NCBI GenBank assembly: GCA_031763025.1
Contig: JASSKH010000020.1
Span: 9,298,528 to 9,362,527 of the forward strand
Length of the DNA: 64,000 bases
Reading direction: 5' to 3'
DNA from: Macrocystis pyrifera
Taxonomy: Eukaryota; Sar; Phaeophyceae; Laminariales; Laminariaceae
Positions within the stretch are counted from its first letter, which is position 1; the number at the start of each line of letters is the position of its first letter. The notes below the pieces were generated by a model that did no database searches, was not told where the DNA came from, and saw only the letters and a program-made list of their open reading frames with translations. This document shows positions 1-64,000 of the stretch, piece by piece. The position numbers were made by a program, and so were the translations under genes.

Positions 1-157
1 ATATTTGGTCCTATTTACAAAAACCTCTATATTTCCCGACTTTTGGCTAACAATATTTGGTGCTACTCACTAAATAGGACCTACGGTAGACACAAAAACC
101 TCTATATTTCACTATTTTTACTAACAATATTTGGTCCTATTTAGTAGGGCCCCCCGT
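1..157 (-). mobile_element. MITE-A composite of partial copies
   Basis: Two or three overlapping remnants of the ~110-bp MITE-A family. Positions 1-17 and 18-68 are internal and right-end fragments. Positions 69-157 form a nearly full copy in reverse orientation, ending in the family terminus ggccccccgtaata. The left terminus of the full copy is missing, so one copy probably landed in another or the cluster rearranged. Confidence 0.7.
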
Positions 158-763
158 AATACTGGAAACTTGTTTATACGTGTCGACTGCCTAGCCCATT
201 GCCAGGGAAGTGACACTCGTGACCGAGGGACCAAGGTGTGTCCAAAGTCCAAAACGCCAGAGGTGACAAATGTGACCGATTATTCAAAATAAACTACGGC
301 GGTGTGTACCTCACCAGACGACGGCATCTCGCCCCGCCGAAAGCCGCGTGAACCACGATCAGCTACGTGATGCTGCAGCATGCTCTTTCAACCCATTCTC
401 AAGTGCTGAAACGATCGTACACTAAACCCGCGTACTTTGACCAAGAAAAATGTGGCAGATTTTTCAGGCGGGTCAAGGCGCGATAAAGCCCCCTTCGGAC
501 GTTTGTTTTCTGGTTGTTCGGTAGGTGTCGGTCACCCAAGGAGATCAAACCAACACCTCCTAGCATTTTGTCCCTTTACTAACTCCGTCGACCTCCTTGA
601 TACCCCCAACCCGCAACCCCGACTGCCACCGACCACCCCCACCCCTATCCTCACGAACTCCCCCAACCCCACCCCTTCCGCCTCGCACCACCCCCCACTA
701 CCTCTCGCGTGCTCGCAACCTTCCCTTCCTGGACAAATATGTTTTTGGTTTCGGCGTCAACAG
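158..763. other. Upstream/intronic DNA before the zinc-cluster exon
   Basis: No convincing exon was found here. The last ~170 bases are pyrimidine-rich (many CCCC and CTCC runs) and end in CAG at 761-763, as expected for the 3' end of an intron ahead of the exon starting at 764. I searched for a Cys-x2-Cys exon that would supply the first half of the zinc cluster and did not find one, so the 5' exon may lie left of the window. Confidence 0.4.
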
Positions 764-1094
764 TAGCAAGCGGGGATGCAGCGGCGGATCCCCCTGCGAG
801 CAATGCCTCAAGCGGGGCAAGACCTGCGTTTACGCGCAGCGCCGCATGAGCGGGCCTCGGGGCCGCCCCTCTGGCCGCTCTCATCGCGTGCGCTCTCGCG
901 CGAAGGCCCGAAAGCAGAGCCGAGAAGCGGCAGCGGCGGCAGCGGCAGCGGCAGCCGCAGGAACAGAAGAAACCACGGGAATGCCCGAGGGGGGGGGGGG
1001 GGGAGGAGGGGGGGGGCATGGCCTTGTGTGAGGGGATGGGTACTAGCGGGACGGGAGGGATGTTGCAGCAGCAGCAGCAGCACCAGGGTGGCTC

Positions 1095-1127
<33 letters not shown>

Positions 1128-1219
1128 TGTCCTGCAGCAGCAGCAGGAGGGTGGCTCGCACGGATTGTGGAAGCGGAAAGATGGGCGCGAGGCTGCCGTG
1201 GTGGTGGAAGATGGCTCAG
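764..1219 (+). CDS. Zn(II)2Cys6 transcription-factor-like gene, internal exon
   Basis: This exon encodes the second half of a fungal-type binuclear zinc cluster. Cysteine codons start at 777, 795, 804 and 825 (C-x5-C-x2-C-x6-C, containing SPCEQCLKRGKTCVY), followed by a basic Arg/Lys/Ser-rich stretch and an Ala run. The family binds DNA through six cysteines holding two zinc ions. The first two cysteines would have to come from an upstream exon joined at the CAG ending at 763. After a G-rich tract at about 990-1017 the frame that stays open is a different one, rich in Gln (CAG repeats to about 1145), and it ends at the donor G|GTAAGC (1219/1220). One base more or fewer in the G tract would unite the two frames, so a miscounted homopolymer, a length polymorphism or a real frameshift are all possible. 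The C-terminal exon is 2142-5392. Confidence 0.6.
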
Positions 1220-2141
1220 GTAAGCTGAACTTATACTTTCAGCCGGCGTTTCCAGTCTCAGCCGATCGCTTGCGTGTCCTTGAAGGGTCCGTGTGGAGAC
1301 CCCGAGAGTCCGTGGTGGCGGGGCGCGAGAGTGGGGGGAGGGGAACGTCTTGCAAGGACTCACTTCTCCACCTGGTCGCAGAGACGCGATCAGTGGGCCG
1401 TACATTTTTACATCCTTTTTTTCACGTACCACTAAAAGGTGTATGGACTATAGCATGTACATGATGTCTCTGCCCGTGTCGTCGTACCATACTCTGCACA
1501 GTCTGCGGGTTATAGGAACAATAACACTACGGTAGGTTTAAGCGAGAAAACGGAGGTTCACATTCTGCACCAAAGGCACCTAGACAAAACCATCGTCGTG
1601 GTCGGTCCATCGATGTAACGGGGTCTAGAGGCGGGAAAGAAACGCCAAAAAGGCTATCATAGGTTAAACTCCCGTAATACAAACGCACGTGTCGATTGTG
1701 TTTTACACTCAACCCCTCACCCCCCGATCTCTCGTTGCAAACTGGTATATTGTCATTCCTGGAGATCATCAATTGATGAACGGCAACAATACCCTTTCCC
1801 CCTTCACCCCCTAGCGCCTCACGCCGCCGCGCAAGCCCCTTTGTACACTTGCTTTCGCCCCTCCTCACCCCTTCCCTTCCCAACATTTCCCTTCATTTCT
1901 CCCCCCCCCCACCTCGCCCTCTGCTCCATCTCGAAAGGGATGCGTGGTCAATGGTCAAATGACTAAGGCAAGCAACAAATGAGTACGCCCCCCACGTCGC
2001 CCTCTCTTCCGCATCCCTCTTCCCCCCTTCCTCCACCCCCTCCTCCTTCCTTCTCCCATCCCCTCCACCCCCCTTCCCCCACGTCGTCGCCCTCTTACCC
2101 CCCCCCCCGCCCCCCATTTTTATCTTACGTTCGCGTCTTAG
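1220..2141 (+). other. Intron of the zinc-cluster gene (922 bp, phase 1)
   Basis: The donor CAG|GTAAGC lies at 1219/1220 and the acceptor TCTTAG ends at 2141. The ~150 bases before the acceptor are an exceptionally long pyrimidine tract (CCTCTCTTCC, CCACCCCC and similar). The donor follows the first base of a Gly codon and the acceptor resumes at the second base, so the join reads GGG and continues into the poly-Gln of the next exon. The phase match supports the call; no transcript evidence is available. Confidence 0.55.
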
Positions 2142-2158
2142 GGCAAGCGCAATATCAA

Positions 2159-2192
<34 letters not shown>

Positions 2193-5100
2193 GCCGTCTA
2201 CAGGAACGATCACCCCGGAAACTCTTGGCGCGGCCTCCCCTCCGGCGCGACAACAACATCGCTCTAGGGCTCGACATCGACTCCATTGACACCCGCGCCT
2301 TCGTGGGGACGACCAGCACCGAGTCATTCTCCTCGTCCTCCTACTGCTCATCCGGCATGGACGAGGAGGACTTCTCCCTCTCCGACACGGAGGGAGTCGG
2401 GTTCCCATACAACTGGGGCGCAAGTAGCCGCGGCAGCAGCAGCGGAGCAAGAGGGGGAGCCGGCCCGGACGACTCCAGCTCACCTGACGCGCCAGAAGCA
2501 GTCGTAGGTGCAGCGGCAGCGATTGCGGCGGTGGACACGGTAACGGCACCGGGAGCGGAGAACTCGTCCGTAGTTGCGGCGGAGGTGGTGGCAAGTCGCG
2601 CCTACAAAGGCCTCGATCAGACCCACCGCCACGCCAGCTCCGACGGCCCTGCCCACTCTCTCGCCCGAAGAACTCCCGCCGCTACCATTGGAAACCCCGC
2701 AAGCGGGGGCAAAAACTGTCCTACCGCTGTCTCGCCCGAGTTGAGGGCGAGAATGACGAAATCACCTGGCGAAAAACCCGTGACGGAAGTCGTCACCGAC
2801 TCCGTTGGCGGCTCCGATGATCTTCCCGTCGTCGCAGAATTTCCCATTGGAACTGCTTCCCATCGCTCCGCAGCGGCAGCAGCAGAAGAAGCAGTAGCGA
2901 TGGCGGTGGTGACAACTCCTCCTAGGCACTTCTCCCTCAACGCGTCCCTGTCCCTGACATCCATGCTCACGGGAAGCATGGGTACGGACGGCTTCGACGA
3001 CTCCGAGGGGGACGAGGAAGGCGAGGGCAAAGGCGAGGAGAACGATTTCTGGGAGCGGAGCCACCAGATAGGGCGAGAGCTAACACCGGCAGGAGGTCCA
3101 GTTCCTAGCCCAACTCCAACCCCGGCCGTCGCTGCGGGTAACGCATCGGTGCCGACGGTGGCATCAGCTGTAGCGATGGCGCGGGTAGCGGTAGCACCGG
3201 CAACGACCTCCCGCAACGTGAAGCGCGCCCCCGGTGTGAGCGCCAAACCGAGCTGCCCGGGATCGCCAGCGACCCGCCGCCCTGTGAGCCCTCTGCTGGT
3301 GGTCTCGCCGTGGAAAGGGGCGGAGCCGGCGACACCGCCACAGCTGCCGCCATCCCTCACCCTGTCACCGGCACTGAGCATCTCCCCTGGAAGGGCATCC
3401 AAAGATGCCGCCCCCGCCAAGCGTTTGCGAACTTCCTCTTCATCCTCTCCTCCCATTTCTCCCTCTCCTCCTTCCCATCCCCCCTCTCCTCTCGAGTTTA
3501 CCTCCGGCTCCGAGCGTCGTCGGGTGGGGGGGAAAGGACTTAATCTGTCGACCATGACGTTGTCGCCCATGGTGGCGTCGCCGGCCACGGAGGCGACCAG
3601 TCTCGCGTGCGGTAGCGGTAGTGGTGGTAGTCGTGATCCCCATGCGCCCTCACCGGCGCGGACGACATCGTCAGCTTCACCGACAGCAACGTCGCTAGCG
3701 TCCCCGCTGCCGCCTCTGCAGACACCTATGTTGTCGCCGAGATCCGCTTCTTCAGAACCCTTGGGTGCTTCCCCCGTTGCCGCCACCGTGGCTGCCTCTC
3801 CCGCCGACGAGGTAACGCCGCTTGTCCCTGATGACGGCCAGGTGTGGTTCGCGAACAACCTCCAGCAGCGGCAGCAGCACCAGCACCAGCAGCGACTTGA
3901 GCAGCAACAACAGCAACTGCGGCAGCTTCAGCAGCATCAGCAGCGACAGCGACGGCTTCAGCAGCAGAAGCAGAAACATCAACAACACCAACAGCAGCAG
4001 CAGCAGCTGGAACAGCAGCAGCGTCAACAGCTGCAGCAGCACCAACTGCAGTCGCGGAAACGACGGGCCCCGACAGGATCGGAGGGGCCTTCCCCCGCTG
4101 CTACTGCAGCTATCGCAGCCGCCATCAACATCGCATCGCGAGCAAACAAGTCAGACCTTCGGCGGCTCCCCCTGCAGTCGCTGCTTCTAGACACGGACGA
4201 ACGAGCCATGTACTCGGACCAAGCCGGTACCGACAGGAGTCGTCGAGACAGCGCCAACAGTGCCGGAAGCGACGGAACCAGTGGCAAAGGCAGTGCTACC
4301 TGTGTCGCCGGAGGAGTACCGTTCGCACAGCGCGAGGGAGCCGACCCTCGACCCGATGCGCGTCGTCTCGCTGCCTCCGTTCAAGTGTTTGCGTCTGCTT
4401 CCTCAGCTCCAGCCGCTGCCACAGCCGCCACTACCGCAACTGCACCCGTCGCGACTGCCCCCCTCCATCGTAGTGGTGGCCGCGACAGCCTCAGCAGCGG
4501 TAGTGGAAGCGGTGGTTCCTTCCAGCGCATGGACTCCCCGCCTCACCTGGTGAAGCCCTCCTTGTCCGCAGACTCGATCGACGCCACCATTGCCGCTGCA
4601 GAAACCGACGAATGGGCCTGGCGGCTCGGCGGAACGGGAGCGCCTCCGTCATCTCCGTCGTCGTCATCGCTCCCCCCCTCGCTAGCGCTGCGTTCTATTC
4701 CTTCCTTCGCAGGTTCTTCATCATCTTCCTCCAGCCAATTCGTCGGTCCCCCCTACGCCTCCGCTGTCGCTTCCCAACAGCCCGAGCCCGTGATGTCCGT
4801 GGTCGACTCCTCGACCTCCTTGTTTCCGTCCTTTTCGATGGGTGGTGAGGTCGAAGGCGACGGTGACCGTGACGGTGTCGGCGCTGGGCACGAAAGCGGT
4901 AGTGGCGGCGCTCCGCCACCGCTGCCGTTACTGCTTCCGCCTCTGGGAATAGGCCACCACCAGCACCAGCGGAAGCAGGCGGGAGGTTCGCGACTTCCGC
5001 CGCTGTTGGCGCCGCCGAGACAGCTGCTACCGCTTCCGCTGCCCCTCCTTCAGCAGCAGCAGCGGCAGCACCAGCAACATCAGCAGGCGCAGAAACAGCA

Positions 5101-5392
5101 GCAGTCGCTGCAGAAGATGCAGCAACCCCAGCAGCAGCAGCAGTCGCAGCCGCCAACGCTCGAACCGTCTTCGGAAATGTGGGAAGGGCTCGCACAAGAG
5201 CTGGTCCTTCTCGACTGCGCGACAATGGCCGACATGCGTACCCCCCTTACGCGCGAGGCGTCGCTCATCCGTGCGATGGAGCGCGTCGCGGGGGGGGGGG
5301 ATCTTGTCGCAAGCCACTGCAACGATGATAGCATTGGAGATGAGGACGGTGCCTGGGGCCCCGAGCCTCCGCTCTTTGCCCCCTTGTGGTGA
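2142..5392 (+). CDS. Zn(II)2Cys6 transcription-factor-like gene, C-terminal exon
   Basis: A single open frame of about 1083 codons ending in TGA at 5390-5392. It opens with a run of 12 Gln, then is dominated by Ser, Pro, Ala and Thr with many SP/TP pairs (candidate proline-directed phosphorylation sites). A Gln/Arg-rich helix-prone stretch lies at about nt 3860-4060 and a second Gln-rich stretch at 5050-5150. The last ~70 residues lose the low complexity and become acidic and hydrophobic (EMWEGLAQELVLLDC...), as transactivation regions often are. I see no fungal-TF middle homology region. The ATG at 1979 in the same frame lies inside the predicted intron and is not favoured as the start. The function, a nuclear DNA-binding regulator, is inferred only from the zinc cluster in the previous exon. 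Confidence 0.6.
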
Positions 5393-6848
5393 TTGAGGAA
5401 GTGAACGAGATCGTGAAAGGGGAGAGTGTACGATGATAAGGAGGGTGTATCATGAGAGAGACGGGCTACGAGAGTATAACATGTGGCGGGGGGAGCGATG
5501 GGGGATGGGGTGGGGGTGAAGGGAAGGGGCGAGGGGAAGGCGAGTAAGGGAGAGGGGGATCAGAGCGTACATGATAGAACGAGGCGCGAGAGAGAGGGTG
5601 AGGTGCGGGTGGGGTTCGAGGCCTCATCGTTAGTGTGCCGGGGCGGGGGGGGGGAGGAGAAAGCGAGCTAACGAGAGACCGGAACAGAGAGAGAAGGCAC
5701 ACACGTAACAATATTGGGGGGGCTGGGGGAAGGGTTAATGGGAGCGTACATATCTGGCATTACTTCGGCGTTCCATTTTTGCATGGTGCAGGATGGCATC
5801 GTGCACGTGGGCAAAGGAAATTCGAAGTTGGAGATAACGGGGACATAAAAACCGAGCCTTTCGCGACGAGGCGATCCCCAAACCCAATCATGTAGAAATC
5901 CTTTGTACTCGGTTTGGAAGGGGAGATGCCTGGTTTGCCGGTGGTCCACCTCGAGAGTGAAAAGTAGGGAGGGAAGGGAAGGGGCTTAGAGAAGAGGTAG
6001 TCGGATAAGGGGGACGGGGGGCCGGGGAGGGGGGGCGTTTCCCACCGAAAAAGTCAATCTCTAGGCCGCGGGCCTTCTGTTCGCATTCCCCTGAGAAGAA
6101 TTGCGTGTTGAGTTTTGTTTTGTCCGGGGCAAAATGCAGAGAGGGTGCGGAGTTGTTGGCGTTTTGTACTTCGCGCTTGCATTTGAGTTCCGGCGCTTGG
6201 GTTCTCCGGATGGTCTGGGTCCGTCTCGGCGAAACACTTTGAAGTTTTTCGTACACGAAGCGCCCGAACGGAAAGGTGTCAAATGGGCGGGCACCCAGCG
6301 CCTCGCTCTCAAAAGCTGTTTTGGGACCAGTTTGTACGCGGTATATACCTGTTGTGTTGTCCATGCCCGCGGTTTTGCATTGATAGAACGATGGATGTGT
6401 GGTGTGGTGTGGTGTGTTTTTGGTCTGGGTTTTGTTCGGGGGGGCGGGGTGTTTGTTTGTTCTTGACAGCAGCGCGTGGAGCAACTGTGGGCAGTGATAA
6501 GGTTTTGGAAGGCGTTTTGCCGATTGTACAAGGGAAGCGATTTCCATTTTTCTTGGTTGGCCGATTCGGTTGCCTTCGTGCGATTTTACTAATTCTCGCG
6601 TTTTGTGTTTGCTGTTCCGAGCGCGAAACTACTTTACGGTTGTATGTGGTTGCGCATATAGTATACGCAGGAAGGGACGTTTTTTTATGGTTTTGTTTAC
6701 GTTTCATGAGTACTGTCTTGATATACATACTTCTGTTCTGCATGGATGCGGGGCTTCTAGAACACGGTTGATCTGCTCGAGTAAATCCTTGGAGTGATGA
6801 GGCGCATGAAGCTATTGCATGGAATGGTTGGGAACCATGAAATAGTGA

Positions 6849-6850
<2 letters not shown>
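5393..6850. other. 3' flank of the zinc-cluster gene
   Basis: Purine-rich DNA to about 5740 (GGGGAG and GAGAGA runs), presumably containing the 3' UTR. No polyadenylation signal is certain. Reading frames of up to ~220 codons on the minus strand have no recognisable domain and skewed composition, so I treat them as chance. Nothing else is supported. Confidence 0.5.

Positions 6851-6933
<83 letters not shown>
6851..6933 (+). repeat. Poly(G) tract, about 83 G
   Basis: An uninterrupted G run. It creates artificial poly-Pro and poly-Gly frames on both strands. Assembled lengths of such tracts are unreliable. Confidence 0.95.
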
Positions 6934-6934
<1 letters not shown>

Positions 6935-9900
6935 ACGTCACGATAGCAAGAGGCAAGATTGCTCCTGCCGATGTCTCACTTTGTTTGTCAGCAAACCGTG
7001 GCCCTATGTTGGTGATACGTGCGTGGTTTTTTTGCTTTGTTCTTCTTTTTCTACTGTACGGCGAAGAGCCCCCTCCATGGGTGTCATGTTTTACACTCAC
7101 ACCCTTCTCGGATGCAACGTACACTAAGTAGTCTATGTAAAGGCAATATACACCAGTAAAACGATATATATCGTGCATATGTGTAGACATAAATATATAG
7201 TTGGAAGCATATGTTTAGGTACAATACTTACATCAACGATGGTTGCTGCAGTCGTGTGTGAAGACGTGACTGCATTATGGACCATTTGGCCAAGTGGAGT
7301 CGAGGTATAGCGATACCCTATATGACGTGGTTACGAGATCCTGACCAGATGGCCGGTCAATCCGCCGTGATTGCAAGTACTGTAGTATAATTACCCGCTA
7401 CCGAGCGGAACTATATGTCGTTAACTCTCTTCAGAACTGCATGGGGACAAACACCTGTGTGTGGGATGATCGTTCGCGCCTCGGAAGGGGGGATATGCAT
7501 CGCGTGCAAACAGCAACGCAAAGCAAGAAAAAAAAAAAAATGGAAAACGTTGCGCGGGGATGGATGGTAGACCGACCGATACAAACGGAACGTTTCGCGT
7601 TTGTGTTCCTCCCCGCCCCCTCCCTCTCTTCTGGCCAAGCAAACCCAAACCGAACGGAAAAGACGATTGGTTTTCGTCTCTTTGGTGATTTTACCGTTTT
7701 GTTGCGTCAGGAATGTATCCGTTGGCCTCTGTACTCGATGATGACCCAGTCGGGATTTTGTTTCTTTGTGCGTACGCACAACCCGGCGTGTCGCCCTTTT
7801 GTCGTAGGGTGCACCCGTTTTCCCGGGGGGGGGCGCGGGGGGAGGGGAGGAGGAAAGGGGGTGGACAGGGGCGGGGGAGGAAAGGGGGTGGGACAGGGCG
7901 GGGGGAGGGGGGGGGGGGGTGTTTTCACATTTACATGTTCGCTGTCGTGTGCTCTCTGCTTCGCTCCAAAATTGACTCGACCGATTTTTTCTGCATGATG
8001 GCTTTCTGAGCAAGCCGGTACACACAGCAGCAGTTACGTTCCGGTATCATCATATTACCCGTATACGAAGTAAGTGTGTTGTGCATTGTTGTTGTTGTTC
8101 TTCTTCTCTTGCGCTTTCGTTGCACGCCGTCTTGTTTTTGCGCTTGCGCTTCACGCGTTTTTCTTGTACAGGGGCGTTTCTACGTGTTACCCACAGTACC
8201 ACACGCCATCCTCCGTACGATTGGTCCATCGTGTTTTTCGTGGGACAGCAGCACACTGACAGTGCGCGGGTGCGGATTTTGATTGACATGGTCACGATCG
8301 TCGTGTTGGTGATGGTAGTGGTGATAGTAGTGGGGTTGGGGGTGGTTGGCAGGCGTAACTTAACTACTACGGAAGGAAGGAAGGGAGGGAGATGGGTGGG
8401 GGGGGTATCATGTGCTGACATGAGGGGGGTGGTAGGAAGGAACGGAACAGGTCGTACGCCTGGGCTCCGCCAGGGAGGCGTTTCTACACGTTTTTATTCG
8501 GGCGAAAATATCTCCCAAGAAGGGGAGAAATTGACGTCTATACGTGGCAGCAATCTAGACACCTGAGTAGTCAGATTGATAATTTAAAAGTTGACGATTC
8601 GCTCGCTCGGCGGAAATTGTTTTTCAAGAAGCATCAGTTGAGCTTCGTTCAAAAATACATCCCACCTGTTGGATAGTTTTACCTTGCTTCCATCGATCGG
8701 GTCGTTGTTCGACTCACACACGTTTTTGTCTGCTGCCACGTCAAGGCAGGCGTTGTTCCCGAGGGTGTGTACATGTTTCAATTTTAGCTGGTGTATCGAT
8801 ACCAAGGCGCGATTCGCGCCTGTTAACCTTAATTTCCGGATGGGTTCGGGTTGGGTTTTGCGTCAGGATCTTTTCGGTGGTGGGTTGGGGGGGGGACAGG
8901 GGGGTGTTACGGGAAAACGCGACTTTTTTTGTGGTACTACTGTTTTTTCTGGTGTACAGGCAGATAGGCACAAACCAACAATGGGGAACGGGCGAGCGTG
9001 AGTGAGCTCACGTCGCGCGATATAACATGAGAGGGTAAAACTAACTATTTTTTCATCGGGGGGTGTCATCCACGGTATGGAATATTTGGTATATTCGGAT
9101 TTCGTGCTTCTTGTGATTCAATCACGTTTCGCTCTGTTTGTATACGTACACACGAAGTACATGCATATATACATGTATTGACATCGGTCCGTCCGATACA
9201 ACCAAAGCGCTGCTGCTACTGTAGCGTTAGAGTCCAGTTCTAGCTCAGTGACGCGCACAGGTTTCCTCCGGGAAGCGAGGGTTGAGTTTATTGCCAGGCG
9301 CTTTCTATTGGTAGAACCGGTGGTGACTATCAAAGGGCGACCTACGGTAAACAAGTACCTGGTGAGTGCCGATGCTTCGGAGACGGACACTTGTCCACGG
9401 TATTGCTGAGCCACCGGTGTCGATGGGGGAGGAGACAAACACGGAAAACAAGACGTAAAAAGAAGCGGATGTTTTTGTTGGAGCATGTCATGTACGAAAT
9501 TCACGTTGTACTGCTGTACAGCAGTACGAGCAACAGGTGCCTATTTTCAGTAGATTTTTGATAGAGATACAGCAGGAGTAGTAGTAGTAGTAGAGGTAGG
9601 GCGAACATGGTACGCCTCGGACAGAGCAGTAGTTGGTGCTACTACTGTATCATCGTACTTTATGATATTAGCGATTTCACCACGAGGTTTGAGTACTACG
9701 GTAGGCTTTATATGGTGGTACAGGAGTGGGTGGTGCGTAGTTGCTATGCTGGTGCCAGTGATAGGAAAGAGGGTCTCATCGCTGCACCATATGGAAGCGC
9801 TCTCCCTTCTGTTTTCTGTTTTGGTCGTGAAAAACCTAGACTGCCTGAAGACTGTGACTGCTCAGTACTGCTCGGAAAAATAATTGCGTACACAGATAGA

Positions 9901-10201
9901 TATCTGGTAGATTAAATAAACGTACGTAGGTACCCAGTACGACTTACTCCGACGAGCGGCAGCAGCAAGAAACGCCGCTTGTTTCTGACCCTCGAGGGGT
10001 GGTTGTGGGCAACGGGCTCCCAACGGAACAACGTTTCTCCCGGTGGTTTTCTATAAATAGGGATGGGATGTTGATTCGTCAGTTTGAGCCCTGGAGCCGC
10101 GCTGAGCGGTTCTGCGATGATGATAATATGAATGCAAAGACACAATACTTGCTATCTAGAGAACCCTCCATCAGTTACACACAGAACACCTACGTACGTA
10201 C
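6934..10201. other. Unique-looking intergenic DNA
   Basis: No domain-bearing frame was found. It contains purine (G/GA-rich) blocks at about 7820-7920 and 8380-8430 and a short AGT-repeat at about 9577-9595. No RNA gene or mobile-element end was recognised. Confidence 0.45.
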
Positions 10202-10310
10202 TATTTTGGGGGACCGTAGTAAATAGGACCAAAAATTGTTTTTAAAAATAGGGAACTATATATGTTTTTTGTGTGTACGCAGGTCCTATTTACTATGGTC
10301 CCCCGTAATA
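10202..10310 (+). mobile_element. MITE-A copy
   Basis: Flanked by TA on both sides. The right terminus (ggtcctatttactatggtcc, then cccgtaa) is intact; the left terminus reads ttttggggg instead of ttacggggg. The inner part matches the family (caaaaattgtt...aaaaataggg). Confidence 0.85.
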
Positions 10311-10314
10311 CAAA

Positions 10315-11490
10315 TAAAAAAAGAAATGCTGAGGTGATTTTTTTCAAGTTCTGATAACTACCGATAGCAGTGTAGACCAGCAACACCGCACGACCTTCTG
10401 CGCGTCGAAACATGCGCGTAGCAGTTATAAGCCAACCATTTCGATGGAAGGCGGATTTTTGGTAGATGCTTCTTAGGGGGTGCTTAGGCCCCGTCTTGAC
10501 GAAAAACCTTTTTCATGATAATCGAATACGAAAAAAAAAATAATTTGATTTGATTTGAATAGAGTTTATTTCGTGAAAACTATACCTTTGGGTCCTATCG
10601 AGGAATAGCGTAGTAAACAAAAAACCAAGTAACGCACAAGGGTCAACGAACACCAGGGGGAAACCAACGAGGCGAGCGACGGCCCGCGTCCTCCCCGGGG
10701 CGCCGCGGTCAGCGGCCGATCGTTTCTGCTGGCACCGCCGAAGAGGCTATCACTCTTGGACATCTTGGGTGGCTGGCGCAGCCCCGAAGCCCCACGCAGG
10801 CAGCAGCGCGGGATACAGCGATCGAACTTCTGAACGAAGTCGTGACCTGGTCGGTGCTCGTGTGGTTTGCGAGGCGAAGGGGGATGAAAAGTTGGGTTTG
10901 CGACGGCCTTGTAATTTTTTTAGGCGCCGCGGATGGTCTACTCTGTGCCAGGGGCCATCGGATCTCGCGCTGCGGCTGCTCCGGTGGCCCTGTCTCTCGG
11001 GATTGGTGGATCTCGCCTGTGAAGCATTCGACAACACGGCTCAAGTTTGCGTGGATTGCTTCGGTTTCAGGAACATGCCACGTCGAGTTGGACATACTCC
11101 CCGAATCCAACAACACGAAGAGCAAAAGAAGTCCCAAAAGGCTTCTTGTCGAGTTCGTTTTTATTCGTTTTATTCGAATCAAATGTCAAAATGCCTAATT
11201 GATGATTCACTTTTCGACCAATCAAATGCGAATCAAATCAAACGAAAACAGTACTGGCGGAGTATCATAAAAAATAATATATCGTTAAGATGGGCCCTTA
11301 AGGAGGGGAGTGGTCGTGTTTTGGTGGATGAGATGGTGGGATGTTGGTTGTAGTAGTCTTCATGAGCGTCACATGAGTTTTGATTTGTCGTATGATACTG
11401 CCGCGCTTTTGTTCTGGAGAGTTCTTCACTTTCTGTTAGTCTTTTTGAGAGCAACACTACACGTTGTCGGGTGGCAAGAATAATAGTAAG
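10315..11490. other. Intergenic DNA
   Basis: AT-rich around 10510-10570 and 11150-11280 (repeated forms of tttgattcgaatc), GC-rich between. A minus-strand frame at 10709-11182 has no recognisable domain. Nothing further is supported. Confidence 0.4.
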
Positions 11491-11962
11491 AACTAAGCAG
11501 TGTGGTTCTGTATAGTTTTTGTTATTTTGAGAACACTTTATATATCGGGCACCCTGTATTTCCTTTTCGATAATCGGTTTGCCATACGAAGCACCTTGTT
11601 GACCTTCTACGTCCAACTCGCTACGGTCGACTGAGCTTCCGGTCAGCGAGTGCTTGGGTTATTGGTTACCTACGTATAACAGAGTGCCAATGCTAAACAC
11701 GACTGTGAGATGGTGGCCGACGTAGGGTAAAGGTGAGCATAATAATAATAACTAAGCAGTGTGGTTCTATGTAGTTTTTCTTATTTTGAGAACACCTTAT
11801 ATATCGGGCACCCTGTGTTTCCAATTCGATAATCGGTTTGCCATACGAAGCACCTTTTTGTCCTTCTCCGTCCAACTCACTATGGTCGACTGCGTTTCCG
11901 ATCAGCGAGTGCGTGGGTTATTGGTTACCTGCGTATAAAAGAGTGCCAATCCTAAACATGAC
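11491..11962. repeat. 259-bp tandem duplication (about 1.8 copies)
   Basis: The segment beginning actaagcagtgtggttct recurs at about 11492 and 11751 with only scattered substitutions. It includes gttaccta/tgcgtataa and gagtgccaat. Both copies read on the minus strand as a similar ~40-residue frame (GASYGKPII...QGARYI.CSQN), which may be a relic of coding sequence but matches nothing I know. Confidence 0.8.
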
Positions 11963-11972
11963 TGTGAGATGG

Positions 11973-13110
11973 TGACCGAGGTAGGGTAAGGGCAAAGGAC
12001 GCAGGTGTTTTGGCAGCTGGAAAGCAGAGCTTCGCTTCTTCTGATTTAGATCTTATTGATGGCGCGAGAGCTGAAGAGGTGCTCTGGTAGAGAAGTGAGA
12101 GGTAGAGGGGCGGGACTCGACGCCCAGATATACTCGTCCCACCCCACGCCACAAGCTCTCCTAAAATCCTCTTATCTGATGTACTCCTACAGAACTGTCC
12201 TATGGCTCGTTCTTCTGCTAATATACGAGCTTCTCACTTTATGGTCCTATCTGCGTTAAGGAACATTACTCTCGTCTAACTGGCTACCTGTCCTAGAAAA
12301 CATTCCTGAAAGAACGTTACTCTCGATTAACGGAATATCCGCCGGGTTAATCCATTCTTTGGATTATTATCGTATTCCTGATGCTACAAGACCGCAGACT
12401 ATATTATCTATATCTATCGCCCATGAATACTCCACTCATATCACATTAGCCCACCCTGAATAGTCGTATATGCAGATCTCAAGATGGTCGGAGGGTGATG
12501 ACAAAGTTCATCCCAAACGGCCAGGAAAAGATGGTCGAAGATGCGGCCATATTCGAAACAAAAGAAATGAGGCTATCCCCCCACACCTCGTAAGAAGACC
12601 CAAACACTACGAGGTAGATGACGCCAGATGTGAGATGTTGACCGAGGTAGGGTAAAGGCAAGGGACGCAGGTGTTTCTGGCAGCTGAAAAGCAGAGCTTC
12701 GCTTCTGCTGATTTAGATCTTATTGGCGGCGAGAGCTGACGTGCTCTGGTAGAGAAGTGAGAGGTAAGGGGGAGGGACTCGACGCCCAGATATACTGGTC
12801 CCACCCCACGCCACAAGCTCTCCTAAATTCCTCTTATCTGATGTACTCCTAAAGAACTTTCCTATGGCTACCGATCGTTCTTCTGCGAATATAAGAACTT
12901 CTCACTGGATGGTCCTATCTGCGTTAAGGAACATATCTCTCGTCTAACTGGCTACCTGTCCTAGAGAATATTCCTGAAAGAACGTTACTCTCGATTAACG
13001 AAATATCCGCCGGGTTAATCCATTCTTTGGATTATCATCGTATTACTGATGCTACAAGACTGCAGACTATTTTATCTATATCAATAGCCCATGAGTACTC
13101 CACTCATATC
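11973..13110. repeat. ~664-bp duplicated unit
   Basis: Two diverged copies, at about 11973-12600 and 12637-13110, share gaccgaggtagggtaa, agcagagcttcgcttct, gactcgacgcccagatat and ggttaatccattctttgg. Part of the 3' half recurs at 42822-43047, so this is a dispersed repeat that also duplicated locally. No terminal inverted repeats and no domain were recognised, so its class is unknown. Confidence 0.75.
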
Positions 13111-14012
13111 ACACGACCCCTCGAAGGATGTGAAATAGTCAAACTCTGAACAATCAACTGTACAATTCAAGAATCCAACATAACTTGGTTCTACGTCGGG
13201 ACTCTCTTTGTGCCTTCGGCCTGCCGCAAGTGATACAACCTACAGTACTCTCCTTGCGTCTTGTCGAACGTTTCAGGTCGCTGTACTTGGTTTGCAAAGT
13301 TTTATGTATTATCGCTTGTTAGCAGCTGTCTTCAAACCGTTATTTCGACGAAGAAACGTTTCTTAGGTCCCGTCATTTTCTTGAAAAATACATCAGAACA
13401 AAGAGGAAAAGAAAAAAGGACATCTAACCAGGGTCGAAAATTAGGAACGCTCAGCAAGATCAGAGAACCAACCAAGAACGAAACAGGTAAACAAATGAAG
13501 AAAACCAAGAAAGTTGGGTGGAAAACTCTTCATTAACAAACCTGGATACCAGGTATCTGGTAATATTATACCCCTCTTGCTTGATACATACTGCAGAAAC
13601 TCAGTTTTGTCGTCCCGAAACTTGAACTCCCGTCTCTTGCTCATCGTAGCTGTTGGTGCTATCTACGTATTGATCCACAAAACTGACGACCTAGTGTGTG
13701 TGGCATCCTTTGCAATGTCGCCACAAGATCCACCGTTCCTGCTTCGCAATCGACCGGTTATACCAACTCTTCTAATAAAAGACATCGCTGACACAACAAT
13801 TGCTGAATACACCACGAAAAAAAAAAAAAAAATGGCTAACGAATGGAACAGACACTACTACTATCTGTGTGTTTTTAACACAGGTTTAAAGCATGCACGA
13901 GCGTACAGACTACCCACACATTAGCAGATGTTTTGGTATCATGTACCAGGCGCAGTCACTGGAACTCGCTCGCGACTCACTTTACCTCAACAGGACAGAC
14001 GGATATGCTTGA
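13111..14012. other. Intergenic DNA
   Basis: No supported gene. It contains an A15 run at 13817-13831. Short frames (up to 136 codons) lack domains. Confidence 0.4.
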
Positions 14013-14129
14013 TATTACGGGGGGCCATAGTAAAAAGGACCAAATATTGTTAGTAGAAATGGGTAATATATATATAGGTTTCTATGTATACCATAGGTCC
14101 TGTTAACTACTGTGTGGTCCCCCGTAATA
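14013..14129 (+). mobile_element. MITE-A copy, mixed ends
   Basis: TA-flanked. The left end is of the AAATAGGACC type (taaaaaggacc) and the right end of the GTTAAC type, with a small insertion (tgtg) in the right terminal repeat. The copy therefore looks recombinant or diverged. Confidence 0.85.
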
Positions 14130-14321
14130 GTACGATACTACTCCTTCCGCCATACACTACGTGGTACGCGGGTACTGGCCGTGCGTTTGTTTTTGGTGTG
14201 AAAACTCACCAGTCGAGCAGCAGTGCAAAAACCATGTACCAGGTAGTAAATAGTTGGCTTGTGAAAAAAATCACGTAATGCCGTAGTGATGTAGAGCCCA
14301 ACGCGAGGATGAAAAACTGAC

Positions 14322-14427
14322 TATTACAGGGGTCCATAGTTAACGGGACCAAATTTTGTTAGTAAAAATAGGCAACTATATAGTTTTTTTACACCATAGG
14401 TCCTGTTAACTATGGACCCCCGTAATA
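14322..14427 (+). mobile_element. MITE-A copy, GTTAAC subtype
   Basis: TA-flanked; both terminal repeats carry the GTTAAC core (tccatagttaac...gttaactatgga). It lies 190 bp from the previous copy. Confidence 0.9.
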
Positions 14428-15366
14428 CTAGTTTCGACGGTGTCGGTAGAGGCAAGATGCACCGAAGAAACTGCTAGAGGTCATAACCGCACCTCGAGAA
14501 CCAAACAACATTTCATGAGACTGATTTTTACCGCGAAAGGAAGCAGCTCGTACGTAGGCAGCCTGCCACTTTTTTTTTGCATGCCCCCCAAAACACGAAA
14601 AAGACGTGCGGTGTCACTGCATTAACACCCGTCGTCAAGCTAGCGCGATCCCACGAGATGCAGCTGCCGTCTTAGCGATTTCAGGTGATGACGCTGCAGC
14701 GACCCCAAACTTGATCCTCGCCTAGTCCCAAGTGACGATGGTGATGATGATGATGTTCAGCGACCTCAAAAGCGATGTTTCGGCTTTATCCTAGCGAGGA
14801 TGTTGTCCGGTGACCCTGGACATGATGCTCTAGCAGTAGCCCTAGACGATCGACGATAGTGCAGAGATTGCGGAAAACTTTCTCCCGCGGTAATACCCAA
14901 AATCCTTTGTAGTGTGGCCCGATCCCGAAAGGCACGCCGGCGACCCCATGTTGCTGGTGCGGCGACTCCGAAGGCTCCGGCAGTCTCGTCGTACAGTACT
15001 ACTTGAACAAAACCGAAAACGTATCGTCTATCTGATAACCTCAAGCGCTCATGCTCGCAGCGATTCGTGACATGTCGATCCGGCGACCACGGGTGGAGAC
15101 GACACCTCGCGACGAGGATGATGATGATACCCTGGTGCCCCTGTTGTCTTTTCACGAGCTAACATCTGCAGCCCTTGCGTGGTGAAACCGTCTTCGAACA
15201 TTACGGTCTGGTTATTTTCGGCGTGTCGGATGGGGCGGGCTTACACGTCTGCGAGCGCGGAGCCCCTGAGCCGTTCCACGGCGTCATACCGGTTCCACGT
15301 CTGTTTGAACCCTAAACAGTTTTCCTTGGCGCCTCCTCTACTGAGAAACAGCCCGGAAGATTTGGA
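14428..15366. other. Intergenic DNA with possible coding relic
   Basis: A stretch at about 15060-15330 reads on the minus strand as a plausible protein-like sequence (WNRYDAVERLRGSALADV, then a stop, then RHAENNQTVMFEDGF). It is interrupted and matches no family I recognise. A gatgatgatgat run lies at 14740-14755. Confidence 0.3.
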
Positions 15367-15735
15367 CCCGAAGCGTGCAAGCCGAAAAGTCTTTTCATCT
15401 CGGATCTAGCCTAGGAAGTGGTGTGTCGGGCAGGCCTAAACTACAATCGGCTAAACGTCGGTTTGCCGGGTGAGGCCCCCAGATCTCCTAGAGTGAGATG
15501 TCTCAGAACCGCAATAATGGTGCTGCTGTTGCGCAGCTCGCGCGCATGGACCCGAAGCGTGCAAGCCGAAAAGTCTTTTCGTTTCGGATCTAGCCTAGGA
15601 AGTGGTGTGTCGGGCTAGGCCTAAACTACAATCGGGTAAACGTCGGTTTGCCGGGTGAGGCCCCCAGATCTCCTAGAGTGAGGTGTCTCAGAACCGAAAT
15701 AATGGTGCTGCTGTGTTGCGCAGCTCGCGCGCACC
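15367..15735 (+). repeat. 184-bp tandem duplication
   Basis: The segment starting cccgaagcgtgcaagccg occurs at 15367 and 15551. The two copies are near-identical through tttgccgggtgaggccccc and gtgctgctgttgcgcagctc, so the duplication is recent. Confidence 0.85.
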
Positions 15736-17711
15736 AGGCGGCGTGGCTCTCGGTGTGGTCGTCTTGTGCAGATGGTGCACTGTTTTCACCACGCGCCACC
15801 TTTTCCTGCCAATCGAGCTTGTTGCTTGCCCGTGGGCTCTGGCAAGCACGGCGCAGCTGCTGTTGGTACTGGCTTGACCTTGCCACGACGAGGGAGGCTC
15901 TCCGTCTTGTTCGGTGACAGACCGCCCATGTGAAAATATCCCATATCTCAGTAGACGTTTCGCCCCGTGCATAGCTGCGGCTCTTTGTGTCCGATTTCGA
16001 GCCAACGGACCCCCCTGCACTCAACGCGGAGTGTATATATGCACAGCTGTCCTTGCTCCGGCAACTGTGGAAGAAGTGCAGCAGCAGTAGTAGCTGTTTC
16101 GAACCGCATTTGCCTAGTATTTGACCTACAGTACGTACATGTTTTAAGGTTCATTTTTCCTTGAAATGTTTTAGGTCGTATCCCGAAACATGCAGCAGTA
16201 GTTTTATTAGTCATAATAGTTGGCAGCAGCAGGTCCAGATGACGACCATTATCTCGTCATCGTTGTAAAGGGTAGTCGCTGCTCTTCACAGCAGCAGGCT
16301 CAGAAGGTGAATCTGTCAGTAGTCATGTGGAGAAGCTCACAGTGGGCGCGCAGCGGCTCGGATCCTCAGTTGTTACATCCTCTCCACGTACGTTGCTTGG
16401 TGGCTCGCAAGCTCTGCAGTGCGTACGAAATTCGAGGCTCACAACCTATTGGCAGGACCTCGGCATGGTGCGTGTGGTGCAACTGCTGAGTTGCGCTAGA
16501 CAGTACCTGGTAGGCAGGGGGGAAGTCAGTGGGAGTTAATCGGCTGGTTGCGTGAGCTGCGGCTCCGGAGAGATGATGAGAGAAACGCTGCTCTAAAGCT
16601 GGGTCGGTGTTGTTGACTACCTTTTGGGATGTTCTGCAGAGGACAGAGCGAGTGAGAGAATAAGAGGAGTGAGCAACCGTGCAAAAGGGAGCGGCGTTCT
16701 TGCCTCGTCACTCCTGCTGCTGTTCGAAATCCACAGCAAACAAAACACGGAGCCCCTCTCTCAGTAAAGTCAAACCCGAACACCCAGCCGCGCGTTCGGC
16801 GTCCCCCGAGATTATGAAAGCGTCTACCACTACTACAGCAGCACCAACTGTTGTTGTATGCATATATATACGTATACGAAACGACTATTTGGTTGTTGTT
16901 CTTATACTATCTGATACAAGTAGATATACCATCCAATAGGCACTTAGCCTTTGACATACTACACCCCATGCATTCCTGCACCACTCTGGAGTACTATGGT
17001 GCTGCTGCGGTCGATTATTGGTAGTACGATCGACCAGCGAACGGGTAGGCCACAGGCTACTGTGTATTTTTTTGCAGGCTAGTAGATTTTCTGCACTGGG
17101 TCTATTTTTAGCACATTATTAATTAATTGTCGAGCGTGATCAGGCGTCCACCCGCAAACAACTACACCGTACATATACGCTGTTCTACAATCTGTAACGA
17201 GCTGATATCATTGTGTTCGGTAATTCAACACTTCCTACGAGCACACACGAGACTCTTCCTCGAGTGAAAGGATGATGATAGCTTGACTGTTGTAGTAGAG
17301 GGCTTGTGCTCCTTTCGGGTTACGCTTTGTTCTTCAAGCCGGGGAGGGGGGAACCACCTGTCCACATGCACAACGGGATGCGCCGTGTTCACCGTGCAAC
17401 GCGCAAAACAACGCACCGGGTCCCTGGGGCGAAATTTCGAACCGAGCATTTTTTTTCCCAAGCTCAGGCGGACATGTACGAGACAGGAACTGGCTTTGGA
17501 AGTATCCCGACGAGACATTTCCTCCGTAGACTCAGTACTCGGCGTTCGCACCTTGCCCCTCGTCAAGAAAATCAGCTTCGAAATTTGTCGGGGGCGAGAT
17601 ATACGGCGGCACCTATTAGTAGCAGGGGTCGACGTGGGGCTGCTGTGTAATACTCCAACAGCAATGAATGCTAAGTATATATCGCCCTGTGAATATGCCG
17701 ACGAAATCAGC
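15736..17711. other. Intergenic DNA
   Basis: Nothing recognisable. A plus-strand frame at 17283-17729 (148 codons, no ATG at its start) runs into the next MITE and has no known domain. Confidence 0.4.
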
Positions 17712-17911
17712 TATTACGGGGGTCCATAGTAAATAGGGCCAAATGTTGTCAGTAAAAATAGGTAAACATATAGGTTTTTATCTATACCATTGGTCCTAAA
17801 TAATTAATTAATTATAAATAGGGCCACATATTGTCAGTAAAAAGAGGTAAATATATACCAGGTAGGTTTTATCTATACCATTGGTCCTATTAACTTTGGA
17901 CCCCCGTAATA
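17712..17911 (+). mobile_element. MITE-A with internal duplication
   Basis: TA-flanked and about 200 bp instead of ~110. The internal part (aaatagggccaaatgttgtcagtaaaaa...ccattggtcct) is present twice, joined by an aattaattaattataa spacer. Either one copy inserted into another and lost ends, or the interior duplicated in tandem. Confidence 0.85.
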
Positions 17912-18631
17912 CCGGGTACCTGGTATCTATTATTGTTGTTATTGCTAGGCTTGCCGTCCGACAATGTGCAGCATGAGCTTCACCGTTGATCGATCAACAC
18001 ATTTTTGACGGAAGAAATCGCTGGATACGAAGGAAACCAATGGACAAGGTCTATCTATCTGCTATATCTACTTCCTTTCATGCTTTATCTACGATATTCT
18101 GTGTGTTGTCTTTACTCCCTCCTACATCTTACTACGTCCTCGTTACTTTCGACTCTTCAAATCTTAAGTCGCATCCAAGCTCCATCCCCACGCCATCGGT
18201 GTAGGTCTGTCATCCCCCCCCCCTCTGCTCCTTCTCGATTCCTGACGACCCCTAAGCTGGAGTCTAAATCGCGATACCCTCCTCAAAATGTCGACCTGTG
18301 CAGTCACCGAGACGATCTGGGCTAGGCGACATTCTCCAAGGCACCAGCACACACCTTTTCAAGATAAATTACGTGTAGTTACGAACGTGGAGCACAAAAA
18401 CGAGTGAAAGCGCCACCTTTTCAGAGATCGTATTCTGCAGTGAAGGGTCGGCAAGGAGTCAGCACAGTTTTCGATAAGGGGGCCTGCGTTATCGATCCTT
18501 TTCGTCAAGTAAGTGTTCAGGTCTGAGCGGCATAGCATCTTCCATATCTGAAGCCATTTGGATTTCTGGATTCCTCTTTGTACGTACGACGTGGATGGTA
18601 TGATTGGAAGAAACGCCGCAAATTTAATTTT
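17912..18631. other. Intergenic DNA
   Basis: No supported gene or repeat. Confidence 0.4.
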
Positions 18632-18708
18632 AGAACCGCAGTCCCGTTTTGGAGACAAACTACTTGGGAATTTGACTGGTTTGTCCCCAAAGCAGGATTG
18701 CGGTTCTG
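18632..18708 (+). mobile_element. Short hairpin element (GGGGACAAA family), full copy
   Basis: Two ~29-bp inverted arms, agaaccgcagtcccgttttg... and ...ttgcggttct, carry GAGACAAAC / GTTTGTCCCC at the inner edge. They enclose an ~18-bp centre with tttgactg. The same inner sequence gactggtttgtccccaaa occurs in the copy at 37206-37301, and a half copy lies at 53774-53812. The DNA would fold into one near-perfect hairpin. Confidence 0.7.
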
Positions 18709-18762
18709 AATGGGTTAAGACCCAAATATATAGAGTTTCGACGAAATCCTCAATCTCACAAC

Positions 18763-18871
18763 TACTACGGGGGTCCATAGTTAACAGGACCAAATGTTGT
18801 TAATAAAAATAGGTAAATATATAGGTTTTTATGTATACCATAGGTCCTGTTAACTATGGACCCCCGTAATA
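18763..18871 (+). mobile_element. MITE-A copy, GTTAAC subtype
   Basis: TA-flanked with near-perfect terminal repeats (gggggtccatagttaacagg / cctgttaactatggaccccc); ~109 bp. It lies 55 bp after the hairpin element. Confidence 0.92.
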
Positions 18872-21023
18872 GCTGTTGTTTTCTAAGTTTATACCCGGCA
18901 AAGTTGAGATCAGAAGCAGGAGGTCGGGACACTTTGCATCCCTGGACAGGTTTGCCTACTAAGCCGGTACTCGTTGGTACTCACGTGTGTGTGTTGTTAG
19001 CGTAGAGAGAGAAAAAAGAGGAGCAGCTTTACTGATTCCTTTCGTGCACGCGGAGACCGGGAGCGCTGGGATTACCCCCCCCCCTGGTTTTCCATCCAAG
19101 ATACGCCTCCCAAATACTACAAATACGACCCCGGTACCTGAACCCAGGTCATTACCGGGCTGCCAGCCTCATTCAAAGCAGTACCATAACAATAAATAAT
19201 ACGGACTTGAACATGCGCCTACCAAGTCATTAATGTATATCAATATGTCCCATAATATAATAAATTTTCCTACACTAATTGTTAAACCAAACGTTCATTA
19301 AATTTCGGGACAGAGTGATACGAAGTATGTAAATATACGTTCTGCGACTGACTTGTGGCGGCAACTATTAATAAAAAACTCCGATTTCGGCTACGGCTCG
19401 CGGCACAACATGGTCACGCCAATGTTGAAGGTTATACCGCATATATATTGGATTCAGAGTGGGGTCCCTTCTTAGCTGTAAAATCTTGATTTTATAAATT
19501 TATGAAAGACGTCAGCTGTGAGTTCGACTGGTTAAATCGTTGATACAGGTTAGTAGGTTAGTAGTACTCAACTTTTGCAAGCTGCGTGATACGTCTCGTC
19601 TATATTCCATTTTTACCGAATTTTACAAGTACAACCGGACGCGCGTATTCTATACGTAATTCCTTGTCGAAGATATAGGCCAGCCAGTGGTTCCCCTGGA
19701 TTAAAAAAAAAAAACTCCGCCTGACACAAATTCTTAACGCATGCCGCGTAGTAAGCTGTAGTGACGAAAACAATGGCGAGTACAGCAGCGGTCTAATAAG
19801 CCTGCTCACAAGAAACGGCTGATTCGAGCAAGGCATATATATATATAAGAGAACCTTGCAGCAAGCAGTATCGTGCCACCATCCTTGGAAAACCTTGAGC
19901 GTACGTACCACTCTGCTCCGAAAGAGGAGGGACGTTTAAAAGGAAAAATTACTGCTATATGCAAACGACACTTACTTCCGTCTATCTCCGTGCACATTGG
20001 TTGGTGCGTTTCTACACACCCACGCACCTGGCAGGGTTTAATGTAGCGCTTACGGGTGAGCACGATTCTTGTATGCATCCGATTTTCTTAGCGCTCCCCC
20101 CCGAAAATTGCCTCATGTTCTGTAGTCGTGTGTTCTGTAGTAGGTCATTATTTATTCGTGGGCCTGTCAAAGGTACGAGAGTACGCGACAAATAACAGAA
20201 GAGAATTCGACACCCCGCTTTCTTTCTTTTTTTTACCCCACAGGGGGGAGAGTAGGGTACGTACAGTAGTATGCTACAATCCATTTTTCTTTTTCTTTTT
20301 CATGGTTCATTTCATTTCATTTCTACTGACAAGAATCTCAACCCGCTCCCCGCTCCGCGTAGTTTACTTCCACTTCGGATATGGTGGCAGAGTGTGATTT
20401 CATTCTCTGTAAAATTCGTGTGCCCCTGGGCCTATTATGCTGAACGGCCCCATAGGGTAGGCCGCCGGGGGAAGAGGCGTCTGCAAAGAAGAACTCCTCT
20501 TCCAGATCATCTCGGTGACCGCACAGGTCGCGATTTCGCGCCGAGTACAGGGGTATATAAACTGGCCCTGAGGGACCGCCAGGCCGCTAGGGGAAGGGAG
20601 GAAGAGAAGCCGGAGGGATGCGACCAATGACCTGGGGACGGAACGTTGATGAGGAATAGGATATACTATACCGGTAGCTGAAACGAAATGACGTGGGGGA
20701 TAGCATTCGGGAAATGGCTGGCAGAGAAGCGTGTGGGATACTACTGATTTACGGAAGGATATTCGGTTTATATAGGAACGGCATGATACAATATAGTCGG
20801 AAGGCAACCACAATAACTATAATCAGTATGACTACCCTTAATAATACAGGCACCATGCTGCTCGCGGGTCGCTACCGTCCTGCCCCTTGCATGTATGTCA
20901 TTTTGATTTCTTGAAACGAAAAAATACCGCGTCAGTAGGTCAGCTGTGTGAGTTCACCCGGCCGGTCGATATACTCAGCTTTGCAGAACTGCACGACATG
21001 CCGTTCGTTCGCGCGTTTCCCAC
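18872..21023. other. Intergenic DNA
   Basis: AT-rich around 19170-19620. A tatataa box occurs at about 20552, but no transcript or frame can be tied to it. No supported gene. Confidence 0.4.
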
Positions 21024-21133
21024 TATTACGGGGGTCCACAGTTAATAGGGACCTATTGTATACATAAAAACCTACATATTTACCTAGTTTTACTAACAAT
21101 ATTTGGTCCTGTTAACTATGGTCCCCCGTAATA
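21024..21133 (-). mobile_element. MITE-A copy, GTTAAC subtype
   Basis: TA-flanked, in reverse orientation (inner sequence reads aaaacctacatatttacct). The right arm keeps gttaac; the left is slightly changed (gttaataggg). Confidence 0.9.
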
Positions 21134-21535
21134 TGTATCGGTCGCGATTGAGCACTGGCGTGTTCGACTCCTCTGGATTGATTGATGAGTAGTGGCCGGT
21201 GACTCCCCTGGATGCTACCAGGGTCGACGAGACGACAATACCTACTATAGGCAAGATTTCCTACTGGTGTATACCTGTTTCGGCCGAACAAACCCATATA
21301 ACATCAACCCAGCAGCCTGGGCTCCTCCGTGTGGCCGAGCTGTGTAAGAACCATCTCTCTATACTATTACCGGTATGCTCAACCTACAGCTACATGTATA
21401 GCTGTACATTCCGGATAGAAAGAGAAAAAAAAGATTTAATAGCTGCGTTTCGAAAGAATCCTGTGTTGCTATGCTCTCACAGCAGTATACTTACTGCTGT
21501 AGTAAAAAAATACCTTTACGCGTACGCAAAAAAAA
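21134..21535. other. Intergenic DNA
   Basis: No supported feature. Confidence 0.4.
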
Positions 21536-21770
21536 ACAGGTTTTGCAGCTCCTGTGCAGTAATCAAGTCGGTCTCCCCACCGCGGGACGCTGATGATGAA
21601 ACTTTTTTTTCTTTTTTTTTTTTTTTGCACGCGCGCCGGAGTCAGGCTGTCTGCATCCATCCCCGCGACGTTCGAGTACGCGTCGGACTCGAAGCGCCAG
21701 GCTTTGGGGGCCATGGGCAGAAACTTTGGCTGTCGCAGCTGCGGCGTATGCAATGCGTCGGGGGGGGGGG
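21536..21770 (+). pseudogene. E2-like (UBC6/UBE2J-resembling) exon fragment, copy 1
   Basis: A T-rich tract ending in AG is followed by a frame reading VRLSASIPATFEYASD, then SKRQALGAMGRNFGCRSCG. The ...RQAL...RNF.C..CG pattern resembles the stretch just after the catalytic core of UBC6/UBE2J-type ubiquitin-conjugating enzymes (RR.LA..S..F.C..CG). This is a resemblance from memory, not an alignment. The same exon and the end of its upstream intron recur inverted at 42310-42600. No catalytic E2 core is present, so this is a duplicated exon fragment, not a working gene. A G10 run follows the exon. Confidence 0.35.
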
Positions 21771-22910
21771 CTAAGAAGAATGGTGGAAGAGATACTTGGT
21801 TTCATGTTTTCTTCGTCACAAATCTGTTATAATAAGGATTACCCTGGGGTGGGTAAATCAGTCGGTCTTTTTCTCCATAGCTCAGGAGGCAGTATCTTCA
21901 TAAGGCGGGGAAAGAGACTGGAAGAAGCGGACCTACATACGGGATGGAACATGGAGGAACAATGATCAACCGGTAGTATATACGAACAGATGCGCAGATA
22001 TTTTTTTTGTCGGTTATATTGCTTGTAGATGCCCGCATACACGAAGTTACACTGATCACACAGCACAATAGTATAGTTACGTTTTTACGCTTGCGGATAC
22101 TCCGACAGCACTACAGAGTATACTGTGAATAGTGTGACACCGCACGAACGTTTCGCTTCGAAAAGAAGCGCGCAGGTCCACCAGTAGTCAGTCCCTGCCG
22201 AAAAATCGGTGCACACGCCCGGGAGAACTATTTTCTCGCCCAAACAAATCGACGCGACTTCATCGACAGACGGTGTCACCAGACACGAAACGCGACTGTA
22301 CTACTACTATAGACACCCGTAAGACTGTGCTACAGCAGTATCTTATGGCATGTACCTACTAGCTTTGGGCGAAACACCCAACATCCACAATTTTTTTGAG
22401 CTCAATTATTTGGACGCCCTGTGCGACGCTGATGCTAACACGTTACACCCTAGGAGGGGCGGTTAACACACCGCTTCGAGTATGCCTCCCCCGGCGGTCT
22501 ATACTGGTCGCTCCCGTGGTCTGGTATTTGTGGTGGTACCCCCGAATGCTGCTATTAATAGCGTTGATTTGGTGGCTTCAAAAACTCCCGCCGTGGTAAG
22601 ATTTATTTGTGGTTTTTGCAAAAATAGTAAAAAAAGTCATCAACCATTGAGAGCGCGTACATAGCGAGGGAAGCAAGCGCGATTTGACGCGAATCGACGA
22701 GGGAAGGGTTGGAGTTTTCTCGCGATAAAGATGCCTGACAAGGCAAGAACCGTGTATAGTGGGGAGGGGGGAGGAGGGCTAGCCCTTCATACGTGACGCC
22801 GGATCCGCTACGACTACTAATGGGAGGGTGAGAGAAAAGAAGGGCGACGACAAGAAGTGGGACGAGAGGAAAGTGTCTATGTGCACGTCGAAGTTGAACA
22901 AGCAGCAGTC
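21771..22910. other. Intergenic DNA
   Basis: No supported gene. The piece tttggacgccctgtgcgacg (near 22408) belongs to the degenerate repeat described at 22911-24460. Confidence 0.35.
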
Positions 22911-24460
22911 TCGGTACACCGAGAGGGTCCACGCGACACGGGAGCTCTTGCGTCAGACAGACGGACGCGACGACTGCAGGGCCGACCCAACACTCGTGGC
23001 CGGAACCCCCTTTGCGCAATGTGGGAGCAAGTATTTTCCCTTCCCCTCTTGTTGTCGAGACTCTGAAACCACGTGGTATTTTTAGCGAACCCCGCAAGGT
23101 GCTGTCGAAACCTCCCAACTCGGTACACCTAATCGGTACACCTAGAAATGGGGCGTTACATTGTAACAACATGTCCCGACAACAAGGATGTTTTCTCACC
23201 CATATTGTGCAGGAGGGGGGGGTACTCATCATCGTGCGTGGCCGTAGTCGTATGACCATAGACCCTCGCACCCCTACAATGCCGGGACGGAGCAAGTCGG
23301 GTTCGGGGGGGGGGCTCACATTATCCTTTCATTTGCCATCGTCGATAATGTGCAGCGCTTACATAAACCATGTAACCGGCAGATAAACGGGTACATCTGC
23401 AGTAGAACCCAATGACTTGGGGACGTGGGAAGGTGCCACATCAATCGGGCCTGAACACAAACTTGGCAAAATGATGCCAGCAGTGCAGTCCCCCTCGTGA
23501 ATAACTCTACCGACTCTTAACCGCCGTTTCACCAATCAAATCTGAAAGGGTGGCATTCCCTTACCCATTACCAAGCAAACCATGCGTATGGCCGACGTTG
23601 GCGGGTCTCAGCCACCTGGGAAGTCGGTACGAGAACACCCAAATCTACCATATCTGGGCATTACTTGGACATACACGACAAATGTATAAAGTATATATAT
23701 ATATATATACCTGGCACCCTGTACCACCCGGGTACGAATGTTGCATTGCTGTTACATCTGCTTTGAATTTTGTGAGAATTCCTGTACGAAAACTATCCAC
23801 CGTCTCTGACGCGCCCGAACAAGGCTACTCGTTTAGTGTAGTATGCCACACCCTGCAAGTGTCGCCGCGGCGTGTAGTCGCTATTCGAGCGCAGTCTCTT
23901 TACCAGGAAGGTCCACGCGACACCGGAGCAATTTCCTCTTGCCTCGGACGCGACGACTTCAGAAGGGCGCGACGCAGGTCGCAACGAGTGGACCCAAAAT
24001 ATGCTGTCACAACATTTACGCATTGTTTAGACGCGCCATGCGACGCTGCTACATTTGCTATATACCAAACTTATATACGGGTAGGTGCTGTGTTGCCAGA
24101 GGCTAAGGAGGCGCAGACACGCTGCCAGGAAGGTCCGAGCGGCCCCGGAGGGAGCGCTTCTTGCCTCGAAAGACGCGACGGCTTTCGAGACGGCTCACAA
24201 CCTCGGAGAAAAAAAAGCATCCAATGTATCCACCATCATACTGCTGTACTCTTGGTGCACTTTCAGGGTGCCCCGTACGACGCTGCTGCTCCCGCCACAC
24301 ACCGTGCACGACTGTTTTTTTTTTTAGCATCCTGTGTCCATCATACCGAAGTACTGGGGAACTTCTAGGGTGTCCCGTACCACGCTGCTCCGACCAGACC
24401 GTGCTCGAAAGTTTTGCTGCCGTTATATACGAAGAAGCGCCGTCCCAGTGGGAGCCGTGC
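22911..24460. repeat. Degenerate repeat cluster (GGTCCACGCGACAC / GCGACGCTGCT modules)
   Basis: Two short modules alternate. One resembles aggtccacgcgacaccgg followed by cgcgacgact (about 22927, 23908, 24130). The other resembles cgccatgcgacgctgct (about 24030, 24270, 24380). A 272-codon frame over 23550-24368 contains these modules as imperfect protein repeats (QEGPRDTGAISSCLG...), has no domain, and is probably a by-product. Confidence 0.5.
23210..23315 (+). repeat. G-tract repeat family, copy 1
   Basis: A short G run (8 G) is followed by gtactcatcatcgtgcgtgg, cgtatgaccatagaccctcg and tacaatgccgggacggagca. Further copies lie at 40195-40500 (inverted), 43765-44112, 45180-45335, 45335-45400 and 45690-45905. 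Confidence 0.75.
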
Positions 24461-24542
24461 CTGAAGGATTGCCTACTGCGTGCTTTCAGCAGCAGGTGGT
24501 TGATGAATGCCACTGCCTCTCCCCAGTACTACGCTATTATAC

Positions 24543-24658
24543 TATTACGGGGAACCATATTAAATAGGACCAAATATTGTAAGCAAAAATAGGTACCAGT
24601 AAGTGTATTGGTTTTTGTTGTGTACCGTAGGTCCTATTTGCCATGGTCCCCCGTAGTA
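24543..24658 (+). mobile_element. MITE-A copy, AAATAGGACC subtype
   Basis: TA-flanked; the interior carries a short insertion (accagtaagtgt). Confidence 0.85.
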
Positions 24659-24733
24659 CTACTCTGGTTTCGCCTCGTGAATGTTTGGTCGCTGCCACTG
24701 TACCGTAGAGCTTAATGAAACGCCGTGTCGGAG

Positions 24734-24844
24734 TATTACGGGGGCCCATGGTAAATAGGACCAAATATTGTTCATAAAAATATAGGTAAATATAATGGTT
24801 TGATTGTGTACCGTAGGTCCTGTTTACTATGTTCCCCCGAAATA
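24734..24844 (+). mobile_element. MITE-A copy, AAATAGGACC subtype
   Basis: TA-flanked, 75 bp after the previous copy and in the same orientation. Confidence 0.88.
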
Positions 24845-25527
24845 CGAGTCGTCGTGCACAAACATATTGCCTGCTGCATGTTACTGTACTTCAACACAGT
24901 GCGGGGCCATAAACTTCACTCCCTCTCCCCCCGGTACGAAGCATATACTCCCACGAATCACACCGTGTGTGGTGTTGAATGTTCTGCCGCTCTACGCAAA
25001 GAAGCGCCGCGGGTGTACGGTATCGCCTGCTGTAAGTACGTACTTCAGTCCAGGTCATGAGTACCATCCCCCATGCTGCCACCACACCACAGCAGTGCGA
25101 ATATATATATATATATGTTATTATGCTTGCCTTCCGACAATATAGCGTAGCTGCCGTTCCTCTATATATATTGAGAGTGTGTTTTCGGTACGTACGGTAG
25201 GTACATGACAAAGAGGAGCCGCCCGGACCAAATACAAAAGAGGGACCGTCCCGGCCAAATAAGTTCCGCGCGCCACGGAAGCACCGCAAACAAAGACGCG
25301 ACCGCGTCAGCATCTGCGCAACATCGGGGGTGAAACCTCCAGTAGTGTGATTATATGGTGTGCTAAGCGTAGGCTGGGTGGCCTACACGACGCAATCAAA
25401 GCTCAGCATATACTTGTCGTCGCTTTCAGCAGAAGGAAGCGTCAGTGAACAGAAGAGCTGCTACTGTGTGCAAGATAGCGCTGGATGGCAAGGACTGCAC
25501 TATTATTGGGGCCATTCCTAACGAACA

Positions 25528-25558
<31 letters not shown>

Positions 25559-25913
25559 GATTCGTGACGTAAGTGTTTTTTTTGTCATGAATCGTGATTT
25601 TTTTTTTTTTTTTTTCTGTCGTGATTCAAAAACCCTCATGAGTCATGCCGCCTATTGTTTTTAGCTTTTGTTTTCCCTCGTACGAAAAAAAAAAACTCAA
25701 CCATCAATCACGATTCGTGACATTTTGTCGCGTGGCTCGAAATGCGCTTGCACGATCAAGGCAATGCCTAAACCACGTGCACCAACGGTACTCGAAGGCC
25801 GGTATAGGGGCGCACGGCAGACGCTGCTTCGTACGCCGATTGTGGACAACGGGCGGCTGCCCTGAGACACCGCTGGGCGTGAACCAACGAGCACGTTTCG
25901 GCATCGAAAGCTC
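24845..25913. other. Intergenic DNA with simple repeats
   Basis: Contains (AC)n at 25530-25558, a T18 run at about 25597-25615, and several forms of TCACGATTCGTGAC and its complement between 25556 and 25735. No supported gene. Confidence 0.5.
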
Positions 25914-26022
25914 TATTACGGGGGACCGCAGTAAGTAGGACCAAATATTGTTTGTAAAAATAGGGAAATTTATAGGTTTTTGTGTGTACCGTAGGTCCCA
26001 TTTACTATGGTCCCCCGTAATA
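25914..26022 (+). mobile_element. MITE-A copy, AAATAGGACC subtype
   Basis: TA-flanked and close to consensus; followed directly by an (AGG)n microsatellite at 26024-26052. Confidence 0.92.
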
Positions 26023-26494
26023 GCAGGAGGAGGAGGAGGAGGAGGAGGAGGAGCTACAGCGCGCAGAAGAAACCACAAGAATAATCTGCTGGGAATCTAA
26101 CGGGCCAGGACGGGCAGACAAGCTGTGATAGATAGAAATCTCGCGAACCGGGCTTGGCCGACTCGGGCGACATTGGCATCTCGCGCGATGGGTCAGGCTT
26201 CTCGGCCCTTGATTTCGTGTATCACGGGTCGGGCGGGCCGGGCCCGGCGCGGTCGGCCGGCCCGGCCTGGCCGTTCCCCACCACAGCGAGGAGAGTTGGC
26301 AACATCCGCAAATGAGTACCGTTTTCGTTGTATTTCAAAAGTCGGAAATTTTGACAATTACTTTGAAAATATCACGTAAACGTGGCGTTTTTTTTTTCCA
26401 GATTTTTCTTCAGGAATAAAATGTGACGGATCGTGATTTTTTTTTGTCATGTCAGAAAGCCACGTTGAAGTGTCCCTTTTTTTATTCGTTAGGA
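26023..26494. other. AGG microsatellite and GC-rich block
   Basis: After (AGG)n comes a G/C-rich stretch at 26135-26275 with gggtcgggcgggccgggccc, related in composition to the (GACCC)n arrays further right. No gene. Confidence 0.5.
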
Positions 26495-26680
26495 GCGGAC
26501 CTTAACAGAGGGTTAAGCACGACGTAATACTCGTACGATAAAGCTCTTGACGTGTTCAAGTGCAAACCGGAACGTTCTGGAAAATATGCGGACCTTACAA
26601 AGAGTTAAGCACGACGTAATACTCGTACGATAAAGCTCTTGACGTGTTTAAGTGCAAACCGGGGAACGTTCTGGAAAATG
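26495..26680. repeat. 93-bp tandem duplication
   Basis: gcggacctt...gttaagcacgacgtaatac...gcaaaccgg..aacgttctgg occurs at 26495 and 26588 with very few differences. Confidence 0.88.
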
Positions 26681-27245
26681 TCGGCGAGATTGTTACCGTT
26701 GCTAGTTCGAGAACCGAGGACAGAGAGTTGTGGTTGATCGTTGCACGAGACAGCAGTCCAGTAGATACAGACGTCGCGTATCGGACGACAACCCGGTAGC
26801 TCTGCAGTGCGCGACATGTGTTGATACTAATTTGTGGGTTAAAGAACTTCAGGCTGAAATTGTTTTTCTTCAAAAGTTAAGAATGTACAGCTAAAAAGCA
26901 CTTGTGCTCAGCGAGGGACACCACTCTAAATCCTGTATGATTCCATTTCAGAGCCAATGCTCAACGTTGGTACGGCAGCAGGCAACGAGCCTGAGTCAAA
27001 ATAGGAGCTTCTTATCTGCTCTCGCGCGCTGTAGACGTTGCGGCCTACCAGGTAGAACCCCCACGGGTTTCACTCTAATTTACTTCCTCACTCCTCCGCA
27101 GCGCCACTTCGACTCCAACACGCACATCGTCATCACAGCCTTTTTTTCGGCCTGGCATGGATTAAATAAATACCATCAACTTCTGATTACCCAAGCGCAC
27201 CGGTGTGTTATCTCTGTGTCGTAGTCTGTGACCACAGAGCTCGTA
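26681..27245. other. Intergenic DNA
   Basis: No supported feature. Confidence 0.4.
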
Positions 27246-27340
27246 TCTTTCTAGGGTGAAGAATCAGCACGGACACTGGGCTTGCTGGATGTCGACGAGT
27301 AGAAGAACGGTTTAATGTGAAGAACACAACAACAACAAGT
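27246..27340 (+). repeat. GGATGTCGACGGGTAGAA repeat, copy 1
   Basis: gcacggacactgggcttgct followed by ggatgtcgacgagtagaag is shared with 41345-41400 (inverted) and 41960-42015. Here it runs into aacaacaacaa; the other copies also border simple repeats. Confidence 0.7.
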
Positions 27341-27369
27341 ACCGGCCCGGTGGTCCTCATTTTTTTGTA

Positions 27370-27826
27370 AATGAGTAGAAACTTCCAAAACTTCCATTTG
27401 AAAGTAAAAAAAACTTCCAAAAATTCCATTTTGGCAATCCAAATGGAAGTTTTGGAAGTTTTCGACTTCCAAATGGAGGTTTTAGAAGTTTTTGACTTCC
27501 AAAGTTTTTGACCTTCCAAATGGAATTTTGGAAGTTTTTGACTTCCTAATGGAATATTTGGAAGTGTTTTACTTCCAAATGGAAGGTTTTGGGAATCGAG
27601 TGGAAAGTTCCATTTAGCCCATGAAAGTTTCCATTACGGAAGCTAGTTCCAGCCAGTCAAACTTTTCAAACTGGATGCAAGTGGAAGCAAGGTGGAAGCT
27701 TCCACGGCCATGCCCGGTCGAAGCTTTGTCCAGCTTCCACTAAGCTTCCATACACTTCGGTATACTTTCACCTACTGTCACCCACTTCCACTTCACGTCA
27801 AGAACTTCCATGGGACTTCTACTTTC
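27370..27826. repeat. TTCCA/TGGAA-dense block
   Basis: Short units such as acttccaaatggaagttttg follow one another in both orientations, so the block is full of overlapping inverted repeats. Related blocks lie at 29520-29745 and 32950-33175. Confidence 0.9.
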
Positions 27827-27828
27827 AA

Positions 27829-28850
27829 GGAAACTTATACCGGCGTCCGCAGAATCTTCTGTTCACTTCCATACTCAACCGTAACTTCCACTTACTTCCA
27901 CCCACTCGCATCCGCTTCCATTCAACTTCCACAACTTACGTTTGGCTTCCAAAACTTCCATTTTACTTTTTTTATCGACGAAACTCGCATCTGTGTACGC
28001 AGAAGCTTCTGACCGCTCCCACACTTAAGCGCGTCTTCCACCTATCTGTACGTCCTTCGCACGCACTTCCATTGAACTTCCAACGCCTACAGGTTACTCG
28101 TTTATCATCCTTTTAACTTCCATTTCAATGGAAATTTCCGCCTACGTCCGCAAACGCTTCCGTCCACTCCCATAATCAAGCTTACCTTCCGCCTAATCCC
28201 ACTCACTTACATCTGCTTCCAACAATCCAACTTCCAAACTTACATACAACCTCTACTTACGCGGAAATTCACATCAACGTTCGCCGAAGCTTCCACGCAC
28301 TCTCCTATGCAAGCGTAACTTCAACATACGTTCACGTACTCCCACGTACTTGCACCCCACCTCCATTAAACTCCCCGTAAATATGTTTGCCCTCTATTAC
28401 CATGGAAAACTCCCATCCACGTCTGCAGACACTTCTCTTCACTCCCATTTGCAAGTGGGACTTTGGTCTACTGTACTTCCACGTACTTGCGTCTACTTCC
28501 GTTCTACTTTCTAAAGCTTATATTTGACTTTTATGACTATGGAAAACCTCCATGTACGACCGTAGACCCTTCTATCCAATCCCATATGCAAGCGAAGCCT
28601 ACGCCTATTTCCAAGATCTTGCATCCACTTCCGTTCAATTTTCAGAGCTGCCATTCAAGTTCCACAACTTTCATTTAACTTTGTCTTCCACGTAAAATTC
28701 TAGGTTCGTGCGTAAAAGTATACATCCACTACCATATGCAAGCTTAACCTCCACCTACTTCCACGTGCTTCCATCGACCTCCATTCAACTTCCAAAACTT
28801 ACATTTTGCTTCAGTTTACACGTAAACGTTCATCAGCGTCCGTTTGGAGT
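27829..28850 (+). repeat. ~140-bp diverged CTTCCA-rich satellite, about 7 units
   Basis: Unit starts (ggaaa-like) lie at about 27829, 27980, 28130, 28263, 28403, 28541, 28693 and 28823, spacing 130-152. Each unit holds in order: an acgtccgcaga-like box, tcccatatgcaagc, cttccacctacttccac, gcatccacttccattcaact and a T-rich end. Units differ at perhaps a third or more of positions, so the array is old. Confidence 0.8.
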
Positions 28851-28897
28851 GGATGTAATAGGCTCTGTTTAACTTCCATATGACCCACTAATCTTCC

Positions 28898-29237
28898 AGT
28901 CACATTTCACTCACTTCCGTGTACTCCCATGTTTCATGCATAAACGTGGCCATGCGACTATAGCTTTTCGGAACCCGTAATCCTACGTTTCGGCATACCA
29001 GATTTTATATAGTCACATTTCACTCACTTCCGTGTACTCTCCTGTTTCATGCATAAACGTGGCCATGCGAATGTAGCTTTTCGGAAACCGTAATCCTACG
29101 TTTCGGCATACCAGGTTTTATATAGTCACATTTCACTCACTTCCGTGTACTCCCCCGTTTTATGCATAAACGTGGTCATGCGAATGTAGCTTTTCGGAAC
29201 CCGTAATCCTACGTTTCGGTATACCAGGTTTTATTTA
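28898..29237 (+). repeat. 113-bp tandem repeat, 3 units
   Basis: Units begin agtcacatttcactcacttc at about 28898, 29011 and 29124 and contain catgcataaacgtgg and cctacgtttcgg. They are nearly identical, so this array is young beside an old satellite. Confidence 0.92.
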
Positions 29238-29519
29238 AGAGAAAATGAGCTATTGCGGAGGCCGATGCGTTGTGTGATATACTGCAACACTTTTAATATT
29301 ATGCCAGCACCCATGATAATGACATGACTTTGAGGAGATATACCGTCATGCACACAGCAGCGAGCAACAGCCGAAGCCGCAAAAGCAGTCATCTATGACC
29401 CTGGTTGACCATGGCGACACCGAAAAGAAATCCGCGACTATATGCCATCTAATGCGAATTTCGACGCCCAGTGTACGCGCCAGAGAGATCGGCAAACATT
29501 CCGGGCTGATTACCACTGG
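29238..29519. other. Non-repetitive spacer
   Basis: No feature recognised. Confidence 0.4.
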
Positions 29520-29745
29520 GTGCTTCCATTTTGACTTCCAAAATTTTCATTTTGACTTTCACAACTTCCATTTAGAAGTCAAACGTTTCCGTTAGGAAGT
29601 CAAAAACTTCCATTTGGAAGTGAAAATGGAAGTTTTGGAAGCCAAAAGGGAAATTTTGGAAGTCGGGTATGAGCCTATCACGCGCTTCCATTCTCCATTC
29701 AACTCCCTAAACCTCAATTTTGACTTTGAAATGGAAGTTTTTAAG
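29520..29745. repeat. TTCCA/TGGAA block at the left palindrome array
   Basis: Same style as 27370-27826. It directly borders the palindrome array that begins with gggtaatgctatttgcgac; the mirror arrangement is at 32940-33175. Confidence 0.85.
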
Positions 29746-29756
29746 TTGGGTAATGC

Positions 29757-30650
29757 TATTTGCGACACCGGTGTCGCAATTTCTTATTTGCGACACGGTG
29801 TCGCAAATAAGCGGCTTATTTGCAACACCGCGTCACGTTCGCGGCACATACCTCAGATTGGCTCCGCACCGCCAGAGATGTTTTGGCATGGTGCAGGGCC
29901 ATCACTGAAGCTATCGCATTGCCGAAACGGACCAGTTCTCGAGGAGATATCTGGCCTCTTGGTGCACCCGCAAAACGTTCAGATCGGTGTCGCAAATAAG
30001 CCTTATTTGTGCGACACGCGTGTCGCAAATACCGTATTTGCGACACCGCGACGTGGTTATCGCACACGCTCCGGATCAGCGACGTACTACCAATAGAGTC
30101 TCAGCATGGTGTAGGGCTACCATTGAAGCCATCCTGTAGCCAAAACGGGCCAGTACTCGAGGAGATATGGGGTATCCTGGTACATCCAGCAGAATCTTCT
30201 GGCTCCTGTCGCAATTAAAAATAAGCCTTATTCGCGACACGCGTGTCGCAAATGCCGTATTTGCAACACCGCGCCGTGGTCGTTGCACGCTCCGGATCAG
30301 CAAAGCACTACCAGTCGAGTCTCAGCATGGTGTAGGGCTACCATTGAAGCCATAGTGTAGCCAAAACGGGCCAGTACTCGAGGAGATATGGGGTATCCTG
30401 GTACAACCCGCAGAATCTTCTGGCTGGTGTCGCAAATAAGCCTTATTTGCGACACGCGTGTCGGAAATAAACACCTTATTTGCGACGCCGCGCTGTGGTT
30501 GCCGCACACGCTCCGGGTCGGCAACGCACTACCGTTAGAGTATCTGCATGGTGTAGGACTACCATTCATTGAAGCTATCGTGTAGCCAAAACGGGCCAGT
30601 ATTCGAGAAGATATGGGTTATCCTAGTACACGGTCAGAATATTCAACGTG
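29757..30650 (+). repeat. ~220-bp palindrome array, 4 direct units
   Basis: Units start at about 29770, 29986, 30206 and 30426. Each has one or more palindromes such as TTGCGACACGCGTGTCGCAA or TTGCGACACCGGTGTCGCAA (20 bp, perfect). A ~170-bp conserved cassette follows (cacgctccggatcagc, tctcagcatggtgtagggct, aaacgggccagtactcgagg, agatatggggtatcctggta). Two units recur inverted at 32480-32945. No ORF spans the array. Confidence 0.92.
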
Positions 30651-32001
30651 GCTCTTCTACTACTGCTGCTGTGCTACATACAACATGGTAAACACACAAA
30701 CACGATAGGCTAGGAGTGTGAAAACTACACATAACCCATCAGACTGTCTCGCCGACCAGGGCATCCAAAATAATCGGGAAATGACTGCGTCGCTGGACGA
30801 GGAGAGTACGCATGAGTTGAGTGGGGCAGGTCAGTGCGCACAATCTGCTGGACGTTTGCGGGATGTTGGTGAATATTCCATAATGGTTGGGCTTCCCTTC
30901 GCAAACATTCTGCCTGAACTTATGGGAAAACCTCCAACCCGCGCACCAGTGTGTACAGCATACAACAGCACGGTGGGAACTCTACACAATACTGCAGGGC
31001 ATCGAAGGACACCTTCCAAGCAGCCTACGAACTCCACGACCTCCTACACGCGTTACACATACCGATTTCTTCGGCACCATGAACAAGGCGGCTAACCCCT
31101 CTGCCGCTTACATTGATGAACTCATGCAGTCTGCTGCGGGTTTCTATTGTGTGTTTCACAACCGTTAGAGATAAACATCGGGAATCCGTTTACAGACTAC
31201 GTGCTACGCATGTGCCCTAGGTAGTATGTGTCAATATCACAGCAGTGCGGATACTGCTGTTGGTGCAACAACAAGCAGGATAATAATGTGTCGGAACGAA
31301 TGCGTACAACGAATATGACGCATAGCCAGGCAAGCTGCAGTATGGCCGCCCTCGGTGCATATATGGGGTGTGTTCGTTACCTTAACTAATCCGACAAAAA
31401 ATGTGCACAGCGTTTCGAAAGTTTGTTCAGTTCCGTGCGGCAGAACGATAGGCGTTGGTAAACGCCTGAGGGATAGAGGCTTTTACACGGCTGTTCAAGG
31501 GCAATCAAACAACCACATTCGTGGGTGATGATGGTTTCACGGAACGAACGCCGATTTTACTGCGATACTATGATACTTCTGCTGTAGATGACATACACCC
31601 ACCTATTTCGATAGCATCCACAGACAAGTACAAAAAACATATACAGAGCGCAGCGTGCACAAACTTCTGTGCCCTTCATTTGTACCCATGTTAATAGACG
31701 GTAAATAGAGCACCCGGCGCTTTGAACGATACCAGCGCTCTCAATTATAGTACGTACGACATATTAGAACGCGGCGCGGCAATATAACCAAGTTAATTTC
31801 AAATCCATTGATTCACGATGACGTGGCTAACGATCGATCTACTCGTGGAAACATGCTGTACAGAGTGGTATAGTCCGAGCTCTAAACGGGGCGCGCGCGA
31901 CGCACGTCGTGCGATGTCGTCAAATGCGGCTTTACGACACCAGTCTGACTACTCTGACAGTGCACTAGGATGACCAGGATGCAACACACAGCAGTATCTA
32001 C
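30651..32001. other. Spacer between the inverted palindrome arrays
   Basis: A 125-codon plus frame at 30718-31095 (not ATG-initiated) has no recognisable domain, and no transposase or recombinase motif was seen. If the flanking arrays are element ends, this would be the cargo, but it looks non-coding. Confidence 0.35.
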
Positions 32002-32110
32002 TATTACGGGGGTCCATAGTTATCAGGACCTATGGCATACGTAAAAACCTACATATTTAGGTATTTTTACTAACAATATTTGGTCCTGTTAACTATGGAC
32101 CCCCGTAATA
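32002..32110 (-). mobile_element. MITE-A copy, GTTAAC subtype
   Basis: TA-flanked and reverse orientation. The left arm reads tccatagttatcagg and the right is intact (cctgttaactatggaccccc). It lies 17 bp from the poly(T) end of the SINE. Confidence 0.92.
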
Positions 32111-32127
32111 CTGTAATGGGCTCGTTC

Positions 32128-32467
32128 TTTTTTTTTTTTTTTTTTTTTTTTTTATCAATCACTTTTACTTTCCAGCCCACTCGTAGGAGGTTTTACCCTC
32201 GACGATCTTCTGGACAAGCCGTGGTCACAGGTGTCGTCCCTTCTCCCCCCAGGTACGTGTTTTTTATTTTTGTCGCGCATAGGGTTCAGCATTCCCACTG
32301 CTCATCGATTTTCATCGAATGTAGCCAACTCACGCTTTCGCGCTTTCCGCTTATCAATTTTTTATGCAAGAAAAAGTCCCTATGAGCATGTGCACTCGGT
32401 GGGACTTGAACCCACGAAATTGATCTTGACAGGCACGCGGACAACCTACCAAGCCACCGGGGACGCC
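32128..32467 (-). mobile_element. tRNA-derived SINE, full-length appearance
   Basis: Read on the minus strand, a tRNA-like head (32467 to 32390) has an A box TGGCTTGGTAGG and a B box GGTTCAAGTCC whose starts are 44 nt apart, as in a tRNA. It also has a perfect T-arm (GTGGG-TTCAAGT-CCCAC) and an anticodon-loop-like CTGTCAA. The acceptor and anticodon stems do not pair, so it is not a functional tRNA. A ~235-bp body follows and ends in A26 (T26 at 32128-32153 on the plus strand). SINEs are transcribed by RNA polymerase III and copied by LINE machinery. Target-site repeats are unclear; only gagcc is shared between the flanks. Confidence 0.75.
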
Positions 32468-32479
32468 GGCTCTGGATAC

Positions 32480-32945
32480 ACGCGAAATAAGGCTTATTTG
32501 CGACATCAGCCTAGGTGTACTAGGATACCCTATATCTCCGCGAGTACTGGCCCGTTTAGGCTACACGATAGCTTCAATGGTAGCTTTACACCATACTGAG
32601 ACTCTACGGGTAGTACGTCGCTGATCCGGAGCGTGTGCGACAACCACGTCGCGGTGTCGCAAATACGGTATTTGCGACACGCGTGTCGCAAATAAGGCTT
32701 ATTTGCGACACCGATCTGAACGTTTTGCGGGTGTACCAAGAGGCCAGATATCTCCTCGAGTCCTGGCCCGTTTCGGCCATGCGATAGCATTAATGATGGC
32801 CCTGCACCATGTCAACACATCCCTGGTGGTGCGGAGCCAATCTGAGGTATGTGCCGCGAACGTGACGCGGTGTCGCAAAATATGCCGCTTACTTGCGACA
32901 CCGTGTCGCAAATAAGAAATTGCGACACCGGTGTCGCAAATAGCA
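32480..32945 (-). repeat. ~220-bp palindrome array, 2 inverted units
   Basis: The reverse complement of this segment follows the left array closely from gggtaatgctatttgcgac through the tcacgttcgcggcacatacc cassette to ggtatcctagtacac. It contains the same TTGCGACACGCGTGTCGCAA palindromes. The arms are perhaps 90% or more alike by eye. Confidence 0.9.
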
Positions 32946-33175
32946 TTACCCTTTTAAGTTCCATATACTAGAAGTCAAAATGGAAGGTTTGGAAGTCAAA
33001 ATGGAAATTTCGGGATTTTTGGAAGCCAATGTGGAAGTTTCCACCCGACTTCAATTTTGACTTCCACAAGTTCCATTTTGACTTCCACATCTTCCGTTTG
33101 GAAGTCAAAAAGGAAGTTTTGGAAGTGACTTCCAAATGGAAGTTTTGGGAGTCGAGTGGAGCTTCCACCCATTTA
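32946..33175. repeat. TTCCA/TGGAA block at the right palindrome array
   Basis: Mirror-placed counterpart of 29520-29745; similar motifs but not collinear. Confidence 0.85.
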
Positions 33176-34180
33176 CCAAATAATGAGGTGGACCCTACCA
33201 GCCCGATTCCAATCAGGCCCGGCGCTGTGCCTCTCCTACCACGCCATCTCGGGGACACGCCCCGCGACCCCTGGTAGGCTATGATCCTCGACGCTTTCAG
33301 CGCTTCGCGTACTGTAGAATTGCGGTCTATCAAGTTCGCCAAGTGAGCACTACGCCTGAGACTCGAGGTTGTTGCTGGTAACTGGGGCGTACAGCAGAGA
33401 ACTTCTAGCTGTGCTTCGAGTTTTCTCTCCGGCCATCACTAAGATCGCGGTCGTCCATCTGGAGCTGCAGTCACGAGAAAGAACGTCTATTTTCCCGCAG
33501 GGCCGTCAAGACTGCTACCATCTGGACCTGCTGTTGCTGCTGCTGTTAGGTACTCGGACTTTTTTGCGAAGACCTCCTACGAGTTTTCAGGAGCCGTCGT
33601 ACTTCTGAAACATCATCGGCGGACTGCACTGACTGTGCTGAACAGCACTGCCCTCGATTTTCGAGCATGTACCAGAGCTAATGAAATCTGAGAGGTAAAT
33701 TATAACGCCACGCGCAACATCACCGGCAGCGTACTCAACGCCACCACGGGAGATGCCGAGGGAGTAGGCCAGTCAAGACCGACCGAAGATATCAGGAAAA
33801 CAGGAATACGAGATCGTAAAAAACGCGGGTGCACCGTGCCTTCCGGCGACAACGACAAGCGGGGCATTAAACGATGAGAAAGCCGGTCGTCAAGTTCTAC
33901 GGTGGTTTTTAACGGCGGTGGATTCCGCATTGAAGGTAAGGGCCTTTCTGATCGGAGAGGTTTTCCCCCCCAGAATTTCCAAAGATTGGAAAAACAAAAA
34001 AAGAAAGAACTGTGTATCAAGATACAGAGGCGTTCTGTCACAATTTGTGAAATTCCCCAGAAGCAAAAGTATCGTTCAATTTCACACGTTCGGGAAAAGA
34101 AAACGGAAAATCAGGACGATCAAAACAAATGCGCGAAAAAAAATGGAAATTATGGGGTGGGGAACTCTCCGATAAGGAAT
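33176..34180. other. Intergenic DNA
   Basis: Contains a small hairpin at 33236-33278 (cctacca...tggtagg with inner cgggg/ccccg). No supported gene. Confidence 0.4.
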
Positions 34181-34184
34181 TGAC

Positions 34185-35200
34185 TGGGATCGCCGGGGGG
34201 CAACATCATCATTGCCTGAGATCGTCAATATCGATCATCGCTGGGATTGCTGTGAAGCAACATCACTATTGCCTGGGATCGCCAACACGATCATTGCTGG
34301 GATCGTTTGAGCAACATCATCATTGATTGCCTGGGGTCGCAACGAGTAATATCGTCAACACTGCCTGCTGGGATCGCCAACACAATCGTCGCTGGGATCG
34401 TTGGGGCAGCATCGTCATTGCCTGGGATCGCTACGAGTACTCTATCGTCGCTACTGCCTGGGACCGTCACTAACGTCATCCCCGGGATCGCTGGAGAAAC
34501 TTCATCGGCATTGTCCTCGAATCGCCGTCATCGTCGTATTTGCTTGGGATCGCCATCGCCATCGCCATCGTCATGAACCGCTGGATGTTCTCGTCTCCCG
34601 GGATCATTCATCGTGGGAACGCCCGAACGTCGTCTTCGGAATCGCCGCGTACGTACACATCGTGGGTTCGCGGAAAAGACGTCGCAAAGAGGCGTTACCC
34701 GGGATCGAGCCACAGCCCTAATGTACCATCCACAGTAGTCGCCGGGGTACCATCACCACCAGGGGTTGCCTGAGCCCGGGATTGCCGCGAGGTACGTTTC
34801 CAGAGGTCGCAACGAATATGAGCGCGTGGTGTTGCCGAAAAGACAACTTTCGGAATTGCTAGCTAGTGCGATGGGACTCCCGAGCTTCCGGAGTCGCCGC
34901 AGAGGTTACAACGTGGAATCGCCGAAGCGTCTTTCGGGGGATCGATCCACATTGTCATATCTTGGAAATTTCGGGGGGGTGCGTCTTCCGGAATTGCCGC
35001 ATCGTTGCCAAAAGCTTAGGGCGGTACCGGAACATCGAATCCGGGTCGCTGAACATCATCGCCATCGTTTAGAGCCGTGTCGGAACATCGCTTGTCGGGT
35101 CGCTGAATCATCATCATCACCATCATCATCATCGGCATCAGCATCGTCATTATCGATTAGGGCTGCGCTGCTGGAACATTGCGCCTGGGGTCGTTAAACA
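34185..35200 (+). repeat. GGGATCG minisatellite, degenerate
   Basis: Units built on gctgggatcgccaacatcat and attgcctgggatcg, about 24-36 bp each, are densest at 34185-34570 and decay rightwards (ccgggatcgagcc, ggtcgctgaacatcatc). Apparent frames such as HHCLGSPTRSLLG are translations of the repeat. Confidence 0.8.
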
Positions 35201-35794
35201 TCGTCAAGAGGCGATCTCACGATAGAGGTCCACCCTATTTCTTTGAAGCTGCTATATCCCCTCAAGGTATGATGCGGAATTGAACGGGACCAAACCCATG
35301 AATGCGACTGATGGTACACGTGTGGGTACGCATTACGCCTAACAACGCAGAGCACAAGTTACGTACTCTCGTCGTCCTTTCAACTGGCGCCCGGCAAGGA
35401 TGCCGCGGTGACTCAGAAAGTTTTTTCCCCCCTCGAAACGTGATGCCTTTATCGTAGAACGCCTCTCACCTCGTTTAGAGCTGTGAGTCAGAGCGTCGCT
35501 TCTAGCGTTGCTGAGCATCGCTGACAACGTGATCACCGTCTGGGGCTTAGCCGGGACTTCGCTTGCGGGGTCGCTGAACATCATCATCGACTAAGATATC
35601 GCTCGAGCATAGCGTCTGGCGTCGCCGCATCATCACCATTGCAGTAGTTTACGCGTGCGAGGGCTGGTACCAAGGGTGTTAGGGCGGGACGATTGTTCGT
35701 GTTTATCAGCATTCGATTTCCGCTGTGTGCGCAATGGGCGACACCGGCTAGGGACCCGTTTGGACAGGCAAAATTCCTACTTTCTGACCTTCTA

Positions 35795-35797
<3 letters not shown>
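35201..35797. other. Intergenic DNA
   Basis: Weak echoes of the ggtcgctgaacatcatc unit to about 35590. No gene. Confidence 0.4.

Positions 35798-35839
<42 letters not shown>
35798..35839 (+). repeat. Poly(G) tract, about 42 G
   Basis: Uninterrupted G run preceded by tctatta. Confidence 0.95.
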
Positions 35840-35842
<3 letters not shown>

Positions 35843-36184
35843 CATTGTTGCGAACGGTCATGTTTGGAGTTCTAGGAACAGAAAGCCTACGAGGCGAAAC
35901 CCAGGGAACTACGCCCACCATTCAGAGCAAGCAACGTGGAGCTCGTGGGGTGGGCTTTGTTTCATAGCCTCTAAGCGCTGTTTACGCTGCATGCAGCAAA
36001 ACTCATACCATACATTTCGGCTTGGGATCTCGAACGATACAGGTTGTACAGACCCTAATAACGTTCTCAAACCCCAGAAGTCGATGCTGCTCGACACACC
36101 AGGCACGATGCCGACATTATATACCGCCGTCTCTATGGCGCTTTTTGAGTCTGACAGGTCCGTTTGAAAATTACAGGGCTTTTC

Positions 36185-37110
36185 GCGGCAGGTCAGGTAA
36201 AACCTCACGGGTCGGGTCGGATCAGGTCGGGTCGGGTCAGCTGACCCGACACGACCCGCGAAAAATTTGAGGCGTGTTGACTTGACCCGACCCGACCCGC
36301 GAGATTGTGAAATCCCCTTGACCCGACCCGACCCGACCCGCGAGACTTGAAAAACTGTTGTCCCGACCCGACCCGATTTGGTCATCTCCAAAGCCGACCC
36401 GACCCGCGAGATTTCAAAACCTCCTGACCCGACCCGATCCGACCCGCCACTTTCCGAGTGGCCCGTAAAACACGGGTTTCATGCGGGCCGAGTCAACTTG
36501 ACCCGCGAGACCATTTATCTTGACCCCCAGATTCGACCTTCGAATCCGGCCCGTGGGCCGACACTTGAAAAACAAAATAATTATCCATTTTTGCGCACTG
36601 CAGCGATATATGGCCTGGCTGTAATGGGTATGGATAAATGCGGGCATGCGTATATGGATTTGGCGGTGTTCTGATGTTTGAATATGATACCGCAAAGAAA
36701 TATTAGTGAGTATTGGTACGAGAGAAGCCTTTGGGTAAGAGAGCGGGAAGCGTTTTGAGTATCGGATCCGCAAACCGGATGCGCGGGTCCGACCCGCGGA
36801 TCAGCAGAAAACAACTCGCGGGTCGTGCTGGCCCGACCCGCGAGTGGCCCGTTTTTTTTCGCGGGTCATGACCCGACCCGACCCGTGAGTTTTTCATCAC
36901 CTCTTGACCCGACCTGACCCGACCCGTGAGTTGTGAAACTTCCTGACCCGACCCGTGAGATTTAAAATACTCTTGGCCCGACCTGACCCGACCCGCGATA
37001 TTCGAAAACATCTTGACCCGACCCGACCCGACCCGTGACATTTTGAACACTTCCTTACCCGACCCGACCAGACCGGTGACATTTCGAACACCCCGTGACC
37101 CGCGAAAAGC
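36185..37110. repeat. (GACCC)n two-level array
   Basis: Blocks of 2-5 GACCC pentamers alternate with ~15-20-base A/T-richer spacers (cgcgagatttcaaaacctcc-like), giving a higher unit of roughly 40-50 bp. The left edge carries the complement (gggtcgggtcgggtc), forming an inverted junction near 36236. The stretch at 36560-36780 is not repetitive. Minus-strand frames (RVGSGRV...) are translations of the repeat. Related short stretches are at 47040-47090, 48250-48272 and 49495-49680. Confidence 0.9.
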
Positions 37111-37205
37111 CCTGAAAAATTAGATGGGGAATAGTTCGTCATGTGTATATACACCTATCGTAGAGGCCAAGCCATTGCAACATTTTTCGTCGGGTTGTCC
37201 CTTTT

Positions 37206-37301
37206 GGGAGTGCAGTCTCTCAAGGTCAGTTTTGTTGGGGACAAATCACTCAGAATCTGACTGGTTTGTCCCCAAAACTGACCTCAAAAGACTGCAGCCC
37301 T
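37206..37301 (+). mobile_element. Short hairpin element (GGGGACAAA family), second copy
   Basis: Arms gggagtgcagtctctcaagg... and ...agactgcagccct are inverted to each other. The inner boxes are ggggacaaa and tttgtcccc around tcactcagaatctgactgg. The outer arms differ completely from the copy at 18632, yet both copies are palindromic, so the arms changed in step. Confidence 0.7.
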
Positions 37302-37844
37302 AAAAGAGCAGTCAGTTTTTCTCTTAAGGTCAGCTTTTGGTGTAAGGCCTACAGCTGCTCGCGTGAGGAAACATCTCAGGCAAAAAAAGTGATGAATTTA
37401 GTGGTTTCGGGACGGATGCCATTATACGATAGGGTTACTTTGCACGTTTTGGGCAAAAATGTATACATATATATACATATATTCTGAATGACGGGGGCTC
37501 CTTAACCCTAAAAATATTGTCGGAATGCCATTTTTTTTTCGCAAAAATCTGAGTTTTTTTTTGTATATCTAAGCCACGGAATTGTTCATAATCAACCATT
37601 GAGTGCACTTTCATTTTCTCCCGTCAACCATTGCACGGGTACTATAAAGCTCCTCAAGTCAGGAACTTCAAGAAAAAAAAAAAAAAAAAAATCGGTGCAC
37701 CTCTACTTCATTCAGCAGACACGCCCCTGATGCAGTCTGCGCAAAGCTCCTTCTTGTTGTCAGCTCGCCTCAGCCTTCAACACTCTCTGAGCAGAAGACA
37801 ACAATATTGTTCATCGTGACTGATTCCGCCGCCGTGGGCCCCCC
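37302..37844. other. Intergenic DNA
   Basis: Contains an A17 run at 37674-37690. No supported gene. Confidence 0.4.
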
Positions 37845-37950
37845 CTGCGGGGTCCATAGTAAATAGGACCTACGGTATACATAAACACCTACATCTTTAC
37901 CTATTTTTCCTAACAATATTTGGGGTTGATTACTACGGTCCCCCGCAATA
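37845..37950 (-). mobile_element. MITE-A copy, degraded
   Basis: The inner part is recognisable (ggacctacggtatac, ctaacaatatttgg). Both termini are altered (tgcggggtcc, cccccgcaata). Confidence 0.75.
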
Positions 37951-38450
37951 GCAGCAAAACACGTGCATGCGAACCTAATTGTGCGTTTTACCCTTGAAGA
38001 CTTAAAGCACTACCAACACAACAATCTCGCTACCGCCACCATCCAGAAAGTCCCGAGACATTTTACCAGCACCAAACCAAAAAAAAGTAAACCCCCTACT
38101 GTACAGCGCTTCGCACGAAGTATTTACGCTGAAAACATCAACCGTGCTATTCTCGCCGCCGCGGATGCAACACGCCCTCCTGCGCCATCAAGAAATTTCC
38201 CAGAACTAGCAGCGCCCCCGCGGCGTGGTAAGCCCGCAGCGATCCCGGACGCAGGTGGTACTTTAGGGTGGTCGCGCCCGATCGCACCGCAGCCGACTGC
38301 AGGGTGGAACAGGTTTGGCATTGGGGATAGAACCGTTGGGACACTGTCTGCCGCAAGAGCTTCCGCCAAAGCTTGGCATTTGCCTGTCGGGATAGGGGGG
38401 AGGGAGTGGAGCGACGGGGCAGGGGGAAGAGGGAAGAGGAGGGGGGAGTG

Positions 38451-38453
<3 letters not shown>
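37951..38453. other. Open stretch of uncertain coding status
   Basis: A plus-strand frame (37963-38658) gives a balanced sequence up to the G tract (RSIYAENINRAILAAADATR...), but it has no ATG and no known domain. The minus strand is open as well. It could be an internal exon; nothing more can be said. Confidence 0.25.
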
Positions 38454-38519
<66 letters not shown>

Positions 38520-38548
38520 ACGGGGGAAGTGGAGAAGTGGGGAGAGGG

Positions 38549-38587
<39 letters not shown>
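38454..38587 (+). repeat. Two poly(G) tracts, about 65 G and 36 G
   Basis: G65 (38454-38518) and G36 (38552-38587) are separated by a purine stretch (aacgggggaagtggagaagt...). Confidence 0.95.
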
Positions 38588-38588
<1 letters not shown>

Positions 38589-39138
38589 TGTGCCCGGCAT
38601 GCTAATGCTTGTGAAACTGCACACCCTTCCTGCGAACCTCTCCGGGGCCCCGATATAGTCGACAAAATCATCAATAATTTGGGCGTTGCCAGCCGTCTGC
38701 AAGCAGCCTGAGACAGCGTGCGGGTCCAGCAGTGCGGGCAGGACTGCGTTTGTTGCGGCCACGCCGTCCGTATGAGCTCCTTGCACTGTGTCTCGGTCTT
38801 CGATCGGTATCTCCCCAAATTCAACGCAGCGGCCGTGGCCGTACATCGCCACATTATACAGTCAGGTTTTTCCAAACAGGCTTCAGAGAAGGCGTTTACC
38901 TTCTTCCCAGCTGCACCCACGATGTCGGCGGACAAACTCGTCGGAAATAGTGTGGGACCAACACGTCGGCGGTAAAAGGGTTCGCGTGTCGAACATGCCA
39001 CGGCCCAACATCATCTAGATCCTGACCTGCTGCTTTTGATGACTTGTGCAGGATCTACAACAAACACAGATCCGAATTCAAAACACAAAGGTCTATAGAC
39101 TCCTGCACAGGACGCGGCTTCCATCCGGCGACATGAGC
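38588..39138. other. Intergenic DNA
   Basis: Open minus-strand frames (for example MYGHGRCVEFGEIPIEDRDT from about 38852) look protein-like but match no family I recognise and run into the G tracts. Confidence 0.3.
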
Positions 39139-39248
39139 TATTACGGGGGTCCATAGTAAATAGGACCTACGATACACACAAAAACCTATATATTTTAACA
39201 TTTTTGCTCAACAATATTTGGCCCTACTTACTATGGTCCCCCGTAATA
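39139..39248 (-). mobile_element. MITE-A copy
   Basis: TA-flanked and reverse orientation. The left arm is tccatagtaaatagg and the right is cttactatggtcc, so the two ends are no longer fully complementary. Confidence 0.9.
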
Positions 39249-40194
39249 GACTATGCCATACATATCGGCTCTCTGCCCTGAACTATCCACACACCAAACA
39301 AGCGAGTATCGCTCGCACGTTCGAGATGCGAATCTGCTGTAGGTGTTGGACTCAGACCGCACGACTCCTGTTTTGGTCGCTGTACCTTGAGATTAACAAT
39401 GGTGCGCAGTATTCTGACGTTTCAGAAAATTCACTGTCGCCCTCCACCACCGGCGTAATGGCCAACTTGTGTGGACACAGCAACCACAGGAAGGGGCACA
39501 GGATAGGCAATGCTATTCGTCCGCCGTCGGCTTTTGTCGCACGCGGCCGCGAGTACGGCAGAGGGAGCACACGAGCCGACGGCACGGCACTGTCTGCCGA
39601 TGCTGTTGATACACCTACCAGAACCGAGGACTATCGTTCAAGTTTTGCAAGCCGAATGGGTCAACCCGCACAGTATCTGCCGTTCGCGGACATCATATCA
39701 AAGCAGGCTGGTTTTGTAGTGATATATGCATATATATATATATATATTTCGCAGCTGTGAGTGATGACATTGATTGGTCGACTGCGAGGAAACAAGTCAC
39801 CCTTTAGGTTTGGCTCTGCCACCGATTCGCTGCCGATCTTCGACCGATTGGCTACTCGATTCCATCTGCTCCGCAGTTGGGGACAGCAAAAACGAAACAG
39901 TCAACAACAGCACGAGCACCGCCAATACCACCCCCACTACCCCCCCCCCCCCCCCATATTTTATATGTGGGTTGGGTTGGTGTCGGTTGGCAACGACACT
40001 TGTAAAACATGCCGTTCACTACGTGAGCTAGACATCCAGGGTACCGTTTTTGTTTGTTTGTTTGTTTGTTTGTTCGTTTTTGGTGGTCGCCCACAGCTGG
40101 TCGCCGAGTCAGATCATTTGTGCGAAGTAAAGAACTTTTACTCTGCACAAGGGAATTGATCGTATCACGTAGTGTTAAAGGTACGGCACCCAAG
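39249..40194. other. Intergenic DNA with simple repeats
   Basis: (AT)n near 39727-39747, a C15 run at about 39940-39954 and (TTTG)n at about 40049-40073. No supported gene. Confidence 0.4.
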
Positions 40195-40500
40195 AGGCAG
40201 TTGCATAGTACTCCCATTGCTGTCTCTGGAAGTGGTCACACCGGAAATTAAACTAACTCGTTGAAGCTGTCATCCATATGCAAGCCCGCCTCACAAGCGG
40301 TTCTTAGTAGGATGCAGCTCACCCTTCATGCGACTCGCCGGACACCTCACGGCGCTTCGCGCTCGGTGCAAGCAATGTCTGCCTGATCGGTGAAAACCCG
40401 ACATGCTCCGTCCCGGCATTGTAGGGATGCGAGGGTCTATGGTCATACGACTACGGCCATGCATGAAATCGAGTACACCTCTCCTATCGAGTACACCCCC
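40195..40500 (-). repeat. G-tract repeat family, copy 2 (inverted)
   Basis: Contains gctccgtcccggcattgtag, tatggtcatacgactacggc and catgcatg, then passes into a C-rich/ACC simple repeat, the complement of the G tract seen in other copies. It extends left through the caccgagcgcgaagcgccgtg-like part to aagaggcagttgcatag. Confidence 0.75.
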
Positions 40501-40845
40501 CCACTACCACCACTGCCTCCGCCACCATTACTGCCACCACCACCGCCACCACCACCACAACGTCTACCGTCACCACCTCTAGCGCCAGCAATAGCAACAC
40601 CGCCAAGATCACCAGCCTCCCACCATCACCATCTCGACCAACAGCAACCACCGCGAACACGACCACCACAACCAGCAACACTACCAGGAGCGACGGCACC
40701 AGCAACTACAGCAACACTTCCGACCACCGACATCACCAACATCACCAACATCACCAACATCACCGACATCACAATCACCCCGTACGTCACGCGCACCGCC
40801 AATACCAACACCATACACCTCGCCCCCCCCCCCCCCCCCCCCCCC
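40501..40845. repeat. ACC/AACACC microsatellite region with C23
   Basis: Long stretches of ccaccacc and accaacatcaccaacatc, ending with C23 at 40823-40845. The 270-codon frame over it is translated simple repeat. Confidence 0.9.
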
Positions 40846-41339
40846 AATCAAACAAAACGTTTCAAAGCAATCAAAACGTTTCTGGGTAATACATGCAGAG
40901 AAAGTAGTGAGCGCCCAAGCGTTGGAGGTGTCTCTATTGGGAGTAGGAGCGGTGCTCCTCCCCCCCATGCGGGGCTTGATCAATGGAAAAATGACACAAG
41001 GCAGCACCACTTGCGTACTACCCCCCACCACCACCATCATGCTCTACACCGCTCGCTAACGATACGATCGCTCGCGCAACAACGAATACGGTCACCAAAA
41101 CACACAATAAAAAAAAACACACACACACAGACACACACACCTCTCCGGCCCCCGCCCTCGCTGTTCATACTAGCCAAGCAAAAAAAAAAATCACCAGCTT
41201 GACCGTCTTGGACGGCGGTATGCTGATCAGCGACGAGCACGTATAGCCATAGCCAGCCGGAAAACCACCTCCACCACCACCAACACTACGACCACCCTCA
41301 CTAACACGTAGATATATATAATGTTGTCGTTGTTGTTGT
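40846..41339. other. Intergenic DNA with KTVKLV module
   Basis: On the minus strand at about 41190-41260 a short frame reads SLISIPPSKTVKLV. It resembles the segment ADHMPPLKTVKLV that follows the E2-like exon at 42310-42380. This suggests scattered exon fragments of one source gene. (CA)n lies at about 41118-41142. Confidence 0.4.
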
Positions 41340-42020
41340 TTTAGACCGTTCTTTCTACCCGTCGACATCCAGCACAACCAGTGTCCGTGCCGATCCTTCA
41401 ATCCTAGAGAGATACAAGTTATGTGGTCACAAAGCTACGCCACAGCAGAGACACTGCGTTGCCACGTATGCAGGAAGCACAATGAGCAATGCAATGCCAT
41501 GTCAGCATACTGGATGCGACGGGCACGACTATAATACTCGTGACCAGCAGTGTGTGTAATTTTCATATATAAGCTAGCCGGAAGACCACGCACATCAACA
41601 CCAGCACTACACCCCCCCCCCCCCCACCCCCACTACCACCAACAACGTTAACGCCACTGCCAATACCAACACCACCACCACCACGTGGACGTAAGTACGT
41701 GATCAGCAGCGTGTGTTTTCATAGCTTGCCGGAAAAAAAAAAGAAGAAGAAAAAATGTTTCCTCATCTCCACCGCCAACACTACCTGCAACCCCGACCCC
41801 CAGCAACGCCGTCGCCAACACCAACACCACTGTCGTACCCAGTACAATGACATGGCATTGCAATGTACACTGCCGTTCTTACTGCATACGTACGTGGCAA
41901 CGCAGCATCTCTGCTGTGGCGTAGTTTTGTGCCCCTCAGATCTTGCAGCTCTCTAGGATTGTGTAAGAATCGGCGCGGACACTGGTTGTGCTGGATGTCG
42001 ACGGGTAGAAACGACTGTTC
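41340..42020. repeat. Foldback structure with ~175-bp inverted arms
   Basis: 41345-41515 and 41846-42018 are inverted copies. Both hold ctacccgtcgacatccagca / its complement, tcctagagag, acgccacagcagaga, gcgttgccacgta and gcaatgccatgtca. The 330-bp centre contains ACC-type simple repeats and two short tagctagccgga-like modules. The arms are about 85% alike by eye. Confidence 0.8.
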
Positions 42021-42309
42021 CATATCGAGAAAACACACACACCGAAACCAGCAACACCAGCAGCAGCACCGACGACTACCCCCCTCCACCACCATCGCCA
42101 CCACGGTCCCCATCTCCCATCGTGGTACTTGGTACGACAGCAAGAAGCGTCCATCACACACGCTCGCCAAACACACGACAACAAAAACAAAAAAAGCCCC
42201 CCCCCCTCCGTCTGGAAAGGGTTGCTTGCTCGATGGCAAAATGGCTGAGGCTAACATCAAAATGAGTACCCCCCACTCGGCTGTCCCCGGTCACACCGAA
42301 AAACAATGC

Positions 42310-42600
42310 AGACTCTCTCGCCACTCACCAGCTTCACGGTCTTCAGGGGGGGCATGTGGTCAGCGATGTAGCTCGCCGGAGATCGCACGCCGCAGCTGTG
42401 ACAGCCAAAGTTTCTGCCCAGGGCCCCTACCGCCTGTCGCTTCGAGTCCGACGCGTACTCGAGCGTCGCGGGGATGGATGCAGACAGCCTGACTCCAGGG
42501 CGCGCGCGCAAAAAAAAAAAAAAGTTTCACAAGCTTGCCCGCGATGGGAAGACTGACTTGATTACAGCACAGGAGTTGCAAAACCTGTTTTTTTTTTTTT
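42310..42600 (-). pseudogene. E2-like exon fragment, copy 2
   Basis: The minus strand shows the same intron end (T-rich, then gcgcgcgcc..ag) and the same exon as 21536-21770: VRLSASIPATLEYASDSKRQ, then AVGALGRNFGCHSCG. It continues as VRSPASYIADHMPPLKTVKL to a GTGAGT donor-like site. Thus an intron-exon-intron segment was duplicated at DNA level. The resemblance to UBC6/UBE2J is a recollection, not a search result. Confidence 0.35.
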
Positions 42601-42821
42601 TTTGCGGGTCCTCGCTTGACTGCAGTACAGGAGCTATTTACCTCGAGTAGAGTTCGCCTCTTGTTCGACGAGACAAACCAAGGGGAAACATTGCTAGGAA
42701 ACCAATGGTTGACGGGTTATGATTTGGCTTAGGTTAACGTTTGCCGTATCGTACACCGTGGCCCTCAACCATCGTGTCGAATGAGTGGTAACCTAGATAA
42801 TATGTGTATATACATATATAT
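42601..42821. other. Intergenic DNA
   Basis: Nothing recognised. Confidence 0.35.
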
Positions 42822-43047
42822 CTAACGGGATATCCGCCGGTTAATCCATTCTTTGGATTATTCTCGTGTTCCTGATACTTCAAAACTGCAGCCTACGTTA
42901 TATATATCTATAGCCCATAAGTACTTCATTCATATCACATTAGCCCACCCTGAATAATCGTATATGCAGACCACAAGATGGTCGAAGGATGATGGCGGAG
43001 GTCATCCCAAACGGCCAGGAAAAGGTGGTCGAAGATGCGGCTATTCT
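42822..43047 (+). repeat. Partial copy of the ~664-bp repeat
   Basis: Shares ggttaatccattctttgga, cacattagcccaccctgaat, catcccaaacggccaggaaa and ggtcgaagatgcgg with 12330-12555 at roughly 85-90% identity by eye. Confidence 0.8.
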
Positions 43048-43764
43048 ATGTATATGCTATATATATATATTGTTGGGGCAGTCAGAATATGTTTTGGGTC
43101 AGTCAAAAAGGGCGCACCCCCGCATTTTACAGCACGTGTTTATTAAGAGCAGATGCAAGCTGCGTTGCGGTCAAAACAAAAAAAAATAAAAAAAACAGAT
43201 TTTTTTATTCCGGCGCGTGTTTATAAAACAGCTCGAATTGCGACTCTCTCTCTTCTTTTCATGAAATGGTTGAAAAAACGTCAGCTGTGAGTACCGCCGA
43301 TTGAGTGGCTCAAGCTTCAACTTCCGCAAGCAGCTGCGCGACACACCAGACACGCTCGTCGGGCGTGCTTGTTCTATATTCAATACCGGTATATAGCATT
43401 GTGTTTCCAAGTAAAAGCTATGATATCGCACTTGACAATTGTTAAAAAAAAAAAAACAGGTGTTCGCGGCTTATTTCGCAGCCCAACTAAAAACCTCCAC
43501 GAAGGCAAAACCTCCAGCCAGCCAACTCAAAGTCCCGATAAATCACACGATCGGCCCACAAAACCTCGCCTGCCAAAAGCCCCCGGCATATGGAGGGCGC
43601 TGGGGGCCACCGAGCTGAACCTTCCACCCAGAGCTCGAAACAGAACAAGGCCGAACGAAGCGGCACCTATTTCCCCGCGTTTTATCGGTTGTTCCGCCAC
43701 GGCCAGTACTTTTCAGGGGGATGGGCGTGGGATTGAGTGGGTGGGGAGGACATGAGAGGACGTG
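43048..43764. other. Intergenic DNA
   Basis: Several A runs (for example 43445-43456). No gene supported. Confidence 0.4.
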
Positions 43765-44112
43765 AGAGGAAGGGGGGGGGGGGGGGGGGGGGGCATGAGG
43801 CGTGGGAGGGGTGTACTTATGTCATGCATGGCTGTAGTCGTATGACCATACATATAGTCTCGCACCCTTACAATGCCGGGCCGGAGCGAATGTCGGGTTT
43901 TCACCGACCAGGAAGAACATTACATTACACGCACCACCAGGCGTGAAGCGCCGCAAGGTGTTCGGTGAGTCACACGAAAGGGTACTAAGAAACCGCTTGT
44001 GATGCGGACTTCGGCACCTTGCGCGCACTCTTTCCGAAAATATGGATGACAAGCGCCCAAATGGCCTGCTCCTTGTATTCCGGTGTGGCCAGTGCCAGAC
44101 ACAGCAACAGCT
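43765..44112 (+). repeat. G-tract repeat family, copy 3 (longest)
   Basis: Starts with G22 (43772-43793), then gtacttatgtcatgcatggc, cgtatgaccatacatat, acaatgccgggccggag and cgggttttcaccga. It continues with aggcgtgaagcgccgcaagg, accgcttgtgatgcgg, atatggatgac and ttccggtgtggccagtgcc. The order matches the inverted copy at 40195-40500. Confidence 0.8.
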
Positions 44113-45179
44113 ATACAGGCTGGTTCAAGCTTACCACCCAAAGTTCGTTAAGATTCCAAAGTTCACACGCTGGTTTCGGGGGATAGACCCTGAAATTTGG
44201 CACATAGTGGTGTGTTTTTATAAGCCTCCGCCGATCCGTCAACGGTTGGGTCTTTTTTCATCTTTTTTTTTTCTTTTCTTGTTTCCCCAGATAGCTCGGT
44301 TTGTTTTTCATCATTTTGGGAGATTTGTGAATCAAGAGATTTCTCAAATTTTCGGCGACAAATTAAAGAAAAAAAAACATCGTCAGCGCTTCGGCTCGGG
44401 CATATAGAACACATGTGCAAACGTTGAGGGTTCGTTTCTTATCAACGGCGTGGACATTTAGACCTTTTGTGCGATAAACATGCAAATACCGGAATCGTCT
44501 GCTAATTACTTGGTTGTTTTCCAGCCAAAGCCGATTTTGGGCGTTAAAAATGACCCACGGTGGTATTGGTCATACCCAGTCAGATCTTCGCAGGTTTCGG
44601 TGAAACTTTATACAAACATGGCCTGGACCGCCTGGAAGCCGCTCGGTCAGAAAGCAGAATGGGGGCAAAAAACAACCCTACGGAAACGCCTGACTAGCGT
44701 TGAACCTCTCTGAGGGCCTGTGATTGGTCGGGTCACATATACGGCGATAGCGCCAGTCCTCGGTCCTTGAAAAAAAAATGTGGCTTTGCCACCCTCTTCT
44801 ATCGCGGTCAACATGAGGCCAACTGTGTGACATTTGGAGTTGCTATTGGGAGCGGCATTTGTGGCTTAACGAAAGTTCGGGCGATATGCTTGAACCAGCA
44901 CGTGCTATGCAACTGCCTCCTGGGTGCCTGATACGACCATCCATCTTGCGAGGAATTATGGTTCGCCAGCCCACACAATCTGTCCCAACTCGATCACCAG
45001 CCGGTGTAACCGCCGAAGAAGCAAAAGACGTACCATGGTTCGAGATAATAGCTCGCGCAGTGATTGGCGTGTTTTACGGCATCGTTGATACTCGACGCCA
45101 ACCCAAACTACAAACATATATATATACCAGTACTTCGTAAAATACACTAGGTATAGACGGGGTGGGTTGGGTTAGGAAC
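44113..45179. other. Intergenic DNA
   Basis: A fragment at about 44893-44920 (ctatgcaactgcctcctggg) belongs to the far end of the G-tract repeat, so 44113-44890 may be an insertion in copy 3. The short frame at 44042-44407 starts inside the repeat and has no domain. Confidence 0.35.
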
Positions 45180-45332
45180 GGGTTCGGGAGAGGTAACGGG
45201 GTGGAGGGGGTAGGGGGGTGAGGGGGGGAGGGGGGGGGAGGGAGAGGGGGAGGGGTACTCATGCCATGCATGGACGTTGTCGTATGACCATCTACCCTCG
45301 CATTTCTACAATGCCGGGATGGGGCTCGGGGG

Positions 45333-45373
<41 letters not shown>

Positions 45374-45400
45374 ACTCCTTATCATGCATGGCTGGGGTCA
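45180..45400 (+). repeat. G-tract repeat family, two truncated copies with G38
   Basis: A purine tract (45180-45255), then gtactcatgccatgcatgg... to acaatgccgggatgggg, then G38 (45335-45372) and a second start gtactccttatcatgcatgg. The family was hit or duplicated at its G tract. Confidence 0.75.
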
Positions 45401-45689
45401 AAAGCGAGCATCAGCGACACCGCCGGAAACCTCGTAGGCGTTCGGTTTCTGTGATTTTCGGCAGAGGGGAATGAACCGCTTGATTCGCACAACGACAAAA
45501 GTTCGGAACCAACAAAGACAACAACAAAAAACATTGACAAGTAGTGTTTGACATATGCTCACGTGATTTCCATGGATCCGAGCCGCGATTAGCCCATGGG
45601 GGGGGGGGGGGGGACGCCGCCAGCGTGGAAACCCCTCCGGCCACTCTAATCGAAGTGAAGGACGCCGCCGCGACCGTTGCAAACCCTGC
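45401..45689. other. Intergenic DNA
   Basis: Contains a G run at 45597-45613. No gene. Confidence 0.4.
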
Positions 45690-45905
45690 GGAGGCGCGGG
45701 AAAGAAGGGGAGGGGGGGGGAAGGGGGGTGTACCTATACCGTATCATGCATGGCCGCAGTTGTGTGACAATAGGCCCTCGCATCCCTACAATGCCGGGAC
45801 GGGGCACGTCGAGCTTGCACGGACCAGGCAGACAGTGCTTGCACCGAACGCGAAGCGAAACGTGAGGCGTTGGGCGAGTCGCATGGCGGCGCGTACACGT
45901 TTGTT
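45690..45905 (+). repeat. G-tract repeat family, copy 6
   Basis: G-rich lead, tatcatgcatggccgcag, catccctacaatgccgggac, then ttgcaccgaacgcgaagcg and ggcgagtcgcatg, collinear with copies 2 and 3. Confidence 0.75.
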
Positions 45906-46938
45906 GCTAACCTTAGTCGTTTGACCATTGGCCACGCATCCCTTGCGAGACGGAGCAGCGTTCCTACTCCTGATAGAAACACCTCCAAACATTGGGCGCT
46001 CATCGTGTTTCTTGTGTTTCCCCGTGTATTTACATAGAAACGTATTACTTTGTTTTATCCCATTCCTGTTTCTCCGCCTATGTCTACAGGTACCATCTAT
46101 CTCCTATTGATAGTACGGAGGTCGTTTTCTCGCTGCTATCTATTGTGTCCCAAACTCCTTCGCGTCACGTTCGTCTGTTTTTCCTCATCTCCTCCCTCAA
46201 CACACCCCGTTCCTCCTCCTCGTACATCTCACATTCTCCCACGGGAGGGTGAAGATAGATACACAAAACTAGACCAACACATGAATTGAGTACGATTGCG
46301 GGGGGCATACCATCAATGAAAACCGTCTAATTCGCACAAGCGATGTCGCGCTCTTTCTGAGCTCTTTTATTTTTCATTTTTTTTTTTTTTCCGATTTTAC
46401 TCTACAAAGGTAACGATGCTGAGCTAAAAATAATAAAAAAAAAAAAGTCGAACATTCTATTTTCGGACGGCTTTCTCTCTTTCTCTCCGCCGGGTCTTCC
46501 CGAAAACGCCTCCACTGTTCGGTACCGGCAATCTTCTTCCCCTGGAAACATCGAGCGCTCAAAGACGACCGATCACTACGTCCCTATTACGTGTGCGGAC
46601 TCGACGCTCCAAAAAATGTAGGCAGAAGGCGCCTTGTGCCACGTACCCACCCCTCCTCTTGCGCCACGGTGCCCGTCAGCCCCCAAAAAAGCGCCCCAAA
46701 ACAGAAAACGAAAGGCAACAAAAGGGTGTGTGCATGTGCATATATGCGCTCTGCACGGGCCGCGGGCTTCGTCCCACCACAGTAGTAATCCTTCCATGTT
46801 TTAGGGACAAACTACGTGGACGTGTTTAGTGGAATTTCCTCAAAACGGGAACGCAGCGCTAAAAACGGCCAACAGAGCGCCATAATCTGAATTGAGGCGG
46901 ATTGGGGAACGCGCGAAGGCACCTCTCGCGATCGTAGG

Positions 46939-46939
<1 letters not shown>
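45906..46939. other. Intergenic DNA
   Basis: T and A runs at 46378-46390 and 46436-46446. No gene supported. Confidence 0.4.

Positions 46940-47022
<83 letters not shown>
46940..47022 (+). repeat. Poly(G) tract, about 83 G
   Basis: Uninterrupted G run, followed by a short (GACCC)-type stretch to about 47095. Confidence 0.95.
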
Positions 47023-47390
47023 CGGGGCCGACCCGGCCAGTGAGATGTTGAGTACATCCTGACCCGGGCCCGCGGGTCGGGTCATGACCCGTGAACACCC
47101 CTGGGATATCGTCTTAATTTCTCACCGAGGCCGGTCGGTATCCCCAAAGGAGAGGCGCAGGACACCCGGAGCACCGCCCCCTGCAGTGCCTGCGATAAGG
47201 CGAGCACCGCCAAAAAGGCCGCCCCTCCGCTCACGGTCTGCACGCGCGAAAGACGCACAGGGAGCAAAAAAAAAAAAACAGAAAACAGAGCCCAAAACAA
47301 AAGCAGTACGCGCGCTTGGTTACTAAATACCAGGTACCGCTGTAGTAAAAATTCATGGATCGTTCCGGCCAGAGTGATGTTCCGCACGAC
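47023..47390. other. Intergenic DNA
   Basis: Short GACCC-type stretch (cctgacccgggcccgcgggt), otherwise unremarkable. Confidence 0.4.
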
Positions 47391-47634
47391 CCTATCACAC
47401 TGGGTGATAAAGATAGCACACACCCTAGGACGGTTTTCAAAGCTGGGTTCCTCGAGAAAGGGGAGGGCGTATTGAGTACGACAAGCGATGATGCGTCTAT
47501 ATATGCAACCTTCTCCACGAAATGTTTCCAGAGCCATCATTTTCGTCGTGTGTGTGTCCCCATGTTTTGGAGGAAGCCGGGTCTGAGATTTTCGTCCCAG
47601 GGTGTGTGTTAACTTATCACCCAGTGTGATACGG
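47391..47634. mobile_element. Inverted-repeat element, ~244 bp (TATCACACTGGGTGATAA ends)
   Basis: The left end tatcacactgggtgataa..., with cacacaccctaggac further in, mirrors the right end gtcccagggtgtgtg...ttatcacccagtgtgata. The terminal repeats are ~38 bp at roughly 80% identity. The centre has no ORF of note, so it is a non-autonomous element. The target duplication is not clear. It is unrelated to MITE-A. Confidence 0.75.
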
Positions 47635-48619
47635 TATTTCCCTGATTTGGCGTGCTGCTTCCCCACTCGGTAACCCCTCCTGTCTACGCGATCGACCAAG
47701 CAGTGGCTACTGTACCATGAGTGAATGGATCATTTCTTCAAAAAAAGCACACACAATTTGAACCAAACCCGCCCTCACTCCCTCTCTTCCCAAGGAAAGA
47801 AAACAACGGCGTTATTCTCGGAAGGTTCCGTATCCCAACATAAACCCTCTCCTTCGCATGACCTGCAGAGAATCAACTGCTGTGTCGTAGGTCGTGTTGC
47901 TCCGCTGGGACGGCCTGGGATAAACACAGCTGTCTTTCTGACAACACCCCTCTTGCCGAGGGTGGGATCCTTATTATGGCAAGCGCTCTCGCGAACATAC
48001 ATCACAACAGAAAATGCAGGATCTCGGCCTGTCGAGCAGGGGACCTGCATCCTACAAGCCCTTACAACGACATCACAACAGCAAAAAACGCAGGACAAAT
48101 CACGGGGGAACATAGCCATCAGAACCGAAAATAAGCTTCGTAAAAAATACTGGAACATACAGATTATGACGTAGGTGATGGGTCCTGATTACTACCGGGT
48201 ATGACTTACCAGTTGTGTGCGATTAATAGTAGTCAAGGCCGTTCAGGGGTCACGACCCGACCCGCGGGCCCGATTCAGTCTGCGTAGCCATAGATGTGAG
48301 CTGATCGAAGACGGTCGTGCAATCGCACACCCTCACACTCTTTCTCCTCTTCTCTTGTTTTTTTTTCGCTGAAACTTTTTCAACGTGTAACATTTCTTCT
48401 TTTGAGCTCCGAAAGCCAAACCAGGTAGCTTGTTAACCAGTACCAGCGCAGGCCTGTGCTACCCACCACCTGCCGGCGGTGTACACAACCAGATACCGGC
48501 TTATAGATCGTGTGATCTGCCAGGTGCGTGGGGATAGATAAACGCTCGGCCTTTTCACCAAGAAAAAACAGTTGTTTTTTTCACGGATGAGAGAGGCACA
48601 CATCTGGTATACGTAAGAG
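47635..48619. other. Intergenic DNA
   Basis: No supported gene; a GACCC remnant at about 48250-48272. Confidence 0.4.
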
Positions 48620-48668
48620 CTCCTCGAGTGAGTGAGTGAGTGAGCGAGTCAGTCAGTCAGTCAGTGAG
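48620..48668 (+). repeat. (GAGT)n/(CAGT)n microsatellite
   Basis: Tetranucleotide array gagtgagtgagtgagc changing to cagtcagtcagt. Confidence 0.9.
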
Positions 48669-48799
48669 GAAGGACGACCCTCAGAAAAAAAAAGCAGGTG
48701 CTCGTACCCCCACTGCCGTAGCGGACCTCAGTAACACTATAGTGGCAGAAAGCAGTACCAGTATCCCCATGCCGCCTGCGCTCGCCGTAAATAGATACC

Positions 48800-48995
48800 A
48801 GGTATATATATATATATATATTTATACATTCAATACATACATATATTTTGTTTATTTATCATATACAGTAGTTACAACTATAAACTCGTGTGGGCTGAAC
48901 CAGGTATATATATATGTATTACATATATATACATATATATATATTATTTATTTATCATATACAGTAGTCACAACTACAAACTCGTGTGGGCCGAC
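48800..48995 (+). repeat. ~93-bp tandem duplication with TA repeats
   Basis: Two units each run ccaggtatatata..., tttatttatcatatacagta, gt(t/c)acaacta, aaactcgtgtgggc. Confidence 0.85.
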
Positions 48996-49494
48996 TAGTG
49001 ATAGTCGCCCGACTAACTGCTTGTGCTTTCAAGGGAGGCTTTTTTTTCGTGCTCTTCTTTCCTGTCCAGGGTGGGTGGCTACGTACGAGTAGGTGGTACG
49101 AGGAACGAAACGCCTGCCGCTCTGTGCTCCACTTCCCCCTTTTCAGCTTGCGACACCCCCCCGGGATTTCAAGTCAACCTTAACCCCGAAGGAGAACCGT
49201 GCGTATACTGCTGTAGGGATTAGAACGGGCCTCTCCGCCCCGATCCCGATGACGGAACGAAATAGGCAACGTGTGACACGAGGTACACAAAATATTACAA
49301 GAAATATCTACGAACCGCCAACACCACAGTACGTACATTCTATGTAAAACCCTTTTGATTAGTCGGTCGACATCCCACCTACAATAGACTAACATGATAT
49401 ACGTAGCTGCTCGAAGCACTGCGGTTAGGAAACGTCCCCTATACCCCAGTTGTCCGGACTGCTTCTTGCGTCTGGAAACGGTTCGGTTCAAACT
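48996..49494. other. Intergenic DNA
   Basis: No supported gene. Confidence 0.35.
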
Positions 49495-49735
49495 TCGCGG
49501 GTCCGACCGGGTTGGGCCGTGTCGGGTCGGGTCGGGTCGGGTCGGGGGGGAACGGGACCCGGACCCAATCCGTGAGAATTAAAAAACCTCCTGACCCGAC
49601 CTGACCCAACCTGACCCGACCCGACCCGACCCGACCCGACCCAGCGCCTGACCCGGCCCAGCACCCGACCTTCGAGACATCACAACCTTCCAGACCTTAC
49701 TCGAGGAAGGGGGCCATTCATGACCCGTGAAGAGC
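49495..49735. repeat. (GACCC)n array, second locus
   Basis: gggtcgggtcgggtcgg, then after a short A-rich spacer the complement gacccgacccgacccgac. The same inverted organisation as at 36185-36300. Confidence 0.88.
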
Positions 49736-49873
49736 CTTGTCCATGAATTTGCTCCTCGCAAGCCCCAAAAGGAGCATCTTATACGCACGAATATGCCCCT
49801 GTAGTGCATGTGCTGCGTGCGTACAGCAACAGTAGTAGTACTGCACTATATATGCCCACCACGGTAAACATTT

Positions 49874-49942
49874 TAATACGGGAGGACATAGTAAATAGGA
49901 CCTGCGGTACACTCAAAAACCTCTATATTCCCCTATTTTTAC
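49874..49942 (-). mobile_element. MITE-A copy interrupted by the recombinase array, left part
   Basis: The left terminal repeat (tacgggaggacatagtaaat) and interior of a reverse MITE-A copy stop at tttttac (49942). The copy resumes at 53542 with taacaacatttgg. The uninterrupted family sequence reads tttttactaacaatatttgg. Confidence 0.9.
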
Positions 49943-50334
49943 CGTTGTAACATAGCGTCGTAGGTTAATTCGTATATAGTTTGGGATCAATGAGGCCTCT
50001 CTGCTGCGATCAGCCGGAGACTCTCACCCGGGGTTACTACCCCCGCGTTGATTCTCTGGCAATCAACGCGGCACGTCGTCGCAGAGAGTAGCTACCCCGG
50101 TAAAATACACACTAAAACAACTGATGTCGTTGTCGACGGTACACCTCGCTACCAACGACGGGCGGGCGGGATGGTCTGTTTTCCCTAGCCTCCTTCTACT
50201 TTGTCGTGCTGTTGTCGAGCTGCGGTGTCGACCACGGAGTGGGCTTTAACCACTGCCTCCCAGTACAACAAGAGGCTTTTTTCGAAGAGGGGTTCGCCCA
50301 GCTGGCGTCCCCTCTCTTCTTCCTTCGAGATTAC
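49943..50334 (-). mobile_element. Unit 1: short non-autonomous derivative
   Basis: Shares ~65 bp of the left end (to ctctctgctgcg) and ~160 bp of the right end with the long units. The recombinase gene is replaced by ~160 bp of unrelated sequence (about 50009-50170). That insert holds a perfect 11-bp hairpin, ccgcgttgatt/aatcaacgcgg (50043-50071), flanked by near-complementary ccggggttactac and gtagctaccccgg. Confidence 0.8.
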
Positions 50335-51403
50335 TGTTGTAACATAGCGTCGTAGGTTAATTCGTATATAGTTTGGGATCAATGAGGCCTCTCTGCTGCG
50401 GCATATGAGATCACACCCATACTTGTTTCCCTTTTCTTATCTCAGTGTCGCCGCTCGATCATCTCTTATCCTTTCTCGTGCGGGTACCTTTCCTTTATCA
50501 TCATTCCCAAACTTCTAGCCTAGTCTTTCCCTGGGTTCTGCGACCGCCGGCTGTCCCGTGGGAATGCCGCGTATGATTTCCCGAACCCCTCCGACAGTGG
50601 TAAAGCGTCTGCCTGGATGAAGGCCGTGTCTCGCGAACGTTTCGCTCTGTTCGACGCCGACGCGGATGCTGTCATCCCTACGTATCTGCTGGCTACGGCC
50701 GCGGACCTCCATCCAACGTATTCCGTGAGGACGTCCATGGCCGTCCCATCCATGTGGTGACTCGCCGCCCCCCCTACCCGAAAAGAGTGCAGCGAGTACC
50801 GCTTGTGCTCCATACCCGCCGCTCTCAAGTGGACCTGGAGGTTCGAGGTCATCTGCGCCGGCGTTAGCGCCATCTTCCCCTTGTCTCCGCTCTCGAGGAC
50901 GCTCGGGAAAAGGAACCCCGAGTCCTCCGCGAGTGCCCACTGCATGGACTCCGCCGCCTGCCGGTATTCGATCATGGCCGCCACGGCACATATTTCGCGG
51001 CATTCCACGTTCCTTCGCACCACTACCGCTTGGGACGACTCCCTCAGCGTTTTACCGAATAAGAAATTGAAAATGAACCCCTCGCATCTAGGCATCTGCA
51101 ACACCTGGGACGCCAGTGCTACTGACAATTCGAAGCCACGCTTCATCGTGTGGAAAGCGACACAGAAAATCGCCACGTCTCGTACCATCGCGAATCGTTC
51201 TGCCGCCGTTGGCAGGGCAGGCACGCGCTGGCTCTGACATAACTCTGTTTTCCCTAGCCTCTTTCTACTTTGTCGTGCTGTTGTCGAGCTGCGGTGTCGA
51301 CCACGGAGTGGGCTTTAACCACTGCCTCCCAGTACAACAAGAGGCTTTTTTCGAAGAGGGGTTCGCCCAGCTGGCGTCCCCTCTCTTCTTCCTTCGAGAT
51401 TAC
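50335..51403 (-). mobile_element. Unit 2 of the recombinase array (1069 bp)
   Basis: Complete unit from tgttgtaacatagcg to ttcgagattac. The recombinase gene occupies the middle; about 185 bp of 3' flank and 215 bp of 5' flank remain non-coding or hold the short upstream frame. Confidence 0.85.
50520..51188 (-). CDS. Tyrosine recombinase, Crypton-like (unit 2)
   Basis: The ATG at 51186-51188 is the first in frame; the frame is open 12 codons further to a GTG and beyond, to about the unit's right end. From this ATG it is 222 aa. Catalytic features (numbered from this Met): Arg17 in MKRGFEL (the first catalytic Arg, R-G-x-E-L), His134-x-x-Arg137 in SLHSFRVGG, Trp160 in VGWRS where many members have His or Trp, and Tyr169 in ASRYVG as the nucleophile. 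The spacing fits the C-terminal catalytic domain; the lysine of the beta-hairpin is not certain. The N-terminal core-binding domain is absent or encoded by another exon (see 51254-51451). Such enzymes cut and rejoin DNA at a short core through a covalent tyrosine link. The C-terminus is Ser/Arg-rich. Confidence 0.8.
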   Translation of the reverse strand: MVRDVAIFCVAFHTMKRGFELSVALASQVLQMPRCEGFIFNFLFGKTLRESSQAVVVRRNVECREICAVAAMIEYRQAAESMQWALAEDSGFLFPSVLESGDKGKMALTPAQMTSNLQVHLRAAGMEHKRYSLHSFRVGGAASHHMDGTAMDVLTEYVGWRSAAVASRYVGMTASASASNRAKRSRDTAFIQADALPLSEGFGKSYAAFPRDSRRSQNPGKD

Positions 51404-51451
51404 TGTTGTAACATAGCGTCGTAGGTTAATTCGTATATAGTTTGGGATCAA
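51254..51451 (-). other. 65-codon frame crossing a unit junction
   Basis: The frame IPNYIRINLRRYVTT, then ISKEEERGRQLGEPLFEKSL and LLYWEAVVKAHSVVDTAARQ, ends at TAG (51254-51256) about 65 bases before the recombinase ATG. It crosses the TTAC junction at 51403/51404, so its first third belongs to the neighbouring unit. Identical copies lie at 50185-50382 and 52323-52520. LFEKSLLLYWEAVVKAH is helix-like and could be the missing N-terminal core-binding part, joined by splicing or used only in circles or arrays; equally it may be chance. No ATG starts it. Confidence 0.35.
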
Positions 51452-52472
51452 TGAGGCCTCTCTGCTGCGGCATATGAGATCACACTCATACTTGTTTCCC
51501 TTTTCTTATCTCAGTGTCGCCGCTCGATCATCTCTTATCCTTTCTCGTGCGGGTACCTTTCCTTTATCATCATTCCCAAACTTCTAGCCTAGTCTTTCCC
51601 TGGGTTCTGCGACCGCCGGCTGTCCCGTGGGAATGCCGCGTATGATTTCCCGAACCCCTCCGACAGTGGTAAAGCGTCTGCCTGGATGAAGGCCGTGTCT
51701 CGCGATTGTTTCGCTCTGTTCGACGCCGACGCGGATGCTGTCATCCCTACGTATCTGCTGGCTACGGCCGCGGACCTCCATCCAACGTATTCCGTGAGGA
51801 CGTCCATGGCCGTCCCATCCATGTGGTGACTCGCCGCCGCCCCTACCCGAAAAGAGTGCAGTGAGTACCGCTTGTGCTCCATACCCGCCGCTCTCAAGTG
51901 GACCTGGAGGTTCGAGGTCATCTGCGCCGGCGTTAGCGCCATCTTCCCCTTGTCTCCGCTCTCGAGGACGCTCGGGAAAAGGAACCCCGAGTCCTCCGCG
52001 AGTGCCCACTGCATGGACTCCGCCGCCTGCCGGTATTCGATCATGGCCGCCACGGCACATATTTCGCGGCATTCCACGTTCCTTCGCACCACTACCGCTT
52101 GGGACGACTCCCTCAGCGTTTTACCGAATAAGAAATTGAAAATGAACCCCTCGCATCTAGGCATCTGCAACACCTGGGACGCCAGTGCTACTGACAATTC
52201 GAAGCCACGCTTCATCGTGTGGAAAGCGACACAGAAAATCGCCACGTCTCGTACCATCGCGAATCGTTCTGCCGCCGTTGGCAGGGCAGGCACGCGCTGG
52301 CTCTGACATAACTCTGTTTTCCCTAGCCTCTTTCTACTTCGTCGTGCTGTTGTCGAGCTGCGGTGTCGACCACGGAGTGGGCTTTAACCACTGCCTCCCA
52401 GTACAACAAGAGGCTTTTTTCGAAGAGGGGTTCGCCCAGCTGGCGTCCCCTCTCTTCTTCCTTCGAGATTAC
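51404..52472 (-). mobile_element. Unit 3 of the recombinase array (1069 bp)
   Basis: Same structure as unit 2, with a few substitutions (for example cgattgttt for cgaacgttt near 51705). Confidence 0.85.
51589..52257 (-). CDS. Tyrosine recombinase, Crypton-like (unit 3)
   Basis: Same 222-aa protein as unit 2 with two visible changes: HSFRVGAAAS instead of HSFRVGGAAS beside the catalytic His-x-x-Arg, and RAKQSRD instead of RAKRSRD near the C-terminus. All catalytic residues are kept. The Gly to Ala change sits right after the motif and might affect activity. Confidence 0.8.
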   Translation of the reverse strand: MVRDVAIFCVAFHTMKRGFELSVALASQVLQMPRCEGFIFNFLFGKTLRESSQAVVVRRNVECREICAVAAMIEYRQAAESMQWALAEDSGFLFPSVLESGDKGKMALTPAQMTSNLQVHLRAAGMEHKRYSLHSFRVGAAASHHMDGTAMDVLTEYVGWRSAAVASRYVGMTASASASNRAKQSRDTAFIQADALPLSEGFGKSYAAFPRDSRRSQNPGKD

Positions 52473-53541
52473 TGTTGTAACATAGCGTCGTAGGTTAATT
52501 CGTATATAGTTTGGGATCAATGAGGCCTCTCTGCTGCGGCATATGAGATCACACCCATACTTGTTTCCCTTTTCTTATCTCAGTGTCGCCGCTCGATCAT
52601 CTCTTATCCTTTCTCGTGCGGGTACCTTTCCTTTATCATCATTCCCAAACTTCTAGCCTAGTCTTTCCCTGGGTTCTGCGACCGCCGGCTGTCCCCTGGG
52701 AATGCCGCGTATGATTTCCCGAACCCCTCCGACAGTGGTAAAGCGTCTGCCTGGATGAAGGCCGTGTCTCGCGAACGTTTCGCTCTGTTCGACGCCGACG
52801 CGGATGCTGTCATCCCTACGTATCTGCTGGCTACGGCCGCGGACCTCCATCCAACGTATTCCGTGAGGACGTCCATGGCCGTCCCATCCATGTGGTGACT
52901 CGCCGCCCCCCCTACCCGAAAAGAGTGCAGCGAGTACCGCTTGTGCTCCATACCCGCCGCTCTCAAGTGGACCTGGAGGTTCGAGGTCATCTGCGCCGGC
53001 GTTAGCGCCATCTTCCCCTTGTCTCCGCTCTCGAGGACGCTCGGGAAAAGGAACCCCGAGTCCTCCGCGAGTGCCCACTGCATGGACTCCGCCGCCTGCC
53101 GGTATTCGATCATGGCCGCCACGGCACATATTTCGCGGCATTCCACGTTCCTTCGCACCACTACCGCTTGGGACGACTCCCTCAGCGTTTTACCGAATAA
53201 GAAATTGAAAATGAACCCCTCGCATCTAGGCATCTGCAACACCTGGGACGCCAGTGCTACTGACAATTCGAAGCCACGCTTCATCGTGTGGAAAGCGACA
53301 CAGAAAATCGCCACGTCCCGTACCATCGCGAATCGTTCTGCCGCCGTTGGCAGGGCAGGCACGCGCTGGCTCTGACATAACTCTGTTTTCCCTAGCCTCT
53401 TTCTACTTCGTCGTGCTGTTGTCGAGCTGCGGTGTCGACCACGGAGTGGGCTCTAACCACTGCCTCCCAGTACAACAAGAGGCTTTTTTCGAAGAGGGGT
53501 TCGCCCTGCTGGCGTCCCCTCTCTTCTTCCTTCGAGATTAC
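52473..53541 (-). mobile_element. Unit 4 of the recombinase array (1069 bp)
   Basis: Rightmost unit. Its ttac (53538-53541) abuts taacaacatttgg of the interrupted MITE-A. Confidence 0.85.
52658..53326 (-). CDS. Tyrosine recombinase, Crypton-like (unit 4)
   Basis: 222 aa from the same ATG. Identical to unit 2 except AFPGDSRRS for AFPRDSRRS near the C-terminus. All catalytic residues (Arg17, His134, Arg137, Trp160, Tyr169) are present. As the unit closest to the right edge it has no neighbouring unit upstream, so the junction-crossing 65-codon frame is absent here. Confidence 0.8.
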   Translation of the reverse strand: MVRDVAIFCVAFHTMKRGFELSVALASQVLQMPRCEGFIFNFLFGKTLRESSQAVVVRRNVECREICAVAAMIEYRQAAESMQWALAEDSGFLFPSVLESGDKGKMALTPAQMTSNLQVHLRAAGMEHKRYSLHSFRVGGAASHHMDGTAMDVLTEYVGWRSAAVASRYVGMTASASASNRAKRSRDTAFIQADALPLSEGFGKSYAAFPGDSRRSQNPGKD

Positions 53542-53581
53542 TAACAACATTTGGTCCTACTTACTATGCTCCCCCGTATTA
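53542..53581 (-). mobile_element. MITE-A copy interrupted by the recombinase array, right part
   Basis: taacaacatttggtcctact followed by tactatgctcccccgtatta: the missing right part of the copy begun at 49874, ending in the TA target duplication. Confidence 0.9.
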
Positions 53582-53611
53582 CTGAACGTGTAGAAGCCAG
53601 CCAGACTGCTT

Positions 53612-53720
53612 TATTGCGGGGACCATAGTACACAGGACCTACGGTACACTCAAAAACCTTTACATTGCCCCATTTTCACTAACAATATTTGGTCCTATTT
53701 ACTATGCCCCCCCCGTAATA
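53612..53720 (-). mobile_element. MITE-A copy, AAATAGGACC subtype
   Basis: TA-flanked and reverse orientation, 30 bp after the interrupted copy. The left arm is slightly changed (attgcggggacc). Confidence 0.88.
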
Positions 53721-55592
53721 GTACGTGCTGCAGCTCCGCCTACGGGGGCAAGCTACTTCCACTACTGTAGAATTAGAGTGGTTTGTCCTCCAAAACGGGA
53801 CTGCAATTCCGAAAAGGGTTCAGAGCGCCTCGGGACGGGGAATTTATTAATAGGTGGGCTTTTCGTATCTCCGTTTTCCGTTTCGGCACCTACATTTCAC
53901 TAATAGACTGTTTCCTGTGCGGTTCGATTTCGAGTTTTCTACCTCTAAAAATGAACGATCTCGCTTATGCAGTCTGAATATGCAAAATCCGACCAGAATA
54001 TTTTTGTATTCGATATTCCGCTGACTCAAGTCGTCGGATTTTAGGCCAAAATTCTGCGACTTGAGTCATCAGATCTTCAAATCGAAAAAGGGCATGCTCT
54101 CTAGATTCAAGATGTTGTCCACGACAACTAACAGCAGCAGAACAATCGATTGAGATGGATGCTGACACAGCTGCTGTATAGCGACGTTGCTTCTCGCCCG
54201 ACGCGCGGTCGGCGGGCGGCACGTCTCTCCCGTGGCCAGACTACAGTCGGCTGGCGCGGGCTCGGGCCTAGAGACCAAGAGAAACGCGCTCGGCGTGCAC
54301 CTCTCCGTGGATACTTATTCATAGACTACACTGCTGTACAGGACCAGCAGCAGTCAGTCACATTGTCAAACACAAAACACCAGGACACGTTACACTCTAG
54401 GGCACTCGCCACGTCTCTTCGCCGCCTGACCAGAGGCAGTCAGCCGTGGCTCGGGCGCCTGAGCCCTACGCGCAGAGCAGAACACCCAGCTCGTCTCTTC
54501 GCGGCGGCAGACCACAACAACAACGGCTGGTCTCGCCGGCGTTCGCTCGAATCTCTGCACGCACAATAAATCTCATTTTTCCGCATAGGAAGACTGTTTC
54601 GCTCTGCCAAGTTCACATCTGAAAATGCCATCACGTCAAAAAAATATGAAGCTCAAAAATCGAACCGCGTGGGAAACGGCCTTACACTGAAAACTTTGAT
54701 CCCATACAGACTCCAAGTAGTTTTTTCTCGTGAATTAACAGGCCAATTGACCCGGTTTTTTATATAAATATTTGCTTTTCTTCTCTCTCCCCCTCCTACT
54801 GTAGTCGTGAGAAAGGATCTGCGGTCACGAAGCAGGCAGGCTTTTCTCCCTCCTCTACCCACTGCGGTTCTTGCCTTGGCAGGCGTTTTTATCGCTGCAA
54901 GACCTTAGCCCTTTCTTCCCTTCCCGACTCGCGTCGAAATTGTTATCCGCACCCGAAAGTTTTAAATTTAGCCGGAAGGCATTAAAGTGGGTACCAGGTT
55001 CATACCACTGCAGCATTACGTATTCCTGGCCCTAAATCCGCTATCCCCCAACCCCGCGGCAAAAAGAAGCCCGGGTGGCATCGTGATGCCTCTATGTGCG
55101 GTGTTGCTCGTACGCTCGCCATCCTGTTACTCGTCGCCTCTCCTCCCCCCCCCCCCCCCTCCCCTTGTTACGCTTCATGAATCTGGAGTTATTGATTCGA
55201 ATGATTGAATGTTCTGCCTGTGTGCACTGCAAAAATCCCACAGGTTTGCTACATCCAACCTTACGCCTGAACTCCCGAGACAGCCAACTTGTGGTACGTT
55301 TTGTTGAACGCAACGTCGCACGATTGGTTAACCAGCCTCACCTGAGAAACCCCGCTGACCAGCGCCCCAATCCCCCCTCCCCTCTCGTCCCCGCGGCCTC
55401 CCGGGTTGGAATTCCTCGCCCATTGGGCACCCTCCCGCCTCAACTGCCTCCGCAATGAGTCTACCTCCTGGATAACCAATAAACAGACAAAGGCGTAGCA
55501 CGCGCGACGTGTCAGTATTCTCGTGTTATCCTGTATGGGACCCACGTACCGTATTCGTATCACACGGATGGTAAGACAACACACCCCCCTAC
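53721..55592. other. Intergenic DNA
   Basis: Includes a half copy of the short hairpin element at 53774-53812 (gtggtttgtcctccaaaacg, ggactgcaattccg). No supported gene. Confidence 0.4.
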
Positions 55593-55698
55593 TATTACGG
55601 GAGACCGTATCAAACAAGACTTTGTTCGGAAAAATGGGTAAATATACAGGTTTTTGTACGTACACCATAGGTCCTACTAACTATGGCCCCCCGTATTA
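55593..55698 (+). mobile_element. MITE-A copy, diverged
   Basis: TA-flanked. The left arm is damaged (gggagaccgtatcaaacaag); the right is ggtcctactaactatggccc. Confidence 0.82.
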
Positions 55699-56782
55699 GG
55701 GCTTCTTTCCGAGCCGAATTTCTCCTCAACACGCACAAAACGAAAATGGTGGCCTTGGCGAGAGATCTCGTTGAGACCCTTCGGCGTTGGCACCCTCCGT
55801 AGCTCCGTTTGTCGAGAGAAAGAAAATCCGCTTAGAACTAAAAACGTACGAGGGTGTGTGTAATCTTTGCGTGTGATAGGTAAGGTATAGACATACGCAC
55901 ATATATATATGTACGTGGTGTATTTTTTGGGTGGATGGGCGGTCGTTAAAGCCGGGCTGTTCGCTTGGCCAGGTGAACTCTTCTTTCGCTTCTAATAGCC
56001 GCTTCTTTTCGTCAAACTCTGGTCTCTGTGACATGGCCACCGTGCGTCTGTGTGTGCGGTGTTCACCAAAGGGGATGGATGCAAGCATGGCCACCTACCT
56101 ACCCACGTACAACTATACAGAGCGAGAAAAAAAAACAAATGAACAGGCTTTGGCGAACCTCATCCAGCCATACACTCGGAGTATGTAGGAACGCCTGACG
56201 ATTATGATGGCGATGATGATGATGATGATGATGAGCCACCCTATGTGCAGGACTGGTCAGCACAAAACCTTCGTGTTTTTACCCCTATGGTGCGACGCGG
56301 GGAGACTTGCACACTTCGTACAACGGTACAATCTGTTCGCAACCTGATGATCCACTAAATATCTGTAAATAGTTTCAAGGCAGTTCAACATATCGATCGT
56401 GTTTTCGTATGCATGATTTAATGTAACCGTAGCCGATGCTGCCGGTGGGACCTCGTACATACGCACAAAAAATCTGCGTGATCCTGCACAATGCTTCCTG
56501 CTTTTTTAAGCAGATCTCGCACAGTCTCTCGCAGCTGTAGGAGCACCGCGGTTTAAAAAAAAAAGGAACGTTCAATACAACAAACCTGGTGCGTTCCGGG
56601 GCGCCGCCCTGAGGCCTGGCGTCCTTCGACGGAGGCAAAGGCAGAGGTCTGACCCGATCGCGCCACGGAGATCATGATAAGTTCGAGGTAGGAAAGCCGT
56701 AATCTACCGGAACGATACGGATAGTCCTGCCGCACAGCCAACAGCAGTGCTGGAGGTGATACGACATACACCAGCAGCAGCA

Positions 56783-56828
<46 letters not shown>

Positions 56829-56858
56829 GCAGCGTTGAGGAACGACAACGACGACAAG
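55699..56858. other. Intergenic DNA with CAG microsatellite
   Basis: (GATGAT)n at about 56203-56234 and (CAG)n of about 20 units at 56770-56833, immediately before the next MITE. No gene supported. Confidence 0.45.
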
Positions 56859-56967
56859 TATTACGGGGGGCCATAGTAATTAGGACCAAATATTGTTAGT
56901 AAAAATACCGAAATATATAGGTTTTTGTGTGTACCGTAGGTCCTATTTACTATGGTCCCCCGTAATA
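56859..56967 (+). mobile_element. MITE-A copy, AAATAGGACC subtype
   Basis: TA-flanked and close to consensus; inner sequence aaatattgttagtaaaaata and gtaccgtaggtcctatttac. Confidence 0.92.
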
Positions 56968-57073
56968 TCAATACAGCAGTACAGGAACACCCCAATAAGA
57001 AACAGGAAAGCTGTCCCCTGGGCTGAATTTCTTACCTGAGAGCAGGCGCGTTCTATTTAGTAACATACAAACT

Positions 57074-57395
57074 CGAGTAGAACGACTCCCGGGTTCCTTG
57101 TTTTCCTGTAAATCTTAGCCTGCCTTTTCTCATTGCTCGGGTAATATGGTACCTGGTACTTACAAAGTCCAGTAGAGCGGCTCCCGGGTTTCTTAATTTC
57201 CTGTAAATCTTAGCCTGCCTTTCTCATTGCCCGTTTTATTAGCAGAACGACTCCCGGGTTTCTTATTTTCCTTGTAAATATCAGCCTGCCTTTCTCGGCA
57301 ATGCTCGTTTTCGTTGCCGAGCTTCTTATTTTTCATGTAAATACGTGCTCAGCCTGTCTTTCTCATTGCTCGTTTTCTTACTGTAGTAGGTGTCC
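57074..57395 (+). repeat. ~70-100-bp tandem repeat, about 4 units
   Basis: Units of (g)agcagaacgactcccgggtt + tcttattttcctgtaaatctt + agcctgcctttctcattgct, at about 57074, 57171, 57241 and (degraded) 57315. Confidence 0.85.
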
Positions 57396-58739
57396 CGTAC
57401 TGTACAGCAGAAGCAGCAGCAATGGTAACAGCAACCACAAACCACCACTGCCACCGCCACCGCCACCGCCACCGCCACAATATAACAACAACGGCAGCAC
57501 GTCACCAAGTCTGTGCTCTGCATCTGTGGTGCCTGGTACAGAGCAAGGTACTGAGCAAGGTATTAGAGGTATCATCTGTCATGCACACAGACCTGGGACA
57601 AATCGTCCAAGACTCCCATGATGCCTGCGCCGGCACCAGGCACTAAAGGCTCAGAATTCCAGCTGTGGCCGATGGCAGCTAGCGTCGGCCTCGATAACCA
57701 GGCGACCGACACACTTAATCCGACTCTGGTGACCTGTGGAGCACAGCAGTGACGAGGAGCAAAAGCAGCCTGCTGGCAACACCTGGAACAAACCTCAAAA
57801 AGGCATTACCGCACCCCCGAATCCCGAACCAGAAAATAAAACATTTTATGGAAACCCATGTAGAACTTACTCACCTACTCACCTCCAGCCTCCACCTCCA
57901 CGCGAGGGCAATGGGAATGACTGCTGTCTGGTCATCCTCCCATAGCTCATTCCCAATGCCTATGGGCAATAGGAAACTATTCCCATTGCCTATGGGCTAT
58001 GGCAGTTTTTTACTGTCGTAACCCATAAAACTCACCGATGATGACGTAAAGTTTTTACGTGTGTCATTATCATTGATACTCACAATGTATAATTGTTCTT
58101 GCTGTGGTGCTGTGGTGTCGCACTGCCACGGCCTTACCTTCGTCAAAACTCGGCCGTTTTCCTCCATCAAACCCGCTGGCCACTGGCGGCGTAGACACGG
58201 ACCCTCGGCTATCCTCAGCCCCCCGCGTATTCCCATCATGGAGAACAACCGGGTAAAATTATGCGCTGGCACCCAAGCTTCCCCTGGTTCCCGGGTTTGT
58301 TTTCCGGTTCCTCTTATTAATATTAATAGTATCTATCTGGGTGTTTTATCGGAACAGAAAAACACGTCGCTCGAGTTTATCACGTTTTACAACTTCGGCT
58401 GGTTCGTGCTTACCAGCACAGCAGCTTGTGTTTCTCTCGAGATTGTTCTCTCCCGCACGGTCTCAACGGAGGCCTACATCTATCTCTCTGCTGCAGTGAG
58501 TGGTGGTGGAAATAGGTCGAAATTTGGGGTGCACAAAAAATTGAGACAAACATCAACCCCCAACTGAACGTTCGCACCTCACTTGCGGACACAGCTACAT
58601 CACAGTAGTACAGCTCCTCGCAGGATACTACAGCCCGCGATATTGAGGGATGCTCTTGGTGGGATGTGTGAAGGTATATCGGATGCGCCAGACAACAGTC
58701 GTAGGCACCCCCCACAAAAAGCGCACAAAAAACGCGAAA
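57396..58739. other. Intergenic DNA
   Basis: (CAG)/(CCGCCA) simple repeats at 57411-57478. Small inverted motifs lie at 57940-58010 (cccaatgcctatgggcaata). No supported gene. Confidence 0.4.
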
Positions 58740-58818
58740 AAAATATATAGGTTTTGATCTATACCATAGTAGGTCCTATTAACCATGTACCCCCGTAATA
58801 TTAGGACCCCCGTAATAA
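58740..58818 (+). mobile_element. MITE-A right-half fragment plus extra terminus
   Basis: The right half of a forward copy ends at 58800, followed by a second terminus (taggacccccgtaata) before the complete copy starts. A cluster of nested ends. Confidence 0.8.
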
Positions 58819-58927
58819 TATTACGGGGGTACATAGTTAACAGGACCTATGGTGTACATAAAAACCTATATATTTGCCTATTTTTACTAACAAAATTTGG
58901 TCCCGTTAACTATGGACCCCCGTAATA
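58819..58927 (-). mobile_element. MITE-A copy, GTTAAC subtype
   Basis: TA-flanked and reverse orientation. The left arm reads gggggtacatagttaacagg and the right is intact. Confidence 0.92.
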
Positions 58928-59224
58928 GTAATTTCTTAGGCCCCAGAAAGGGCAAAAAAGGGCTAAAAAGCTCAGGATTCTTGTAATTCTGCATCAACTC
59001 TACCTACAATGACGAAATACGGATCTTGGTTGCAGATCCCTTACTACAGTAGTAACTCTAATTCCAAGTCGTATGCCTGCGTTGCCGAAACGCCTACGCG
59101 CGGGTATACTTGACGCGTTCCTGAGGGATGCCAGCGTCCCTCTAAGGCTCATTGCGAATGTACGATTTTCATTTTGTAGAAACATACAAGAAATAATGCA
59201 CACATCGAACAGAACACTACTATT
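58928..59224. other. Intergenic DNA
   Basis: Nothing recognised. Confidence 0.35.
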
Positions 59225-59339
59225 TATTACGGGGACCATACCTGGTAGTAAATAGGACCTATGGTGTACACAAAAACCTATATATTTAACTATTTTTACT
59301 ATCAACATGTGGTCCTATTTACTATAGTCTCCCGTGATA
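59225..59339 (-). mobile_element. MITE-A copy, AAATAGGACC subtype
   Basis: TA-flanked and reverse orientation. A short insertion (cctgg) lies in the left arm. Confidence 0.88.
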
Positions 59340-59975
59340 TGAATAATAATGTCTACAGACATGCGCTCATCTATCTGTACCTGGCAGGTCCTAACGTATA
59401 CTTTCATTAACTAGTATTGGTCGTCATGGCCGTTCGTTGTGATACACATACATCCCGTAGGTAAGGTCCCGTAGCATGCAAGTGCCAACAGGCGAACATG
59501 TACCCCCTCACAGAGCCGTGCCATACAGAGGACCTCCCGCGGAAAACATGTGATCTACGTACCGGTACAGCTCAACCGCAGTAAGTAGTAAGGTCGTCCA
59601 GATCATACAAAAACCAGCAGGACAACACCTGCCCCCGGAAAAATCTGGATCATTAAAAAAAAAGGAGGGGGGCCTGATACGTGCGGTGCATGACAACGAA
59701 CGACCCAGAGCATCTATTAATATACAGCGGTACCACATCTGTCAGAGGTTCCAACGGGGCGGCGACACCACTAGGATCGTCCACAGGTGCGGCAACGGCC
59801 ATAGGTGAAGGACGACGGGACACGACGAGTGCACCTGGAGAGGGGCTTATCTCCTCCAGAACGAGGGCGCGCACCCGAATAGCTGCTGCCATCAGCGCAC
59901 AATCATCGGATGGGGGGGGGGGGGAGGCAGCTCTCCACTGAACCAGTCCATAGAGCGTCCCCTCAACAGCCAACG
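59340..59975. other. 5' flank of the RING gene
   Basis: No certain promoter. A G13 run at 59912-59924 lies just downstream of an in-frame ATG (59910), which makes that start doubtful. The plus frame at 59681-59941 is Ser/Thr/Ala-rich and might be an upstream coding part displaced by the G run. Confidence 0.35.
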
Positions 59976-62900
59976 ATGACGCGGATGGCGCTGTTGGCAA
60001 CGTCTTTGCAGCCAGCGCTTCCGTCGTTGCCGGAAGAATCCCCAGATACGCCTGGTTCATTACAGTTGCCGACAACGGAATCGGGGCCACCCCTGACGAC
60101 CCCACTTTCCCTTGGGGGGCCAAGAACACTCGTCATAGAAGGTTTGCCGGTATCGGGAGAGGTACCATCCCAGACACCAGGGCCTGCGCAGCTACCGCCA
60201 CCGCAGCACCAACAATGGCCGTGGCCTACCAGGCCGCCGGCAGCGCAACCGACGGTGCTCGTGTCGCGTCCACTACATCCTCCATCAAGGGGGAAATCTC
60301 AACTGACGATACAGCCTCCTCCAACCATATCGGTGCCCGTTTCGACCCCCTCGACGGCACTGCTACCGTCGCCAGATACCTCTCCGTCCACCAGATCACC
60401 CCGAGCGTCATCGCCAAGCCCGTCACCGTCGCCGTCGCAGCCATCGTCACCAGTGCTACCGACAGCTGGCCTCCCTTCGACAGCGGAACCACTTTTAACA
60501 CCGGGTTTGGTCCTTGCGGTCGAAACACCATCACAGGTAGCGGTCAGGACGACACAATCGGCGCTACCAAGGCCGTCACGGCCGACTTCCACACGGGTGT
60601 TGGAAGGGAGTAGTTCGGCTCTCGCGCCGACGTCCGAATTGCCGCCGTCGCCGCCACGGACACCTTCGCCGTCGCCCGTAGAAGATCAGCTTCGGGAGGA
60701 AGTCACGGAGGACTGTAGTGTCTGCTACGAGACCTTGGCCGCCCCGGTGGTTCTTTTAGGGAGATGCCCCCATCGACTGCATCTTCCATGCTACGCCACA
60801 CTCAGAGTTAGGGCGGGGGGCAACCTAAGGTGTCCGACGTGCAGAGCGACCGAAACGATCAACGAGGCCGATACGATGGCGCTACGTCAACACAGCAATG
60901 AAGTTATGGTAGAGGCGCTAACGATCGCACAGCAAGAGATTCCGGCTAACGGAGGAGCGGAAGCACCAACAGGGGCCGCAGGAGGTGAGAGGAGGCGGCG
61001 AGTGATATGCAGCACTTGTCACGGTCTGGTTGAGGCGACGGCAATCGTACAAGTGTCTTGTTTGTGCGAGGTACACCGCCGTTGTGCCCTAGGATTCTGC
61101 GAAGACGCAATTCCCCGAGCCAGGATTCTCGATGGGGCACACCAAGTCACGTGCCCAAATCCAGCCCTGTACGATGAGCATCAAGAGGTGGATCTACACC
61201 TCCTCCTGCAACAGATTCGAGCTCTCGGCAGATCGGTGCACACGGCAGAAGAAAGCGCCATAAGAGACAGGATCACCGCTGCCGAGCTCCGCCTCATGGG
61301 AAGGGTCCAAACTATTCCAGAAACGGTGGATTTATCAAGGAGCGCCACAGAGCGAGGTGAGGAGAACATACAAGGAGAATGGCGTGGCACGACCCCACAG
61401 CCGCAGGTGCAAGCGCCGTGTGGGGCCTGTAACGGGCACATGGAGGATGACCAGCGGTTTGCTTTTGGTGGCTGGATCGTTCACAGGAGATGTGCCACAG
61501 AAAGCGTGGAGGGGGCAGACGGCAGGGGAGACGATCGGTTTGGGGTGTCTATCCCAGGAGGGACAGGAGTGCCACTTCGTAGAACGTTCCGGCTCACGGC
61601 AATAGTGCCCAGGCTCCACCTGAGGTACGACCGCACTACCGCAGAGGGTGAGCATCAACAGAGACAGTTGGAAATACTGTGGAGATCACTGGAGTCGGGT
61701 GTCGAGGAGGCGGCAAGCCAGGTTGAAGAGAATCAGGGCGTGGAAGGGGGGTTAGAGGAGTCCGACGATTTATGGTGCACATATTGCGGTTGGCCTTTCG
61801 ATAGTTCTGGTGGGGAGTCAGAAGACAACTATGTTCGCGTAGCCGTTCCGTGCACCCACGGAGGCTTTGTGCACGCCCGCTGCATGCTGGACCGCGCGGA
61901 ACACCTCGCGAGAGGGCATACAGACCCTAGGCCCTGCGTTGCGTGTCGCTCGGCGTGGCCGGGAGGAAGCCGACCTCCCCACCCGGCAGAGCTAGCTAGA
62001 GGATTGCCCATGAATGAGCACGGTGGAAGGTGGGTGGCGGTGAGGGGCGCCCTGCAGTTCGCCGCCCGCGTCCATCGGGGCAACCCCGAACCGGAGCCAG
62101 CCAGCTACGTTACAACTGGCGCTTGCGGCACGTTTGAGCTCATGTTACGTGCCCATGGTGGGAGCCCGACCTCCTCGTTCTTGCTGTGCTCCCTTTTTTG
62201 CGATGCGTTGGACATGCCTCAAGGTGCATACCTCGATTTCCCCCCGACCGAGGGGATGGGAAGCGGCGGTCGGCCATTACCGTACGCTGTTCGCGGCATA
62301 TGCCATTCAACCGCAGGACGTCTTGCTCCGACTTCCAAATCAAAGACTCTACATCGGACCACATGTCCAAGAGTATCTGGTAGGTCTTGACGCCGAATGT
62401 GAAGAACGCCTAGCGAGGTGGACCCTCGGGGTCCAACGCGCGTTGGAAACGGGTGAAGCGCTTCCTCCCTTTTTGGCGGCGGTGGCAACCACGTCGGAGA
62501 GAACGGACAGGGCGCCGGAGAGTGACCAGTTACAGATGGGACCGATTGGGCAGGGAGGTGACACTAGGATTGAAGTAGAAAGGAGCCAGAATGTAGGGAA
62601 CAGGGGCGCTTCTCCCTGCACGTACTGCGGGTGGGCTCTAGAGGAATCTACCGGAGATTTGGCGGTAGACTCTTTATGGGTATCTTTTCCGTGCCCCCAC
62701 GGAGAGCAAGTGCATGCCCGCTGCATGCTGGATCGTGCGGAATGCCTCGCGAGAGGGCAAGCAGACCCACAGCCATGCGCTGCGTGTCGCTTTTGAATGG
62801 CCGGCAAGAAACCGGCCGCTCCATCCAGCGGAGCTGACAGAGGACCTTCCAAGGCCACGGTTAGGGGGAAGGTGGTCTGCGGTAGCAGGAGCCTTGCAGT

Positions 62901-63346
62901 TCGCAGAACTCTTGGAGGAGGACGGCCCCCGGCTGGAGCCGGCCAGTTACGTCACGACTGGTTCCCACAATACCTGGGAAGAGATGGTGAGGACCCATGG
63001 GGGAAGTCCAACCTCTTCGTTTCTGTTGTGCACCCTGTTCAGCGATGCTCTCGGTCTGCCCCAGCGAGCCTACCTCGACTTCCCCCGACCGAGGGAATGG
63101 CGAGCGGCAGCCGGCCACTACCGTGAGGTTTTGGCCGCGTACGGTATCCGACCGCAGGACATCATGCTCCGGCTCCAGAATCGGAGGATCTACATCCTAC
63201 CCCATGTCCAAGAGTTTCTGGCGGGCCTCGACTCCACATGGGAAGACCGGTTGACGAGGTGGACCCTAGGGGTTCGAAACGCGCTGGAAGCAGGGGAGGC
63301 GCTGCCTCCTTTTTTCCGACGGAGGCGGGGACCCTGGGGTCCATAA
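59976..63346 (+). CDS. Multi-RING zinc-finger protein with duplicated C-terminal module
   Basis: The start is taken at the first in-frame ATG after a G run; the frame is open upstream. Residues ~1-245 are Pro/Ser/Thr-rich. A canonical RING-H2 (C-x2-C...C-x-H-x2-H-x2-C...C-x2-C: CSVC, CPHRLHLPC, CPTC) is coded at 60714-60842, typical of E3 ubiquitin ligases. Second and third Cys/His clusters are coded at about 61008-61160 (CSTC, CLCEVHRRC) and 61419-61500 (CGAC...HRRC). Then comes a RING-like module (CTYCGW, CTHGGFVHARCMLDRAE, CVAC; 61776-61946) plus a ~190-residue domain (YVTTG, GSPTSSFLLC, AYLDFP, GHYR). That pair recurs at 62617-63300. The frame changes near 62240 (six C where the second copy has five) and near 62790 (one base more in a T run). 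These may be miscounts or decay. The ~190-residue domain is unknown to me. Confidence 0.65.
61776..62420 (+). repeat. RING-like + novel domain, module copy 1
   Basis: Codes for CTYCGWPF...HARCMLDRAEHLARGHTDP.PCVAC, then HPAEL.RGLP...GRWVAVRGALQFA, YVTTGACGTFELMLRAHGGS, PTSSFLLCSLFCDALDMPQG and AYLDFP. After the frame change it continues GHYRTLFAAYAIQPQDVLLR, LYIGPHVQEYLVGLD and RWTLGVQRALE. Confidence 0.7.
62617..63300 (+). repeat. RING-like + novel domain, module copy 2
   Basis: Codes for CTYCGWAL...CPHGEQVHARCMLDRAECLARG...PCAAC, HPAELTEDLP...GRWSAVAGALQFA, YVTTGSHNTWEEMVRTHGGS, PTSSFLLCTLFSDALGLPQR, AYLDFPRPREWRAAAGHYRE, IYILPHVQEFLAGLD and RWTLGVRNALE. Roughly 65-70% identical to copy 1 by eye, so the internal duplication is not recent. 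Confidence 0.7.
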
Positions 63347-64000
63347 ACGTGTTGGAGCCAAGGAACGCGCTGCCTCCTTCTCCGACGGCGGTAGGGGCAA
63401 CAGCGGAAGGAGCGGACTCGGCACTGGAGAACGGCCCGTTAGCAGCGAGGGTGACGCTGTCAGTAGGAGAGGCTTCGGTGTCTGAAGGCGACCCGCGAGT
63501 GAGGCGGCAGGCAGAGCCAGGAGATGCTGGTTATGTTGCCGCGGAGAAATTTCGCACTGCCGGAGATGGAGATACCACTGCATCGGGACACTTGTCCCCC
63601 CTCCCGAGACAGCCCACTGCCACTCCAACGACGGCGGGAGCCACAACGGAAGGGACGGAACCGGTGCGGGCGAGCAACCCTTTAGCAGCGGGAGTGGCAC
63701 CAACGGAAGGTGAAGCCACGTCGCCAGAAGGCGAACCGGGGTAAGAGGGCATTCGGAGCCAGGACATGCCGCTTCGGTAGCCCCGGAGAACCCCCACACC
63801 GCAAGGCACAGGGAGGACACGACGCCGGGACGCACGCCCCCCCCCTCTGACACAGCCCAGTATCACCCCATCAACAACTTGAGCAACTGCGTCCACGCCC
63901 ACCGGCGCAGTAGAGGGTGGGGGGAGCGCAAGAGGTAGGCGAGGTCGACCGCGCGGACCTGGAAGGGGATCACGAGCGGCGATAAGTGGAAGAGGGGTCG
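63347..64000 (+). other. Low-complexity tail after the RING gene
   Basis: A plus frame at 63238-63744 (LPPSPTAVGATAEGADSALE...) resembles the linker following module copy 1 (LPPFLAAVATTSERTDRAPE). The coding tail of the gene therefore probably continues here in another frame, as imperfect Ala/Gly/Glu/Pro repeats (GATTEGTEPVRASNPLAAGV). The window ends before any further zinc-binding module. Confidence 0.4.

Follow-up and report, generated by a model that had tools for sequence, protein, structure and literature searches.

A tandem array in Macrocystis pyrifera very likely derived from one internally deleted DIRS-order retrotransposon

The window, a stretch of 64,000 nucleotides of Macrocystis pyrifera DNA (contig JASSKH010000020.1), contains at positions 49943-53541 a unit of 392 bp (unit d), followed by three units of 1069 bp (u1, u2, u3), all in direct orientation. 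The array was remeasured, and the coordinates, copy number, unit lengths and orientation given in an initial annotation of this DNA were all correct. Two features had been overlooked: the unit ends recur as direct repeats of 66 bp and 160 bp within the array, and the array as a whole sits inside a short inverted-repeat element. The features of the locus are the following (A and B denote the 160-bp and the 66-bp repeats):

49870-49942, no strand assigned, left part of the interrupted inverted-repeat element (from the joined-flank alignment; outer limit approximate)
49943-50334, minus strand, unit d, 392 bp; the same block is terminal in 10/10 fetched copies of the family described below
50335-51403, minus strand, unit u1, 1069 bp; B1 - 3' half of the recombinase gene - A1
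50520-51224, minus strand, truncated recombinase frame of u1
51404-52472, minus strand, unit u2, 1069 bp; its A repeat is a hybrid
51589-52293, minus strand, truncated recombinase frame of u2
52296-52312, minus strand, marker that distinguishes A1 from A2, 17 bp beside the deletion joint (in u2; unit positions 893-909)
52473-53541, minus strand, unit u3, 1069 bp; terminal A1 at its end
52658-53362, minus strand, truncated recombinase frame of u3
53542-53585, no strand assigned, right part of the interrupted element (from the joined-flank alignment; outer limit approximate)
53617-53722, no strand assigned, adjacent inverted-repeat element of the same kind, uninterrupted, showing naturally what the empty site looks like (limits approximate)

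The long units differ from one another by 6 (u1/u2), 5 (u1/u3) and 9 (u2/u3) substitutions per 1069 bp, and kilobase direct repeats this alike are evidently no product of chance. Unit d has 66 bp at its left end and 160 bp at its right end in common with the long units. The 392-bp derivative described initially thus exists, but it is no plain shortening, because its middle 166 bp have no counterpart in the 1069-bp unit. Its structure is B2 (66 bp) - 166 bp - A2 (160 bp), i.e., the 3' terminal block of a retrotransposon. The idea that these 166 bp form a structured RNA was considered and rejected, as no Rfam match was found up to E 1 and the fold z of -1.40 was not unusual; the interior belongs to the end block of the family. 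Every junction between units is an exact A|B junction, identical in sequence to the internal A2|B1 junction.

The flanks of the array were joined and aligned with 14 uninterrupted arm pairs from the window. They rebuilt the inverted-repeat element without a target duplication, and the insertion is precise. Allowing up to 3 mismatches, the window contains 38 occurrences of the arms of this element, versus 1.2 expected. The distance between the arms of the interrupted element fits the array exactly (3666 - 67 = 3599 = 392 + 3 x 1069), and a short TTAC is shared at the insertion. A second member of the retrotransposon family has flanks that restore a further copy of this inverted-repeat element, again without duplication.

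Each long unit contains an open frame of 234 codons on the minus strand that begins with GTG; from the first ATG it encodes 222 aa. The initial assignment of this frame to the catalytic domain of tyrosine recombinases held: unit 2 matched PF00589 at E 9e-5 and units 1 and 3 did so at E 8e-4, none of them reaching the curated cut-off, and a PHROG integrase was matched at 2.6e-5. The NCBIfam search with the frame gave no match. The region from H-x-x-R to Y could be aligned with Cre at E 1.5, with the first R placed by eye. Viral contigs yielded no relative by protein and none by two exact patterns, bacterial genomes none by one exact pattern, and phages one weak match (E 6e-3).

The 222-aa frame corresponds to the C-terminal half of a protein of 469 aa, whose N-terminal 235 residues are absent here. 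An N-terminal exon was looked for upstream, across the unit junction, where the longest frame has only 83 codons. What had been taken for a "compact recombinase" is a truncated remnant, most likely a non-functional one that has lost the N-terminal half of the enzyme. The truncated frame is presumably still open because it is young. The frames of the three units differ by 3 amino acids, and the same 234 codons are open in 15/27 other family copies, so that the openness of the truncated frame tells little about selection.

Single 1069-bp copies, for which a genome search had been suggested, did not emerge among the scored places. Outside the window, none of the 39 scored unit matches in the 537 Mb of the same genome extends beyond unit position 882; 38 of these places adjoin a match to unit positions 899-1069, i.e., to the same end sequences. 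Unit positions 1-893 follow directly after the d block in 10/10 fetched family copies. Four copies were read to both ends; they are 10,365, 10,391, 10,423 and 10,363 bp long and have another A at the far end, and all four contain split direct repeats of the form A1 ... B1-A2-B2. The order of the parent, read on the minus strand, is A1 - gag-like - RT - recombinase - B1 - A2 - B2, about 10.4 kb in total. The family copies carry gag-like, reverse transcriptase (RT) and 469-aa recombinase frames. The 1069-bp unit corresponds to B1, the 3' half of the recombinase gene and A1 after an internal deletion of ~8.9 kb, which joins the recombinase gene to A1. Among the scored places, this joint is contiguous only at three, all in the window.

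These results changed three statements of the initial annotation. The ends and the recombinase segment do not define a Crypton-like element but belong to copies of ~10.4 kb with RT and split direct repeats; the element is not very small, its parent copies, which share these ends and this recombinase segment, being 10.36-10.42 kb long; and the RT, which had been noted as missing, is present in the parent copies and was deleted from the window copy itself. RVT_1 was matched in 2/5 RT scans, with E-values of 6.3e-5 and 2.6e-4 that are both below the curated cut-off, and the parent RT frame contains the motif YIDD. A single-sequence structure prediction for the RT frame had a mean pLDDT of 33, which is unusable. 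The parent 469-aa recombinase matched PF00589 at E 4.3e-4, below the cut-off, and the recombinase frame of copy L033 gave no PF00589 match. No gag family was matched by the gag-like frame. RNase H and a methylase-like domain were looked for in L031:5000-5902, where no Pfam match was found and motifs were seen by eye only.

Taken together, the array is almost certainly a remnant of a DIRS-order element. More specifically, it very likely goes back to a single insertion of a DIRS-order retrotransposon with a tyrosine recombinase, split direct repeats and an internal deletion; multiplication in place by homologous exchange between A2 and A1 probably followed. The recombinase of an intact element would have placed a DNA copy at a T-N-C site in the short inverted-repeat element, and a later unequal homologous exchange between A2 and A1 repeats would have amplified the B1-recombinase-A1 segment to a total of three.

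The route to three copies was deduced from the A repeats, which have at unit positions 937/981/1035 the haplotypes TTA (d), TTA (u1), CTA (u2) and CCT (u3). The family haplotype is TTT in 5/6 A1 and 8/10 A2. The A repeat of unit 2 is a hybrid, and because of this the extra copies arose most likely by homologous exchange between A repeats, a route that we regard as moderately probable from this pattern. The argument is built on three sites, and the pattern could also result from gene conversion or recurrent mutation; in addition, u1 requires another exchange to the left of position 937. The array is not the direct record of integration that it had been called: its A haplotypes agree better with homologous exchange or template switching than with a series of site-specific insertions.

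A multimer that formed before insertion, by an RT template switch from A1 to A2 on RNA of the deleted element, and was inserted once is rather unlikely. It predicts the same hybrid A repeats, with the left part from A1 and the right part from A2, and it fits one precise insertion. However, following the account in PMC6681497, A1 and A2 should be almost identical when an element inserts, so that visible hybrids require an already diverged parent. Furthermore, u1 and u2 have 846T in common, which differs from u3 and from 27/27 copies and suggests stepwise growth.

Still more doubtful is an array of cassettes, in which the recombinase of intact copies excises the 1069-bp B1...A1 segment as a circle, using the A2|B1 and A1|flank sites, and puts it back at the same place head-to-tail. 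The exact A|B junctions, with the sequence of the internal A2|B1 junction, and the recombinase-like outer insertion would agree with it, but insertion of whole circles predicts CCT in u1, u2 and u3, while u1 has TTA and u2 CTA. No other tandem array was seen among the 39 A1 tags and the 100 junctions listed of 352. Two places with paired junctions 11.0 and 14.3 kb apart (C196 and C221) were checked for tandem full-length elements, and neither contained a direct tandem. Circle reinsertion is less favoured than homologous exchange. If it were true, the A2|B1 junction of a eukaryotic retrotransposon would act like the attachment site of a prophage or integron, and the recombinase of intact copies would build cassette arrays from defective ones; only if the recombinase itself built the array would the finding be weightier.

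That one unit was multiplied during assembly is very improbable, since the units carry 5-9 substitutions relative to one another and the array has exact outer junctions. Least credible of all is the Crypton-like compact DNA transposon, which would account for the recombinase frame, for the lack of RT inside the unit and for the short shared TTAC without target duplication, but is refuted by the parent copies with RT and long A and B repeats, and is also contradicted by the missing N-terminal half of the frame and by a deletion joint found, among the scored places, only at this array.

The array is an ordinary yet unusually readable case of genome decay, in which the ends of a common 10-kilobase element are preserved and the middle is lost. 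It shows that the remains of a DIRS-order retrotransposon, when arranged in tandem, can be mistaken for a compact DNA transposon, and two clean empty-site comparisons were gained for a DIRS-order element.

Cryptons, including CryptonS, are described in PMC3212892 as elements without terminal inverted repeats, long direct repeats or RT. They resemble the present element in the tyrosine recombinase and in a short direct repeat in common with the target, whereas the parent family has long direct repeats and RT. The ALOG-domain DIRS1-class retroposon of Ectocarpus is described in PMC3537659 as containing gag with a zinc knuckle, RT-RNase H, an N-terminal zinc ribbon and a recombinase. It is likewise a retrotransposon with a recombinase, and its direct repeats of 159 bp compare with the 160-bp A repeat; by description, its size is "little over 9 kb", versus 10.4 kb here. 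The ALOG domain, which would lie in the N-terminal half of the recombinase, was above the cut-off in only 1/5 comparable fragments of the present family, with no match in the shifted L033 fragment or in the whole L031 frame; the genome-wide search for the ALOG family gave two other places among the matches listed. TATE of Leishmania braziliensis belongs to a different lineage, but it is also a tyrosine-recombinase retrotransposon and is noted in tandem in PMC6681497. The PAT-like and Ngaro-like elements, of which 5 and 15 families, respectively, are given for Ectocarpus in PMC12477816, differ from the window copy, which is deleted and tandem. As outlined in PMC6681497, they have split direct repeats, with A1 at the 5' end and B1-A2-B2 at the 3' end, and encode RT and a tyrosine recombinase, as does the parent family.

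The array in the window is what an internal deletion has left of a retrotransposon of a known type; its copies probably arose in place.

49943-53541, one 392-bp unit (d) and three 1069-bp units (u1, u2, u3), head to tail; recombinase frames on the minus strand

The initial annotation had described this arrangement, which is present in the sequence, but its reading as a compact Crypton-like element was replaced. The long units differ pairwise at 6, 5 and 9 of their 1069 positions. Each is open on the minus strand for 222 aa from the first ATG; the same frame has 234 codons when counted from a GTG. Unit d consists of a 66-bp left end, 166 bp without a counterpart in the long units, and a 160-bp right end.

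The parent was revealed by a search of the same genome (537 Mb, 223 contigs) with the long unit; because the best 40 of 1074 candidates were scored, the counts are lower bounds. At least 42 long matches were found, three of them the window's own. The others (at least 39) were 92-98% identical, and none extended beyond unit position 882. An adjoining match to unit 899-1069 was present in 38 of these 39, and in 37 cases this was followed by a further match to unit 1-55, the same layout as in unit d. At all ten loci that were fetched, d was followed directly by unit 1-893. Four copies were read to their far end, which was another copy of the direct repeat A in every case, and were 10,365, 10,391, 10,423 and 10,363 bp long. 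Read in the direction of the element itself, the repeats are arranged as A1 ... B1-A2-B2; A measures 160 bp and B 66 bp. The 1069-bp unit consists of B1 and the recombinase gene's 3' half, with A1 joined on at about unit position 893, and lacks about 8.9 kb of the parent. At its right end A1 matches 17 bases more (893-909) than A2, and, therefore, the inner edge of each unit's end repeat comes from A1. An uninterrupted match to the deletion joint was obtained only at the three places in the window (genome search, best 40 of 83 candidates scored).

In one parent copy (L031) the frames encode a gag-like protein of 175 aa, a 761-aa protein with a YIDD motif, and a 469-aa recombinase. In three others (L033, L034, L037) the gag-like frames are longer and contain a CX2CX4HX4C knuckle that was recognized by eye; the gag-like frames had no Pfam match to a gag family. 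RVT_1 matched L033 (E 2.6e-4) and a fragment of L031 (E 6.3e-5), both under the curated cut-off, and was not reported for the whole L031, L034 and L037 frames. PF00589 matched the L031 recombinase under the cut-off (E 4.3e-4), and the L033 recombinase frame had no domain match. Of five comparable fragments from the N-terminal recombinase half, one had a candidate ALOG domain that exceeded the cut-off (E 5.6e-7); a genome-wide ALOG-family search listed two other places and none of the parent copies. The 1069-bp unit has lost the first 235 of the 469 residues, but it retains the R position (placed by eye) as well as H-x-x-R, W and Y (placed with the aid of an alignment to Cre, which was weak at E 1.5). 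The same 234 codons are open in 15 of 27 other family copies, and thus an open frame needs only youth. The truncated frame most likely represents a non-functional remnant.

The array splits a short inverted-repeat element, the arm pattern of which has 38 matches in the window (up to 3 mismatches), versus a mean of 1.2 in shuffles.

10215-10297, 32015-32097, 53624-53706 and 56872-56954, example copies of the short element
17725-17898, longer copy with arms 158 bp apart, seemingly with an internal partial duplication

Members of this family are about 105-120 bp long, have ends near CTATTACGGGG and TA at their edges, and occur in both orientations; the 64 kb contain at least 14 arm pairs. The arm spacing was exactly 67 bp in 9 of 14 aligned uninterrupted pairs (64, 68, 69, 74 and 158 bp in the rest). 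For the arms flanking the array, the spacing is 3666 bp; subtracting 67 bp leaves 3599 bp, equal to 392 + 3 x 1069. The joined flanks aligned without a gap at the insertion point to five of six uninterrupted copies in the same orientation, and the sixth has one additional base; joining the flanks thus recreates the short element, and no target sequence is duplicated. A full-length copy on contig C191 lies within a different member of this short-element family, which is likewise restored without duplication. TTAC is common to target and element end. Of the 27 scored copies, 26 have T three bases before the element and 26 have C directly next to it; the left edge in the window reads TTAC/C, and other copies have T first.

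Internal deletions are frequent among the family members. The A/B junction pattern occurs at 352 places genome-wide (up to 3 mismatches; reversed control 0). Among 100 junctions listed of the 352, the 36 A1 tags outside the window had a junction more than 9 kb off in 15 cases, 0.46-8.0 kb off in 10, and none within 14 kb in 11; no further direct tandem was found in this set. An A1 tag with an immediate junction occurred twice in the array and once at G000:C196:7664673-7665022, where about 22 bp of B separate the A1 end of a full-length copy (L051) from another copy's inverted A1 end. A related subfamily with the junction TTCCAGATTACTGTTGTAACATCGC is present on many contigs.

How the copies multiplied was analyzed from their differences. 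Versus the majority of the 27 copies, u1-u3 have in common an AT insertion at 69-70, 314T, 391G, 663G and 752A, and, therefore, they descend from one unit. At 846, u1 and u2 have T; u3 and all 27 copies have C. At the A-repeat positions 937, 981 and 1035, d and u1 read TTA, u2 CTA and u3 CCT; the family haplotype is TTT (5 of 6 A1 and 8 of 10 A2 repeats examined). Based on CTA, versus TTA in d and CCT in u3, the A repeat of u2 looks like a hybrid, A1-like at the left and A2-like at the right, an argument carried by these three sites. A single crossover between 937 and 981 would give this hybrid; for u1, a crossover left of 937 would be required. Template switching during reverse transcription may also have been the source of the tandem, and it predicts the same hybrid repeats. 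Gene conversion or repeated mutation could have generated the A-repeat pattern. Less favoured is the reinsertion of whole 1069-bp circles at A/B junctions, which predicts CCT throughout, in contrast to TTA in u1 and CTA in u2.

The window has the following further features:

11480-11989, tandem repeat, unit 259 bp
15363-15733, tandem repeat, unit 185 bp
28898-29234, tandem repeat, unit 113 bp
29886-30630, tandem repeat, unit 221 bp
6850-6933, long G run, 84 bases
38441-38587, long G run, 147 bases (82% pure)
46940-47027, long G run, 88 bases
59910-63346, open frames (826, 220 and 210 aa) that are rich in cysteine, contain internal repeats and look RING-like by eye

Among the titles and abstract beginnings returned by a full-text literature search, none was found that reports deleted elements of the DIRS order in a tandem array; TATE elements are mentioned as lying in tandem (PMC6681497). 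A survey of the brown alga Ectocarpus gives 15 families of Ngaro and 5 of PAT-like elements, and its main text does not contain the term Crypton (PMC12477816). According to another report, Ectocarpus has an ALOG-bearing element of the DIRS1 class with direct repeats of 159 bp (PMC3537659), compared with 160 bp for A in the parent of the array. The A1 ... B1-A2-B2 order of this parent is the same arrangement as the split direct repeats described for PAT-like and Ngaro-like retrotransposons in PMC6681497.
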